Assembly (NCBI GenBank): GCA_937944405.1
Contig: CALDYR010000041.1
Location: 1 to 64,000 of the forward strand
Direction: 5' to 3'
DNA: 64,000 nt
Source of the DNA: an uncultured Pirellulaceae bacterium
GTDB taxonomy: Bacteria > Planctomycetota > Planctomycetia > Pirellulales > Pirellulaceae
Of the stretch, positions 1 through 64,000 are shown piece after piece (positions within the stretch are counted from its first letter, which is position 1; every line of letters begins with the position of its first letter). Under the pieces are notes generated by a model that made no database searches, had not been told where the DNA came from, and worked only from the letters and a program-made list of their open reading frames with translations. The position numbers and the translations under genes are program-made.

Positions 1-297
1 ATGAGTTCGTACGGTATCATCCTGATTTTGACGTGGATGTGCTTATCTGACGCCCGCTGGTATGGTGAACATAGTGTGACTGTCGGTGCCGATTTCATTG
101 CGCGTACTTATCGAGCTGTTACTGGGATAATTGACGATCCCGAACGGCGAAATCCTAGCGATTATGGCATTCGTTATTGGCCAGTTGAACGATTTCCTTA
201 TGTTGTGTTTTACGACGTTGTTGGGCGGGAAATTTTGATCGTGGGCGTGATGCACAGGCCTCTGGATGCGGAGAAGTTCCGCAAACGCCGCGAATAA
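1..297 (+). CDS. RelE/ParE-family toxin-like protein, possibly truncated at the N-terminus
   Basis: Translation DARWYGEHSV...RRNPSDYGIRYWPVERFPYVVFYDVVGREILIVGVMHRPLDAEKF resembles the ParE core (RRFPY-x-IFY ... VLHGxRD). The ORF begins at base 1, so the true start or partner antitoxin may lie outside the window. Confidence 0.6.
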   Translation: MSSYGIILILTWMCLSDARWYGEHSVTVGADFIARTYRAVTGIIDDPERRNPSDYGIRYWPVERFPYVVFYDVVGREILIVGVMHRPLDAEKFRKRRE

Positions 298-365
298 CAA
301 TACGTTGCACACGGGACCGCGAGCCACGCGGGTTTTTCTGCCTGCATGACTTTCGCCGCGGCCCG

Positions 366-557
366 GTGAACGTTGCCGATGTCGCCGGCTCAACGGGTGC
401 CCCTTCGGTCAGTGCTATTTTCGCCAACGGGAATTTCCATTCGGTGACACGTGATAACGATATCTATAACTTTGAATTCAACTTCCTGCGTAATCACGCG
501 AATATCGGATGGTTCAACGGCATGTTGGGCAACACCGAGTCGATGATCTGGGACTAA
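366..557 (+). pseudogene. Fragment of a secreted-type protein, probably a remnant
   Basis: 63 aa ORF with protein-like composition (FANGNFHSVTRDNDIYNFEFNFLRNHANIGWFNGMLGNTESMIWD); downstream readthrough quickly meets stops. Confidence 0.25.
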
Positions 558-774
558 TTTACCAATTGGGCCAAAGGGCACGATTGCGATTGGACTATTG
601 GCGATTGGGGGGTTCAGGATTGGCATTCGCCAGCAACAACATTCCTGACGATTTAGCCGACATTGAACAACTGAATTAGACCGTTGACAGTCAAGCCTTG
701 CGTTTGCGAGGGATCTACTTCAGTTATGAGTTCGCATTTTAGGCGTCCAGGTTCTTTGGGGCGATGCAAACAAA

Positions 775-806
775 AACGGCCCGTTGAACTAATTCAACGG
801 GCCGTT
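775..806 (-). terminator. Intrinsic terminator downstream of fusA (possibly bidirectional)
   Basis: Perfect 14-bp inverted repeat AACGGCCCGTTGAA-CTAA-TTCAACGGGCCGTT, followed on the minus strand by TTTTTGTTTG; 58 bp after the fusA stop. Confidence 0.85.
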
Positions 807-863
807 CTTCTTTTTCAAATCTTGGTCCCCGGTGGCACTGAAACGCTCCGGGGCCCAATTGAA

Positions 864-2987
864 TTACTTGTTGCGTTCTTCGCGCTCTTTACGTCGCGCT
901 TCGATCACGTCTTCTTGTACGCTTTTGGGGACTTGACGGTAGCCGTTGACTTCCATAGAGAACGTACCCTGTCCCTGAGTCATACTGCGGAGATCGGTCG
1001 CGTAACCGAAAGTCTCCGACAGCGGAACTTCGCAGAGAATCGTGACGTTACCGTCGGCTTTGACATCGGTGCTTTCCATGATGCCACGGCGCGAAGTCAA
1101 GTCACCGACAACCGGACCTTGGAACGCGTCGGGAACTTCAATTTCCACACGCATCACAGGTTCCAGCAAAATTGGTTTGGTCTTGTGCATGTTTTCGCGG
1201 AACATACCACGGGCGGCGGTTTGGAACGCCATCTCCGAACTATCGACGTCATGATAAGAACCATCCACAAGATGGCACTTGAGTCCGACGACGGGGTATT
1301 CGGCCAGTACGCCTTTGACAACTTGCTGACGCAGTCCTTTTTCAACGGCTGGAATGTATTGCTTGGGAATACGACCGCTGACGATGGATTCTTCGAAAAT
1401 GAAGTTATCAGTGACGGCTTCTTTTGCATCGTCATCAAGGGCTTCTTCGTCGAAGGGGAGTAGTTCGCCTTTGATGTGGGCGAACTGTCCCGAACCACCA
1501 GACTGCTTTTTATGTTTGTAGTCAAACGAAGCGGCTACGGTCGGTTGCTCACGGTAACTCACGCGCGGTGCACCGACTTCAAGGTCGATGCCGTATTCAC
1601 GTCGAATGCGTTCGGCGTAAACTTCGAGGTGAAGTTCACCCATTCCAGAGATCAGCGTTTCGCCGGTCTCATCGTCGGTTTCGACGCGGAAGGTTGGGTC
1701 TTCTTTGCGGAAACGGAGGAGGGCCTTACTTAGTTTTTCGGTGTTGGAGCGTTCGGTTGGATTGACCGCTACTTTAATCACCGCGTCAGGGACGAACATG
1801 TTTTCCAGAGAACACATTTTTGGTTCTTGAGCGTAAGTTTCACCCGACGCGCAGTCGATACCCATCACCGCGATGATGTCGCCGGCGTAAGCTTCATCGA
1901 TTTCTTCACGCTTGTTGGAGTGCATTCGGACGATGCGGCTGAATCGTTCTTTACGACCGGTGCGTTGGTTGTAGTACGATTCGCCTTTTTTGATCGTGCC
2001 TTGGTACATTCGCATAAACGTCAACTGGCCGAAGGGGTCTTCGACGATTTTGAAAGCCATCCCGACGAAGGGTTTGTCGGCTTTAGGCTCTAAAGGGTAC
2101 TCAATGGCGGCGTCATCCCAGTTTTTGGCGCTAATCGAACGATCCAGTGGCGAAGGTAGGAAGTTTACAATCGCGTCAAGCAACGGCTGGACGCCCTTGT
2201 TTTTGAACGCGGTTCCCATGTAAACGGGCGTGAAGAAAAGGCCTTGAACACCTTTGAGGATAGTTGCGTTGAGCAACTTTTCAGGGACTTCTTCTTCGCT
2301 GAGCAGCAGTTCCATCATTTCATCGCTGAACATGGAAATTGCTTCGAGCATTTCCTGACGCATCATTTGGGCTTTGTCGGCCAGTTCTTCGGGGATGTCG
2401 GCGACGCGTACGGTTTCCCCTTTTGTACCGTCGTTGTAGTAGGCTTTCATCGTTACTAGGTCGACGACGCCTTCGAAGGTTTCGCCGGCACCGATAGCGA
2501 TTTGCATCATCACCGCTTCGGCACCCAGTTTGTCACGCATTTGTTGCACGACGTCTTCAGGGTCGGCACCAGTACGGTCCATTTTGTTAATGAACGCCAG
2601 ACGTGGAACTTTGTAGCGTTTCATCTGGCGATCGACGGTCAGCGATTGGGCTTGTACACCACCGACGGCACAAAGAACCAGAACCGCTCCGTCCAACACG
2701 CGCAGTGAACGTTCGACTTCGACGGTGAAGTCAACGTGTCCCGGAGTATCAATAAGATTGATCGTGTGGCCATCCCATTGAACGGTCGTGGCTGCACTGG
2801 TGATGGTGATACCGCGCTCTTTTTCGAGGTCCATGTGATCCATGGTCGCACCGTCGCCGCCGCCGCGCACGTCTTCGATTTTGTGAATACGACCTGTGTA
2901 GTAAAGGATCCGCTCGCTCAAGGTTGTTTTGCCTGAGTCAATATGAGCCGAAATACCAATGTTGCGTACGTTTTTTAATTTCATCAA
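864..2987 (-). CDS. fusA: Translation elongation factor G (mitochondrial EFG1/spdEFG1-like)
   Basis: 707 aa with GTPase motifs AHIDSGKTT, DTPGHVDFTVEVERSLRVLDGAV, NKMDRTGAD and a full EF-G domain set. Confidence 0.96.
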   Translation of the reverse strand: MMKLKNVRNIGISAHIDSGKTTLSERILYYTGRIHKIEDVRGGGDGATMDHMDLEKERGITITSAATTVQWDGHTINLIDTPGHVDFTVEVERSLRVLDGAVLVLCAVGGVQAQSLTVDRQMKRYKVPRLAFINKMDRTGADPEDVVQQMRDKLGAEAVMMQIAIGAGETFEGVVDLVTMKAYYNDGTKGETVRVADIPEELADKAQMMRQEMLEAISMFSDEMMELLLSEEEVPEKLLNATILKGVQGLFFTPVYMGTAFKNKGVQPLLDAIVNFLPSPLDRSISAKNWDDAAIEYPLEPKADKPFVGMAFKIVEDPFGQLTFMRMYQGTIKKGESYYNQRTGRKERFSRIVRMHSNKREEIDEAYAGDIIAVMGIDCASGETYAQEPKMCSLENMFVPDAVIKVAVNPTERSNTEKLSKALLRFRKEDPTFRVETDDETGETLISGMGELHLEVYAERIRREYGIDLEVGAPRVSYREQPTVAASFDYKHKKQSGGSGQFAHIKGELLPFDEEALDDDAKEAVTDNFIFEESIVSGRIPKQYIPAVEKGLRQQVVKGVLAEYPVVGLKCHLVDGSYHDVDSSEMAFQTAARGMFRENMHKTKPILLEPVMRVEIEVPDAFQGPVVGDLTSRRGIMESTDVKADGNVTILCEVPLSETFGYATDLRSMTQGQGTFSMEVNGYRQVPKSVQEDVIEARRKEREERNK

Positions 2988-3770
2988 TTACACCGCTAAC
3001 AAATGCGATTTGCACGATTTGTCTTAAGAAGGAAAATTTTGCCAAAGCCTCCGATCAACGTGAACGGAAACTCTTCATTTAGATAGCCCGTTATCCGAGG
3101 GCCAACGCGGAAAAGCGGATTGTCGATGCCGCTCTTGGGTGCCCCTAGCACGCTACGCAGCCACCTGTTAATCGGGACAAATTACCAAGCTGTTGAAGGC
3201 AGAAATGATAGTTATTTTAAGTGCTGAGGGAAGACCATTTTGTTCGCAATTCGCCTTCCGCTGGCATCCAACAGGGGCCCATTGGACCGCAGAAATCCCT
3301 CGATAAGGGGCACCGGCGGTCGTTTGGAGCGGAAAATCATTCTGGTGGCAACTTCACAGTGCGGCGAACAGCCCCTTTAAGCACCCTGCAAAGGGCAGTG
3401 GTGGCGGATTGCTTCCAAACGCTGATTTATAGCTGCATTCGATTCGTAGATTCACAGTGGGTGTTTTTTCCAGTGGTTTTCAAGCCAATGCACCGTGAAA
3501 GGGGGGCAAAGTTTCCAGAACTTTTCGGCGCCCTTAGAGATGTTTACAACTGTTTGCTCTGACCGCCGACGTGTAGTTTTGCGGATTGCACAGACCGTAG
3601 CAATTCGGCTAAAGATAAGGGCTGGGGTTGTCGATGGTCAATAAGCAGGGTTGTTTTTCACCAAACCGCTGCGTGGATGCTGGCAACCGATGCCAGCGTT
3701 TAACTTCTAGGCCGCTCCAAAGAATCATCAGCGGTCTCAATTCAATCAGAATGATGGCAACGGAGTAGTC

Positions 3771-6179
3771 ATGTTCATACCGTATCTTACCGCTTTTGTA
3801 CTCGTCTTTTCAGGCATGGCGATTGGCTATTTCTTATGGCACAACGAAAGTTCTCAAGACAGCGCGTTGCGTGAAGAGATGCTCCGTCAGAACGGGCAGT
3901 TGAAGAAAACCCTGACAACCGCTCAGACCTCCTATGCTGCGTTGGACGATCGATTCACACGTCAACGTGGGCAGATGAATGTGTTGCAGAAGTTGTGTGA
4001 CGACTGGTCTGAGAGTCGGGAGCAGGCCGATCGCGAGCGTATCGAACTCGAAGTTCAGTCGACCGAAAAGCAGCGTCGTTGCGATGAGTTGACTGCTCAG
4101 GTGCAGGTGCTTGAGAAGAAGGCGTTGAAGTTAGAAGATGCTTTACACAGCGCCGCTCAGGCTCAATTGGTGAAACTGACTGATATCGAAGGAGGCTGGC
4201 AGAAGAAATTTTCAAAAACGCAGTCGCTGATGTTGCAGCACCAGTCCAGCGTCAAGAGTCTGCAGTCAGACAAGGATTCGGCGTTGCAGAAACTTCATCG
4301 CGCCGAATCTCAGATTGCAGAGCTTAAGGCGGAACTGAAATCCAGCACGGCGATCTTGGAAACGGCGAAGGGAAATGTGCAAGGTTTAGAGAAAGAGCAT
4401 GTTTCGCTCGAAACTGCCCTCGAACATACCAATCAACGATTGAAGAAAGCTGAGGGCCAAACCGCCGCCGAACGTTCGGAAAAAGAAAGCCTTAAGGAAT
4501 CGCTGACGGCGTCGCAAAATCAAACCGCGAAACTGCAAGGCCAGCTTGAATCGTTGCAAGATGAATTGGTGGCAAGTGAAACGTATAAACAAAAATCGGA
4601 ATCTTTGATCCTTTCGTTGGGCAACGCCAATAGCCAGTTGGAGAAAGTCCTAGCCCAGCGTGACAGTGCGTTGTCATCCTTTTCGACCCTTCAAACGGTT
4701 TCTAAAGGTTTGCAGACCCGGATCGATAACCAAGAGCAAACGATTCACCGTTTACGCAAATGCCAAGACGACGCGCTTGAGAATTTAAAACATGAGCTAA
4801 AAGCGCGTAGCGGGATCGAAGTCAAATTTGATGCTCGGTTGAAAGATTTGCGAGATCAACTGGATAAAGAGAACACGCAAAAGGTTGGCTTGGTCAGCGA
4901 ACTTCGTGAGCAACTAAAACAAGCAAAAGCGCAGATCGTTAGCTTAACACAGCAGAACGAAACGATTACGAAAACTCAAAAGGAAGACTTCGACGCCGAA
5001 TTGGAAATGCTGCACGAGGTCGCAGAAAAGGAGCTGTTGGAATTGAAGGAGCAGCTTGAGACGGCCAACCTTGAATTCGCCACGATTCAGAAAAAGCATA
5101 CCGGCGAAATGGCGACATTACAAGAAACGTTGCTTCAGCGCGAAGCGGAGGTTCAATCGTTGGTCGTGGTCCAGCAACAACTGGCCGAGAAAGAGACACA
5201 GTTAAGTCAGTTGGCATCGAAGATTGACGCCACTTCGAATGACTACAGCAGCACCATCGTCAAGCTCAACACTCAGCGCGAGCAATTACAGGATGATCTC
5301 GAAGTTGCGCGGGAGCAGATGAAGGCTCAGTTGAAGCAAGACAGCGAAACAATCGGCCTTTTGCAGGGGGAACGAAACGAGCTTCGCAACGAGGTCGAAG
5401 CGCTGAATGCTAAAATTGGAGAACTGCAAACCGCGATGGTCCATTTGGAAAAAAGCAGTCAGCAATACCAAACCGATGCGCAATTGGTCGAAACTTCGAA
5501 ACTGCGGATGCGTGAGTTGGAAAAAACACTTGAAAAGAAAGACGACGCGCTCAAACGTCTTCAAGCCGAATCCAACGAATTGGCACGATTGCGGGACGAA
5601 CATGCGGCCACCTTACGTCGTCAAGCCGAACTGCAGTCGCGGTTAGATGCGATGCTGGCCGACCATTTGAGCACCCGCAGCGATTCTCAAGACCGTGAAC
5701 AGGAAATGGTAACGCTACGTGAACAGTTGCTGCAAAGCGAATCGACGATCGCGCAATTGCGTTCCCAACGCAGCGAGATGCTCAACGAAATGGCCGAACA
5801 ACGTCAACGCAACAGCAACTTCGAAGATGCCGCCGTGATCTCCTTCACGCAAGCCATGCAGCAACGCAACGAAGCCAGTTTCAGCGCGGAATACGGAGGC
5901 ATTGTGCGGCTCGATTCGACACGCGGTATCGTGTTTACAGAAGCCCCCCAATCCAAGGATGACTTAAAACTGATCTCGGGTATCGCGACGGTGCTGGAGA
6001 CCCGTTTGAACGATTTTGGTATCTACACGTTCAAGCAAATCATGGACTGGAAGCCAAACGAAATTGAAGAATTCTCGCGCCTCTTGACGTTTAAAGAACG
6101 CATCGAACGGGATGACTGGCAGGGCCAAGCAAGATTCTTTTACAAGAAGAAAATAAAGGGCAATCTCCAAGCCGCGTAA
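3771..6179 (+). CDS. Membrane-anchored long coiled-coil protein with C-terminal helix-hairpin-helix-like domain
   Basis: 802 aa; N-terminal TM (FIPYLTAFVLVFSGMAIGYFLW), ~650 aa of heptad-rich Glu/Lys/Gln/Leu, C-terminus DDLKLISGIATVLETRLNDFGIYTFKQIMDWKPNEIEEF, like H3TH/HhH 'predicted 5-prime nuclease' tails. Confidence 0.7.
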   Translation: MFIPYLTAFVLVFSGMAIGYFLWHNESSQDSALREEMLRQNGQLKKTLTTAQTSYAALDDRFTRQRGQMNVLQKLCDDWSESREQADRERIELEVQSTEKQRRCDELTAQVQVLEKKALKLEDALHSAAQAQLVKLTDIEGGWQKKFSKTQSLMLQHQSSVKSLQSDKDSALQKLHRAESQIAELKAELKSSTAILETAKGNVQGLEKEHVSLETALEHTNQRLKKAEGQTAAERSEKESLKESLTASQNQTAKLQGQLESLQDELVASETYKQKSESLILSLGNANSQLEKVLAQRDSALSSFSTLQTVSKGLQTRIDNQEQTIHRLRKCQDDALENLKHELKARSGIEVKFDARLKDLRDQLDKENTQKVGLVSELREQLKQAKAQIVSLTQQNETITKTQKEDFDAELEMLHEVAEKELLELKEQLETANLEFATIQKKHTGEMATLQETLLQREAEVQSLVVVQQQLAEKETQLSQLASKIDATSNDYSSTIVKLNTQREQLQDDLEVAREQMKAQLKQDSETIGLLQGERNELRNEVEALNAKIGELQTAMVHLEKSSQQYQTDAQLVETSKLRMRELEKTLEKKDDALKRLQAESNELARLRDEHAATLRRQAELQSRLDAMLADHLSTRSDSQDREQEMVTLREQLLQSESTIAQLRSQRSEMLNEMAEQRQRNSNFEDAAVISFTQAMQQRNEASFSAEYGGIVRLDSTRGIVFTEAPQSKDDLKLISGIATVLETRLNDFGIYTFKQIMDWKPNEIEEFSRLLTFKERIERDDWQGQARFFYKKKIKGNLQAA

Positions 6180-6222
6180 GGCACCCTTTGAGAACGCAAA
6201 ACCTAACACCGAGGTGCTTCCT

Positions 6223-6332
6223 AGATTTTCGTGGCAAGCTTCGGAATCGCTGGGGAATTGGCCAGAATTCCGCAGGTAGTGTTTACCCGAATCCTGGAGA
6301 AACCCACGACACTCACCGGAAAAGGCAAGCCT
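6223..6332 (+). repeat. Dispersed palindromic intergenic repeat, copy A
   Basis: gattttcGTGGCAAGCTTCGgAATCGctggggaATTGGCCAGAATTCcGCAGG...CCGGaAAAGGCAAGCctt. Confidence 0.7.
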
Positions 6333-6481
6333 TAAACACACTTGGTGACAAACAGGCCCGGGAGGAACCAACGCCGGGGGAAAACCAGTTCCAGCCAAGA
6401 AAGCCGCTACTGTCATGTAGGTCGTCGTGATACAATCTCGGGCAAAATTCTCCGACCATTTCTCCACCACAAAATTTTATT

Positions 6482-7672
6482 ATGGCGCTTCTCGATTGGG
6501 TTAGTCAAAAGGTTTTCAAATCCGTTCATGGCAACAATCTTGTCTACAATACCTGCTGGGAAGACCCTCGTTTAGACCGCGTGGCGTTGGAGTTCACGCC
6601 GCAAGATAACGTCCTTGTGATTACCTCGGCAGGCTGTAACGCACTTGATTATGTGCTCGCCGGGCCCAATCACGTTAACGCCGTTGATATGAATCCGCGA
6701 CAGAACGCTCTGTTGGATCTCAAGAAATCGGCGATTAAAAACCTTCAGTACGAAGACGTCTTCAAAATGTTCGGCGAAGGTCGATTGCCGGGAGTAGCCG
6801 GTGTTTACGCATCAAAACTGCGAAACGATCTGCCGGACTGGTCTCAGCAGTTCTGGGATAAAAAAATCAAATGGTTCGATAATCCCAGAAAATCTTTTTA
6901 TTACCGTGGAACTTCGGGAGCCTTTGCCCGAATGATTAAAATCTACAACGAACGCATCGTGCGCGTTAAACCGCAACTGAATGAATTGCTGAACGCGGAT
7001 TCGGTCCAACAGCAACGTGAAATCTACGATAACCAACTGCGCGAAAAATTCTGGACCGGGCTGATGAAGTTCACCATGAATCGCGACACAACGATGTCGA
7101 TGCTGGGCGTTCCCAAAGCCCAACGCCGTCAAATTGAAAATCAGTACCCAGGCGGGTTGGTCAAATTCATCCAGGACTGCATGGAAAGCGTCTTTGCCGA
7201 TTTGCCAATGAAGGATAATTACTTCTGGCGAGTCTACATGACCGGCCGGTACACGCCAGAGTGCTGTCCGGAGTACCTCAAACCTGACAACGTCCAACGG
7301 CTCAAAGACGGGTTGTTGGACAACGTTTCCACCCACACCGATTCGGTCCAAGGCTTCCTCGAAAAACACGATGGGAAAGTTTCGAAGTTCATCTTGTTGG
7401 ACCACATGGACTGGCTGTCCGACCATTTTTTCCCGCTATTGGAATCAGAATGGCAAGCCATCGTCGATAAGGCCGCCGATAACACTCGGCTGATCTGGCG
7501 CAGTGGCGGACTGAGGACTGACTTCATTGACGATGTCGAAGTCACCCTTGATGGCGAAGTGCAAAAAATCGCGCCTCGGTTAAACTATAATAAAACACTG
7601 GCGGACGAACTTCATGTGGTTGATCGTGTGCATACCTATGGCAGTTTCTATATCGCCGATTTGAAAAATTAA
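6482..7672 (+). CDS. btaA: S-adenosylmethionine:diacylglycerol 3-amino-3-carboxypropyltransferase (DUF3419)
   Basis: 396 aa; NNLVYNTCWEDPRLDRVAL...VITSAGCNALDYVLAGPNHVNAVDMNPRQNALLDLK is characteristic of BtaA. Confidence 0.88.
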   Translation: MALLDWVSQKVFKSVHGNNLVYNTCWEDPRLDRVALEFTPQDNVLVITSAGCNALDYVLAGPNHVNAVDMNPRQNALLDLKKSAIKNLQYEDVFKMFGEGRLPGVAGVYASKLRNDLPDWSQQFWDKKIKWFDNPRKSFYYRGTSGAFARMIKIYNERIVRVKPQLNELLNADSVQQQREIYDNQLREKFWTGLMKFTMNRDTTMSMLGVPKAQRRQIENQYPGGLVKFIQDCMESVFADLPMKDNYFWRVYMTGRYTPECCPEYLKPDNVQRLKDGLLDNVSTHTDSVQGFLEKHDGKVSKFILLDHMDWLSDHFFPLLESEWQAIVDKAADNTRLIWRSGGLRTDFIDDVEVTLDGEVQKIAPRLNYNKTLADELHVVDRVHTYGSFYIADLKN

Positions 7673-7803
7673 AAATCGACGCGTCTTAGGTTGGCACGAC
7701 TGATATTCAGGCTGCTTATGTGCGCGTTGCATTATGTGCGTTTTTTTTTGAGTTCGCGCCGCTTAGATTCTCAATCTGCCCCCCGACTTTGGAAATTTTT
7801 CTG

Positions 7804-8532
7804 ATGGCTTTCTTCGCCGACATGAAGGTGCTGTACCATATGCTGCTCAAACCCGTCCGCGGCGATAACCATGCTCAGCGGATGGAGAGTTTCTACGGTG
7901 GACAGGCAGGTGCTTATGATGACTTCCGCCGACGATTGCTCAAGGGGCGCGAGGCGCTGTATGAGTCATTGCCTAAACCTGATGGCGGTGTTTGGGTCGA
8001 TATGGGCGGTGGTACAGGGTCGAATATCGAAAATATCGCTCCAGATATCGACCGTTTAAAAAAAATCTATGTCCTGGACCTGTCTGAATCGTTGTTGGCC
8101 GTGGCGTCCAAACGGTTCACCGATAAAGGGTGGGACAATGCCGAAGCCGTTGTTGGCGACGCGACGAAGTTTGAACCGCCTGAAGGCCAGGCCGATGTGG
8201 TCACGTTCTCCTACTCGCTGACGATGATTCCGGATTGGTTCGCCGCGATTGAAAATGCCAAACGCATCCTCAAACCCGGCGGGCACATCGGCGTCGTCGA
8301 TTTTTATGTGGGACGCAAGTACCCGCACGAAGACATGAAGAAGCACCGTTGGCTGTCACGTACCCTATGGCAGCCTTGGTTCGCCACCGACAACGTGTTT
8401 CCGTCCCCCGACCACGTGCCGTTTCTCAAGCACCATTTTGATCAAGTGCATCTGGATGAACAACGCAATCGCATGCCTTACGTGCCACTGTTGAAAACGC
8501 CTTACTATCAGTTCATCGGTAAGAAACTCTGA
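7804..8532 (+). CDS. btaB: BtaB-like SAM-dependent methyltransferase (diacylglyceryl-homoserine N-methyltransferase)
   Basis: Immediately downstream of btaA; SAM motif VWVDMGGGTGSNIENIA; ends PYVPLLKTPYYQFIGKK. Start refined from 7720 to the ATG at 7804. Confidence 0.82.
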   Translation: MAFFADMKVLYHMLLKPVRGDNHAQRMESFYGGQAGAYDDFRRRLLKGREALYESLPKPDGGVWVDMGGGTGSNIENIAPDIDRLKKIYVLDLSESLLAVASKRFTDKGWDNAEAVVGDATKFEPPEGQADVVTFSYSLTMIPDWFAAIENAKRILKPGGHIGVVDFYVGRKYPHEDMKKHRWLSRTLWQPWFATDNVFPSPDHVPFLKHHFDQVHLDEQRNRMPYVPLLKTPYYQFIGKKL

Positions 8533-8568
8533 CACACGTGGCTCATTTGCCTTCTTTCGTTCGACCCG

Positions 8569-9801
8569 CTATCTCAATCGTGTTACGATCGCTGCTAGTG
8601 CATCGGTAAAGGCGTCGACTTCTTCGATTGAGTTGTAAAGATAAAAACTGGCACGGCAGCTAGCCTTGAGCCCCAAGACCTGATGCAGCGGCATCGCACA
8701 GTGGTGCCCCACGCGAATCGCAAAACCTTTCTGGTCCAGTAGGATCGAAATGTCTTGTGGGGCAACACCATCGACGACAAAACTGACAATTCCAGACCGG
8801 TGTTCGATCCCAGGCCCCAGAACCTTCAGTCCCTCGATCCCGGACAATCCCGTAATCAATCGCCCTGCCAGCAACCGTTCGTGGGTTGCTATTGCCGGCA
8901 ACGAAACGCTGTCAACGTATTCTATCGCGGCGCCCAATCCAATCGCTTCGACGATCGGCGGCGTACCGGCTTCGAATTTGGCCGGTAGTTCCCCGGGTGT
9001 AAAACCGTCGGTGGTGACTTGATCGATCATACTTCCACCGCCCAAAAACGGTGGCATCGCCTCCAATAGCGTTTGCCGTCCCCACAAAATACCGATCCCG
9101 GATGGCCCTAAAATTTTATGTCCGGAGAAAACGACAAAATCCGCACTCCAATCTTGCACGTCGGTCGGTTCATGGGGGACATGCTGCGCAGCATCGACCA
9201 AAGTCACTGCACCGGCCTCGGCGGCCAAATCGACAATTTCCTTGACGGGGAAAACCGTGCCCAAGACATTGGACACGGCCATGAAGGCGACCATTTTGGT
9301 CTGCGGTCCCAGCTTTGATTTGAAGTCATCTAAATCAAGCCGCCCATCGTCGGTGATACCGGCGAATACCACTTTAGCGCCCACCGCAGCGGCCACCTGT
9401 TGCCATGGAACGATATTGGAGTGATGCTCACAGATCGTCAATAAAACTTCATCGCCGGGCCCTAGGTTCGCGCGGCCCCAACTGTTGGCCACTAGGTTGA
9501 TCGCCATGGTCGTGCCGGCGGTAAAGATAACTTCGTTGTTGTGCGGCGCATTGATGAAGGCCTGAACGATTGTCCGCGCGTTTTCGTATTGATCGGACGC
9601 CTGTTCCGACAACCAGTGAATACCACGATGAACGTTGGCGTAGGTCCTCAAATAGCAGTCACTCATCACGTCGATGACCGATTGGGGATGCTGGGTCGAG
9701 GCCCCGTTGTCAAAGTAAACCAACTGTTTTTGGCGGTGGATTTGCTGGTTGAGGATCGGAAAGTCTCGCCGTAATACCGCGGCGTCAATTTTATTGCTCA
9801 T
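8569..9801 (-). CDS. sufS: Cysteine desulfurase, SufS type
   Basis: 410 aa; YFDNGASTQHPQSVID, SGHKILGPSGIGILWG (PLP lysine), VRVGHHCAMPLHQVLGL (catalytic Cys). Confidence 0.92.
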   Translation of the reverse strand: MSNKIDAAVLRRDFPILNQQIHRQKQLVYFDNGASTQHPQSVIDVMSDCYLRTYANVHRGIHWLSEQASDQYENARTIVQAFINAPHNNEVIFTAGTTMAINLVANSWGRANLGPGDEVLLTICEHHSNIVPWQQVAAAVGAKVVFAGITDDGRLDLDDFKSKLGPQTKMVAFMAVSNVLGTVFPVKEIVDLAAEAGAVTLVDAAQHVPHEPTDVQDWSADFVVFSGHKILGPSGIGILWGRQTLLEAMPPFLGGGSMIDQVTTDGFTPGELPAKFEAGTPPIVEAIGLGAAIEYVDSVSLPAIATHERLLAGRLITGLSGIEGLKVLGPGIEHRSGIVSFVVDGVAPQDISILLDQKGFAIRVGHHCAMPLHQVLGLKASCRASFYLYNSIEEVDAFTDALAAIVTRLR

Positions 9802-9840
9802 AGCGTCAAGTCTAACAGCGAGTCAATGTCTGGCAATGGC

Positions 9841-10800
9841 TCAGTTTGCCACACCGCCGGTTGCCGCGATGTCCTGCCAAGTCCCCCCCGACATTTGAGC
9901 CAGAGTTTTTTGAAGGGCTTGGGTGCCGCTTTTGCCGTCACCGTTTTTTTGGACGCGCTGGTACAAATTCGCCGCGAGCGTCAATCCGGGCAGGTCCAAT
10001 CCCATCTTATTTGCCCCTTCAATCGCGATCCCTAGATCTTTCACGAAATGGTCGACAAAGAAACCGGGGGCGAAATCTCCGGCGACGATACGCGGTCCCA
10101 AATGGCTCAACGCCCAGCTTCCCGCGGCTCCATTGCCGACCGATTTTAGCACCGAATTCAGGTCCAGCCCTGATTTCCGGGCGTACATCAGCGCTTCGCA
10201 GACTCCAACCATACCGGCGGCCACCAAAATTTGATTTACCATTTTGGTATGCTGTCCTGAACCAGCAGGCCCTTGATAGACAATCGTTTTTCCCATGGCC
10301 GCGAAACAGGGGGCCAGAGATTGGACGACGTTTTCATTGCCTCCGATCATGATCGAAAGTGAACCCGATTTAGCGCCGATGTCACCGCCTGAAACAGGCG
10401 CGTCGACCGCATCGATTCCGCGCGTTTGGGCCGCTTGGTCAATTTCAACGGCCAACCTAGGTTCGCTGGTGGTCATGTCAACGAACACCGAACCGGCGGC
10501 CGCGACGTTGATAATTCCGCCGTTCCCATTTTTCCCCAAAGCGATTTCGCGCACGTCAGAAGGCATGGAGACGATGGAGAAAATAACATCGCTTCGCCGC
10601 GCGACCTCCTCAGGAGAGTCCACCCATTGAGCGCCATGGTCCAATAAAGCTCGGGCTTTCGATTTCGTGCGGGTGGTCAAAGTCACCGAGTAACCTGCGG
10701 CGATCATGTTCTGGCACATGCCGCTGCCCATTACTCCGGTTCCGATCCATCCAACACGTGTACGATCGGGAGTTTTTTTGCAGATCGGGGCAGCGTTCAT
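9841..10800 (-). CDS. NAD(P)-dependent beta-hydroxyacid dehydrogenase (3-hydroxyisobutyrate dehydrogenase family)
   Basis: VGWIGTGVMGSGMCQNMIAAGY Rossmann motif, DAPVSGGDIGAKSGSLSIMIGG, GSGQHTKMVNQI. Start refined to MNAAPICKK at 10800. Confidence 0.85.
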   Translation of the reverse strand: MNAAPICKKTPDRTRVGWIGTGVMGSGMCQNMIAAGYSVTLTTRTKSKARALLDHGAQWVDSPEEVARRSDVIFSIVSMPSDVREIALGKNGNGGIINVAAAGSVFVDMTTSEPRLAVEIDQAAQTRGIDAVDAPVSGGDIGAKSGSLSIMIGGNENVVQSLAPCFAAMGKTIVYQGPAGSGQHTKMVNQILVAAGMVGVCEALMYARKSGLDLNSVLKSVGNGAAGSWALSHLGPRIVAGDFAPGFFVDHFVKDLGIAIEGANKMGLDLPGLTLAANLYQRVQKNGDGKSGTQALQKTLAQMSGGTWQDIAATGGVAN

Positions 10801-10804
10801 GGAG

Positions 10805-11368
10805 TCAGTCGTCAAAGTTTGGGCGTTTGAGAATTTCGGAGATAAGAATTGATTGGCGTACGGTTTGAGGTTGTTTGAACAAATCAAGCAGCCCAATCGC
10901 GAGATGGGATTTGTCAGGGCCTTCGGTTTCGACGCGATCGCTTTGAATCGACGCGACTTCCTTCAAACCGCCGATCTCGTGATCGAATTTGGTCATCGGT
11001 TGGTCCGGAGATCCCCCTGCCAATCCAATGTTCTGGTGAGCGCTGGTGGTGGTTTGGGCACGGTCCCTTTCGACCATGGCGTCCCGCGTGTGATCGGCGA
11101 TCGCCCCGCGCTTTTGTGATCGCTGATTCGTGGGATTGGAAACGGGTGGCGCCTGTGGGGGGGCGGTTGGCCTCTTTTGGCCGGCCTCAAGTGATCGCGG
11201 TAATTCTCGGTATGGGTCAACTGGTTCCGGTTGCTGCGACGCGTCAGACGGGCTGGCAACACGTGGGGGGACCAATTTCGGAGGCGGTTGAATCGGAGCA
11301 GATTGGCCCGGGTTTTGTTTTCGGCGTTCCGCGGCGCGGCGGAGGAAGTCTTCGATATCTCTGGCCAT
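10805..11368 (-). CDS. Hypothetical proline/glutamine-rich protein
   Basis: 187 aa ORF between floA-like and dehydrogenase genes on the same strand; C-terminus LAIGLLDLFKQPQTVRQSILISEILKRP. Confidence 0.55.
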   Translation of the reverse strand: MARDIEDFLRRAAERRKQNPGQSAPIQPPPKLVPPRVASPSDASQQPEPVDPYRELPRSLEAGQKRPTAPPQAPPVSNPTNQRSQKRGAIADHTRDAMVERDRAQTTTSAHQNIGLAGGSPDQPMTKFDHEIGGLKEVASIQSDRVETEGPDKSHLAIGLLDLFKQPQTVRQSILISEILKRPNFDD

Positions 11369-11373
11369 GACGA

Positions 11374-12420
11374 CTAATTTCCTGTGCCTGCTTGAGAAAT
11401 TGATTTCCGCATGTCGGTGTCGGCTTGGATGTTCCGCATCTTGTAATAGTCTAAGATGCCAAGTTTCCCCGATCGGAAACTATCGGCCATCGCAGCGGGA
11501 ACTTCAGCTTCGGACTGCACTAATTTGGCGCGACTCTCTTCGATTGTGGCTAAATTTTCTTGCTCTTGGGCCACCGCCATCGCACGACGGCCTTCGGCCC
11601 GGGCCCGGGCGACGCGCGTGTCGGCTTCGGCTTGGTCGGCTTTTAACCGCGCCCCGATATTCTCACCCACGTCGATGTCAGCGATGTCGATCGACACGAT
11701 CTCAAAGGCCGTTTGTGAATCCAGTCGCCGCGCCAACACGGCTTTTGAAATCATATCGGGATTTTCCAGCACAACGTTGTGTTTTTCCGCAGAACCAATC
11801 GCACTGACGATGCCTTCACCGACCCGCGCGATAATGGTTTCTTCGGTCGCACCACCGATCAATTGCTGTAAGTTGGACCGGACCGTCACACGAGCCCGGA
11901 CTTTTAGTTGGATCCCATCTTTGGCCACCGCGTCGAGTGACCGGCGAGCCGAACCACGCGCCGGGCAATCAATGACGCGCGGATAAACGCTGGTTTGGAC
12001 CGCTTCGAGTACATTTCGTCCGGCCAGATCGATTGCGGTCGCTTCACGGAAAGATAGTTTGATCGTTTTTGCTTTATTGGCCGCAATCAGAGCACGCACA
12101 ACGGTTTCAACATTTCCACCGGCCAGATAATGAGCCTCCAACGCCTTGGTGCTCATTTCGGGGTCGTTCAGCCCTGCCTGAACGGCCATGATTTTGCTGG
12201 GCACGATGACGCTGGCTTTGACCTTTCGAAAGGACATGCCGATCAGTTCGCCAAGCGAAACTTTCGCCTTGGTGAAAAAGGCTTGGATCCACCATCGAAA
12301 AAACGATAAGAAAACGATGCCGATAACTAACAGAACAAGCAACAACACGCCGGCGACGATGATGCCGGCCAAAGCGGCGGGCGATATGTCTTGTGCAAGT
12401 AAAGTGAAATTCAGTCTCAT
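11374..12420 (-). CDS. floA: Flotillin-like protein FloA (UPF0365)
   Basis: [82 protein letters not shown]. Start refined to [10 protein letters not shown]. Confidence 0.88.
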
Positions 12421-12612
12421 AATCGTCTCGTTCAAGTTGGTTGTATAGGCCAAATTCGGTCTGCTTTGGCGCTATCGAATAACTGTATCATATCGGAATT
12501 CTAACCGCTTGTACGACCGATCCATCACCATAGCGTCAAAATCACAGATGCGGTGGAAAACGCCGCAGCGCTAAACGTGCGCCGCATCCCCAAAAAATCA
12601 ATGCGACACAAC

Positions 12613-13518
12613 CTATTCTCTAATCGCAAAGGTCGCTTCGGTGAATGAATGGATCGTTTGGTCAATCTTTTGCGGACCTACAGTGACCTCTATGACCATT
12701 TCTTGATCGATGTTGACTTTGTGGGTGTGACCTTTTACCGAATCGAACAATATTCTCCCTTTACTGTTTTGGCTGGTTATTTCGAATTTGATCGGCAAAC
12801 CCTCCTGCGATTCGAATTGCAGCTCTATCGCGATGTCGATTAAATCAAGATCTTCACCGTCTATTTTCTCTGAACCGGCATAGGTATATGTCGAATTGAT
12901 TTTCATACTTCCCATTCCACCGGGCATTACCGACGTTGACTCTTGATTCCAGCTTTCGCCGACGGCGACGGGTTTGTCCGGAAACACCGGCGAAGCGTTT
13001 TTGATCAATTGAGACAGCGATTCCTTGGACATCATCGGGTTGCTGGCGGCAATTTCATCGGGCATATCCACCGAAAGGACCTTCCCCTGAAGGTTCATGG
13101 TTTGCGAAAACTTTTTGCCAACGAATTGCGTTACAGCTTCCGCGACGTTGGCGGCAGTCCCTTCAAGTTCTTCGGGGGATTGGGTGTCGATATCGAATTT
13201 GCCTTGAGGGCTGTCCATGGAAATCGTCATCCGCTGAATTTCACTGCTGACCGTTGCGATTCCCGCGTCGTCAATTTTGTCGACTTGCCAAAGCATGAAG
13301 TTGGTCGAAACCATCTCGCTGCCCAGTTCCTGGCCGGCAACGTTTTGTTTCATGTCCATCGTTTGCTTCATCACCACGTCGATGGTGCGACCGACCGGCA
13401 ATTGCCACGCCAAATTGGTGGAGTTGGTTTGCCCCCAAGAATTGTTGGACAATGTCAGGGTTGCCGTCAAAGCCCACATCATCAGACGGGGCATTATGAA
13501 ACGGGCGATATAAGTCAT
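12613..13518 (-). CDS. Exported protein of DUF6263 type
   Basis: 301 aa with signal-like N-terminus; repeated pattern of QMTMDMKQ, ISMDSPQGKFDID, GKVLSVDMPDE, GESWNQES typical of this family as I recall it. Confidence 0.6.
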   Translation of the reverse strand: MTYIARFIMPRLMMWALTATLTLSNNSWGQTNSTNLAWQLPVGRTIDVVMKQTMDMKQNVAGQELGSEMVSTNFMLWQVDKIDDAGIATVSSEIQRMTISMDSPQGKFDIDTQSPEELEGTAANVAEAVTQFVGKKFSQTMNLQGKVLSVDMPDEIAASNPMMSKESLSQLIKNASPVFPDKPVAVGESWNQESTSVMPGGMGSMKINSTYTYAGSEKIDGEDLDLIDIAIELQFESQEGLPIKFEITSQNSKGRILFDSVKGHTHKVNIDQEMVIEVTVGPQKIDQTIHSFTEATFAIRE

Positions 13519-13644
13519 CGAAAGTACCTCGGTTCGGGGGCGCGTAAGACAGACAACGGCATCGACCCTTTCTCAATACATTGTTGTATTAAGTCGACAA
13601 GGCAAACGACGTCAACGATTCTGGATTAGGTGTACTCTGTGTTT

Positions 13645-14841
13645 TTACCGCCGCGATGTGGCGTGTTTTAGCGGCAGCCACGCTCCGTTGTCCGCACTGC
13701 TGGCGACGCTTTGCTGGATGAAGTACATCCCTTCAACGCCGTCGTAAATGTTGGGGTAAAGCGTATCGGTGGTTTCGAACGTTTTGCCAGATATCCTTAA
13801 GCACATATTATCGTATGCGGCGCGGTAGATGTTCGCAAACGCTTCGAAAAACGCTTCGGGGTGCCCGGCCGGTAGACGACATGAATCGGCTGCGATTTGG
13901 GACATGAACGGTGCGTTAGGGTCGCGGGTGTGGAGTTGATGGGCATTGCCATTTCGGCGTACCCACAGTTCGTTCGGATTTTCTTGCCGCCATGACAGGG
14001 ATCCTTTGGTGCCGTCAACCTCGATTGCAACGTCGTTTTCTCGGCCGTGGGTAATCTGGGATGCCGTCACGGTGCCCAGTGCTCCGTTTTCATAAGTGAT
14101 CACGGCGTGGCCATAATCGTCTAACTGCCGACCACCGACGAAAGTTTTGAGATGACAACTGATTTTTTCGGGGAGTTGACCGGTAATGAAGCGCCCCAAA
14201 TTATAAGCGTGCGTGGCGATGTCGCCAAAACAGCCCGCGGCGCCGCTGCGTTTGGGGTCCGTTCGCCAAGCGGCTTGTTTTTGGTCGCTGTCTTCTAATT
14301 TCTCAACCAACCAACCTTGGATGTAATTAACCCGAACCGCCATGATTTCACCCAGTTCACCCGAGGTTACCATTTGACGGGCTTGGCGAACCAACGGGTA
14401 TCCGGTGTAGTTATGCGTGACGGCAAACACGACATCGGATTTCTCGACGGCCTCAAGTAGCGCTTCGGCCTGCGGCATGTCCAAGGTGAGCGGTTTATCA
14501 CAAATGACATTAAAACCGGCTTCGACGGCAGCTTTGGCAATTTCAAAGTGCGTAAAATTCGGCGTCGCGATCGAGATGAAGTCGATACGTTCATCCTCCG
14601 GCAAGGCGAGCTCTTTTTCGATAAGTTCTTGATAGGAACCGTAGGCTCGGTCGGGAGAAATCGCGTAATCTTCAGCAGACTCTTTCGCGCGAACGGGGTC
14701 TGATGAAAGCGCACCGGCAACCAATTGAGCGCGATTGTCCAAAACAGCAGCGGTCGCATGAACGCGCCCGATAAATGAGCCTCGGCCACCGCCAACCAGC
14801 GCCATGCGGAGTTTACGATTCAGGGGTTCATTGGTGGGCAT
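13645..14841 (-). CDS. Gfo/Idh/MocA family oxidoreductase
   Basis: 398 aa; MALVGGGRGSFIGRVHATAAVLDN, ISIATPNFTHFEIAKAAVEAGFNVICDKPLT, GDIATHAYNLGRFITG. Confidence 0.9.
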   Translation of the reverse strand: MPTNEPLNRKLRMALVGGGRGSFIGRVHATAAVLDNRAQLVAGALSSDPVRAKESAEDYAISPDRAYGSYQELIEKELALPEDERIDFISIATPNFTHFEIAKAAVEAGFNVICDKPLTLDMPQAEALLEAVEKSDVVFAVTHNYTGYPLVRQARQMVTSGELGEIMAVRVNYIQGWLVEKLEDSDQKQAAWRTDPKRSGAAGCFGDIATHAYNLGRFITGQLPEKISCHLKTFVGGRQLDDYGHAVITYENGALGTVTASQITHGRENDVAIEVDGTKGSLSWRQENPNELWVRRNGNAHQLHTRDPNAPFMSQIAADSCRLPAGHPEAFFEAFANIYRAAYDNMCLRISGKTFETTDTLYPNIYDGVEGMYFIQQSVASSADNGAWLPLKHATSRR

Positions 14842-15422
14842 GTGCGTCCTTTAGATATTCAATAGAAACGTAGGGTTGTATCAATCCCCCATCATATCAA
14901 AAGTCTTGGCCCAACTGCACCATTGAAAATCTTTTCCTAGCGGCAAATCTTGGCCCCCTCGTATCGACAGAACGTTATTATCCCCAATGCGGATCGCCAT
15001 CACGTAGGCTGTGCCAGGGCCCCACGCCGCAAGTGGCGAAACGTCGCCCAGAGAACACCAGCGCCGAGAATGTCCACTTAGAAACGCGCGAAAAAACACT
15101 TTGAGGATTGGGGCGGCGCCCAGTTTGTGCCCAATTTTTTTAGATGATTACCCGTTAGCTGATAGACGTGTGTTTTCGCGACCACAAACACGGACTTCTA
15201 TCGACGGGGTTAAACAAAAGAAAATCCTTGGTTTGAAAACTCCGGATTTATAAACCACGCGATCCTAAACGGTACCTTGCGGTGGACCGGCGTCTGTCGA
15301 GGCGGCGGGATTTTGGTGAGGAAGCTCAAATCGCACCTCCCCGAGATCACCTACCACCGTGAGCATCGATCGATGGCCCCAAGATCGTCCTATCAAGATC
15401 GCGCTGGCACCGATCTGTGAAA

Positions 15423-16289
15423 CTATTCTGCGGCGATCGTAGCCAGTTGCTTCAGCGCCTCCAGCAGCCCCAGCATTTCATCGCGCTGTATTTCTTCCCA
15501 TTGGTTGAGCTTATGTTTGATAATGACGACCTTGAATTCGTTGGCGACGTCCATCACATCCTCTGGGAGGTCTTTGAAGGATTCAAAGGGGCGGATTTGG
15601 TGGGGTTTTACAACCTCTTCCACTTCCTCGGGCGATTCGGTGGCAGCGCCGTCGGTCGAAGTCGACGCGGTGGTGGGTTCGCCTTCGTCCCCAAAATCTG
15701 GACCTTCGTGGACGGGCCCTTCAATGTAGTCGCTGTCGCCGCGGTTGGCTTCGGGTTTCTCGGAAAGGGCTAATGACTGCGTTTCTTCGGCCATCTCAAG
15801 GGTAACAATTTCACTGTCCTGCGGCTTATCGTCGGCGACCTTCCCCAAAGTCTCCCAGCGCTGATGACGCATACGCGAGATGGACCACTTGTTTTGAATC
15901 GCACCTTCGAGCCACATCTCGGCATCGTCCCAATCCAGCGCGGCGTAGAAATGGCTCCAGTACAAACCTTCATATTCTTTAAACACATGCCCAAACCGTT
16001 CACTCGTCCTTCGCAAACGCCCCACGTGTTGCGAAGATACGCCGCCGACCAATTGAGCCCATGCGTCATCGGAGTACTCCGCCGCAGTGGCTTCCATATC
16101 AATCAGTGCGTTTCGCCACCTACAAATAATGACTCCTTTGTCCCAGTTCGTGGTGCTGATTAATTGGTTCCACTGCCCGATAAACGGCTGCGATTGCTCT
16201 TGTGTCTTCTCCGACACGAAAGCGGTATCGGTGGAGGTATCAACAGTTGATTGAGGTGTGGCAGTCGTTTCGTTGGGCATCGATTTCAT
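15423..16289 (-). CDS. Conserved-looking protein of unknown function
   Basis: 288 aa; structured Trp-rich core QWNQLISTTNWDKGVIICRWRNALI...LVGGVSSQHVGRLRRTSERFG...GLYWSHFYAALDWDDAEMWLEGAIQNKWSISRMR followed by acidic disordered segment. Confidence 0.65.
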   Translation of the reverse strand: MKSMPNETTATPQSTVDTSTDTAFVSEKTQEQSQPFIGQWNQLISTTNWDKGVIICRWRNALIDMEATAAEYSDDAWAQLVGGVSSQHVGRLRRTSERFGHVFKEYEGLYWSHFYAALDWDDAEMWLEGAIQNKWSISRMRHQRWETLGKVADDKPQDSEIVTLEMAEETQSLALSEKPEANRGDSDYIEGPVHEGPDFGDEGEPTTASTSTDGAATESPEEVEEVVKPHQIRPFESFKDLPEDVMDVANEFKVVIIKHKLNQWEEIQRDEMLGLLEALKQLATIAAE

Positions 16290-16422
16290 TCCTTTGGTTA
16301 TTTCAAAAGCGCGTCGCTGTTGCCGTTAACAGCCGCCTCGCGGTGGTGGCTGAGACTTGGGGAAAGGGTACCCAAGGCCTGTTTGACGGAAACCCGAAAT
16401 GAGTTTTTTTGCCTTCAAATAA

Positions 16423-16454
16423 AACGAACCGGCACCTAAAAGGTCCGGTTCGTT
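16423..16454 (-). terminator. Intrinsic terminator downstream of prc
   Basis: AACGAACCGG...CCGGTTCGTT inverted repeat followed on the minus strand by TTTTATTTG. Confidence 0.7.
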
Positions 16455-16639
16455 GGAAAGGATTGAGTTTAGCGACAATCGCAGCGGTTTTAAAAAAACG
16501 AACGCTGAGCATTCGCTGCCGGTAGGCGTATGCACTGCCGGTGGAAAACATGTTTGTTAAGCCGAAGTTATCAAACACGCCCTTGGCGATAACCGCCGGC
16601 AGGCAGTGAGCGCTGACAGCAATTAGCCGCTTGCAGCAG

Positions 16640-18859
16640 TTAGCCGTTGGTGGGCAACAGGTTTAGGTAGTCGGTGGTGATTTTCAGCACCTCATCCATA
16701 TAGTAATCCCGTTCGATCGTTTTTTTGTTTACTTGATCGTCAAAGGTTTTACGATCTTCTTTCTCAGCAGACAGCTCTTTGCGTCGCGTCATGAATTCGT
16801 CTTGGTTAAGCGAAACCTTTTTCAGTGCTTTTTGTTCGACGTAGTTTTGGATCTGTCGTTTGCGTTTTGTAAAATCCTCAGATTCATCGACGCGCAGCTG
16901 AGAGCGTTCGTTCAATTTTTGTTTGATCTGGTCTGATGTTAAACTGAACATGTCGTGTGGTGCTTCGCCGATGCGATCAAATTCAACCGCGTAATCAAGA
17001 TCGACTTCGCCGACGTCCATCCGAGCACTGAGAGACGGCAGGACGATGTCTGCTAATACGCCGCGTTTCTGGGTACTGTCGCCGTTAGGGCGATAGAACT
17101 GTTGCATCGTAATTTTCAACGCACCGTAAGTGTTGGGCGGGTTGCGAATCGGCGCGACAACTTGGTTAAGATCCAATAGGCTTTGTACGGTGCCTTTGCC
17201 GTGTGTCTGTTCATCGCCGACGATAATTCCGCGTCCGTAGTCCTGCAGGGCTCCGGCCAAAATCTCGCTGGCACTGGCGCTGAATTTACTGGTCAGAACT
17301 ACGACGGGCTTGTTCCACGAAAGACCGGGCACTTCATCTTCGTATTGGGTGACCTGTCCGTAGGAGTCTTTTACTTGAACCACGGTGCCTTGATCGATAA
17401 ACAAACCTGTCAGGTCGATAGCCTCCCGCAGGCTTCCGCCGCCGTTACGACGAAGGTCCAACACAACCGCATCAACATTTTTCTGGTTAAAGTCATCCAG
17501 GATGCGTTTCACGTCGACGGTGGTGCGACGCCCCCCCATTTTACCGCTCATGTCGGCATAGAAACTGGGAAGGTCAATCACACCAATTTTTCGAGGTGCC
17601 CCGTCGGCGCGGGTGCCTTCTTCAAAGATCGCCCCTTTGGCGGCGCTGTCTTCGAGCTTAATTTTTTCGCGCGAGATCGAAACGGTGTGGACTTCGTCTT
17701 TACCTTCGGAAATCACTGCAAGACGGACAACGGTGCCTGCTTTACCGCGAATCATCGCCACGACATCGCTAAGTTTCCAATTCACGACGTCAATCATTTC
17801 GCCGCCGTGTTTTTCGTACAGCTTGCGTGAAACTTTTGTTCCGTTGGGATTGCCTTGGCCGACGGCAACGATTTTGTCCTCTGGAAAAATTCCGCCTTGG
17901 GTGTCACAGGCACCACCGGGCACGATGCTTTTGATGACGGTATAACCGTCATCGGTGATCGAAAGCGTTGCTCCGATGCCTTCAAGTTCCAGTCCCAGCA
18001 TAATGCGGAAGTCTTCATAGGATTTCGAAGACATATAGGATGTGTGAGGATCGTACGCATTGGTGATCGCAGAAACGTAGATCTCAATCAGTTCTTCGGC
18101 GTTGGTTTGGTGCATTCGGCGGGCGAACGATTGGTAACGCTTGCGAAGGAGTTCCTTGGGATTCTTCTTCTCATAGGGTTTCACTTCGCCGGTGGTGACT
18201 TCGTCGTCAGCGCTATCTACGGCCGAATCTGAACCTTCTTCGGGTGTCGGAGAGGGGGACACGTTTGGGGCATTTTTTTCATCTTCGTCTTCGTCGTCGT
18301 TTTCCAGAACCAATAAACTGTATTTGATTCGTTTTCGCCACATCTCCAGCGATTCCTCCTCCGTCCGCGCGTAGCTGAGCAGATCAGGATCGGTGATCAT
18401 CTCCTCTTTGACTGAAAAGTCGTGATCTTGTTCGATCAGTTCGACGGCTTGGACCGTGCGTTGGTCGATGCGTTGGAGAAACCGCCGGTACATCGCAAAA
18501 GCAGTTGAAAATTCACCGCGTTTGAGTTGGTCATCCAGTTCGGTTCTATTGCTCGAAAATTCATCGATGTCGGACTGCATGAAGTAGACCTTCATCGGGT
18601 CCAAGCTTTTGGCGAACAGGTCAAAGGCCCGTTGTGAAATCTGATCGTCCAAAGGATGTTTTGACAGGTGGTCTGACTGCATCAGTTTGGTGACCAAACG
18701 GGCCACGTATCCGCTGACGATCGACGGTTTGCCAAGATTGTCGGCCCGAGCTGACGACAGGAGTCCCGTGATCGAAACTGCGATTAAGCAAGCAAAGATT
18801 ATCGACTTTCCGGAACGTGTCAGTCGTGTTGCATGGTCAACCATGAGTCTTGAAAGCAT
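16640..18859 (-). CDS. prc: Carboxy-terminal processing (tail-specific) protease, Prc/S41 family
   Basis: 739 aa with PDZ (GIGATLSITDDGYTVIKSIVPGGAC) and S41 core (VVLDLRRNGGGSLREAIDLTGLFI, VVVLTSKFSASASEILAGALQDYGRGIIVGDEQTHGKGTVQ). Confidence 0.95.
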   Translation of the reverse strand: MLSRLMVDHATRLTRSGKSIIFACLIAVSITGLLSSARADNLGKPSIVSGYVARLVTKLMQSDHLSKHPLDDQISQRAFDLFAKSLDPMKVYFMQSDIDEFSSNRTELDDQLKRGEFSTAFAMYRRFLQRIDQRTVQAVELIEQDHDFSVKEEMITDPDLLSYARTEEESLEMWRKRIKYSLLVLENDDEDEDEKNAPNVSPSPTPEEGSDSAVDSADDEVTTGEVKPYEKKNPKELLRKRYQSFARRMHQTNAEELIEIYVSAITNAYDPHTSYMSSKSYEDFRIMLGLELEGIGATLSITDDGYTVIKSIVPGGACDTQGGIFPEDKIVAVGQGNPNGTKVSRKLYEKHGGEMIDVVNWKLSDVVAMIRGKAGTVVRLAVISEGKDEVHTVSISREKIKLEDSAAKGAIFEEGTRADGAPRKIGVIDLPSFYADMSGKMGGRRTTVDVKRILDDFNQKNVDAVVLDLRRNGGGSLREAIDLTGLFIDQGTVVQVKDSYGQVTQYEDEVPGLSWNKPVVVLTSKFSASASEILAGALQDYGRGIIVGDEQTHGKGTVQSLLDLNQVVAPIRNPPNTYGALKITMQQFYRPNGDSTQKRGVLADIVLPSLSARMDVGEVDLDYAVEFDRIGEAPHDMFSLTSDQIKQKLNERSQLRVDESEDFTKRKRQIQNYVEQKALKKVSLNQDEFMTRRKELSAEKEDRKTFDDQVNKKTIERDYYMDEVLKITTDYLNLLPTNG

Positions 18860-19997
18860 ATTGATTCCTTCGCCTATTTTTTTAAAATACCAGTTCTACG
18901 GTAATACAACCGGCGGAGTTCGCTGAGGGGCCGCTTTAGATCCGCTATTATTCTGCTGGTTACGGGATTACCCCACCCGATCCATTGGGTTCGGAAAAGA
19001 TGGTGTATTAAAATCCTAGAAACAACGGGCAGTAGCGGCAAGCCCGATATTCTCGGCTGAACCGTAGGTAAGGTTTTTTACGGAGGTATCTCGCGTCTTA
19101 ATTTGGCTTTGAACTGCGGCTTATCGGATATTGTTGGGACGCCACGGGCGACTATGGATGCATCTGGGCGTACAATATACGGACGCATTTTGAGTATTTA
19201 CGCAACTTTGGTGCAAGCAGCTTCGCATTTAGTAACGGCGTCGCCAATGGAGAGCGGTGATGGGAGGGACGGGGCCTTGAATTGCGTCAACCTTCGCGAC
19301 TGTCGTGGTTGGCCGTCGGTCGATAGCGCACTTGATTTGATCTTTTTGTCGATCTAAAACATGATCGTGCGGAACTTAGAAACACGGGAATTGTAAGTTC
19401 GACGTTTTCAGGTGAGCGGTTTTCTCCCGTTTGACCGTCAGCCGACGGGCATACGTGCTTGTGGGCGCTAAAACGCGCACGCTTACTCTCTGGCGGTTAA
19501 ACCTAAAAACTCGAACACAGACCGGTCATCGTCACAATCTCCAAATTGTTTTCCGGCGTCCCTTAAGCGGTTCCTGCATGCAATCCAGTCGGCTCCTTTT
19601 TTGATATTTCTAAACTAATGAAATTCATTGCCGATATTCATTGCCGGTTTACGGTTTTAGCTTTTGATGTTGGGCACCTCTGACGGTTCTTTGGGGTGTT
19701 TAATGCCTGCTGAGTCCGGTAGTGAGATTTTCCATAATTCCCGGATGGGCCACTAAATGGATTTCGGGACAATTCAGATATTGAACGGAACTGAAAAACC
19801 ATGCACCAGTTCGAGCCCGCAAAATGCGTTGATACTGCGTTTTAACGTTGGCAAGCGGGATCTAATATCACAAATATCCTTGTGCGAATTGTCGACGGCG
19901 GGGTGCAGGTTACTTATAATCCGTATCCACGCGGCGATGCCATCTAAATGGGCGCAGCTAACTCGCAATTTTTTCGTGCCGTTTTTAGACAGACATC

Positions 19998-21857
19998 GTG
20001 CAAGCATTTATCCTTATGAACGCCGGAGCCAATTCTGGGGCTCGATTTGAATTAGTAGAAGGCGAAAAAAATCTGCTGGGACGTGATTGGGAGTGCCGTG
20101 TCGTGCTCAACGATCCCCAATGTTCGCGTTTCCACGCCGAAGTCTATTGCGACCAAGACGGTTGGTGGGTGCGGGATAAAAATTCCAGCAACGGCACTTT
20201 CGTTAACGGTCAGACCGTAGAACTAGCGCGGTTGGTCGATGGGACGGAGTTGCGGATCGGCGCCTCGTCATTTACTTTCAGCATCGATGCCCCCAACGCC
20301 AAACAACCCTCCGGTGTAAAATTCACATCTGACGCCAACGAACTCGACGACGTCACGATCATTCTTGACGAATCGATGAACGCTCATGAGACGGGGCAGT
20401 ATACGCTTGATTTTCTGAAGGGGCACAATTGGGGGCAAGATTTCTTCTTCCTGTTCCAATTGTCGGTGAAATTGTTGGCCGTTGATGAACCTGACAAAGT
20501 CATCAGGATCTGCATGAAGCGATTGTTTGATCGCACGATGGCGTCGGCGGCGGGGTTTTTATGGGTTTCCGATGATGGAGTATTGTCGCCGCGCGTCATT
20601 TTCCCAGAAGCCCAATCGGATCTGTTGAAGCTGAATAAGGGGCTTACGGCTCGGGTTGTGTCTGAGAAAAGAGCGCTGCGGATCGAACAGGGCAATGGAC
20701 TTAAAAGTAGAAAGAAGAAAACAGAAAGCCTCTACTCTGATTCCATTTGCGTTCCACTGATTTCAGAAAGCCGCGTGAAAGGTGCGATTCACCTGTACCG
20801 CAAAGAGAAACCGTTCTCCGAAAGTCACTTTGAACTGGCCGTGGCGATGGCCAATATCATGATCCGTTCACTCGACCGTGCCCATCGGTTGACTGCTTTA
20901 GCCGCCGAAAACGATCGTTTGGTGCAGAAGTCCGCGACCTTCGACGAACTCAAGGGGGAAAGCACAAAGATGCTGGAACTCAAAAGCAAAATCAAACGCG
21001 TGGCCAAAGCTTCCGGTTGTGTGCTCATTCGCGGCGAAAGCGGAGCCGGTAAGGAACTGGTGGCACGTGCGTTGCACCGTGCCAGCCCGCGCAGCGACCG
21101 GCCCATGTTAAGCGTCAACTGTGCCGCCATTCCACGCGACCTGATGGAAAGCCAGTTGTTTGGCCACAAAAAAGGATCGTTTACGTCGGCCGATCGCGAC
21201 CACATCGGATGGTTCCAACAGGCCGACCTCGGGACACTGTTTTTGGACGAAATCGGTGAATTGACGCTCGAAGGGCAAGCGAAATTGCTACGAACGCTCG
21301 AAGGCCATCCCTTTTTGCCGGTCGGAGGTACCGAAGAAGTAACCGTAGATGTGCGCGTGATCTGCGCGACCAACCGGGACCTCAAAGAGTTCGTCGCCGA
21401 AAAACGCTTTCGCGAAGACCTGTTTTACCGTCTCAGTGTCTATGAGTTGCTGATTCCACCGCTGCGTGACCGTGAGTCCGATATTCAGATGCTGATTGAT
21501 TTCTTTCTCTGCCATTTTCGAAATCAGCTCGGGCGTCCTGAGATGACGTTGTCCAAAGAAGCCAATTTAAAGTTGCTGGGGTATCAGTGGCCCGGCAATG
21601 TGCGCCAACTGCGAAACGTTATCGACAGTGCAACGGTAATGTGTGAAGGTAACGAAATCCAAATGGGAGATTTAGGAATTCGCGAAGCCACCGACGGAGA
21701 GTTTGACACGCTGCGAATCGACCACTGGGAGCGGAAGTTGATCATCGACGCGCTCAAACGGACCTCCAACAATGTCCCCAAAGCGGCGGGGCTTTTAGGC
21801 ATCAGCCGGGCAACGCTGTATCGCAAAATCGAAGATTACGGTGTCCAGCGCAAATAG
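19998..21857 (+). CDS. FHA-GAF-sigma54-dependent transcriptional activator
   Basis: 619 aa: N-terminal FHA (LLGRDWECRVVLNDPQCSRFHAEVY, NSSNGTFVNG), GAF-like middle, AAA+ (GESGAGKELVARALH, GSFTSADRDHIGWFQQADLGTLFLDEIGEL), Fis-type HTH (KAAGLLGISRATLYRKIEDYGV). Confidence 0.93.
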   Translation: MQAFILMNAGANSGARFELVEGEKNLLGRDWECRVVLNDPQCSRFHAEVYCDQDGWWVRDKNSSNGTFVNGQTVELARLVDGTELRIGASSFTFSIDAPNAKQPSGVKFTSDANELDDVTIILDESMNAHETGQYTLDFLKGHNWGQDFFFLFQLSVKLLAVDEPDKVIRICMKRLFDRTMASAAGFLWVSDDGVLSPRVIFPEAQSDLLKLNKGLTARVVSEKRALRIEQGNGLKSRKKKTESLYSDSICVPLISESRVKGAIHLYRKEKPFSESHFELAVAMANIMIRSLDRAHRLTALAAENDRLVQKSATFDELKGESTKMLELKSKIKRVAKASGCVLIRGESGAGKELVARALHRASPRSDRPMLSVNCAAIPRDLMESQLFGHKKGSFTSADRDHIGWFQQADLGTLFLDEIGELTLEGQAKLLRTLEGHPFLPVGGTEEVTVDVRVICATNRDLKEFVAEKRFREDLFYRLSVYELLIPPLRDRESDIQMLIDFFLCHFRNQLGRPEMTLSKEANLKLLGYQWPGNVRQLRNVIDSATVMCEGNEIQMGDLGIREATDGEFDTLRIDHWERKLIIDALKRTSNNVPKAAGLLGISRATLYRKIEDYGVQRK

Positions 21858-21984
21858 AGGTCGATCGAGACGCCGTGAAACGCGCGATCAAGCGAACGCA
21901 GTGGTGCGGCGCTAACAACACGGCGCGGCGTTGAGGGTTTTCAGTGAACCAGCGATTATAACCGACGCGCAGTTACGATCGAAG

Positions 21985-23901
21985 CTACGCGGCTTTTGAA
22001 TCCGATTCCCTACCAGTTGTTGCGTCTTCGTTGGTGGAAGGGGCGCTGTTGGCGATTGCCGCTTCGGCGACATTGTGGATGCGAATGTCGCGTTGAGGAA
22101 ATGCAATTTCGATTTCGTTTTCGCGGAACGCGTCGTCGATCGCCATATTCAATTCGTGTTGTACGCGCGCCAGATACGGTCGCCCGGGGATGATGACTCG
22201 CAATTCAAAATCTAGCGTACTGTCACCAAAGTTCTTGAACAGTACTTCGGGGCGCGGACTGCGTTGAACCAAGGGGTGACGTTTGGCGACTTCCATTAAG
22301 GTACGGTAAACCAATTTGGTGTCCGAACCGTAAGCCACACCAACATTCATAATTGCTCGGAAATCAGAATCCGACAGCGTCCAGTTCATCACGTCTTCGG
22401 TGATGAATTTTTTGTTCGGAACAATCAATTCGCAATGGTCTAAATCGCGAATCGTTGTCGCCCGTAGCTGCATCCGGCAGACCGTGCCGGTGGTGCCATT
22501 GACGGTAACAATATCGCCGACCCGTACCGGACGTTCGATCAAGATGATCAGGCCCGAGATCAAATTGGCAAAAATCTCTTGCAGTCCAAAACCCAATCCC
22601 ACGGTCAAACCAGCGGCCAACCATTGCACGCTGCTCCAGGAAAATCCGACGACGTAGAATGCAAACAACAGTCCGAACACACCGACTAAGTAACGCACAA
22701 CAAATGAAATCGCGTAACGTCCGCCCTTATCCAAGGGCAAACGGTCCAACAGCGTGATCTCCAGCAGCCCCGGTAGGTTGCGACTGAGCACGGTCGACAT
22801 CGCTAATACGCCGATCCCGATCAAAATTTCGCGCGGAGTGATGATCTCGGCGTTGCCGAGAGCGTCCACGTGAGCCGATTTCCAGCATTGGATGCTGTCC
22901 AGATAGGAAATCGTGGGTGAGACGGTGGACCAAATTTGCCACCCTGCGGTAATCATTGCCATCAGCGCGGTGACTCGAACTAAGCGATCGACCTGTGACG
23001 AAATTTCTTTAATACTGATGGATTCATCTTCACTGATATGGCCCTCTTCGGTGCGTGTCAGTTGTCGTAGCTTCACACGAAACTGAGTCGTCAGCAGCAA
23101 CCGGCTGACCAAACCGCCCAAAAGGCCGATCGCGAGAATGGCTTGTGCGCTCCAAAATGCGCGACCGCTCATTTCGAATGCCGTGAAGTGATAACCGATA
23201 GCGGACATCACGGCCAAAGCCAGAATTGCCAGCGGCAAACAAAAAATCGTGAATCGTCGCGCCAACGCGGTCCAAGGTTCTGCCGCATTGATCGCCGTGG
23301 CGTCGATCGAATCGCCGTTAAAAAGGCGTTCGTTGGATCGCCTTCGTTCGGCCCGACCGATTTTGATTCCTTGTTCGATTAAAACACTGTCACACGCGCG
23401 ATTGACCAATCGCCCGCCAAACCAAAATCCAATCGCCAAAGAGACGACCGAACCTAAGAAGAAAAACCGTCCTAACGAATCACTCCAAATCCCGCCATCA
23501 AAGGTGATCAACGCCATGGAAAAAAAACGGCAAGGCAGGCTGATGCAAACGGCGCACCGCAATATCGTGTAGACCCCGCGGCAAAAATCGTGCGACCAAC
23601 CGAAGTGCTGTTCGGCAGGACCAGTGGAAGAAAGAAGCGTCATCAGCAGCATCGTCGACAACACCACCGGCGTAATGTCGATCAACGATTGCTGGAGTGT
23701 TCCACGCAACGTGTTGAGGTCAAACGCAGGTGATAACTGCCAAGCTAAAAAAAGCAGAAGTAGGGGGACAAACAATGCCGAACAGAACGCGGACGCCACG
23801 TTGGCTAACATCGGACGATAGCGCGAAAATCGTTTGATGTCGGCGACCAATCCGGGAGTCGGACGTTTCAGCGAATCAAATTCTGGAGTAGCGTCAGCCA
23901 T
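21985..23901 (-). CDS. Mechanosensitive ion channel, MscS pore domain (C-terminal half of an MscK-like channel)
   Basis: 638 aa, multiple TMs; GLTVGLGFGLQEIFANLISGLIILIERPVRVGDIVTVNGTTGTV and FITEDVMNWTLSD motifs. Confidence 0.9.
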   Translation of the reverse strand: MADATPEFDSLKRPTPGLVADIKRFSRYRPMLANVASAFCSALFVPLLLLFLAWQLSPAFDLNTLRGTLQQSLIDITPVVLSTMLLMTLLSSTGPAEQHFGWSHDFCRGVYTILRCAVCISLPCRFFSMALITFDGGIWSDSLGRFFFLGSVVSLAIGFWFGGRLVNRACDSVLIEQGIKIGRAERRRSNERLFNGDSIDATAINAAEPWTALARRFTIFCLPLAILALAVMSAIGYHFTAFEMSGRAFWSAQAILAIGLLGGLVSRLLLTTQFRVKLRQLTRTEEGHISEDESISIKEISSQVDRLVRVTALMAMITAGWQIWSTVSPTISYLDSIQCWKSAHVDALGNAEIITPREILIGIGVLAMSTVLSRNLPGLLEITLLDRLPLDKGGRYAISFVVRYLVGVFGLLFAFYVVGFSWSSVQWLAAGLTVGLGFGLQEIFANLISGLIILIERPVRVGDIVTVNGTTGTVCRMQLRATTIRDLDHCELIVPNKKFITEDVMNWTLSDSDFRAIMNVGVAYGSDTKLVYRTLMEVAKRHPLVQRSPRPEVLFKNFGDSTLDFELRVIIPGRPYLARVQHELNMAIDDAFRENEIEIAFPQRDIRIHNVAEAAIANSAPSTNEDATTGRESDSKAA

Positions 23902-24130
23902 AGTTTTGGATTTTGTTTGAGTTACGGATTCGAGTTGGATACGCCATAGCAGTCAGTACCAAACCGGAACATGACTTATCAAGCTTTAATTTTAGGATCG
24001 CTGAACTGGTCAGGATTCAAGCCGGTCGCGGAAACCCGAGGCCAGCGCTCTAAAGGCGGATCTGGAGAACATTGGTCTTTAACGGGCACCGACCGGCGCC
24101 CGTCCGATGGAAACGTGGATGTTCTATTGC

Positions 24131-26332
24131 CTACGCTTTGAATCGCCGGCTGAAAATGAACAGGCCGACCAAGCCAATCAATCCCCCCGCCGATTCGTGA
24201 GGACTGGTGACAAAACGATGCGTCAATTCGCCTAACAATTCGGTCCAAAGCTGGGGGGAAAAGAACTTCGCCACCGCAAATCTCGAGCGCGCGATCTGTT
24301 GGATACTGATCGGTTGAGCCGAACGGACCCACAATGAGTTCTGATTCACGAATTGCATGGTGGCGTCGATCTCGCGGACTAACTCCTCCCGTTCAACGAT
24401 AATTCTTCCCAAGAGGTCAATATAAGCGTGGTGGTCGGCGCTTAATTGGTCGTACTGTTGGCGAATACTTTCGACGATCTCAACGGCCATCACCGAAAGT
24501 TCCGCGTCGGTGATAGAGTCGGAATGAACGTCCTGCAAAATTTCAGCCGCGTACTCTACCGGATGCGACAGCGGTTCGCGCAGTTCATTTAATTTGATTC
24601 GTTCGAGACTGATCTTTTGCAGTTCGCGATTAAGCTGCCTGATGCGTTGGCGGCTTTTGAAGGGGCGGATCATCTTGCGGCGGACATCTACCAACAACAA
24701 TCCGTCGGCTTGACTGAGGGTATTGTCGATGATGCTTTTTTCGACCGCTTCGTGTTGGCCGTGAACGTCGTTGAGCAGTCCTTTGACCTCGATTTCTTCG
24801 TCAGTCGCGGCGCGGATCAGTTCGGTGAAGCTGATTCTGCGTTGGGTTAATTCAGCGTTCAGTTCCGCCAGTTCCCGCAGCGCCGGCGCCGCATCAATCA
24901 CTTGCGCGCGGGCCACACGGGCTTCCTGTTCTAAGTCCAGTCGTCGACGGCGGTTGGCAGCGAAGTTCCAAGCTTCGATTTCGGCCTCCAACACCTTTAA
25001 CTCGCGCGCCAATAAATCACTGTTAAGGGGGAGTAAACGGTTCTCCATTTCATATAGCTTCGATTCACTGTCTAAAGAATCGGTGTGGTACTCCAACTGG
25101 AGTTCCTCAGCGCGAAGCCGAATCATCGTAAAGGTATCGGCTTCTCCAAGTTCTTCGTTCTTGAGTTGTTTATCAAGTTCGGCGATGCCCTTGCGTGAGT
25201 CGGCCCGGTCTTTGGGAATCTCACCCAAGCGGACTTTATGTTGCAACTCCGTTTTGTTCAATTCGTCCATCCGCGCGTGGAGCGTTTCCATGTCCTGACG
25301 GAGGCTCTCCAGTTGCGTGAACAGATCCTCTGCGGATTCTCCTTCATTGGGGATTTGCGGTTTCAAATCGACTGAAAGTTTATTTTGGAGGAGCTTTTTC
25401 TTTTCTTCAAACTTCATAATCGAGTCGCGCTGGATCAGGTCTTTCTTAAGATACTTCTTGGCCTGCGACAGTAGGCCAAGCGATTCATCAAGCAATCGCG
25501 CGCGGCGGCTGTGTTCCGCAGTCTCATCATTCTGGGACGATTTTAAAACCGCTTTTTGATGTTGAATCACTTCCTGTAGATCACCAATCATCTGCCGAGA
25601 AATCGGCAGATCCAACGCAAGGTCGGCAGGGAACGCCGGACCGATCGGCGCTTGGACCGGCGAAGGCGACGCGGGAGGTTGCGTTTGGGTTGAGGCTCTT
25701 GCTTGGGTGGGGGCTGACGCTGGGATTTGGCTGGGTGGTGTTTCTAAGTCGGCCGGGGCGCGCACCGCTTGGACCGGTGACTTTTTTTGATCCTCTACGC
25801 TGCGGAGTTCGGTCGGTTCTTCCAACGTAGCGATCTCCACGTTTGAGAATGCCGAAAACCCCTCGGTGGCCGCATCGTTATAGGCCGCAGGTTGCACGGC
25901 GGAATCGTAAATGATGTCGACCGATGGAGGACGCTGTGTCGATTGCGGGCGTTGGGTGAGGGCCGATAATTGTCGATCCGACCGGTTGCCCAAAACGATT
26001 TTAGCCAGTTGTTGATCGGTGACGACTAAATCAGCAATCCCGTTGCAGTGAAGCTTAAAATCAATTTTCCGATCGTGGTGGAATCGATAGAAATTTTGTT
26101 CGATCGTAAATCCCGGTGCAATTCGGTTGGACCTAGGTAACGCTGGTTTGCTGTTCCTTGGTGCTTGTCGCAGCGAATTGCGAGGACGCGCTGATTGTCC
26201 GTTGGCCGTTGGGAATCCCCCGATTCCAAGTACGATTCCAAGTACGAGTGTGAAAATCAAAGCCAACCAACGGTTCGGTGCCAATAACATTACACGATTT
26301 AAAATCACACGTGACTCCAAAGTCCATTTCAA
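24131..26332 (-). CDS. MscK/KefA-like N-terminal periplasmic coiled-coil domain protein ending in a single TM
   Basis: 733 aa; signal, coiled-coil, and C-terminal LRRFKA after TM (ESAGGLIGLVGLFIFSRR); directly upstream of the MscS pore ORF on the same strand. Confidence 0.72.
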   Translation of the reverse strand: MKWTLESRVILNRVMLLAPNRWLALIFTLVLGIVLGIGGFPTANGQSARPRNSLRQAPRNSKPALPRSNRIAPGFTIEQNFYRFHHDRKIDFKLHCNGIADLVVTDQQLAKIVLGNRSDRQLSALTQRPQSTQRPPSVDIIYDSAVQPAAYNDAATEGFSAFSNVEIATLEEPTELRSVEDQKKSPVQAVRAPADLETPPSQIPASAPTQARASTQTQPPASPSPVQAPIGPAFPADLALDLPISRQMIGDLQEVIQHQKAVLKSSQNDETAEHSRRARLLDESLGLLSQAKKYLKKDLIQRDSIMKFEEKKKLLQNKLSVDLKPQIPNEGESAEDLFTQLESLRQDMETLHARMDELNKTELQHKVRLGEIPKDRADSRKGIAELDKQLKNEELGEADTFTMIRLRAEELQLEYHTDSLDSESKLYEMENRLLPLNSDLLARELKVLEAEIEAWNFAANRRRRLDLEQEARVARAQVIDAAPALRELAELNAELTQRRISFTELIRAATDEEIEVKGLLNDVHGQHEAVEKSIIDNTLSQADGLLLVDVRRKMIRPFKSRQRIRQLNRELQKISLERIKLNELREPLSHPVEYAAEILQDVHSDSITDAELSVMAVEIVESIRQQYDQLSADHHAYIDLLGRIIVEREELVREIDATMQFVNQNSLWVRSAQPISIQQIARSRFAVAKFFSPQLWTELLGELTHRFVTSPHESAGGLIGLVGLFIFSRRFKA

Positions 26333-26476
26333 ACGTCGCAGATAGAAGGAACATACGCACCGTCAGAACGTCTTGTTTGCGGAGTTTAGATTTTTCGTTT
26401 GGACACAACAATAGCAGAGTTTTTTCTCATCTTTTTTCGGCCTCTTCCGCGATTTTACATCGCAAGTTTAGAAATT

Positions 26477-26535
26477 GTGACGGGCTTCGCCTGAATTCCC
26501 GTCGGTGGGGTTTAGGGGCATTCAGGCCAATCCCT
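26477..26535 (+). repeat. Dispersed palindromic intergenic repeat, copy E (diverged)
   Basis: tgacgggcttcGCCtGAATTCCCGtcGGtggGGTTTAgGGGcATTCaGGCcAATCCC. Confidence 0.5.
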
Positions 26536-26667
26536 CGTTCATTCACTGTAAACGGTAAGCTTTGGGCGCGCTCGGTGCCCCCAAGTTCCCCCACCCTCTT
26601 TTGTTCCCGAGGGCGACAGCGCGGGGATTCGTAAGAAACTGCTATCGGTCAAAACTGCCTTCGCAGT

Positions 26668-27444
26668 TTAACCGCGGCGTCCCTGTAAAAAAGCTCCTGC
26701 GATCGGGTCTTGGGGGGCACTGAAAACGCGCTTCAACGGTCCAGATTCGATGATCGTGCCGGTGTTCTCGCGTATCCAAAAAACAGAGACATCGTCCGCA
26801 ATACGATTCGCTTGTGACAAATTGTGCGTCACGATCAACACCGTAAGTTGCCCGCGAAAAGAGGCGATCAAGTCTTCGACCACATCACTGGATACAGGGT
26901 CTAGGGCACTGCATGGTTCATCAAACAACATGATCTCGGGTTCAAGGGCCAACGCCCGAGCGATGCATAGGCGTTGCATTTGCCCGCCTGACAAACGGAG
27001 CGCTGAATGATTCAAGCGCTCTTTGACTTCGTTCCACAACCCCGCTTTAATTAGCGAATCTTCCACACGGTCGTTGATCTCCGATTTGGCAAACCGATGT
27101 TCTTTGAGCGGCATTGCGATATTTTTTTTGATCGACATGGGAAAAGGGTTGGGTTTTTGAAATACCATTCCAATCCGTCGACGCAGTTGGCCAAGATCGC
27201 AATCGGGAGAATCGATGCGGCAATGATCCACCCAGATTTCCCCTGAAACATGACAGCCGGGTACTAGGTCGGTCAGCCGATTCAAGGTCGAAAGAAAGGT
27301 ACTTTTCCCGCATCCGCTGGGCCCAACCAAAGCCGTCACTTTACCGCGACTGGCCGAAAAATTAACGTCTCCAAGGACCGTACGCGATCCGTATCGCACT
27401 TGCAATTGCTTTACTTCAATCGCATTTCCAGGTGGGGCAATCAC
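26668..27444 (-). CDS. pstB: Phosphate ABC transporter ATP-binding protein
   Basis: 258 aa; GPSGCGKSTFLSTLNRLTDLVPGCHVSGEIW, FQKPNPFPMSI, LSGGQMQRLCIARALALEPEIMLFDEPCSALDP. Confidence 0.93.
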   Translation of the reverse strand: MIAPPGNAIEVKQLQVRYGSRTVLGDVNFSASRGKVTALVGPSGCGKSTFLSTLNRLTDLVPGCHVSGEIWVDHCRIDSPDCDLGQLRRRIGMVFQKPNPFPMSIKKNIAMPLKEHRFAKSEINDRVEDSLIKAGLWNEVKERLNHSALRLSGGQMQRLCIARALALEPEIMLFDEPCSALDPVSSDVVEDLIASFRGQLTVLIVTHNLSQANRIADDVSVFWIRENTGTIIESGPLKRVFSAPQDPIAGAFLQGRRG

Positions 27445-27528
27445 CGGAAGAGCATTCGAAAGCTCGGTTTTTGATGGTTGGCTGATAATCGGCGTCCTCT
27501 GAAAAACTTTTGCTAAACAGTCGTTCTG

Positions 27529-28404
27529 TTAAACGGCCGCGGAATCATTGTAGTAGAAACGTGAAATTCCCGCCGCGACCAAGTTGAACGAAAACAGCAC
27601 CGCCATCAAGACCAACGCCGTCGCCGCAGCCGAAGATTCACCGCCGGAAACATTGACCGCCAAATCGTAAATGTGGACCGACATCGTGCGTCCTGAATCA
27701 AAAACTGATTCTGGCATGCGGGTCACATAGCCGCTGGTGAAAATCAAAGCGGCGGTCTCCGCAATCGCTCGTGATACGCCTAAGACCGTTCCTACCATCA
27801 CCCCCGGTGCCGCCGCCGGCAGCAGCAGACGCCACAAAGTTGTCGTTTTGCTCAACCCCAACGCAGTACTATTCAAACGAATGTAGGAGGGGATGGATTC
27901 AAAGGCGGCGTAAACGGTGGTGACAACGATGGGCAAAATCATCAGTGCTAATGTCAACCCACCCGAAAGGATCGAAAATCCCATTTGCAGTGTCTGACAA
28001 AAAAAGACCATACCAAACAAACCGAACACAATCGAAGGAACCGCAGCCAGCAAATCAAGACTTCGGGTGATACAGAATCTCAGTCTTCGGCGTTGAAGTA
28101 CCGTCTCAGATAGCCACGCCGCAGTCAATATCCCTAGCGGCAAGGACAAACAAAGGCAAATACCTAAAACAAGTCCGGTTGAAATTAAAACCGTGCCGAT
28201 GCCGCCGCTGCGCCCAAAATTGGTGGGTTCGCCGGAGAAGAATTCAGCCGTAAGGCGTCCTCCCCCCTTGGCGATTAGGCTGGCCATCATCCATAAAAAC
28301 GCTCCGATCAAGATCGCCGCGCAACCCCAACCAATCACTTTAAAAACGACGTCAAACATTGAATATAACGGCGTCTTGGTTTTCCCCAACGACCCCTCAC
28401 TCAT
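27529..28404 (-). CDS. pstA: Phosphate ABC transporter permease PstA
   Basis: PstA-like TMs; SIVFGLFGMVFF, LNSTALGLSKTTTLWRLLLPAAAPGVMVGTVLGVSRAIAETAALIFT. Start refined to MSEGSLG overlapping the pstC stop (ATGAGTGA). Confidence 0.92.
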   Translation of the reverse strand: MSEGSLGKTKTPLYSMFDVVFKVIGWGCAAILIGAFLWMMASLIAKGGGRLTAEFFSGEPTNFGRSGGIGTVLISTGLVLGICLCLSLPLGILTAAWLSETVLQRRRLRFCITRSLDLLAAVPSIVFGLFGMVFFCQTLQMGFSILSGGLTLALMILPIVVTTVYAAFESIPSYIRLNSTALGLSKTTTLWRLLLPAAAPGVMVGTVLGVSRAIAETAALIFTSGYVTRMPESVFDSGRTMSVHIYDLAVNVSGGESSAAATALVLMAVLFSFNLVAAGISRFYYNDSAAV

Positions 28405-29257
28405 ATGCGACTCGCTTTCGAAACGGTTCAACAATCCCTAAGATGATCATAACCACCAACATCAATACTAAACCGGTCAAAAACAGGACCGAACGATGAA
28501 AGACGGTGTCGTCACCCATCTCCAAGGCGATGTTGGCTGTCACGGTGCGGATGGGTTCGAACAAGTTTTTAGGGATTTGAGGGATGTTCCCGCAAACCAT
28601 CAACACTGCCATCGTTTCCCCAATTGCCCGGGCTGCGGCTAATAGAGCGCCACCGGCAATTCCACGGGCCGCTGTGGGAACCACAATCGAACAGATAAAA
28701 CGAACGCGTCCCACCCCCAAGGCAACCGCGCCACGTCGATACTCAGAGGGTACCGATCGGATGGCCGTTAGGGAGGTCAACGCCACCGTCGGAGCCACCA
28801 TCAGCCCTAACACCAAAATGCCCGCGATTAAACTTTGTCCCGGTGGATGGAAATAGCTAATAGCGGGAACTAATGAAACCAAACCCCAGAAACCAAACAC
28901 CACCGACGGCACTCCGCCGAGTAGCTCGATGAAGCGCGTCAAGAATCCCATGACATACTTAAACGAATAAAATTCAATCGCCACTGCTGTCCCCAGTCCC
29001 ACCGGCAGTGCCCAACCGATCGCGCCGATTGTCACCAAACAGCTCCCGGCGATCATCGGCCAAACGCCGAACTGCGGGTTGGTCGCGGTAGGGTGCCAGT
29101 GCGAATCAAAAAACAATCGACTAATTCCTACCGAAACAATCGCCGGCAGCGATTGTTTCGCAAGAAACAAAAAGACCAATAGCACCAATCCGCCGCTGAC
29201 GATCGCAGCACCGCTTAGTACTAAAGTTAGTACGCGATCATTCAGCCGAGGGGACAA
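28397..29257 (-). CDS. pstC: Phosphate ABC transporter permease PstC
   Basis: 286 aa; IELLGGVPSVVFGFWGLVSLVP, GAVALGVGRVRFICSIVVPTAARGIAGGALLAAARAIGETMAVLMVCGN. Confidence 0.92.
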   Translation of the reverse strand: MSPRLNDRVLTLVLSGAAIVSGGLVLLVFLFLAKQSLPAIVSVGISRLFFDSHWHPTATNPQFGVWPMIAGSCLVTIGAIGWALPVGLGTAVAIEFYSFKYVMGFLTRFIELLGGVPSVVFGFWGLVSLVPAISYFHPPGQSLIAGILVLGLMVAPTVALTSLTAIRSVPSEYRRGAVALGVGRVRFICSIVVPTAARGIAGGALLAAARAIGETMAVLMVCGNIPQIPKNLFEPIRTVTANIALEMGDDTVFHRSVLFLTGLVLMLVVMIILGIVEPFRKRVAYE

Positions 29258-30137
29258 AGTACTGTGCCTTAATCAAGTCGTGAACTTCATCCGATTGAGC
29301 GAACTGGATCAATCGCGCGGCGTCCTCTTGCGGTTGCCCTTTGGTGATCAACAACAGCGGACGGGTGATCGGGAACTGCCCCGAACGAATTGAATTCATG
29401 GTCGGCGACACACCATCGGACTGAATGATTTTTATCTGGCCTCCGTTTTTCACTTCGTAATCAGCGGCACCGACAGAGACATATCCGATTGCATGGGGAT
29501 TGCTTTGGATCGACTTGATGACCTGTTGGTTGTCACCGGCGATTAAGTCTGCTTCGATGTTTTCGATCGCCAGAGAGAAGTGCTTTAAAAACACTTCCAA
29601 CGTACCACGGCCTTCGGCTTTGTTGATGACAACAATTCTGGCGTCGGGGCCTCCCAATGCCTTCCAGTTTTTCGCTCCTCCACGATAGATTGAACGGACC
29701 TGTTCGGTGTCCAGAGACATCACAGGATTGGACCGATGGGCGATCAAGCAAATCCCATCCATGGCAATCCGATTGGCCACCAAACCTGATTTTTCAGATG
29801 ATTTTAGGTCGCGCGATGCCATCCCAATGTCCGCGATTCCATTTTTGGCGTCCCCAATTCCACGGGAAGAGCCACCGGTCTGAACGTCGATGCGATACTC
29901 GGGATGCAGGGTTTCAAATCGCCGTGCGATTTCGTGCATCACCGGTGCTACGGTGCTGCTTCCGGTCAACACGAGTTTCCTGCGTGTCGGTTGAGAACTA
30001 ACTCCGTCGACGCTTGAACGACGGACGTTGCCCGATCCCGCGATGCCAACGCCGGTTCCCTCTGAACAACCTCCGACAACCGCTATCAGCAGTGAAAGGG
30101 TGGATAAAAACAGAAACGGGGAGCCCTTCAGGTTCAT
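29238..30137 (-). CDS. pstS: Phosphate ABC transporter substrate-binding lipoprotein
   Basis: Lipobox VVGGC; KLVLTGSSTVAPVMHEIARRFETLHPEYRIDVQTGGSSRGIGDAKNGIADIGMASR. Start at 30137 overlaps arsR stop (TAATG). Confidence 0.9.
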   Translation of the reverse strand: MNLKGSPFLFLSTLSLLIAVVGGCSEGTGVGIAGSGNVRRSSVDGVSSQPTRRKLVLTGSSTVAPVMHEIARRFETLHPEYRIDVQTGGSSRGIGDAKNGIADIGMASRDLKSSEKSGLVANRIAMDGICLIAHRSNPVMSLDTEQVRSIYRGGAKNWKALGGPDARIVVINKAEGRGTLEVFLKHFSLAIENIEADLIAGDNQQVIKSIQSNPHAIGYVSVGAADYEVKNGGQIKIIQSDGVSPTMNSIRSGQFPITRPLLLITKGQPQEDAARLIQFAQSDEVHDLIKAQYFVPSAE

Positions 30138-30457
30138 TACGATTTTCCTTTTTCGTCGAATAAAATCTGGCAACAGCCCAAGTCAACCGCCGCACCGCGC
30201 CCCGCCGATTTAACTGCCGCAGCAATCGAATAGCGTATCGAACGACCTTCGCGCTGATGTTCGACAACCCCCGCATCCCGTAAGACACGCAAGTGATGAG
30301 ATAGCAGGGTTTGTTCAATATCGAGTGATTGGTTAAGCTCGCCAACGGTCAGCGACCGACGGATTAACAACCTAATGACTGCTAAACGGGTTTGATCGGC
30401 CAGCACCTTCAAGAAAGTTGCACAGTCAATTGACCGATTTATTTCCACTGCAGTCAT
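30137..30457 (-). CDS. ArsR/SmtB-family transcriptional regulator
   Basis: LADQTRLAVIRLLIRRSLTVGELNQSLDIEQTLLSHHLRVLRDAGVVEHQREGRSIRYSI; C-terminus DLGCCQILFDEKGKS. Start refined to MTAVEIN at 30457 because the upstream part of the ORF contains an operator-like palindrome. Confidence 0.88.
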   Translation of the reverse strand: MTAVEINRSIDCATFLKVLADQTRLAVIRLLIRRSLTVGELNQSLDIEQTLLSHHLRVLRDAGVVEHQREGRSIRYSIAAAVKSAGRGAAVDLGCCQILFDEKGKS

Positions 30458-30483
30458 TGGAGTCTCGAAATTGCCAAGATACA

Positions 30484-30497
30484 TGAATCTATGTTCA
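30484..30497 (-). promoter_or_regulatory. Candidate ArsR/SmtB operator (TGAA-N6-TTCA)
   Basis: TGAATCTATGTTCA on plus strand, about 27 bp before the proposed arsR start. Confidence 0.5.
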
Positions 30498-30615
30498 AGT
30501 GTCATTGTGACGCCCGGAGGCATTGGACGCAATAACGATGTTCCCCTTAGTGTTGTACAATACACTGAAAATCGAGCACTGAAGTTGCGTGTTGTTCGCT
30601 ACACACTCCAAAGAT

Positions 30616-30645
30616 CTCGAACTTTGTAAGTTCGAGCTTTTTTTT
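30616..30645 (+). terminator. Strong intrinsic terminator on the plus strand with no recognised upstream plus-strand gene
   Basis: CTCGAACTT-TGT-AAGTTCGAG followed by CTTTTTTTT. Confidence 0.8.
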
Positions 30646-30748
30646 AAGCCAGCGATTCACTTGCGTTAAATGGCCTTGTCGAACAAAAGTGAAGCTCTTT
30701 GCGTATTAGCGCGGTCTGAAGGATTTGCCCCGCAAGAAGGAGCGTATC

Positions 30749-31395
30749 ATGGCGAAAAAGAGCCGTCAAAAAACCAGCTACCAAGTCACCAACTGGTCAG
30801 CTTACAACAAGTCGCTTGTTAATCGAGGCGACACCACATTCTGGTTTTCATAAGAAGTGCCTGCCAATTGGAAGCACGCAAACAAGGGCTTCGAAGTTGG
30901 ACGGCCCTTTGTTTATAGCGACGCAGCCATTGAAGTGTTGCTGAAGTCCTCACCGGCAATGATGTTCATGACAGCGCGCCAGCTTTGGATCTGGTGAAGC
31001 AATCGGGTTGCGAGATCGACACACCCTACGGCGATGGTGCTTACCACAATTGGGACAGTTGGGACATTCACGACCGATTACAATAGCAAGTAGTCGACGC
31101 GCTCATTCCACCTCGCCGTGGCTCGTTGATCAAACAGCACGCCAGTTGCAACGCAGAGCCATTGCCATTGCCGCGCGACCAAAGCGTTCGACACATTCGC
31201 CGCGACGGTCGCAAAGCGCGGAAGGAGCAGGTTGGTTATCATCGACGCTCCAACGATGAAACCGCAATGTCGCGACTCAAAGGCGCCTTCGGTGATCGCT
31301 CGAAAAACAGGAAAATCAGAAAACTGAAACTGATTTCCGATGCAAAATCCTGAACATGTTTGTCATGCTCGGAATGCCTTTATCCGTGGGGCGTT
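30749..31395 (+). pseudogene. Degraded IS5-family transposase (IS903-like)
   Basis: MAKKSRQKTSYQVTNWSAYNKSLVNRGDTTFWFS* (in-frame TAA at 30851), then frameshifted IKQHAS.../RDQSVRHIRRDGRKARKEQVGYHRRSNDETAMSRLKGAFGDR and NMFVMLGMPLS, matching IS5 transposase N- and C-terminal motifs. Confidence 0.82.
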
Positions 31396-31720
31396 AGGAA
31401 ACAAGGCCCTTTGTCGCCCAAGACCCTGGCCCCCTTTCTCAACTTCCAGCAAAGCGCAGGACAGCCAACACGGCGAATCGGCGAACCGGAAGGGGCCAGT
31501 GGTTGTTTTGCGGTTGGGAGCAGAACCTACAATAGACTCCCCGGTGCCAACGTTTTTGAAAAAAACAAATTTGACGACACTCGACTGTTGGCCCCGTTGC
31601 CGCAACGAGCGACTGATTCTCTCTATTGTTGGCCCGTCTGTTTCGCTATTGTCGATCGCGCGCCGTCGACAATACGGCGAACACGGTGCAAATTACACGG
31701 AACAGATCAGCTCGGAAATC

Positions 31721-32521
31721 ATGGACAAATTTCTCTTTCTGACAGGAGTTGGACGCAGTGGCACGACCGTTTTAAGAACAGGTTTGGGCCAGCATCCGGA
31801 TATTTACTACAACGGAAAAGAAAACAACATCGTCCAAGACCTATTAAAGGTGGCATATCACAACTGCACTCTTACGTCTCGCAAATTCGCCATGGTGGTC
31901 TCTCAAAAAGAGTATGACCACATCTTCCGTGACGCGTTGAAGGCGCTGCTTTGGCCGGATGCCGTGTTGAAAACGCGCCCGTGTAAAATGGCAGCCATCA
32001 ACTTTGAGGGAAACCAGCTTGATTACTTGGGCGCTGTTTTTCCCGGTTGCAAGGTTTTATGCTTGGTCAGAAATGGGATCGAAGTGATTTCGTCTCGTAT
32101 GCGGCACCCTTCGTTTGCCAGCCAATCCTTTGAAACACATTGCGAGGTTTGGAACCGGAGCCTCGGCGTGATTCGTTGGGGAGCCTCGCAGCCAGATCGT
32201 TTTCGTTTGGTGCGGCACGAATGGTTCTACCAAACCGATTTATTCCAGCCCGAGCTAAAAGCGCTGTATCAGTGGGCAGGTATTTCCTATTCGGAATTGC
32301 CCTTCAACCATATTGCAGGCACCTTGCGCCATCCTACGCCAAGCGGCCAAACGATCGCATCTGATGCATTCATTCATTCTTCGGACACAGAAAAAACGCA
32401 CTACTTTCTTTCCAAACGCCAGCGCTGGTCTGATTGGAATCCACAACAGCGTCAACAGTTTGAAACAATTTGCGGTGAACAGATGCAAACGCTAGATTAC
32501 GTCATTCCTTGGAACACATAG
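31721..32521 (+). CDS. Sulfotransferase family protein
   Basis: MDKFLFLTGVGRSGTTVLRTGLGQHPDIYY (PAPS 5-prime loop) and KVLCLVRNGIEVISSRMRHPSF. Start refined from 31340. Confidence 0.8.
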   Translation: MDKFLFLTGVGRSGTTVLRTGLGQHPDIYYNGKENNIVQDLLKVAYHNCTLTSRKFAMVVSQKEYDHIFRDALKALLWPDAVLKTRPCKMAAINFEGNQLDYLGAVFPGCKVLCLVRNGIEVISSRMRHPSFASQSFETHCEVWNRSLGVIRWGASQPDRFRLVRHEWFYQTDLFQPELKALYQWAGISYSELPFNHIAGTLRHPTPSGQTIASDAFIHSSDTEKTHYFLSKRQRWSDWNPQQRQQFETICGEQMQTLDYVIPWNT

Positions 32522-32592
32522 GTTAAAATGGAGTTCCGTTAGAATGGAGTTCCCAAAGTCCGTCTTTCGCAGAAACGTTCACTGGCTAGCGC

Positions 32593-32787
32593 TTAGGTTT
32601 CCCCACATCTTTTGATTTCTTTGGCGAATCTCGCGCCAGCGATCACGACGGGCAGCTCGTGCCAGCCCTTCCATAATTTTTGCCATCCGGGAGGATGATC
32701 GCCTTTTCGATTTGGGTGGCCGCTGAGACGGGCAAGAGCCAATACGAACTCAGCCCTGCGTCTCCGTAAAGCCAGTTTCTGTTTCAC
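32593..32787 (-). pseudogene. Remnant C-terminus of an IS4-type transposase
   Basis: LALARLSGHPNRKGDHPPGWQKLWKGWHELPVVIAGARFAKEIKRCG resembles the conserved IS4-type tail LA.LGGxxxRKxDxPPGWxxLWxGWxxL; no N-terminal part found. Confidence 0.7.
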
Positions 32788-33057
32788 CGAAGAACAAAAT
32801 CTATCGTCGTCTACAAAACCTTTGAATACCCCAATCCTGTCAAAAAGAATTCTCAGCGTTACCGCACAGAAGGAAAGTGCTAAACCATGAGCTAAACCAT
32901 GAATGAGAATTAAACTAAAAATGGTCTCACGATCGTCGGCACATCCTCTTTGGCTGATTCCTAGAGAAAAGAAAACACAGGCTCAGCCGATCGAACGAAA
33001 CCAAACGGGTCGCCTGACTGCAAAACGCGACTCCCCCCACCAACCAATGGGGCTACT

Positions 33058-35595
33058 TTGAAAACACATTTTGCGTCAAAATACAGAACATCACATCCCT
33101 TGGCTTACCCACATGCACCACCAGTGACCGCAAACACTCAGCCCAACGATGAACCTGTTCCCCAGCAGCGGCGCGACGAAATCGCAGACGCCTACTTTGA
33201 TTCGCTGCCCTTTGATCCGTATCCGGTGCAGGAAGAAGCGCTTTTGTCTTACTTCACCGAAGACCAAGGCGTGCTGGTTTGTGCTCCGACCGGGACGGGG
33301 AAAACGTTGATCGCCGAAGCGGCGCTGTTCGAAGCCCTGAAGTTAGGAAAAAAAGCCTATTACACCACCCCGCTGATCGCGCTGACCGATCAAAAGTTTC
33401 GTGAAATACAAGAGACCGTTGTGCGTTGGGGATTTTCAGCCGACGAAGTTGGACTGGTGACCGGCAACAAGAAAGTAAACCCTCAGGCGAAAATTTTAGT
33501 CGTCGTGGCTGAGATTTTGCTTAACCGGTTGTTGGACGATGAAGCCTTCGCTTTCGATGACGTTTGGGCGGTCGTGATGGACGAATTTCACAGCTTCAAT
33601 CTGCCTGAACGCGGTATCGTTTGGGAGTTCGGGCTGGCGTTGCTGCCGGCCCATGTCAAAACGATGCTGCTATCGGCAACGGTGGGCAACAGCATGGATT
33701 TTTTGCGTTGGTTGAATCATGTGCACCAACGCAATTTGAAATTGATCGAAGGTAAAGAGCGCAAAGTTCCGCTGCAGTTCAATTGGATCGACGATGATTT
33801 ACTGCCCGAACACATGGAGAAAATGGTCACCAACGACGACGAAACGCGGCGCACCCCTGCCCTACTGTTTTGCTTCAACCGCGAAATGTGTTGGACGTAT
33901 GCGGAAATGCTCAAGGGGAAAAAGTGCGTCGCCAAGGACCAACAAAAAGCGCTCAGTGCGCGCTTAGATGACTACGACTGGAGCCAAGGCGCGGGGCCAA
34001 AGATGAAACAGCTTCTCACGCGCGGCATCGGCGTTCACCATGCCGGGGTGCTGCCCAAATACCGTCGCATCGTGGAACTGCTGTTTCAAGAAAAACTGCT
34101 CAGCATCTGCGTCTGTACCGAAACACTGGCTGCAGGCATCAATCTTCCGGCTCGTAGTGTCGTGCTGCCAACCATTCTCAAAGGCCCGCCGGGGAAGAAG
34201 AAGTTAATGGCCGCTGCGGGCGCCCATCAGATTTTCGGCCGCGCTGGACGACCTCAATTTGACGACCACGGCTACGTGTACGTGCTGCCCCACGAAGACG
34301 ATGTGAAGATCGCGCGCTGGAAAGAAAAATATGACTCCATTCCCGAAGACACCAAAGATCCGGGTTTGAGAAAGGCGAAGAAGGCGTTAAAGAAAAAACG
34401 CCCCAAACGCCGGGAAGACCAACAATACTGGAGTCAAACCCAGTTCGAACAATTGGTCGCGGCGCCTTCAGCGGATCTCGAAAGCCGGGGACCGCTGCCG
34501 TGGCGACTGCTGGTGTATATGCTCAACATTTCTGACGACGTGCAAAAAATCCGCACGCTGGTCAGCAAACGATTGCTCGACGCGCGAAAAAAAGAACTGG
34601 CTCAAAAGGATCTCAATCGGCAGTTAATCACCCTGTGGCGGGGCGGCTATGTGACGCTTGAACCTAAACCTCCGGCTTCGATGCTGGGATCCGATCAACC
34701 CGATGCAGACGATATAGACTCCGACGATTCGACCTTCGACGATCAACAGCCGATTGTCGATGCGGAATCTGAAGGCGCCGCTTCGTTGGCGATGATGCTG
34801 GACCTGGGCCAACGAAAATCTGATCAACCCTCCCCCGATGCCCACGCCCCAGAAGACGCCCACCACCAGAAGAAAACGGCGGCAGCGATCCCCAGCGATG
34901 AACCCGATTACCGCCCGGACACCGCCACGCCAACCGAAAAGATGCAAGACCTGTTATTATTGCGGGGTGTACATCCGCTGTACGCGGTGTTTTTAACCAA
35001 ACACTTGGGCATCGCAGATCGCAATGAGCGCGTGATGGCGTTGGAAAGTTTGTTAGAACTTTCTCGTTCCCTGGGCAAAGCAATCCGCATCCCGAAGCCT
35101 GATGAACTGCCTCCCGGTCCGCTGGCTACTGAGCGTTTAGACCCACAGTTATTGAAACTCGGTCTAGCCACCGCTGACGAATTTGGTTACACCGACCCTG
35201 ATCAGGACGACGAGAAACAGCGCGGATACTACGACGATTACGTCCCCGTTTTGACTTTGCCACACAAACTTCAGCGGCTGTTCCAGTACGATTTCCCTGC
35301 GGTTCAGGATTTACGAATTACGCCGGTGTGGGTGGCCGGCGAAGTGCTTCAATACGGCACTGATTTCAACAAATACATCACCTCCAACAAACTGCAGAAA
35401 CAGGAAGGCATTTTGTTCCGGCATTTGCTGCGTTTGGTTCTATTGTTGGATGAAATGGTTGAACTTTGCCCACCGGACGTGGAATACGAAACGTGGAAGG
35501 CCGACCTCAACGACATCGCCAATCAATTAGAGGAAACCTGCCGCGCGGTCGAACCCGAAGGCACCGACCAATGGCTGGCCGAAGGAAGATCCTAA
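33058..35595 (+). CDS. DEAD/DEAH-box helicase, Ski2-like
   Basis: 845 aa; YPVQEEALLSYF, VCAPTGTGKTLIAEAAL, VMDEFHSF, LLSATVGN, GIGVHHAGVLPKYR, ETLAAGINLPARSVVLPT, QIFGRAGRPQFD. Apparent TTG start; a GTG at 33124 is an alternative. Confidence 0.93.
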   Translation: MKTHFASKYRTSHPLAYPHAPPVTANTQPNDEPVPQQRRDEIADAYFDSLPFDPYPVQEEALLSYFTEDQGVLVCAPTGTGKTLIAEAALFEALKLGKKAYYTTPLIALTDQKFREIQETVVRWGFSADEVGLVTGNKKVNPQAKILVVVAEILLNRLLDDEAFAFDDVWAVVMDEFHSFNLPERGIVWEFGLALLPAHVKTMLLSATVGNSMDFLRWLNHVHQRNLKLIEGKERKVPLQFNWIDDDLLPEHMEKMVTNDDETRRTPALLFCFNREMCWTYAEMLKGKKCVAKDQQKALSARLDDYDWSQGAGPKMKQLLTRGIGVHHAGVLPKYRRIVELLFQEKLLSICVCTETLAAGINLPARSVVLPTILKGPPGKKKLMAAAGAHQIFGRAGRPQFDDHGYVYVLPHEDDVKIARWKEKYDSIPEDTKDPGLRKAKKALKKKRPKRREDQQYWSQTQFEQLVAAPSADLESRGPLPWRLLVYMLNISDDVQKIRTLVSKRLLDARKKELAQKDLNRQLITLWRGGYVTLEPKPPASMLGSDQPDADDIDSDDSTFDDQQPIVDAESEGAASLAMMLDLGQRKSDQPSPDAHAPEDAHHQKKTAAAIPSDEPDYRPDTATPTEKMQDLLLLRGVHPLYAVFLTKHLGIADRNERVMALESLLELSRSLGKAIRIPKPDELPPGPLATERLDPQLLKLGLATADEFGYTDPDQDDEKQRGYYDDYVPVLTLPHKLQRLFQYDFPAVQDLRITPVWVAGEVLQYGTDFNKYITSNKLQKQEGILFRHLLRLVLLLDEMVELCPPDVEYETWKADLNDIANQLEETCRAVEPEGTDQWLAEGRS

Positions 35596-35779
35596 ATTCG
35601 GTATCACCGCGCCTCCCCCAATCAAAGCCCATGGCCCATAGGGTCGCGGGATTGATAGCTGCGGAGTTTCCAAGCCAACGATTTACTTTCGCAATTACCG
35701 TTGGCCGACAACCGCGCGCGGTTTGCGGACGTTAAACCATAAAACACGTACGCCTGCTGGCTAAACATGACAACTCAGC

Positions 35780-35820
35780 CATAAACAAAACTGGGGCATA
35801 AACAAAACTGGGGCATAAAC
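35780..35820. repeat. Short tandem repeat, 17-bp unit CATAAACAAAACTGGGG x2 plus partial third
   Basis: Read directly from sequence. Confidence 0.9.
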
Positions 35821-35894
35821 GAGCGGTCGCCCCAATCCCTAAATGTCTTGCCCGTATTCCTTAACCGTCGCTATTCGTCCTCAAGACTGCGTCT

Positions 35895-36941
35895 TCATGA
35901 CTTTGCCGACACCGGTCGGGTGGGCCGTTTGGGAGGATCGTAGGTGCAGCAATCCTTGGGGCACACGTCATGGTTAGGCGGCATCAAACCGATGGCTCGT
36001 TTTTCCGCCCCATCGGTACGTTCCAAAATCAATTCACGAATCATTGCGATAAATTCCGGATGCACGCCAACCGTTTTTGCTCGTTGCATATTCAGCCCGA
36101 TCTCTTCGCACTTCTCTTTGGCTTCGGTGTCCAGATCGAACAGCACTTCCATGTGATCGGACACAAAACCGATCGGCATAATGACAACGTCTTGCACGTC
36201 AGTTGTCGCCTTGATCGTTTCAAGGTGGTCGCAAATATCGGGCTCCAACCAAGGTTGGTTCGGCGGGCCAGAGCGGCTTTGATAGACAAGATCCCATTCG
36301 TTGTCGCCGATCTTCTCCATGACCAACCGACACGCTTCGTTCAGTTGAGTAGAGTACTTGCAATTATCGGCCATCGACATCGGAATACTATGTGCGGTAA
36401 AGATGAACCGCGTTTTAGACCTGCGTTCTGCCGGAATTTCTTCAAATGCATCTCTTACTCGATCGACCGTAGCGGCGGTGTATAAAGGATGATTGAAAAA
36501 CATCCGCAACTTATGAACTTCTGGAGACCCTGGCCCTATTTGATCTTGCGCCACCATGATGTTTTCACGGTACTGCCGGCAGCCGGAGTAGCAACTGTAC
36601 GCTGAAGTGAAGAATGCTAAAGCGCATTGCACGCCATCACGTTTCATTTCTTCTAACGAGTCGGGAATCATCGGATGCCAATTGCGATTGCCCCAGTACA
36701 CCGGCAGATCGATCTGGTGATCGGCCAACTCTTTTTTTATCGCCGCGATCAATTCACGATTCTGTTCGTTGATTGGGCTGACTCCGCCGAAGTGTTTGTA
36801 GTGTTCAGAAACTTCCAGCATCCGTTCGCGCGGCACGTTTTTGCCACGCAGGACGTTTTCTAGAAATGGCATGACGTCGTCTTGGCCTTCGGGGCCGCCG
36901 AACGAAATAATGATCAGGGCATCGAATTTTTTATTCTGCAT
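35895..36941 (-). CDS. hemH: Ferrochelatase
   Basis: 348 aa; ALIIISFGGPEGQDDVMPFLENVLRG, KTRFIFTAHSIPMSMAD, YQSRSGPPNQPWLEPDI, MPIGFVSDHMEVLFDLD. Confidence 0.92.
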   Translation of the reverse strand: MQNKKFDALIIISFGGPEGQDDVMPFLENVLRGKNVPRERMLEVSEHYKHFGGVSPINEQNRELIAAIKKELADHQIDLPVYWGNRNWHPMIPDSLEEMKRDGVQCALAFFTSAYSCYSGCRQYRENIMVAQDQIGPGSPEVHKLRMFFNHPLYTAATVDRVRDAFEEIPAERRSKTRFIFTAHSIPMSMADNCKYSTQLNEACRLVMEKIGDNEWDLVYQSRSGPPNQPWLEPDICDHLETIKATTDVQDVVIMPIGFVSDHMEVLFDLDTEAKEKCEEIGLNMQRAKTVGVHPEFIAMIRELILERTDGAEKRAIGLMPPNHDVCPKDCCTYDPPKRPTRPVSAKS

Positions 36942-36956
36942 TTTTCCAACAATTAT

Positions 36957-37384
36957 TTAAAAGGTGAGTGCTTCCACGACGTGTGCCGGAGTCAAAATTG
37001 CGTAAGGCGGTTTGCCGTGCGGGAACCGGCAGCAAGCGACGTTAAATTGGCCATTAGCAACGATGTGGCCCGTCAGAGACGTGAGTTCAAACCAGTACTC
37101 GATTTGTTTCCCGTCAATTTCCATTAAATTTAACTTGACCAATAGCTGATCATCAAAACCCGCGAAATGGTGGACACCTACTGACGCTGAAAGTCTCGGA
37201 AACCCCAAAACTCCCTTCTCATCGCTCAACACCACAGAAAGCCCGCGGCTGCGCAGGAAAGCGTACTCCGTTTCCTCCATCATCCGAATCAGCGCGCTGA
37301 TGTGGACCCTGCCCGACAAGTCAGTGTCGACCATGCGGACGGTGCGCTCCGTCTGAAAGCTGGTGATGGGAGATAATGTAGACA
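36957..37384 (-). CDS. Acyl-CoA thioesterase, hotdog fold
   Basis: FQTERTVRMVDTDLSGRVHISALIRMMEETEYAFLRSRGL resembles 4HBT family 'VRxxDTDxxGxVH...'. Start refined to MSTLSP. Confidence 0.75.
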
Positions 37385-37500
37385 TGAAAATCATTGGTTC
37401 AACAGGAAAGGATAAGGTAGTATTATCGTCGTTTCGCCGCCGCTGGGTAGACCTGCGACGCAAAGACAACTCCTGACTTAACCAGACGCACAGTCGCCCA

Positions 37501-38286
37501 ATGGATCACTGGCACAACAAAGCCGCTTGGGATCGGTTGGCTCAAACGCAAGACCGTTTGGCCAAACCGGCTCGCGATGTCGATTTCATCAATCCACTAA
37601 AATCGGTCGATGGACCAGGGTGGCTGGGCGATTCGATCGTCGGCAAACGGACTTTATGTTTGGCCGCCGGAGGAGGCAGGCAGGGGCCGATCTACGCTGC
37701 CGCTGGAGCCATCGTGACCGTCGTCGACATCAGCCCAGCGATGCTCAAGCTCGACCGAAAAGTGGCTCAACAGAGAAGCCTGAAACTGACAACGATGGAA
37801 GCTTCGATGGATGATTTGTCGATGCTGGCGGCGGCTTCGTTTGATATCGTCATCCATCCTGTCAGCACCTGTTACGTTCCTGACATCGGCCTGGTCTATC
37901 AACAGGTGGCGCGCGTCTTGGTCGGTGGGGGTGTCTATATCAGCCAACATAAGCAACCGGCCAGCCTTCAATCTGATCCGCAGTCGCAAATGGGCGAATA
38001 CAAAATCCGCCACCGGTACTATGGAAAAAAACCACTCCCACAATCCCACCTACCGAATTTAGTCCGTGAACAGGGCACCATCGAATACGTGCATCGCTGG
38101 GAAGAAATACTGGGCATGATGTGCCGATCTGGCATGGTCATCGAAGACGTCACCGAACCCCTGCACGCCAAAGCCGACAGCCCCATTGATTCCTTCGCCC
38201 ACCGCTGCGAATTCATCGCGCCCTACATTCGAATCAAAGCCCGACGGGTCTCCGACCATCGGCCCGCAGGAACAATTATGTTATAA
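37501..38286 (+). CDS. Class I SAM-dependent methyltransferase
   Basis: 261 aa; LCLAAGGGRQGPIYAAAGAIVTVVDISPAMLKLDRK. Confidence 0.85.
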   Translation: MDHWHNKAAWDRLAQTQDRLAKPARDVDFINPLKSVDGPGWLGDSIVGKRTLCLAAGGGRQGPIYAAAGAIVTVVDISPAMLKLDRKVAQQRSLKLTTMEASMDDLSMLAAASFDIVIHPVSTCYVPDIGLVYQQVARVLVGGGVYISQHKQPASLQSDPQSQMGEYKIRHRYYGKKPLPQSHLPNLVREQGTIEYVHRWEEILGMMCRSGMVIEDVTEPLHAKADSPIDSFAHRCEFIAPYIRIKARRVSDHRPAGTIML

Positions 38287-38360
38287 CGACTGAGTTCGTC
38301 CCGGAACCTCGTGGCACCGAGAGCGCGCGACGAATGCATTTGTTAATGAATGATGTACTG

Positions 38361-38440
38361 GGACTCGCCCGAATTTCCTTAAACACAGCCTGCGGGAATT
38401 CTGGCCAAACCCACGACGATCTCGAAGTTTGCTACTGAAA
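38361..38440 (-). repeat. Dispersed palindromic intergenic repeat, copy B
   Basis: Reverse complement: TTTCAGTAGCAAACTTCGAGATCGTCGTGGGTTTGGCCAGAATTCCCGCAGGCTGTGTTTAAGGAAATTCGGGCGAGTCCC. Confidence 0.7.
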
Positions 38441-38534
38441 TGCGGAAAGGGCCTAACGAATCGCACGATGAATAAAAGCACGACGAACGTGACAACCCCA
38501 CAAACACAATCCCCCATCTGGACTTGAATGCACC

Positions 38535-38807
38535 ATGGCTCAATTTTCCCAAACGACTCTCGATATGTTGCGTTGCCCTGTTACGAAATCTAATTTAACC
38601 ATCGCTTCGCAGGAACAAATCGCGTCGCTGAACGCTCAAATTGCCGCCGGCGAAGTGGTCAACCAAATGGGACAGAGTGTAAACGATCCGGTAGAAAGCG
38701 TGTTAATCAATACCCAAGGCAACATCGGTTGCGCAGTGCGGGGCGGAATCATTCAAATGATCGCCGACGAAGCAATCGTAATTCAGCCTACCGGTAAAGG
38801 ATCCTAA
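38535..38807 (+). CDS. Trm112-like / UPF0434-type small protein
   Basis: 90 aa; LDMLRCPVTKSNLTIAS ... GNIGCAVRGGIIQMIADEAI. Confidence 0.65.
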   Translation: MAQFSQTTLDMLRCPVTKSNLTIASQEQIASLNAQIAAGEVVNQMGQSVNDPVESVLINTQGNIGCAVRGGIIQMIADEAIVIQPTGKGS

Positions 38808-38808
38808 A

Positions 38809-39153
38809 GTGAGCGCAAAAACGATCTTTAAAAAAATCATTGACGGCGACATCAAGGCCAACGTGGTCTATGAAGACGATTTATGTTTGGCATTCCATGA
38901 TGTTTCTCCACAAGCTCCAATCCACGTACTGCTGATTCCGAAAAAGGAAGTCGTCAATGTCGCGGATCTAACGGCACAGGACGAAGCGCTGGCCGGCCAT
39001 TTGCTGCTGACCGTGAACAAGGTTGCGGAGAAATTAGGAATCAGCAACGGCTACCGTGTGGTGGCGAATTGCGGCCTCGATGGCGGGCAATCAGTCGACC
39101 ACCTGCATCTGCATATCTTGGCCGGTCGTCCGTTGACGTGGCCGCCGGGGTAA
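38809..39153 (+). CDS. HIT-family (HINT-like) hydrolase
   Basis: 114 aa; IFKKIIDGDIKANVVYEDDLCLAFHDVSPQAPIHVLLIPKKEV ... GGQSVDHLHLHILAGRPLTWPPG (HxHxH). Confidence 0.95.
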   Translation: MSAKTIFKKIIDGDIKANVVYEDDLCLAFHDVSPQAPIHVLLIPKKEVVNVADLTAQDEALAGHLLLTVNKVAEKLGISNGYRVVANCGLDGGQSVDHLHLHILAGRPLTWPPG

Positions 39154-39301
39154 TCTTCTACAAATCGCATGTCAAAATCAGGTCGCACAAAGCGCCGGAC
39201 GAAACGGCCATCTAAAAGGTTATCAAAACGGCACAGACGGTGAATTTCGTTTCGGCCGGTGGGTTTGAGCGTTTCTTTTACCACCGCACGCGAGATTGCT
39301 T

Positions 39302-39950
39302 TTACTGCAAACAGCAGATCGAAAACTTTAGCTGCGCCTTAGTGCGTTCAAGGTACCAAGGTCCGATGTCTCCCCGCCCAAAACGGTAACCAGCAAACAA
39401 TGAACCGTCGTTAAACGTCGGACGTTCGCCCCCGAACTGGCTGCGGTAGTTTTCGTTAAATCCGACAGGCGTGTTTTCACTAGGCGTTTTCAGTTTGGTG
39501 TCAAACGCGCCCTCGGCCCCAACCAGTTGGCCCTCAGCAATCAGCAATTCCTGTCGCACCGAAGCGATTTCAGAATAAAATTCAAGGTCGAACTCAACAC
39601 CGTGTCGAGCGCTAATTTTCCGCCGTCGGTCGGCAAAACCCGCCCGTCGCCATTCGCATCGTCCCCCTCCGGCAGATCCTCGAAAGGCAAATTCAAGGGT
39701 GCTTAAGTTTGCATCGGTATCCGCGTATCCGCAGAAGACGCAATTTCCTCTTGACAGGCAACCTGAGATACTCTTTCAGGTGAACGCGCAAGCAAACCAG
39801 CCACGTTGAGTTCGGCCGCCGGAGGAATTGGAGGGATGTTCGGTCGCACCTGAGGACGGTTTTGGGACACCGGAAAAATTGTGCGGCTTGAATCTTGGCC
39901 AAACGGAGCACGGCAACCTGTCGTCATCACGCCACCATGCAAACACACAA
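39302..39950 (-). pseudogene. Decayed and truncated TolC-family outer-membrane protein gene
   Basis: Frameshifted pieces: PLNLPFEDLPEGDDANGDGRVLPTDGGKLALDTVLSS and ASVRQELLIAEGQLVGAEGAFDTKLKTPSENTPVGFNENYRSQFGGERPTFNDGSLFAGYRFGRGDIGPWYLER, matching the N-terminal region of planctomycete TolC-like proteins; C-terminal bulk missing. Confidence 0.65.
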
Positions 39951-40468
39951 CGATGACCGTTTTGACAAACCATTTCGATCATACAAAAAGACCGGCCGTT
40001 AAGAGTCTGAGTCATTTCATAAGAGCGCTGGGACAACGTTTACATGATTGAGTTCAACGGGGCGTATGGCGGCTGTTTTGAAGATGATGGAAGGCTTCGT
40101 CTCGGGGTTTGCGACAGCATCAACCTCCAAACGGCCTAGGAGCATATTCGTTACAAGAATTGCAACCACATCATCTTTAGTTATCGTCCCGACCGCTGCG
40201 ACCAACACACAACGGCTTTACAGACGCCTCGCCTCAGCATAACCGTCACAGTTCCCGGTCCATTGATATGGAAAGAAGTATTCCAACCTTGTACAGCAGA
40301 ACCGCACTCCAAATTTCCAACATTTGGAGTGCGATGATTCCTTACCGCGCGGCCATTTTTTTAAAAAAAGCGTTTCCTGAATGCGGCCACCTTCCCCCCA
40401 AAAAACATCATGGCGGCAGAAGCAGTGCCAAGCCCCCAGCCTCACCAAAGCCACCAGCGTTACCAAAG

Positions 40469-41488
40469 TCACCAGCGTTTCTTAACGGCTGGCTGTTGCT
40501 GGGAGAGGCAGTGAAACGCCCCCAACCCCACCGTCAAATTTTTCGAAGGCAGCGGAACGATGGTCCGGTCAGGAAAACACGATGACAGCACCTTGACGGC
40601 GTTCGCATCAGGTTCGGATTGATCAAATTGCGGCACTATCACCGCACCGTTTACAATCAGAAAATTGCAGTAGCTGGCCGGAATAATTAAATCGCAATAC
40701 TGAATCGGGTCAGGGATTGGCAGCGGCACAAATCGGAAATCGGAATTTACCGCCGCCATTTCGGTTTTCAGTACGTCGATGTTTTGTGCTATCGCGGTTC
40801 GCCTTGGATCGTGCGGGTCGACTGTCCAAGCATGAACAACGGTCGTGTCATCGGTAAACCGCGCCAGTTGATCGATGTGCCCGTCAGTGTCGTCGCCCTC
40901 GATAGCATCCCCGGGCAACCAGATGATATCCTCAGCGCCAAGACTTCGACGAAAAATCGCTTCAGCGTCTTGCTCGGTGACGTTAGGGTTTCGGTTTTTA
41001 GCCAACGCGCAAGAGCGCGTCGTGATTAAGGTGCCTCGGCCATTGATCTCCAGCGCTCCGCCTTCTAAACAGAAATCAATTTTTTCGTTTTCAATTTGTA
41101 AACAATTGGCGACCTTTTCAGCAACTTTTTGGTCTAAATCGAACGGCGGGTACTTCCCCCCCCAAGCGTTATAAAACCAGTCGATCGACTTGAGTATGCC
41201 ATCGCTTGTTTTGACAAAAGTAGGTGCGTAATCGCGCGCCCAAGCATCGTTGGTTGCGATAGGAACCAGATGAATGTTAGGGGATTTAAACTTTAATTCA
41301 TCCGGTTGAATCTTGCCAATCAATACGTTCACCGGTTCGAAGCGCGCGACGGTTTCTACGAACTGCAGGAATTCGCCTTGGGCAAGCTCTAAATTTTGGG
41401 GCCATGTATCAGCGTTATGAGGCCAACTGAGCCACGTCGCGGCGTGGGGCGCCCACTCGGCGGGCATCTGGAATTGCAGCTCGTTCAT
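40469..41488 (-). CDS. aguA: Agmatine deiminase
   Basis: 339 aa; MPAEWAPHAATWLSWPHNADTWP, NDAWARDYAP, NAWGGKYPPFDLD, LEGGALEINGRGTLITTRSC, GDDTDGHIDQLARF. Confidence 0.92.
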   Translation of the reverse strand: MNELQFQMPAEWAPHAATWLSWPHNADTWPQNLELAQGEFLQFVETVARFEPVNVLIGKIQPDELKFKSPNIHLVPIATNDAWARDYAPTFVKTSDGILKSIDWFYNAWGGKYPPFDLDQKVAEKVANCLQIENEKIDFCLEGGALEINGRGTLITTRSCALAKNRNPNVTEQDAEAIFRRSLGAEDIIWLPGDAIEGDDTDGHIDQLARFTDDTTVVHAWTVDPHDPRRTAIAQNIDVLKTEMAAVNSDFRFVPLPIPDPIQYCDLIIPASYCNFLIVNGAVIVPQFDQSEPDANAVKVLSSCFPDRTIVPLPSKNLTVGLGAFHCLSQQQPAVKKRW

Positions 41489-42357
41489 CAGTCAATAAAT
41501 CGTTTGGTAAGGTCGCTGTAAGCATCAATCCTGCGGTCCCTCAAAAAAGGCCAGTGCGTCCGCGCTGTTTCGATCAAGCTCATATCGCAATCCGCGACCA
41601 CCGTTTGGGCTTCTTGATCGCTTCCAACAGCCAGCAGTTCTCCGTAGGGGTCGGCAATAAATGACGATCCCCAGAATTCGATATTGTCTTCCACGCCGAT
41701 TCGGTTGGGCGCGATGACGAAAATACCATTTGCGATAGCGTGAGACCGCATCATCGTTTGCCAAGCATTTCGCTGAGCTTCGCCGTACTGCGCTTTTTCG
41801 GGGGCCTGCCAGCCGATCGCGGTAGGGTACACCAGAAAATCAGCCCCCGATAGCGCCGTCAATCGAGCCGCTTCGGGAAACCATTGATCCCAGCAAATAC
41901 AAACGCCGACTTTGCCGACCGACGTTTGGAAGCTTTGAAACCCTAAGTCGCCGGGCGTGAAATAAAATTTTTCATAAAAGAATGGGTCGTCGGGAATGTG
42001 CATCTTTCGGTAGGTCCCCACGACTTCGCCATCGGTCTCAATGACGACGGCGGTGTTATGAAACAACCCCGCCGACCGGCGTTCGAAAATGCCAGCCACA
42101 ACGACCACTTGTGCGTCCCGTGCCGCCTGACGGACGCGCGATAGCGTAGGGCCGTTAAGCGGTTCGGCAATCTGGAATTGGTCATGATCTTCGGACTGAC
42201 AAAAGTAAAGACTGTTGAACAGTTCCTGCAAGCAGACTAATTTAACGCCTGTTTGGGCCGCCAAATCAATCGCCGCACAAGCCTGTTCGACGTTGGTTAG
42301 AACATCAGGGCCGCACGCCATTTGAACCGCGGCGACTTTCGTATTGTGTGACATCAA
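41488..42357 (-). CDS. aguB: N-carbamoylputrescine amidase
   Basis: 289 aa nitrilase superfamily; LVCLQELFNSLYFCQ, YRKMHIPDDPFFYEKFYFTPGD, VGVCICWDQWFPEAARL. One-base stop/start overlap with aguA (TGATG). Confidence 0.93.
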   Translation of the reverse strand: MMSHNTKVAAVQMACGPDVLTNVEQACAAIDLAAQTGVKLVCLQELFNSLYFCQSEDHDQFQIAEPLNGPTLSRVRQAARDAQVVVVAGIFERRSAGLFHNTAVVIETDGEVVGTYRKMHIPDDPFFYEKFYFTPGDLGFQSFQTSVGKVGVCICWDQWFPEAARLTALSGADFLVYPTAIGWQAPEKAQYGEAQRNAWQTMMRSHAIANGIFVIAPNRIGVEDNIEFWGSSFIADPYGELLAVGSDQEAQTVVADCDMSLIETARTHWPFLRDRRIDAYSDLTKRFID

Positions 42358-42540
42358 AGCAGCCCACTAAGGACGATGATAAACGGGAACGAGCCAACTG
42401 TGGTATGGCCCGGACCGTGCGAAATGTGATTCCTAATTTTTGCACGTTCCCAAAACCGTACCGCGATCAAGCATTGAGAACACAAAAATTTTAGACAGTT
42501 TACTTGAACAACGACAAATCAAGAAAGGCGGCAGCAAAAA

Positions 42541-43263
42541 ATGTTCCAACATCCGCCAGTTGGGTTGTTTATCGCGGGCACCAACACCGATGCGGGCAAG
42601 ACCTACGTCAGCGCCTTGATTGCCAAACAGCTCCACCGATCAGGACTCCGCGTTGGCGTTTACAAACCGGTTGCCAGCGGATGCGTGGTTCAGGACAACA
42701 CTTTGATATCGTCTGACGCAGTGTATTTGTGGGAAGCAGCGGGCAAACCGCTGAACTTGGAGGCGGTGTGCCCACAACGTTTCGCCGCGCCAATAACTCC
42801 CCACTTATCCGCACTCCAAGAAGGCAAAACATTGGACCGGGAAACCATCACCACTGGACTTTCAGTTTGGAAGGATCACTGTGATATCGTGATCGTCGAA
42901 GGGGCCGGTGGATTGATGACCCCGCTTAACGAGAAAGAGTACTTCGTCGATCTCGCAATAGAATTCGGATACCCGGTGATCATCGTCACCCCCAACATCA
43001 TCGGTGCGATCAATCAGACCTTGCAAACACTTATAACAGCCAACGGTGCAGGTGGTGGTCTGCATGTCGCGGGCATTGTGTTAAACGACCTCTCCGATCC
43101 GGCAACGAATCACGATCCCAGCGTTGCATCCAACCGGCAACAGATCATCGACCGCACACCGGTACCGATGCTGGCTCATGTGAAGCACCGCGCGGCGGAG
43201 TTTACCGAAGCAGTTGACTGGTTGGAAATCGCAAAAAACGGCAGCCCGGCGACCGGCGGTTAA
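42541..43263 (+). CDS. bioD: Dethiobiotin synthetase
   Basis: 240 aa; GLFIAGTNTDAGKTYVSALIAKQL, VGVYKPVASGC, IVEGAGGLMTPL. Confidence 0.9.
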   Translation: MFQHPPVGLFIAGTNTDAGKTYVSALIAKQLHRSGLRVGVYKPVASGCVVQDNTLISSDAVYLWEAAGKPLNLEAVCPQRFAAPITPHLSALQEGKTLDRETITTGLSVWKDHCDIVIVEGAGGLMTPLNEKEYFVDLAIEFGYPVIIVTPNIIGAINQTLQTLITANGAGGGLHVAGIVLNDLSDPATNHDPSVASNRQQIIDRTPVPMLAHVKHRAAEFTEAVDWLEIAKNGSPATGG

Positions 43264-43282
43264 CCCCCGCCTCTTCCCAGAC

Positions 43283-43392
43283 TTATAGTGGCAAGCTTCG
43301 AAATCGTCGTGAGATTGGCCAGAATTTCCGATGCCTGTGTTCAAGGGAATTCGGGCGAATTTCATTACATTCAAAGGGAAAAGGCAATTTTT
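43283..43392 (+). repeat. Dispersed palindromic intergenic repeat, copy C
   Basis: TTATAGTGGCAAGCTTCGAAATCGTCGTGAGATTGGCCAGAATTTCCGATGCCTGTGTTCAAGGGAATTCGGGCGAATTTCATTACATTC...GGAAAAGGCAA. Confidence 0.7.
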
Positions 43393-43504
43393 GTGCGCAC
43401 CCGGTGCCACAAAGTTTCGGGAAGCCCCGGAAGCCCCAAAACCCAATGCCACCCAAAGTCGCCCGCTATGGTCGCCCGTCTTAAGCAATACGAAATCCCA
43501 ATCC

Positions 43505-45817
43505 TCAATAATCCTTGCGGCAAAAGTAAACGCACGACAGCCCGATCATCACCGCCATAAACACCAGCCCACTGGTCAGCGGGGCCCATGGGTTACGGTA
43601 TCTTGGTTTCAATCGCAGGTCGACTTCGTTGGCCGAGGACGGATCCTCCCCGTTAGCCAACCACGCCACCACTTTGTAAAATTCTCCTGGTTTGGGCCAG
43701 ACGGAGTACAACGGTTGAATCAGCCAATAGTAGAACTGTTCAACTCTTCCGTCTTCGGGCCGCGCGTACTCTAGCGCTTCAAAGTTTTCCTGGGCGTAGC
43801 GTGTCACCCAATTGCCTCGGTTGGCCACCAAAATTTCTTGATCACCAGCGATACCGATCCCCGAAATACTGCCCTGCCCTACAAAATCAGCCAGCTTCAT
43901 TTCAGCCGGTGATTGGGTATCTAATGCCCAAACTTTCCCATTGCGGTACAGCACGAAAAACCAACGGCCATCGCCGCTGGCCACGACCTGTTCGACGGCG
44001 TGATGAACTTCGGGGCGATACCCGAATAATTCTTCCAGCGTTTTCGCATTAAGCGTGATGATCTGGCCGTTCCCCAGTGCCAGCATAACCGTATCATCAG
44101 CGAAGGCTAACAGTGCGCTCATTGAGTCTGGTGCGTCGGTCTCAATTTCGATCGAACGGTCGTATCGGTATCGGCCATCTTTGTTGGCGCGAAACACAGA
44201 AAGGATTCGATTACCATAAACGGCGATTTCGTTTGTATTTTGGTTGATCGCACAGACCCCACGGGCGGCAACGGGCACGAATTTGTCAGGCCCCAATTCA
44301 ACAAAACGTTGATTGCCTCTCGGCGCAGCTGGCGTTTTTTCAGTGTTCTGTTGGCGCCCAAATCGAAAGAATTTTCCTTCCCCCGTCACAGCGATTAACC
44401 CCTCGGCACCTTGCAGGAAATCGACCGTACCGCGTGGAAAATTGCCTTCCTTCGTTAGTGGCCCGCCCCCCGGTGAAGACACCAACAATTCTTGTTGACC
44501 AAAGGAAAGCATATTGGTCATCGACGTTTGCCCCGCCACCAACCGCCCGTCGGCAGGGTTGACTAAGGGGCCAAAAGGAAGCGGGAACTCTTCCAGTCCT
44601 CCCAACCAAGACGCAGCGGACATCGGCCGCTGGTCCTGTTGTTGTTCATGAGGATAGGGAGAAGACCATCGCCGACTGCGCCCGTCCCAGTAAGTTAACT
44701 GCGACATCCGATCCAGTACGGCGATCGTTTTACCCGATTTCGCCAATTTCACGATCCGTGTGTTCTGTAATCGAGTATCTAAAAAACCATAGGTTGTCCC
44801 GACCAAAAAACAGGCTCCCCAGAACAGCAACGTCACCATGATTGCCAAAATCGTGCTGCGATAAACCAACCCCACCAAAGCCGACACCGAAAAGTAGATT
44901 CCGAAAACGACAATGTACAGCACGATGCTGAACAGGATTGCATTCTCCCAAACCCCCAACGCCAATCCCAACCACAACCAAACGCCAGTGAACAAGTACG
45001 TCGCACAAATCGAAATAAACACGCAACCACCAAGAAACTTTGCCAAAAACAGTCCCCAACGCGAAACGGGTTTACTTAACAACAAATTTAGTGCCCCCGG
45101 TTCAAAGGTTTCCGGAATCACGCTGGCGGTAACAACGATCGCCACAGCCAGCCCAATGGACAACACGAACTTATCCAAGACACCGGGAATATATGCCGCG
45201 ATCCCCGATGCGAATTGGGATTTACTGGCGGCAAAACTATCAAGAAACTCTAAACCCCATGGCCCGTAATAAGCCGTCATGGATGTCGTATCGCCACGAT
45301 CAATAAAGGGTTCAAATAATTTAGCGATGACGATGCGGTTGAAGCGCCGCTGAGCATCCCTATTGCGGCTGGTTACATTTTTGTCGGGTTGCGGTTTTTC
45401 ATTCAATTTCAAAACGCTAAGATCGACACCGGCGAAGAAATCAGGCTGCGCGATGATGTTATTAAGCTCGCCGATCAGTTCGCGGAACACCTCTAAACTG
45501 CGCTTCGTTGGGTTGTTACGTTTACCACCGGACGGATCAAAGGATGCCAGATCTTCACGAAGTCCTTGCGGAAGCTCCTCCCTGACCCGAACCATCAACG
45601 ACTCCTGCCCGTCGTTGCCGTCGAACAAACGCTGGTTGATTGAACCAAATTGTTGAATGTAGTTGGACGGAATTAGTTTCCAGTCCACCGATTCGCGATA
45701 ATGCAACGGCGCCACGGCCATCAACAGCAGCGTAATCAACCCCAACAACACATACAGCACCTTAGACGCCCAAGCGGCGCGAAAGGAGTCTTTGATAATG
45801 GCAAAATACGGCCGCAT
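43505..45817 (-). CDS. ABC-2-type transporter permease with propeller-like insertion
   Basis: 770 aa; N-terminal and central TMs (KVLYVLLGLITLLLMAV, EPGALNLLLSKPVSRWGLFLAKFLGG), ~330 aa repeat-like soluble region, and a final C-terminal TM. Confidence 0.8.
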   Translation of the reverse strand: MRPYFAIIKDSFRAAWASKVLYVLLGLITLLLMAVAPLHYRESVDWKLIPSNYIQQFGSINQRLFDGNDGQESLMVRVREELPQGLREDLASFDPSGGKRNNPTKRSLEVFRELIGELNNIIAQPDFFAGVDLSVLKLNEKPQPDKNVTSRNRDAQRRFNRIVIAKLFEPFIDRGDTTSMTAYYGPWGLEFLDSFAASKSQFASGIAAYIPGVLDKFVLSIGLAVAIVVTASVIPETFEPGALNLLLSKPVSRWGLFLAKFLGGCVFISICATYLFTGVWLWLGLALGVWENAILFSIVLYIVVFGIYFSVSALVGLVYRSTILAIMVTLLFWGACFLVGTTYGFLDTRLQNTRIVKLAKSGKTIAVLDRMSQLTYWDGRSRRWSSPYPHEQQQDQRPMSAASWLGGLEEFPLPFGPLVNPADGRLVAGQTSMTNMLSFGQQELLVSSPGGGPLTKEGNFPRGTVDFLQGAEGLIAVTGEGKFFRFGRQQNTEKTPAAPRGNQRFVELGPDKFVPVAARGVCAINQNTNEIAVYGNRILSVFRANKDGRYRYDRSIEIETDAPDSMSALLAFADDTVMLALGNGQIITLNAKTLEELFGYRPEVHHAVEQVVASGDGRWFFVLYRNGKVWALDTQSPAEMKLADFVGQGSISGIGIAGDQEILVANRGNWVTRYAQENFEALEYARPEDGRVEQFYYWLIQPLYSVWPKPGEFYKVVAWLANGEDPSSANEVDLRLKPRYRNPWAPLTSGLVFMAVMIGLSCVYFCRKDY

Positions 45818-45820
45818 ACT

Positions 45821-46963
45821 CTACTCCCCGATCAATTTTAAGAAGACGTCTTCGAGGTTCAGTTTCTGAGGAACCAACCGCACAACACTGATGTTCTTAC
45901 TGCGCAAGCGGTCGACGAATTGGTCGACTTGACTTTGGTTTGCAAATTCAATGCGACAGGTCTGGTTTTTGGGAGACGTTTGGCGGGTCACCTCCAAGGA
46001 GATACTCTTACCGGACTGTTCGCCGACACTGTTAGCGATTACGGGCAGATCATCGAGTTCACCGCTAAGTTCGATATCAGCGATAATGGAACTGCCTGCC
46101 CCCGCCACGGCATCACCGATCGTGGCAACATCGCCACAGAACCGCAGCACACCGCGGTCAAGAATCGCGACCGAATCGCAAATCATTTCGACCTCTTGGA
46201 GGAGATGGCTGTTGAGAAAAATCGTAACCCCTGATTCCCGTAATCGTGCGATGATCTCCCGCATCTCAGCGCGGGCGCGCGGGTCCAAACCATCGGTTGG
46301 TTCATCCAACATTAACAGTTCCGGATCATGCAGCAACGCTTGAGCCAAACCTAATCGTTGGAGCATGCCTTTAGAAAAATTTTTGACGGACTCTTTTTCC
46401 CGTCCCTTCAGTCCGACCAAGGACAACAGCGTGTCCTGTTTTTCACGGATCACGCCATTGGGCACGTTACTAAGATTGCCATACAGCTCCAACGCCGTCA
46501 GCGCCGTCAAATGAGGACTGATACGAAGATGTTCCGGCAGGTATCCCACGTGACTGCGTCCCGCGATGCTACCCGCGGGGTGCCCCATCAGCTTCGCCGC
46601 CCCAGATGTTTTGCTGATGATGCCCAAAAGGATTTTCACAAAGGTCGTCTTGCCGGCCCCATTGGGACCTAGCAATCCAAACACTTCGCCCCGTCGAACT
46701 TCAAAAGTCACGCCTTTGAGGGCTTCGAATTTTTCCCCGAACAACATCCCTGAACGATAAGTTTTACGAAGTAAGTGCGCCTCGATCGCCGAGCCCTTGG
46801 CGTCAACCGCCCCGACGGGCGCAGGTTTTGCTTCGGGAACGACATTCGGTTTGGCGGAGTTAGTTTTATCAATCAATTTTGAAACGGTGGCTGAGTTTTT
46901 GACGGGGCTGAGTTTTTTTAATCGCAGTCTGATCGGACGCACCTTCACCCACCCGGCAGTCAC
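45821..46963 (-). CDS. ABC transporter ATP-binding protein
   Basis: 380 aa; LGPNGAGKTTFVKILLG, NFSKGMLQRLGLAQALLHDPELLMLDEPTDGLDP. Confidence 0.93.
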   Translation of the reverse strand: MTAGWVKVRPIRLRLKKLSPVKNSATVSKLIDKTNSAKPNVVPEAKPAPVGAVDAKGSAIEAHLLRKTYRSGMLFGEKFEALKGVTFEVRRGEVFGLLGPNGAGKTTFVKILLGIISKTSGAAKLMGHPAGSIAGRSHVGYLPEHLRISPHLTALTALELYGNLSNVPNGVIREKQDTLLSLVGLKGREKESVKNFSKGMLQRLGLAQALLHDPELLMLDEPTDGLDPRARAEMREIIARLRESGVTIFLNSHLLQEVEMICDSVAILDRGVLRFCGDVATIGDAVAGAGSSIIADIELSGELDDLPVIANSVGEQSGKSISLEVTRQTSPKNQTCRIEFANQSQVDQFVDRLRSKNISVVRLVPQKLNLEDVFLKLIGE

Positions 46964-47015
46964 GAGAGCGCGTAGTTTCTGATTGCCGGTCGCAGCGCTG
47001 CAAAACCTCTAGGTA

Positions 47016-47151
47016 CCTAGCGCTTTGTCAAAGCTAAAAGTGGGGCTTGGCAACATGAGCCGTTTTGGCGATCGCCACGATTATTGCGTGTTCAACGGTG
47101 GCGATCGCCAAAACGGCTCATCCAAAAATTAAGCTTTGACAAAGGACTAGG
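47016..47151. mobile_element. MITE-like nested inverted-repeat element
   Basis: Outer arms CCTAGCGCTTTGTCAAAGCT / AGCTTTGACAAAGGACTAGG (18/20 complementary) and inner perfect 24-bp arms ATGAGCCGTTTTGGCGATCGCCAC / GTGGCGATCGCCAAAACGGCTCAT. Confidence 0.6.
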
Positions 47152-47274
47152 CCGGCCCAAGGGCACGTTATTTTCGCCTACTGAAACAATTTCGCCTACC
47201 CGTTGGCACCGCGACCGCAGTAAAGCAACACGATGACGTTGGTTCTTTTCGGGACGTTGTGGCATCCTGTACGC

Positions 47275-47370
47275 CTAAAGCTTGCCTTTTCTCCGGTAAA
47301 TTCTCCAAGAAATGTAATGGGAATTCGGGCCCGTCCCACGACGATAGTGAAGCTTGCCATTAAAATCCGA
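47275..47370 (-). repeat. Dispersed palindromic intergenic repeat, copy D (internally deleted)
   Basis: Reverse complement: TTTTAATGGCAAGCTTCACTATCGTCGTGGGACGGGCCCGAATTCCCATTACATTTC...CCGGAGAAAAGGCAAGCTTTAGG. Confidence 0.65.
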
Positions 47371-47466
47371 GAAGCGCCATGACGATTGGCACATTCTGGT
47401 TTTAATGACTATAAACAGGTTGACTAAGTTTCTGAATTCATAAACCGCTAATCCCCCGAGCCCTCT

Positions 47467-48624
47467 TTGTCTGTCCAACGCGCTATTCATTCGATCGTTT
47501 TTGAAACCTCTCCCTACGGCAGTGTGGACGCGATTGTCGAACACGACTCGCGCGCGGTTTATTTTTACCTTAACGAGAACCCAGCGTCGCGCGAACGGTC
47601 GGGGCGATTTGGGATGCGCGCCTGTTGGGTGCGGAACCTTGAAAAAGGGCCTCATGTCATCAACATCGACGAAATGCAAGCCGGTATCGCGACGATGCTG
47701 CCGCGTCACGATTGCATCGATCCCGAACTTCAACACCTGCCAACGGCTGACACGCTGAAAATCGTCTGGCTGGAAGAGGGCACCGGGGCGGCCCTGATTG
47801 AGCAATCTCAGGAGGATCAAACCGAAACCATCATCGCCGTCATACCGCCCTGGAGTGGGATCGACGGGTTTCATGGTTACGCATCCAACTGCGCAAACGA
47901 AACCGATGTTTGTTGGCCACTGCCGGACAATCCGCGGTTAATGAAACGGATCGAAAACGCACGGCAATTTTGGGATTCGTGGCAGGCGACTCCCACCGCC
48001 GCCCCGCAACCCCCGTGGGAAGCTCGTCTCCCGGCGATCATCGCCAGCCACGACCAACGTTTTTCTGCGACACCGGAACAAAGAATCGAAAGAGAAGTTC
48101 CCGGCCAACATTTTCCGATCCTGAAAATCTTGCAATACCAGACCCCAAAACACGACGTACTGATTACCGCAGGGCTATCGATCTTTCCGCAACCGGCGGT
48201 GGAAATGTTTGTTGAAAATCCGTCGGAACTCCGACGGATCGAAATCGCACTCTTGCTGCCACGCGCTCCGCGCCCCCAAAACGGGCCGGCTGAATCACTG
48301 CCGATTGAATCACTGCCGGCTGAAACCTTTAACCAGCTTGCGGGACTCGCGTTATATCCTTGGCAACACTTCACGTGGCTGGGGCCGGGACATAGCTGCG
48401 ACTTCCCGACCGCCGACGGCGAGGTTGGATTGCTGCTCAACGATTCTGATGGCAGCCAAATCGCGAACCTCTCTGCTCAGAAAATATCTGATTATCGAGA
48501 CGACGCTGTTGAGGTAATTTGGCTCAAGAGCATTTCAAAGGCCGACCACGACAAACTAAAATCTCAATCGTTGTCAGTGAGCGCTCTTGTTGCCAAAAAC
48601 ACAGATCGAGCGTCACCCGATTAG
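47467..48624 (+). CDS. Suppressor-of-fused (SUFU) domain protein
   Basis: 385 aa; HDVLITAGLSIFPQPAVEMFVENPSELRRIEIALLLP...LALYPWQHFTWLGPGHSCDFPT...VEVIWLKSISKADHDKLKSQS. Confidence 0.65.
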   Translation: MSVQRAIHSIVFETSPYGSVDAIVEHDSRAVYFYLNENPASRERSGRFGMRACWVRNLEKGPHVINIDEMQAGIATMLPRHDCIDPELQHLPTADTLKIVWLEEGTGAALIEQSQEDQTETIIAVIPPWSGIDGFHGYASNCANETDVCWPLPDNPRLMKRIENARQFWDSWQATPTAAPQPPWEARLPAIIASHDQRFSATPEQRIEREVPGQHFPILKILQYQTPKHDVLITAGLSIFPQPAVEMFVENPSELRRIEIALLLPRAPRPQNGPAESLPIESLPAETFNQLAGLALYPWQHFTWLGPGHSCDFPTADGEVGLLLNDSDGSQIANLSAQKISDYRDDAVEVIWLKSISKADHDKLKSQSLSVSALVAKNTDRASPD

Positions 48625-49107
48625 TCGCTGCTATATGCTTTACGCAGAAACCTGTTTAAAAACAGCCTGCCTTTCGTTGTGGTCCTTGGGCGCATTAGTT
48701 GGCCGCGAGATGTTTTGTGGCCGGTGGGTCAATCGCGGCGGGGGTGCTACCTAGATCGGCTAACGGATCCTTCGGCCTTCGAAATTTACCCCCGTTGGGG
48801 AAATGCTTGCCACGCCAACCACACTCCAACAAGAACCGAAAGTAGGCGGTTGACCCTTGCGGCGACTTTGGCTATCATCCGCTTATGATTCGGAAACCCA
48901 AATACGCGAGTCACCATCACAACCTTTGGTAAAAAGAGGTGGTTCGTTTTGCGATGAGACAATGTTGCAGTCAAGCAATTTTGCGATAAAGCACACAGAA
49001 CGTTGGCCACTTCGGTCAACGTTTTTTTCGTGCACCGACGCGACTGGTTAACGACGACCGAAAGCCTGATTTTCACGACCAAAAATCTTTCGAAAGTTTG
49101 ATGAACA

Positions 49108-49983
49108 ATGCCGGATCTACACGATCAAAATAAAATGCGAGTGGCCCTCCCCAAGGGACGCATGTTTGACGAAATTGTCTCGTTGCTCCAAGGGGCGGGA
49201 ATTTCGATCCGCAATTCCGAACGCGGTTACCGCCCAACCCTTTCTCTGCCGAACTACGACGCGAAAATTCTCAAACCACGCAACGTGATTTCGATGCTGG
49301 CTGCGGGGGCGAGAGACTTTGGGTTTGCCGGTGCTGACTGGATCTACGAAATGGGCGTCGAACTGGTCGAAGTCCTCAACACCGAACTCAACCCCGTACG
49401 TCTGGTGGTCGCTGCACCGCATGAAGTGCTGATCGATGGGGCGCTGCCCAAACGGCACTTAGTGATCGCGTCGGAATATCCACGCATGGCAGAAGACTGG
49501 ATCAAAAAAGATAACTTAGACGCCGAAGTCCTCACCACCTACGGCGCGACCGAAGTCTTCCCGCCTGAAGACGCGGATTTAATCATCGACAACACCGCCA
49601 CCGGTTCAACCCTCCGCGCTAACGGTTTGGTCATCATCGATGAAATCATGAAATCATCAACTCGGATGTATGCGTCCAAAGACGCGATGGCACACCCCGA
49701 AAAGAAACAGCAAATCGAAGACTTCGCGATGCTGATCGACGCAGTGCTCAAGGCTCGCACACGCGTGATGATGGACCTCAACGTCTCCAGCGACAACCTC
49801 GACGCGGTATTGAATTGCCTGCCCTCGATGCGACAACCCACCGTTTCGCCACTAAGTGATTCAGGATGGTTTGCCGTCCGATCGGCGGTGCCACGAAAGA
49901 AGCTGGCGGTGATCATCCCCAAGCTAAAAAACAGCGGCGCCTGCGACATCGTCACGACTTCCGCAGAACAACTGATTTCTTAG
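49108..49983 (+). CDS. hisG: ATP phosphoribosyltransferase (long form)
   Basis: 291 aa; RVALPKGRMFDEIVSLLQGAGI, DFGFAGADWIYEMGVELVEVL, DADLIIDNTATGSTLRANGL plus C-terminal regulatory domain. Confidence 0.95.
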   Translation: MPDLHDQNKMRVALPKGRMFDEIVSLLQGAGISIRNSERGYRPTLSLPNYDAKILKPRNVISMLAAGARDFGFAGADWIYEMGVELVEVLNTELNPVRLVVAAPHEVLIDGALPKRHLVIASEYPRMAEDWIKKDNLDAEVLTTYGATEVFPPEDADLIIDNTATGSTLRANGLVIIDEIMKSSTRMYASKDAMAHPEKKQQIEDFAMLIDAVLKARTRVMMDLNVSSDNLDAVLNCLPSMRQPTVSPLSDSGWFAVRSAVPRKKLAVIIPKLKNSGACDIVTTSAEQLIS

Positions 49984-50024
49984 TTTGATTCTCACCTCTA
50001 TTTTCTTTGTGTTGCTGAAATTAT

Positions 50025-51695
50025 ATGGCTTATAACCCGCCAGCATTTAAACACGAAATTACGCTGCAATTATCGCGTAACGAATCGACGTGCCCAATTG
50101 AGGATCTGCCCCAACAACTATCGGCGCAGTCCTCTTTGGTGTCGCGCTATCCCGACCACCTGCCATTGCAATCGGCGATTGCAAATTGGGTGGGGGTGGA
50201 AACGGACAGAATTGTCGTCACCGCCGGCGGGGACGACGCAATCGACAGAATCATGCGTCGTTCGATCACCACCGAACGCCCCAACGTTGTCTGCCACGCC
50301 CCCTCTTTTGAAATGATCAACGTCTACGCCGGAAACTACGGGGGCAACCTGTTAGAAACGGTTTGGCAGTCCGGAGATTTTCCGTTCGAACAATTCTGTG
50401 CCAACATCGACTCCCAGACCGCGATCGTCTGCGTCGTATCGCCCAACAACCCAACCGGCGGGGTGGTCGCGACGGAACAAATTTTACAAATCGCAACGTT
50501 AGCCAAACAAAATGGCGCGATGCTGTTGGTGGATAATGCCTACATTGAATTTGCCGACCAAGATCCCACCGCAACGCTAACGGCGAATGAAAACATTGGA
50601 ATCATCCGCACCTTCTCCAAAGCGTGGGGATTGGCCGGATTGCGGGTCGGTTATTTAATCGCGCCCTCGGCATCCTACGCCACGACGATCCGCGATACCG
50701 CCGGGCCGTTCCCCGTTTCGTCGGTTTCTCTGGAAACCGCGCGCACCGCGATCTCGGATCACCAAAACGCGATGCGATCTGGTTTGGCAATGGTCCGCCA
50801 AATTCGGTCTATCTTGATGACGTTACTGACAGATTGCGGTGCCAAACCGCTGCCTTCAGGTGGTAATTTCATCCTAGCCCAATTCGATGATGCCGACGCG
50901 GTTTGGGAGAAACTGGTAGAATCGGGAGTAGGAGTGCGGAAGTTTCCCGGTGCAGCGCTACTAGAGAATCGAATACGCATCACAGTGCCAACCACCGTCG
51001 GAGACTACCTGCAATTGGCCAACGGAATCTGCGCTGCAACCACCAGCGATCCTGAACTGGCCAAAGCGCGAATCACGGAACTCAAACGCCCACCGATTGA
51101 CGGTCCAACAGGCGCCAACCGAGTCGCATCGACCGACCGCGAAACCAAAGAGACTAAAATTGATATCGAACTCAACCTCGACGGTACCGGACAGGTCGAA
51201 GTTTCGACCGGGATTGGGTTCATGGACCATATGCTGACCGCGTTGGCGTTTCACAGCAAAATCGATTTAAAGTTGATCTGCGACGGCGACCTTCACATCG
51301 ACGACCACCACACCGCCGAAGACTGCGCATTGGCATTAGGCACCGCGATCGACCAAGCGTTAGGGCCGCGCAGAGGGATTCAGCGTTTCGGTTCGGCCTA
51401 CGCGCCGTTGGATGAAGCGTTGGCTCGAACGGTTATCGATCTCAGCGGTCGTCCGTGGCCTGAAATTCACTTAGGACTCGAACGTGAAATGGTCGGCACT
51501 TGGGCGTGCGAGAACATTACTCACTTTTTCCAATCGCTTGCGATGACCCTTAAATGCAGCCTCCACGTCGACGTCATCCGAGGCACCAATGATCACCACC
51601 GCGCCGAAGCCGCGTTTAAGTCTTGTGCAAAAGCGCTCCGTGAAGCCCTAACCCGAACCTCGGGCGACGTCCCCAGTACCAAGGGTGTACTTTAA
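50025..51695 (+). CDS. Bifunctional histidinol-phosphate aminotransferase / imidazoleglycerol-phosphate dehydratase
   Basis: 556 aa: HisC N-terminal half (SPNNPTGGVV, LLVDNAYIEFAD, IIRTFSKAWGLAGLRVGYLIAP) then HisB half (VSTGIGFMDHMLTALAFHSKIDL, DDHHTAEDCALALGTAIDQALG, DHHRAEAAFKSCAKALREAL). Confidence 0.95.
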   Translation: MAYNPPAFKHEITLQLSRNESTCPIEDLPQQLSAQSSLVSRYPDHLPLQSAIANWVGVETDRIVVTAGGDDAIDRIMRRSITTERPNVVCHAPSFEMINVYAGNYGGNLLETVWQSGDFPFEQFCANIDSQTAIVCVVSPNNPTGGVVATEQILQIATLAKQNGAMLLVDNAYIEFADQDPTATLTANENIGIIRTFSKAWGLAGLRVGYLIAPSASYATTIRDTAGPFPVSSVSLETARTAISDHQNAMRSGLAMVRQIRSILMTLLTDCGAKPLPSGGNFILAQFDDADAVWEKLVESGVGVRKFPGAALLENRIRITVPTTVGDYLQLANGICAATTSDPELAKARITELKRPPIDGPTGANRVASTDRETKETKIDIELNLDGTGQVEVSTGIGFMDHMLTALAFHSKIDLKLICDGDLHIDDHHTAEDCALALGTAIDQALGPRRGIQRFGSAYAPLDEALARTVIDLSGRPWPEIHLGLEREMVGTWACENITHFFQSLAMTLKCSLHVDVIRGTNDHHRAEAAFKSCAKALREALTRTSGDVPSTKGVL

Positions 51696-51833
51696 GCAAG
51701 GGTTTTAACACGCCCCATAGAGAACATCCCATAGAGAACGTAATAGGGCCGCAACTGCACACCTCAAGGAAGCTAAATACTGGCTCCTTCAAAAGGATTT
51801 TCCGAAACGAATTCCAGTCCCCAAACCAATCCC

Positions 51834-52322
51834 ATGCAAGAATTCACTGGTAGAACCCCTTCAGTAGCGGGTAAACGTTTCGCGCTCGTAGTTTCGAACT
51901 ATTACGAAAACATCACCCATAAACTGCGGGACGGTGCGATCAAAACATTGACCGATGCTGGCGTGGCGGAATCTGACATCGCAACCCTTTGGACGCCGGG
52001 ATCGTGGGAACTGCCGGCGGCCACGCTACGGGCGCTAAAATCTGGGAATTTCGACGCCGTGGTCATCTTGGGCTGTGTAATTAAAGGTCAGACCACCCAC
52101 GACCAGCACATCAACGCCGCCATCAGCAACGGCATCGCCGAACTAACGTTGCAATTTGACGTGCCCATTGGGTTCGGGTTACTGACCTGCAACACGCTGC
52201 AACAGGCGCTCGACCGTTCCGGCGGATCGGTCGGCAACAAGGGCGTCGAAGCGGCTCAAGCGGCAGTACATATGGCGCAAATGTTTGACGAATTTGCCAC
52301 GATCACGAAAAATAGTCTTTGA
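51834..52322 (+). CDS. ribH: 6,7-dimethyl-8-ribityllumazine synthase
   Basis: 162 aa; TPGSWELPAATLRAL, VVILGCVIKGQTTHDQHINAAISNGIAELTLQFDVPIGFGLLTCNTLQQALDRSGG. Confidence 0.95.
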   Translation: MQEFTGRTPSVAGKRFALVVSNYYENITHKLRDGAIKTLTDAGVAESDIATLWTPGSWELPAATLRALKSGNFDAVVILGCVIKGQTTHDQHINAAISNGIAELTLQFDVPIGFGLLTCNTLQQALDRSGGSVGNKGVEAAQAAVHMAQMFDEFATITKNSL

Positions 52323-52437
52323 ATGTCGACCGGCAATCACGCCTCCCCTAATTTCCGATCGCGCGACAATCGCGTAAGATGCCAGTGCGCACAATTGTGC
52401 GTTTTCTTTGACCTCCCTAGTACGCACGAACCTGTCC

Positions 52438-52887
52438 ATGTCACGTCGCAGCCGCGCCCGAGCGATTGTTCTGCAGATCCTCTACCAAGACGATCTCAAT
52501 CCAACTCAACCCGAAGATGTAAAAATTCGGTTCGTAAATTCTCGATTGAAGAACAATCAAGCCTTGGTCAAATTCGCGGATGGACTAATCATCGGTGTAC
52601 GACAGCATCGACACGACCTTGACGAAAGACTGGCTAAAATCGCAGACAATTGGCGGCTATCGCGGATGGCAGCGACCGACCGTAACGTGCTGCGGTTGGG
52701 CGCCTATGAATTGCTGCACACCGACACCCCGGCGCCGGTGGTCATCAACGAAGCGATCGAATTAGCACGACGATACGGCACCGATCAGTCGGCTCAATTT
52801 GTTAACGGCGTGTTGGACCGACTGTTGAAACGGACTAAAATTGCTGCTGACCAAACGACCAATCAAGAACCGACCGATTCACTGTAA
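52438..52887 (+). CDS. nusB: Transcription antitermination factor NusB
   Basis: SRRSRARAIVLQILYQDDLN...RMAATDRNVLRLGAYELLHTDTPAPVVINEAIELARRYGTDQSAQFVNGVLDRL. Confidence 0.93.
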   Translation: MSRRSRARAIVLQILYQDDLNPTQPEDVKIRFVNSRLKNNQALVKFADGLIIGVRQHRHDLDERLAKIADNWRLSRMAATDRNVLRLGAYELLHTDTPAPVVINEAIELARRYGTDQSAQFVNGVLDRLLKRTKIAADQTTNQEPTDSL

Positions 52888-52901
52888 TAAGACTATCCGC
52901 C

Positions 52902-53936
52902 ATGGCGCGCTGGAACCCGTTCGGATCATCCGACAAAAAAAAATCTGACGACGATTCAACTCAGGCTAAAACACAAGCTTCTCGCGATTCTGATTCCGGC
53001 AATCAGCCAGCCCCCAAAAAGGGGCTGCTGGGCGGCATCCGCCAGGCGATGAAGAAAACGATGGAGGTGCTCAACACCGACATCCGCGATTTGGTTAAAG
53101 ATGAAGGGCGCCTTGTAGACGATCAATTCTTGGACGAACTTTACGCCTATTTGATCAAAACCGACATGGGCAATGGGCCGGCCGCGAAAATTCGTGACGA
53201 TATCAAATCGAAGTATCGCGCTCGAAAAATGACCTTGGTGCAGTTGATCGATTCAGCCAAAGGCACGATCACCGGGATCATGCAACAAGACACCGCCAAT
53301 ATCAACATGGCCGCATCAGGTACCACCGTCATCATGGTCGTAGGCGTCAACGGTGCCGGCAAAACCACGTCGATCGCCAAATTGGTGAACCTATTTAAAA
53401 AGCAGGGCAAAAGCGTGGTGCTGGGGGCCGGTGATACCTTCCGCGCCGCAGCAGTTGAGCAGTTATCTATCTGGGCCGACCGGATGGGCGCAGAAATCGT
53501 CACCGGACGCCAAGGCAGCGACCCGGCCAGCGTGGCCTACAAAGCGGTCGATACCGCAATCAAATCTCAAGCCGATATCTGTATTGTTGACACCGCCGGA
53601 AGATTGCAAACACAGAATAATTTGATGGATGAACTGGGACGAATCCGGCGCGTGATACAAAAAGTGTCTGCTGACGCACCGCACGAGGTGCTGTTGGTGT
53701 TGGATTCTACCGCCGGACAAAACGCGATTTCACAGGCCCGTGGTTTCGGTGAAGCGGCCGGCTGTACCGGCATCGTTTTAGCTAAGCTTGACGGATCGGC
53801 CAAAGGCGGCGTCGCGATTCCCATTCGGCAAGAATTCGGATTACCCGTAAAATTTGTTGGGCTTGGAGAAACGCCTGAAGATTTTGCCAAATTCGATGTC
53901 GCCGCCTACGTTGACGCCCTGTTTGATACCACGTAA
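52902..53936 (+). CDS. ftsY: Signal recognition particle receptor FtsY
   Basis: 344 aa; VVGVNGAGKTTSIAKLVNLFKKQGKSVVLGAGDTFRAAAVEQL, DTAGRLQTQNNLMDEL, AKLDGSAKGGVAIPI. Confidence 0.96.
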   Translation: MARWNPFGSSDKKKSDDDSTQAKTQASRDSDSGNQPAPKKGLLGGIRQAMKKTMEVLNTDIRDLVKDEGRLVDDQFLDELYAYLIKTDMGNGPAAKIRDDIKSKYRARKMTLVQLIDSAKGTITGIMQQDTANINMAASGTTVIMVVGVNGAGKTTSIAKLVNLFKKQGKSVVLGAGDTFRAAAVEQLSIWADRMGAEIVTGRQGSDPASVAYKAVDTAIKSQADICIVDTAGRLQTQNNLMDELGRIRRVIQKVSADAPHEVLLVLDSTAGQNAISQARGFGEAAGCTGIVLAKLDGSAKGGVAIPIRQEFGLPVKFVGLGETPEDFAKFDVAAYVDALFDTT

Positions 53937-54058
53937 TCGAATCGACCGCTCAACATGTCTCCGGTGTCCAAAAGCGGTTCGCTCCAACCGCAATAATTGA
54001 CCGATCAGGCCGGAGGCGTGGGTTATTGAAGACGTGGGTTCCGAGCCCCTGTGGCTGC

Positions 54059-54874
54059 TTATTTAGCGCGCGGAGGCTTGCTGCCGGGTTTTGAATTAAC
54101 GTTTTCCATTACCCAGCGATTGACATCTCCCAACAGCGCGTCTGAAATCTGATCGTCGCCGGGATATTGACGCAACGTCAGGGAAAAACCAGCGATGTGG
54201 AGTAGTCGCAACTGTTCGCATAGTTGCTGTTGTTGGAAATGAGTTGATTTGCGGCAGTGCGCCCAGAAAACGGGTAGCTTCCTTGAATGATCCCAACGGC
54301 ACAAAGGCGTGCCTGTCACCGGCAATGGGCCGTTTATCGCCAGCACCCCAGCAAACAATTCCGGTCGTTCCAAAGCAACCCGAAACGCCATCGTTGCGCC
54401 CGCACCGCCCCCCGCTAAAAAGATTCGTTGTGGATTGATGTTGAATCGGGATCGCGCTTCCGCAACGGCCCCCACCACCGCGTCGTGCGCTGCGTAAATG
54501 GATGGATTGTCTTGCGTCCAAGCTTCATCTGTTGACGCGATTGTCGGTGCCACGGCAACATAATTCCTCATGCTCACACGCGGCATAATTTCATGCACCT
54601 CGCTGGCGTTCTGTTGGTCCGCGTGCAACCAAACAATCAGCGGGTAAGCGTAGTTCCGTTCGTAGTGCATCGGCACGAATACCGATGGATCTTGGCTACG
54701 CCGCAAAACGGTTGATGACTGACCATCGGCATTGTCTTGGCGACCAACCTTCCCTCTTTGCGATGCAATTGGTCCTAGTGTTCGGATCTCCTGATTCGAT
54801 GCCATCGCCAGTGGGCTGATCTTAATGCGGTTCATAGTTCGCCAGGAAGGGGGAGGTTGATTGCCGAAGTTCAA
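54059..54874 (-). CDS. Alpha/beta-hydrolase (esterase/phospholipase-carboxylesterase type)
   Basis: 271 aa; YPLIVWLHADQQNASEV, RIFLAGGGAGATMAFRVALERPELFAGVLAINGPLP. Confidence 0.75.
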   Translation of the reverse strand: MNFGNQPPPSWRTMNRIKISPLAMASNQEIRTLGPIASQRGKVGRQDNADGQSSTVLRRSQDPSVFVPMHYERNYAYPLIVWLHADQQNASEVHEIMPRVSMRNYVAVAPTIASTDEAWTQDNPSIYAAHDAVVGAVAEARSRFNINPQRIFLAGGGAGATMAFRVALERPELFAGVLAINGPLPVTGTPLCRWDHSRKLPVFWAHCRKSTHFQQQQLCEQLRLLHIAGFSLTLRQYPGDDQISDALLGDVNRWVMENVNSKPGSKPPRAK

Positions 54875-55298
54875 AGGTTGTAAAAAAGATGCTTAGGCAA
54901 GTCAACGCTGTTATCGCAGAGGAAGAAATACAGCCAAAATTCACCGCTGCTAGCGAACCAAAACAGCACTGCACGATGCCGCTATGCTTCGCACGATCAC
55001 AGTTGAGTTCTCAATTCACAGCCAAACCTCACAACCAAATTCATCATTGGCGCACCCTATAAACGGCTTGGAAAACTAAAACCTGGTGGTTGGCCAAAAC
55101 TTGAAATTGGGATGTGGCTGGATAGCAGCCACCCAAAAGGGACGGGGCAAGTGGATGTCGAATCTTCCGACATCCATCTGATCTCTATTCTCAACAGCCC
55201 GTCGCAACGATTGCCTTTGACAAAATTCGCAACCAAATCAACCCCGATGGTTCGAAAAAAACAAGTCCACGGGTCGAAAAACAGCGCGGTCAAATAGC

Positions 55299-56276
55299 CT
55301 ACAACAAATCCTTCACTTCTTCGGCTTCCTCTTTCAATTCTGCCATCGTGGCGTCCATTTTCTGCCGGCTGAATTCGTCGATTTCAAGCCCTTGTACAAT
55401 CGAGTATTCGCCGTCTTTGCACGTTACGGGAAACGAGTAAATCAGTCCTTTTTCGATTCCGTAACTGCCATCGCTGGGGATCGCCATACTGACCCAGTCA
55501 CCTTCGCCGGTGCCTTGAAACCATGTTCGCATATGAGCGATTGCGGCGTTGGCAGCCGACGCAGCGCTCGATGCTCCGCGCGCTTCGATGATCGCGGCGC
55601 CGCGTTTTTGAACGGTAGGAATAAATGTTTCCCGATACCAATCTTGGTCTACCGAATCGGTCGCTGGTTTTTCACCGATGATTGTGTTGGAGATGTCAGG
55701 GTATTGAGTCGCCGAATGGTTGCCCCAGATCGTCATTTTGGACACCGTTGTTGAATCCACATCAAGTTTCGTAGCCAATTGGCTGATCGCACGGTTATGA
55801 TCCAATCGCGTCATCGCCGTGATATTCCCAGGTTTAATCGAAGGTGCGTTGGCCATCGTGATCAACGCATTGGTGTTCGCGGGGTTGCCGACGACCAAAA
55901 CACGGATGTCTTTTTTGGCATGCGCGTCGATCGCTTTGCCTTGGACGGAGAAGATTTTCGAATTCGCGGTCAGCAAATCTTTACGCTCCATACCTTTTTT
56001 GCGCGGCATCGCACCAACAAGCAACGCGAAATCAGCATCCTTAAACGCAACATTAGGATCGTCGGTAGCTACAATCCCTTTTAACAACGGAAATGCACAG
56101 TCATCTAATTCCATTACCACGCCATTGAGGGCGTTAAGCGCGGGGGGAATCTCCAGCAATTGCAAGATCACAGGTTGGTCAGGGCCCAACATATCTCCAG
56201 CGGCGATGCGAAACAGTAGGCCGTAACTAATTTGCCCTGCGGCACCGGTAACGGTAATTCTCAGAGGAGACTTCAT
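55299..56276 (-). CDS. mdh: Malate dehydrogenase
   Basis: [77 protein letters not shown]. Start refined to MKSPLRIT. Confidence 0.93.
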
Positions 56277-56517
56277 GCTAATTTTCCTGACATTCAAATG
56301 GTTTGCGTTAAGACGAACGGCGGCTGGCGATTGACGACCGGCGGTCTGCGACCGGCGATTAAGATTGAAAGTCTGCCCCACACCGCAGGCGTAGAAATTC
56401 AAGTGATCCATGCGTCGGGGCTTCACTGCGCCCCGCGTGCTCAGCCTCTGTCCAGAATGTCCGAATATCGTTTAGACACAGCAAAACATCAAGTGGTGCG
56501 GACTCAATCGAGCGGTC

Positions 56518-58041
56518 CTAATCATCAATTTGATGCTCGAATTGGCTCAAGTCGATCTTCTCGGGCAGCGCTTCAGAATCGCGGGGCGCCAAACGGCCAC
56601 CCCGGTTTTTATTACGCGCTATTACAAACCAAACCGCCAACCAGAACGCCACAAAAAAGATAAGCAACAAAACACGTATCAACGGGTCTACCCCGTGAGC
56701 ACTCGTGTTATCCGCTGCGACCTCAAATCGATGAGCGATCACTAACGGACTCACTTGGCCGGATTGATCAGCATCGACCGAGACCTTAGATCGGTATTTA
56801 ATAAATCGGTAGAAGTGCCCTTCCAATTGTGCAGACCTGCCCTCAAGTTCCCCCGGCGTCATCCCCGACGGCAACTCCGGCACGCAAACCGTTATCGGGA
56901 ACTGTTCGAACCTAATACTTTCATTCCCCGTCGTTCTCACCACGACGTCTCGGCCGCCTAAATCGGGAAATAGACTAACTTGGAAATAGCGATTCACCCC
57001 GACTTGCGATTGCCGATCTTGGTCGACAATTTCAATGGGCACGCACTGCCGCAAACGCCCCGCCAGCGTTATCGCGTCACCAAAGTAATTCGTTGGGGCC
57101 GACATCAAATCGGTAAAACTGATTCCGCCACTGGCCCGAACATCGGCCGAAGGTTCCGAAGATTGCAGCGCTCTGGCTGCCGCCAACATTTGATAGAAAG
57201 CATCGGAATCGTGTTGAGAAAACGGTTTGCTGTTCTGTTGCCGCACGTCGTCAAACAAACCAACATCCACGCCACATGCGGCAAGTTCGATTTGTCCGGC
57301 ACTTACCGCCATCTCCGAGTCCGCATGGGTCGGGAACCAGGCAAAACGTTTGGCGATGAACAACGGCACTTCCGCGACGGCAACGGTGTCGCGATTTCTG
57401 GCTCCATTGTTTCCATCGCTTCGGTTTTGGATACTTACCTTTAGCGATCCATCCTCCGGGTTCGCCTGCGCAGCGACGGTGTTGTAAAAGAATCCGGTAA
57501 ATTCAATCGGTTGGTCCAGCGACTGATTCAGCCTCAGCTTCCGGGGCGCCGACCGCGTCATCAGAAACACTGGCTGTCCAGAATCGTCTAAGCACTGCGC
57601 GATGTAGACGCCTTTGAGTTCTGGGGTCGCGATCTCCGAAGCAAAACGCAGTTGGCTCAAACGTTGAAGCGTCAAAGCCCGATGGAAAGTCCAGAATCGA
57701 AATCTCGGCGGTGACTCCAACAATTGCTGCCAAGAAACAGCTGAGGAAAACTGACTCCACTTTTCAAAGTTAGCCGAAGAAACTTTCGCACTCCGGAACA
57801 ACAGCTTCAACAGTTGAGCGTCGCCGAGGTCGAGCGCATCTCCGCCGGTCAAATCGTAAGCCTCGCTGACCGAAAAACCCGAAAGTTGGATCGCCATATC
57901 CCCGTTGGATTGGGCGACGACCGGACGAGCGCGTATCAAGCCAACCACGGGCACCACCAACAACGCGATCGAAAACGCAATCCCAAACAACAAAGAACAA
58001 TCGCGCGTCCCTCCCTTCCCAACCTTGCGAAATGCCATCAT
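56518..58041 (-). CDS. Unknown membrane-anchored protein with OB-like segment
   Basis: 507 aa; N-terminal TM, segment NYFGDAITLAGRLRQCVPIEI..., C-terminal TM (VLLLIFFVAFWLAVWFVIARNKNRGG). ATGA overlap with the gene at 58038. Confidence 0.65.
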   Translation of the reverse strand: MMAFRKVGKGGTRDCSLLFGIAFSIALLVVPVVGLIRARPVVAQSNGDMAIQLSGFSVSEAYDLTGGDALDLGDAQLLKLLFRSAKVSSANFEKWSQFSSAVSWQQLLESPPRFRFWTFHRALTLQRLSQLRFASEIATPELKGVYIAQCLDDSGQPVFLMTRSAPRKLRLNQSLDQPIEFTGFFYNTVAAQANPEDGSLKVSIQNRSDGNNGARNRDTVAVAEVPLFIAKRFAWFPTHADSEMAVSAGQIELAACGVDVGLFDDVRQQNSKPFSQHDSDAFYQMLAAARALQSSEPSADVRASGGISFTDLMSAPTNYFGDAITLAGRLRQCVPIEIVDQDRQSQVGVNRYFQVSLFPDLGGRDVVVRTTGNESIRFEQFPITVCVPELPSGMTPGELEGRSAQLEGHFYRFIKYRSKVSVDADQSGQVSPLVIAHRFEVAADNTSAHGVDPLIRVLLLIFFVAFWLAVWFVIARNKNRGGRLAPRDSEALPEKIDLSQFEHQIDD

Positions 58042-59687
58042 GAAAAATCCTCTTCTAACCGATCGTTCAGCTGACTGATGCGTTGAGTATCGGTCATCAC
58101 CGATGCGTCATTGGCTAATGCGCCCAGTGCCCGTGCGACGCGTTTGGAGGTGGGTTTATTGGCGATTTCAGATCCAGATTTTGTGGACCGAAAAACAACA
58201 TAAGCGATTGCTATCGCAGCGAATCCAGCAACGATAAAGAACATCATCACCGCAGCCAGCGAAGGGTGCCATGGCGATGCTGTTGACGGTGGGCGGCCTT
58301 GAGAGTTGGCGGTCCATGTTTCAGCGATCACGACCGGACAGTGGCTGACGGATTTGCTGGCGTCTTGGTATGACCTGATTTTAAAAAACCGTCCGTCGAT
58401 ACTCACCGGTACGCTGATGCTGCTAAATTTCTCGATTACCTTGACCGCCGAAGTGGCGAAACTAGCGGGCAGCGTCGCAACGTATACACAAATTAAACCA
58501 TCGTTATGGCCTTCAAGGGGGTCCACCCAGACTTCATAATACTCATCCAATTTCAACTTGGTGTTGGTGAGTGTTTTCTTACGGATGGTCAGCGCGGTCC
58601 CGGAAACCTTCACCCGTTGGCCGCGAAACGCCTGGGGTTGGCCTTTGAACTGCAGCAGGGCCCTTTCTACAACCGGAGGGGGGGCGCCCTGGTTGTTCGT
58701 GTTTGGATTCGTTTGTGTTTGCGCTGGCATAGGCATTGGCATTTTCACCCGAGCGTCACGCAGCACCGAGTCCCAAATTGCCAACCACGCCAATTTATCG
58801 CGCGGGTTACCGATGCCGGTCAAGTCCTCCACCTCTCGCATTACCAGCGGGTCAATAATCGATCGGATCGAACGCACGGCGGTTTGGCTGGCGATGGTAA
58901 AATCGGTTCCATTGGCCGACGATTTTAGCGCTGGTAATACGTCTTGGTGCCAACTGTGATCGAACGCGAAGAGATCCTCTGTCAGTTCCAATTTGCGGTC
59001 GCCATCGGACATCACCGCGATCGCTCCAAGGATCTTGGTTTGATTCTTATTGTTTTGCTGGATTAAGCTTTCAATCGCCGACTCAAACGGCAAATCATCC
59101 TTGGGGGGGGCAAGCTGCGATGCATCGATCCGGCGTAAAAGTTGATAGAAGGCTTCCCGTTGTGATTGCTCCAGCATCACAAACGTAGATTGCCAAAAAT
59201 CAATTGCCACCGGCGTTTGTTGCGGATCGGGATCGGCGACAGGATTTTGCTGGGCGGGTTCGTTTGATAATTTGCGGTTTGGTACCCCACCGTCAGATTG
59301 GAGAAGTTGGCTGGCGATAAGCTTGGACATGTGCCCTAAGTTGCCGGCTTGCGGTTGGGGCGTATTTACCGAATCGCTATTGACCGGGTGCGCATTTAAA
59401 AGAATCGCATCGGGCGCGATCTCCGTTTCAGAAAGCAGCGCTTTGATGGGAGGTCGATCAAACCCCAACCACATCCAGCGTTCGGGTTTCCCGGCTTCTT
59501 TCATCGCCACAATGACCAACAGCAGTAACCCCAGCAACGACAGCAGTCTAAGTTTAATCGCGCGATCGCCGCGACCGGGGTGTTGGCGGTTACCGTAACC
59601 GGTGTCGCGATTTTCGCCAGCTTTGGATCGCGCCGAAAAGTCCAATTTTCCTGGCGTCGCTTCGTTTTCTCTTTCGATTTCTTCCAT
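58038..59687 (-). CDS. Unknown membrane-anchored protein with OB-like segment
   Basis: 549 aa; N-terminal TM (LLSLLGLLLLVIVAM), segment AFRGQRVKVSGTALTIRK..., C-terminal TM (AAVMMFFIVAGFAAIAIAYVVF). Confidence 0.65.
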   Translation of the reverse strand: MEEIERENEATPGKLDFSARSKAGENRDTGYGNRQHPGRGDRAIKLRLLSLLGLLLLVIVAMKEAGKPERWMWLGFDRPPIKALLSETEIAPDAILLNAHPVNSDSVNTPQPQAGNLGHMSKLIASQLLQSDGGVPNRKLSNEPAQQNPVADPDPQQTPVAIDFWQSTFVMLEQSQREAFYQLLRRIDASQLAPPKDDLPFESAIESLIQQNNKNQTKILGAIAVMSDGDRKLELTEDLFAFDHSWHQDVLPALKSSANGTDFTIASQTAVRSIRSIIDPLVMREVEDLTGIGNPRDKLAWLAIWDSVLRDARVKMPMPMPAQTQTNPNTNNQGAPPPVVERALLQFKGQPQAFRGQRVKVSGTALTIRKKTLTNTKLKLDEYYEVWVDPLEGHNDGLICVYVATLPASFATSAVKVIEKFSSISVPVSIDGRFFKIRSYQDASKSVSHCPVVIAETWTANSQGRPPSTASPWHPSLAAVMMFFIVAGFAAIAIAYVVFRSTKSGSEIANKPTSKRVARALGALANDASVMTDTQRISQLNDRLEEDFS

Positions 59688-59997
59688 GTGCTTAGTTTAA
59701 CCGATGTATTTCCGCTTCGTAGATTTTTCGCAATGAAAATCAGCTGCCGGTTCACGATTGGCATCGTTTTGCACTATATTAAATGTGTCTCTTCCCACCG
59801 ATCGACTTCCACGGCGTTGTAATAAATGCTGATGATGTGATGACGTGAAACCGCAGCGCACCGCCCTTGGTACTTTTGGGACATCGTCAATGTTGCCTCG
59901 AAGCAAGGGGCTGCACATGGTTCAGCGCCGCGGGTTGGTCACCAACATCAACCAAAGTAGGCTTCTACAATTTGGCCACGTTTTAGTTTATTGAATA

Positions 59998-62900
59998 ATG
60001 CCCCACTTCATATTCACCGCCGGCAAACGTTGCTCCAATAATTACGTTTGGAATGTCAATTTCCAAAAAGCATTTTTGATTTTCGTGGGATTGGTGGCAG
60101 CGCTTGGTAACGCCGCGATCGCCGAAGAACCTGCCGAAAAATTCGTGAAGGCATTGACTGAAAACGGTTACTTTGATGTGGCGATTGAGTATCTCGAAGG
60201 GGCCCAATCGGATGACCTCGTCGAAGCAAGCTATCGTCAACGAATTGCTTTCGAAAAAGCCAAAGTCTTAATTCTCAGCATTCCCAAGGAACGCAACCCT
60301 CAGAAGCGCGAACAACGGCTCGACCAAGCAAACCGTTTACTGTCCGCGTATTCCAAACAGTTAAGCGATCCCGACGAAAGCTTAGAAGTTGAGGAAATTG
60401 GTGCCAACATCAAGATCAATCGAGCAGAGACCTTTATCAGGCACTCTGAAAACCAACGACTGACCGAAAATGAAAAACAAGAGCTGTTGAAAAAAGCCCA
60501 AGCATTGCTCGATTCCGCCAGACTGCAATTTCAACAGGCGCGTCAGTCGCTGCGAACGCGGATCCAGAATTTCCAGATCGATCCTGAAGATCCTCAAACG
60601 TTTGCAAAAAAGAAACGACTGCAAGAGTCTTATATTCGCGTCCGGACAAAGCTACCTTTGGTGACAGAATTGATCGGCGACACACTGCTGGGAGATTCGG
60701 ATCGGCAACAACAAATGTTTGCCGCAGCGGTCAAAGAAAATCAAGATATCTACGACGACTATCGGGACAAAGGAGCCGCACTATTCGTGTTCGAATCGGT
60801 GATCAACGGAGCCCGCGCGGCGCAGAAATCGGGCGACCACGCGACCGCCCTGTCCATGTTAGAAAACGTATTTTTCTTAGGAGACGGGACGCTTGAACGT
60901 CGTTTAAAGAAAGCGGCGATGCTAATCGCGGTCGACAGTTGGAACGCACTGCCCCCCTATCCCTTTGAAGAGGTTGTGTCGGTGCTGGAAAAACCGATCC
61001 AGCGTCTGAACAAAAGCGAAGTCCGCGATCCCAACTGGCAACGCCTGCAACTGGAATATGCCAAAGCCCAACTAATCAATGCAGCAGATCTGAAGTCCAA
61101 AGGGGGCGCTAAAAACGCGGCGAAGTCGCGCGACCTGAATCGCGAATCAGGAAAGACCATCCGAAAAGTTGCTCGTGCCGCCGGCCCCTATCGCGCCGCT
61201 GCAAGGGCTTTGATCGAACAGTACAACCTCTCGTTTTCACAGCAATCCGACGAAGCAGAAACCAAAGAGATCAAAACGTTCACCGATGCAACAGACCGGG
61301 GCAACGAAATGATCGCCTCTATCGCGGAACTACAGAACGAAATCACTCAGGCCAAACGCGCGCTCCGCAACATCGCTGACGCAAAGAAAAAAGCGGAAAC
61401 CATCGCGCTGATCGAAGAAAACACACAGGCTTTGAACCGTAAAACGGATGAAGCCCTGGCGATGTACGAAACGGCCCTCGCACTGGCCAATGAAGAAACG
61501 CCGCGGTCGGATATCAATTCGGTCCACTACCAACGATCTATTTGTTTCTTTCTTCAGGACAAACCGTTACAGGCGGCCGTGATCGCCGAATTTTTACTCG
61601 ATAAATACCCCACCGTTGACTGGAGCAGGCAAGCCTCCACCTACATCGTCAACGGTTATTCCCAACTACTGGAGTCCGCACCGGCCGATGATCGCGATTA
61701 CGAAACAGAGAAACTGAAATCAGCCTGTCGAGAGATATGTCGTCGATGGCCAGGTTCGGACGAAGCCTCTCGAGCAGCAAGCAAAATGACGCAGATCGCG
61801 CTCAAAGCCAGCGACGCAGCAACCGCCGAAGAGTTTTTCGAACAAGTCTCACAATCTGCGCCCGCCAAAAACGCGTTAGCGTCGGCTTTAGGACAAAAAC
61901 TATGGTACGACTATCGCACCAAAAAAGATCTGCCGGAAGAAGATCGACAACAGCAATTAACTAAAATTCAGCTTTTGTTGACAGATGCAACCAGCGGTGC
62001 GGGCGGCACGATCGATTACGCGACAGCAAATGCGGCATTGTCATTGGTGGATGTTCTGGTGACGCAAAAGCAATTCGATGCGGCTCTCAAACAATTGGAA
62101 ACCGGACCTGTCGCCCCGCTGGATTTGGTCAATCAAAAGCACCCTGCGATCTCCGATCCGCGGTACGCCAGTCGCTACCGCCAAAACACTTACCGATCTG
62201 CACTACAGATTTATTTGGGAACGCTAGGAGGCGACACGGCCAATTTTAATGCGACGATCGACAAAGCCAGCGGCGTCATCTCGGCGATGAAGTCCGAACT
62301 GGAATCCAGCAAGGATCCGCATGCGGCCGCCAAACTGACCGCTATTTATCGAATCGTTGCAAGTCAATTAAACACTCATTTTGAGAGTCTTCAATCGCTT
62401 GACGATCGCAAAAAACTTGTGACGGGTTTGGCAGATTTTTTAGCGAGAATCGAACGCCAATCTTCTGATGCTTCGACGGTTATTTGGTGTGGTTCGACGC
62501 TGCGGAACATTGCTTCGACGTTGGTCCAAGAGGGCGCCAAATCCGAATCCGCCCCTTTGTTCAAACAAGCCGTTTCGGCGTTCGACCGCGCCGAAAAAAT
62601 GGGCATCAAAGAGCCCAATCTTAAACTCGCATTGCGTCAACAGCGCGCGTTGGCGTTACGTGGTAGCGCGGACTACCAAGGCGCTGTCGACGCATTTATC
62701 GAACTGTTGAAGGAAAATTCCGCCGTCAATCTCCAGATCGATGCTGCCGAAACATTGCAGATGTGGGGCGCATCAAAATCCAACAAAGACGCCTACGTCA
62801 AAGCCATGATGGGTACCGGAAAGTACAAAGACGGCAAACGTGAAAAAAACGCAATCTGGGGCTGGCGAAAACTTGTACAAGTCACCCGCAACAAAGAAAA

Positions 62901-63102
62901 GCTAAACAGCATCTACCGAACCGCGATTTACAACTCGGTTAAATCTCGTTTTGAATACGGCGTACTGGCCAACAACAGAAAAGCGATCGAATCTTCGTTA
63001 AGCGAATTAGAAAAGTCACTTCAGCGTTTTGAATTCTTACAAACAGGGCCATGGTCGAAGAAGTTCGACGACTTGGTCGCGGCAATAAAAAGCAAACTCT
63101 AA
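59998..63102 (+). CDS. Large exported TPR/coiled-coil repeat protein
   Basis: 1034 aa; signal-like N-terminus (FLIFVGLVAALGNAAIAEEPAEKFVKALTENGYFDVAIEYLEGA), many helical TPR-like units. Confidence 0.75.
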   Translation: MPHFIFTAGKRCSNNYVWNVNFQKAFLIFVGLVAALGNAAIAEEPAEKFVKALTENGYFDVAIEYLEGAQSDDLVEASYRQRIAFEKAKVLILSIPKERNPQKREQRLDQANRLLSAYSKQLSDPDESLEVEEIGANIKINRAETFIRHSENQRLTENEKQELLKKAQALLDSARLQFQQARQSLRTRIQNFQIDPEDPQTFAKKKRLQESYIRVRTKLPLVTELIGDTLLGDSDRQQQMFAAAVKENQDIYDDYRDKGAALFVFESVINGARAAQKSGDHATALSMLENVFFLGDGTLERRLKKAAMLIAVDSWNALPPYPFEEVVSVLEKPIQRLNKSEVRDPNWQRLQLEYAKAQLINAADLKSKGGAKNAAKSRDLNRESGKTIRKVARAAGPYRAAARALIEQYNLSFSQQSDEAETKEIKTFTDATDRGNEMIASIAELQNEITQAKRALRNIADAKKKAETIALIEENTQALNRKTDEALAMYETALALANEETPRSDINSVHYQRSICFFLQDKPLQAAVIAEFLLDKYPTVDWSRQASTYIVNGYSQLLESAPADDRDYETEKLKSACREICRRWPGSDEASRAASKMTQIALKASDAATAEEFFEQVSQSAPAKNALASALGQKLWYDYRTKKDLPEEDRQQQLTKIQLLLTDATSGAGGTIDYATANAALSLVDVLVTQKQFDAALKQLETGPVAPLDLVNQKHPAISDPRYASRYRQNTYRSALQIYLGTLGGDTANFNATIDKASGVISAMKSELESSKDPHAAAKLTAIYRIVASQLNTHFESLQSLDDRKKLVTGLADFLARIERQSSDASTVIWCGSTLRNIASTLVQEGAKSESAPLFKQAVSAFDRAEKMGIKEPNLKLALRQQRALALRGSADYQGAVDAFIELLKENSAVNLQIDAAETLQMWGASKSNKDAYVKAMMGTGKYKDGKREKNAIWGWRKLVQVTRNKEKLNSIYRTAIYNSVKSRFEYGVLANNRKAIESSLSELEKSLQRFEFLQTGPWSKKFDDLVAAIKSKL

Positions 63103-63111
63103 GTCCTCTCC

Positions 63112-64000
63112 ATGAAATCACAACAATTTTTAATTTTGTGGCTGTTGATCGTATTCGCATCGACCGGCGCACCATCAACCAATGTTTTGGCCCAAGGTCG
63201 TGATACCGTTTACCGCTCAAACGGCAGGGCTGGGTCGATAAAAATAACAGGCAAAGTCATCGACATGTCCCCGACTGAAATCGTTGTGGAATCCAAAGGC
63301 GCGTCAACAAAAATTCCCGCCTCAGAAATTCGAAGCGTGATTTACTCGGGTCAATCGAGCGCGATTACTAGGACCGCAGAACGAATCAATGCAGGCAATT
63401 ACGCTCAGGGACTGGAAGAAGTTGGAAAGATCGAAGACAAGGGCAACTTTTACGTGGCGCATGAACTAGCGTACCTGAAAGCCTACGCCGAAGGCCATCT
63501 CGCATTGCAAGGTTCCTTCGGAGCACGCAAGGCCGGCACCAGCCTCAACAATTTTCTCACGAAATATAAAAAGAGCTACCACTTCGCTCCCGCCACCGAA
63601 CTCAAAGGACGATTGCTTTATGCGCTGAAATTTCTTGACCTTGCGAAAGCAGAATTTAAGTTATTGACCCAATCTAATTGGCCTCAGTACGTGATCAAGG
63701 GGCACTACCATTTAGCGCAAACCGCGATCGCGCAGAATAATTTCGATGAAGCCGCCGCACAGTGCCAACAAATCATCGGCTTCCCCGACAATGACGACAC
63801 GTCCCCGACCTATCAATTACTGGCAAAGTGCGTTCAAGCGAAAGCCCAATGCCTTGCCGGCAATCCCGGTACCGCCGAAGATGACATTAAACGAATCATC
63901 AAAGTCGAAAACCCCGATAATCAAGCGGTGTTTGCTGCGGCTTATAACGCTCTGGGGGTTTGCTATTTAAAATCCGGTCAGTTAAAAGAAGCGCGGGAAA
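63112..64000 (+). CDS. Exported TPR protein, truncated by window end
   Basis: ATG at 63112, open to the window edge: MKSQQFLILWLLIVFASTGAPSTNVLAQGRDTVYRSNGRAGSIKITGKVIDMSPTEIVVESKG...YHLAQTAIAQNNFDEAAAQCQQI. Not in the supplied ORF track. Confidence 0.7.
   Translation, partial: MKSQQFLILWLLIVFASTGAPSTNVLAQGRDTVYRSNGRAGSIKITGKVIDMSPTEIVVESKGASTKIPASEIRSVIYSGQSSAITRTAERINAGNYAQGLEEVGKIEDKGNFYVAHELAYLKAYAEGHLALQGSFGARKAGTSLNNFLTKYKKSYHFAPATELKGRLLYALKFLDLAKAEFKLLTQSNWPQYVIKGHYHLAQTAIAQNNFDEAAAQCQQIIGFPDNDDTSPTYQLLAKCVQAKAQCLAGNPGTAEDDIKRIIKVENPDNQAVFAAAYNALGVCYLKSGQLKEARE

Follow-up and report, generated by a model that had tools for sequence, protein, structure and literature searches.

A probable IS630-family MITE with a REPIN-like core between divergent genes of a Pirellulaceae bacterium

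The inverted repeat and its boundaries

The stretch of DNA analysed here (the window) is 64,000 nt long and originates from an uncultured Pirellulaceae bacterium. It includes a divergent gene pair made up of an ABC transporter ATPase gene on the minus strand, with its start at 46963, and a plus-strand ORF with a SUFU domain (E = 1.9e-7; listed start 47467). The nested inverted repeat that the initial annotation had described lies between these two genes, as stated there. An inverted-repeat search recovered both pairs of arms. The inner arms (47055-47078 and 47098-47121) pair at 24 of 24 positions around a 19-nt loop, exactly as first described; the outer arms (47016-47038 and 47129-47151) match at 87% over 23 nt. 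However, the two pairs do not have the common centre attributed to them, their centres being at 47083.5 and 47088, thus 4.5 nt apart, with spacers of 16 and 7 nt. The RNA fold of the repeat has an energy of -79.3 kcal/mol (z = -9.7), a value not reached by any of 200 shuffled sequences. Two occurrences of the outer-arm motif were counted in the window, where 0.05 would be expected, and a search of the window with the Rfam covariance models returned 0 matches at the gathering score.

The mobile unit is best drawn from TA to TA, giving 132 bp with both TA dinucleotides included (Table 1). This refines the extent of the hairpin, initially put at about 136 bp. Since a C at 47017 and a G at 47150 lie just outside the TAs, each end reads CTAG. 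The octamer GCGATCGC, present in both inner arms, had been noted for its likeness to the cyanobacterial HIP1 repeat, which was put down as probably fortuitous. Relatives carry GCTATCGC at the same place, so that the likeness reduces to a local substitution in both arms; a link to HIP1 or to cyanobacteria was rejected.

Table 1. Coordinates of the element and its parts in the window
Feature	Positions	Strand	Remarks
Composite MITE, TA to TA, 132 bp	47018..47149	+	40-nt end is left, 31-nt end is right; covariance model match of 136.5 bits (own sequence included in the model)
Left CTAG: C of the target, duplicated TA, the element's first base	47017..47020	.	C precedes the left TA in 37/42 copies and in 8/8 IS630 copies
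Right CTAG: the element's last base, duplicated TA, G of the target	47147..47150	.	G after the right TA in 36/42 copies and in 8/8 IS630 copies
Left IS630-type end, 40 nt including TA	47018..47057	+	Terminal match to the L132 IS630 right end; outer TIR pair
Right IS630-type end, 31 nt including TA	47119..47149	-	Matches the IS630 right ends of L132 (G004) and L141 (G025)
Core: inverted REP-like doublet, 25-nt arm, 11-nt loop, 25-nt arm (61 bp)	47058..47118	.	Module also found without IS630 ends or within other TIRs
REP-like unit 1	47058..47082	-	Consensus arm is a bulged mini-hairpin; stem pair covaries
REP-like unit 2	47094..47118	+	Consensus arm is a bulged mini-hairpin; stem pair covaries

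Copies of the element and the IS630 elements that share its ends

The element is short, multi-copy and devoid of coding capacity. Its own genome, a draft of 161 contigs that is 93% complete, contains about 25 relatives of the region. Those of the same type as the element studied here include full copies on contigs C41, C71, C93 and C46 and fragments on C90 and C77. A sister type, with ends CTAGTGGTCTGTCAGCATT and CTAGTGGAGTGTCAGCATT, is represented by about 20 copies and is more uniform. On contig C160 the two types are joined in a chimera (L195, at about 9753-9874) in which the right ends of both subfamilies surround one core; this arrangement suggests recombination through the hairpin.

Copies are also present in congeners. 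Among 42 two-ended elements from seven genomes, a set that includes a 120-bp element with a different core (L168:155-274), 33 are exactly 132 bp long, and most share the asymmetric layout 40 | 61 | 31. Twenty copies, three of them from another family of the order (G055), form an alignment in which only one column is gapped. When a covariance model of the composite was run against 197 sampled Pirellulales genomes, 34 of them, in 24 of 103 genera, gave matches, and example matches from several genera have both the CTAG-type ends and the core. Some matches, for instance in G033, end quite differently (GCTTGTCGGTTTA) and fall into another outer-repeat class, so that the IS630-ended composite itself is present in at most 34. 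Yet another end type, TAGTGCTTCGTTCCAACT, occurs with a similar layout in G174 and G197.

Intact IS630 copies of about 1.2 kb, with ends such as CTAGTGGTCTGTCAAAGCTTAATTTTAGGG, were found in congeners. Two overlapping ORFs of these elements make up an IS630-family transposase (NF033545, 138.7 bits; HTH plus Pfam DDE_3). In L141:944-2082 and L132:923-2079 the ORFs overlap by ATGA and the stop codon falls within the terminal repeat; the split being found in two species, it probably reflects a genuine two-ORF or frameshift organisation. The right end of the MITE aligns with the IS630 right ends of both loci at scores of 36-37, unmatched in 2000 shuffles, and its left end matches the L132 right end over only about 21 nt, with 4 of 2000 shuffles scoring as well. 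IS and MITE also have the insertion signature C|TA...TA|G in common (Table 1). IS630 elements duplicate TA (PMC2170065), and that paper credits Tenzen and Ohtsubo (1991) with the observation that IS630 prefers CTAG.

Altogether, the MITE-like reading of the initial annotation is supported by the multi-copy state, the IS630-type ends and the TA/CTAG target signature. The further copies that it proposed to look for were found, both in the own genome and among congeners, and so was an autonomous IS with matching terminal repeats, which proved to be of the IS630 family and to reside in congeners. The identity of the element as an IS630-family MITE is well supported. Movement would involve an IS630 transposase acting in trans, which would bind the ends, excise the element and paste it into a TA within CTAG; copy number would rise through the ordinary gain of cut-and-paste transposition during replication.

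No intact IS630 transposase was found in the own assembly (93% complete, 161 contigs). Besides one fragment, the IS630 remains in this genome are a DDE_3 copy bearing a stop codon and a decayed copy on contig C3. An end of the latter matches the right end of the sister type over 29 nt, and its IS630-like reading frame is a pointer to the IS630 family. A driver of the DDE_Tnp_1 type (IS4/IS5) was also considered and rejected: none of its 24 matches in the own genome is flanked by a pair of matching ends, the one TIR-like match near a fragment on contig C89 (L106) standing alone with no second end.

The core as a separately repeated module

The nested repeat, which the initial annotation rightly read as MITE-like, is a composite one, whose inner hairpin is a separate repeated module that went unrecognised there. 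Allowing up to 3 mismatches, the 25-mer AACCGTGGCTANCGCCNAAACGGCT, a half-site of the core, occurs 242 times in G004, 88 times in G014, 80 times in G033 (another genus), 58 times in G006 and 55 times in the own genome, against 0-1 matches for the reversed control pattern. Exact matches, among those listed, come from Rhodopirellula, Neorhodopirellula, Roseimaritima, Aporhodopirellula, Botrimarina and others. Solo cores outside the IS630 context end in ATTAGCCG...CGGCTAAT. Furthermore, the core is found centred within other inverted repeats (GAGGTTGTGATTTT, CGGCCTGTCGATTTA and TTGGACAGCGCCACTTT), representing at least two other terminal repeats, and inverted-repeat scores of core flanks clearly exceed those of shuffled flanks (maximum 28 versus 9). 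L240, L304, L331, L286 and other G004 loci form a GAGGTTGTGATTTT-ended MITE class with the same core; in the loci examined, no autonomous IS was found for the GAGGTTGTGATTTT and CGGCCTGTCGATTTA outer repeats. At three places in G014 (C16:32292-32544, C35:76127-76380 and C149:15949-16201) some 228 bp, and not 36, separate the core arms, another repeat having apparently inserted in the loop.

Folding of the consensus arm yields a bulged hairpin, CCG-KGGC-TANC-GCCM-AAA-CGG, for each arm alone. The K-M stem pair alternates between T-A and G-C in step, being canonical in 87/96 and 84/96 arms (47 and 43 expected), and the two arms of one core differ at this position in 53/96 cores. At loop position 10, the arms agree in 70/96 cores, more than independence predicts. 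The long hairpin for its part shows compensatory changes in the 20-copy alignment. As related sequences inflate the pair counts, these figures are read as consistent with both folds and not as proof of function. The core arms can be modelled either as folding singly or as pairing into one long hairpin. In its anatomy, the core is two REPs in inverted order. The possibility that the core derives from the C terminus of a transposase by coding fusion was rejected: similarity to the IS ends fades near the core, and any overlap there is weak and no longer than a few bases.

Origin of the composite and comparison with known repeats

In 16 congeners the divergent ABC and SUFU genes can be recognised as a pair, and the core lies between them in none (0/16); the intergenic region of one, G015, has a weak TIR-like match. 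The absence of the element from all 16 points to a lineage-specific insertion and not to a fixed regulator. As to the empty sites that the initial annotation proposed to look for, the element is indeed missing at these loci, and the search for a base-exact junction in the 16 intergenic regions gave none, the regions being too diverged; joined flanks of other copies offered almost no ORF-spanning sites for such a comparison. The great stability of the hairpin and its location, upstream of both genes at 55 bp from the ABC start and 317 bp from that of SUFU, might suggest that the two divergent promoters share a fixed cis-regulatory structure, be it a terminator, an attenuator or a protein site. 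Such a structure is made exceedingly improbable by the missing element in the 16 congeners, the multiple copies at unrelated loci, the lack of an Rfam match and the absence of a terminator-like site. Multi-copy state and absence from the congeners likewise refute the alternative of a single-copy element conserved in place. The insertion at this locus is most likely near-neutral, with a possible effect on the promoter or leader of the ABC ATPase gene. The anatomy of the core raises another alternative, in which a Y1 (HUH) tyrosine transposase (RAYT) moves it as a REPIN while the IS630-like ends are carried along passively. The order is rich in Y1 transposases; however, a Y1_Tnp profile search of the own genome gave no match, 40 Y1 loci, from core-rich genomes among others, had no core within about 1-1.5 kb, and the TA and IS630 ends coincide with the boundaries of the unit. 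We regard movement by a RAYT as very unlikely.

The core resembles REPINs and BIMEs (PMC3116915, PMC2817692) in consisting of two imperfect palindromes in inverted order, separated by a short spacer, in being extragenic and present in high copy number, and in being able to form one long hairpin or two small ones. It differs in its tag, TNAG (mostly TTAG, TCAG or TGAG) in place of GTAG/GGAG, and in lying within the ends of a DDE transposase element. Having no linked RAYT and a tag other than GTAG, it is not a REPIN in the strict sense. According to PMC3733652, Rhodopirellula baltica has REP families and many Y1 transposases, and Pseudomonas TIRs consist of degenerate REPs joined to unrelated stem-loops; the TIR/REP hybrids described in that paper flank tyrosine transposases, and none is presented there as an IS630 MITE. 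The core could conceivably be identical with one of the R. baltica REP families. The closest parallel on the MITE side is RUP, the pneumococcal repeat unit proposed to be mobilised by IS630-Spn1 (PMC2229807), which is likewise extragenic, has ends like those of a resident IS630 and targets TA, and measures 107 bp versus 132 bp here. RUP belongs to a different phylum (the comparison being one of descriptions) and was described as having no structural or functional motifs (PMC2229807), whereas the interior here is an independently repeated REP-like doublet. ISY100 and the IS630 family (PMC2170065) share the TA-duplicating DDE transposase and the CTAG preference of IS630; unlike the MITE they are autonomous, and the congener IS is split into two overlapping ORFs.

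Taken together, the element is very probably a non-autonomous MITE of the IS630/Tc1-mariner group, most likely composed of IS630 ends around a REPIN-like hairpin. For the REP-like doublet, the anatomy is well supported, the origin less so. As the middle is an independent Pirellulales REP-like doublet and not a shrunken IS, the composite was most likely born when IS630 ends came to flank such a hairpin, though cores may conversely have been released from MITEs. The fixed layout would then have spread and diverged across the order with the IS630 lineages driving it. Conceivably, the core could instead have belonged to an old IS630 MITE from the start, in which case solo cores and those within other TIRs would be remnants that were invaded or lost their ends. 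Such a history would account for the layout kept across the order, which would make the core as old as the MITE, and it draws on the weak TIR-like remnants adjoining some solo cores and on the agreement of the arms at loop position 10. Many solo cores, however, end in ATTAGCCG...CGGCTAAT with no trace of a TIR, the core sits symmetrically within the GAGGTTGTGATTTT and CGGCCTGTCGATTTA repeats, and single IS630-ended elements hold a different REP doublet; we therefore consider an intrinsic core rather unlikely. One such element is the 120-bp L168:155-274 (G006, contig C108), which combines IS630-type ends with a GTAG-tagged GTAGTGGRATTCGCCAGAATTCC doublet as core; in addition, the decayed IS630 on contig C3 of the own genome (L082, from 83779 onward) has a GTAG-type GTAGTGGRATTCGCCAGAATTCC doublet inside. 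These cases suggest that IS630-type ends also picked up the GTAG-tagged doublet; being single copies, they make repeated capture a suggestion and do not establish it.

A still more speculative and rather unlikely extension is a stable order-wide partnership, in which IS630-type ends repeatedly take up inverted REP doublets and the core is kept for a benefit to element or host. If so, the core might aid folding during replication, the binding of a host protein or the action of a second transposase, and one element would be spread by two unrelated routes. A review of MITEs asks whether internal motifs were captured from the chromosome or evolved inside the repeat (PMC2229807); the interior of the present MITE, traceable to a separately repeated module, bears on this question. 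In the open literature searched, outside which most subscription journals lie, we found no description of IS630 ends combined with a REP-like core. The Pirellulales, sparsely covered in that literature, thereby gain a defined repeat family, a covariance model and a candidate driver IS.

The window also contains two degenerate inverted doublets of the GTAG-tagged REP family (GTAGTGGRATTCGCCAGAATTCC), at 38355-38417 and 43306-43368.
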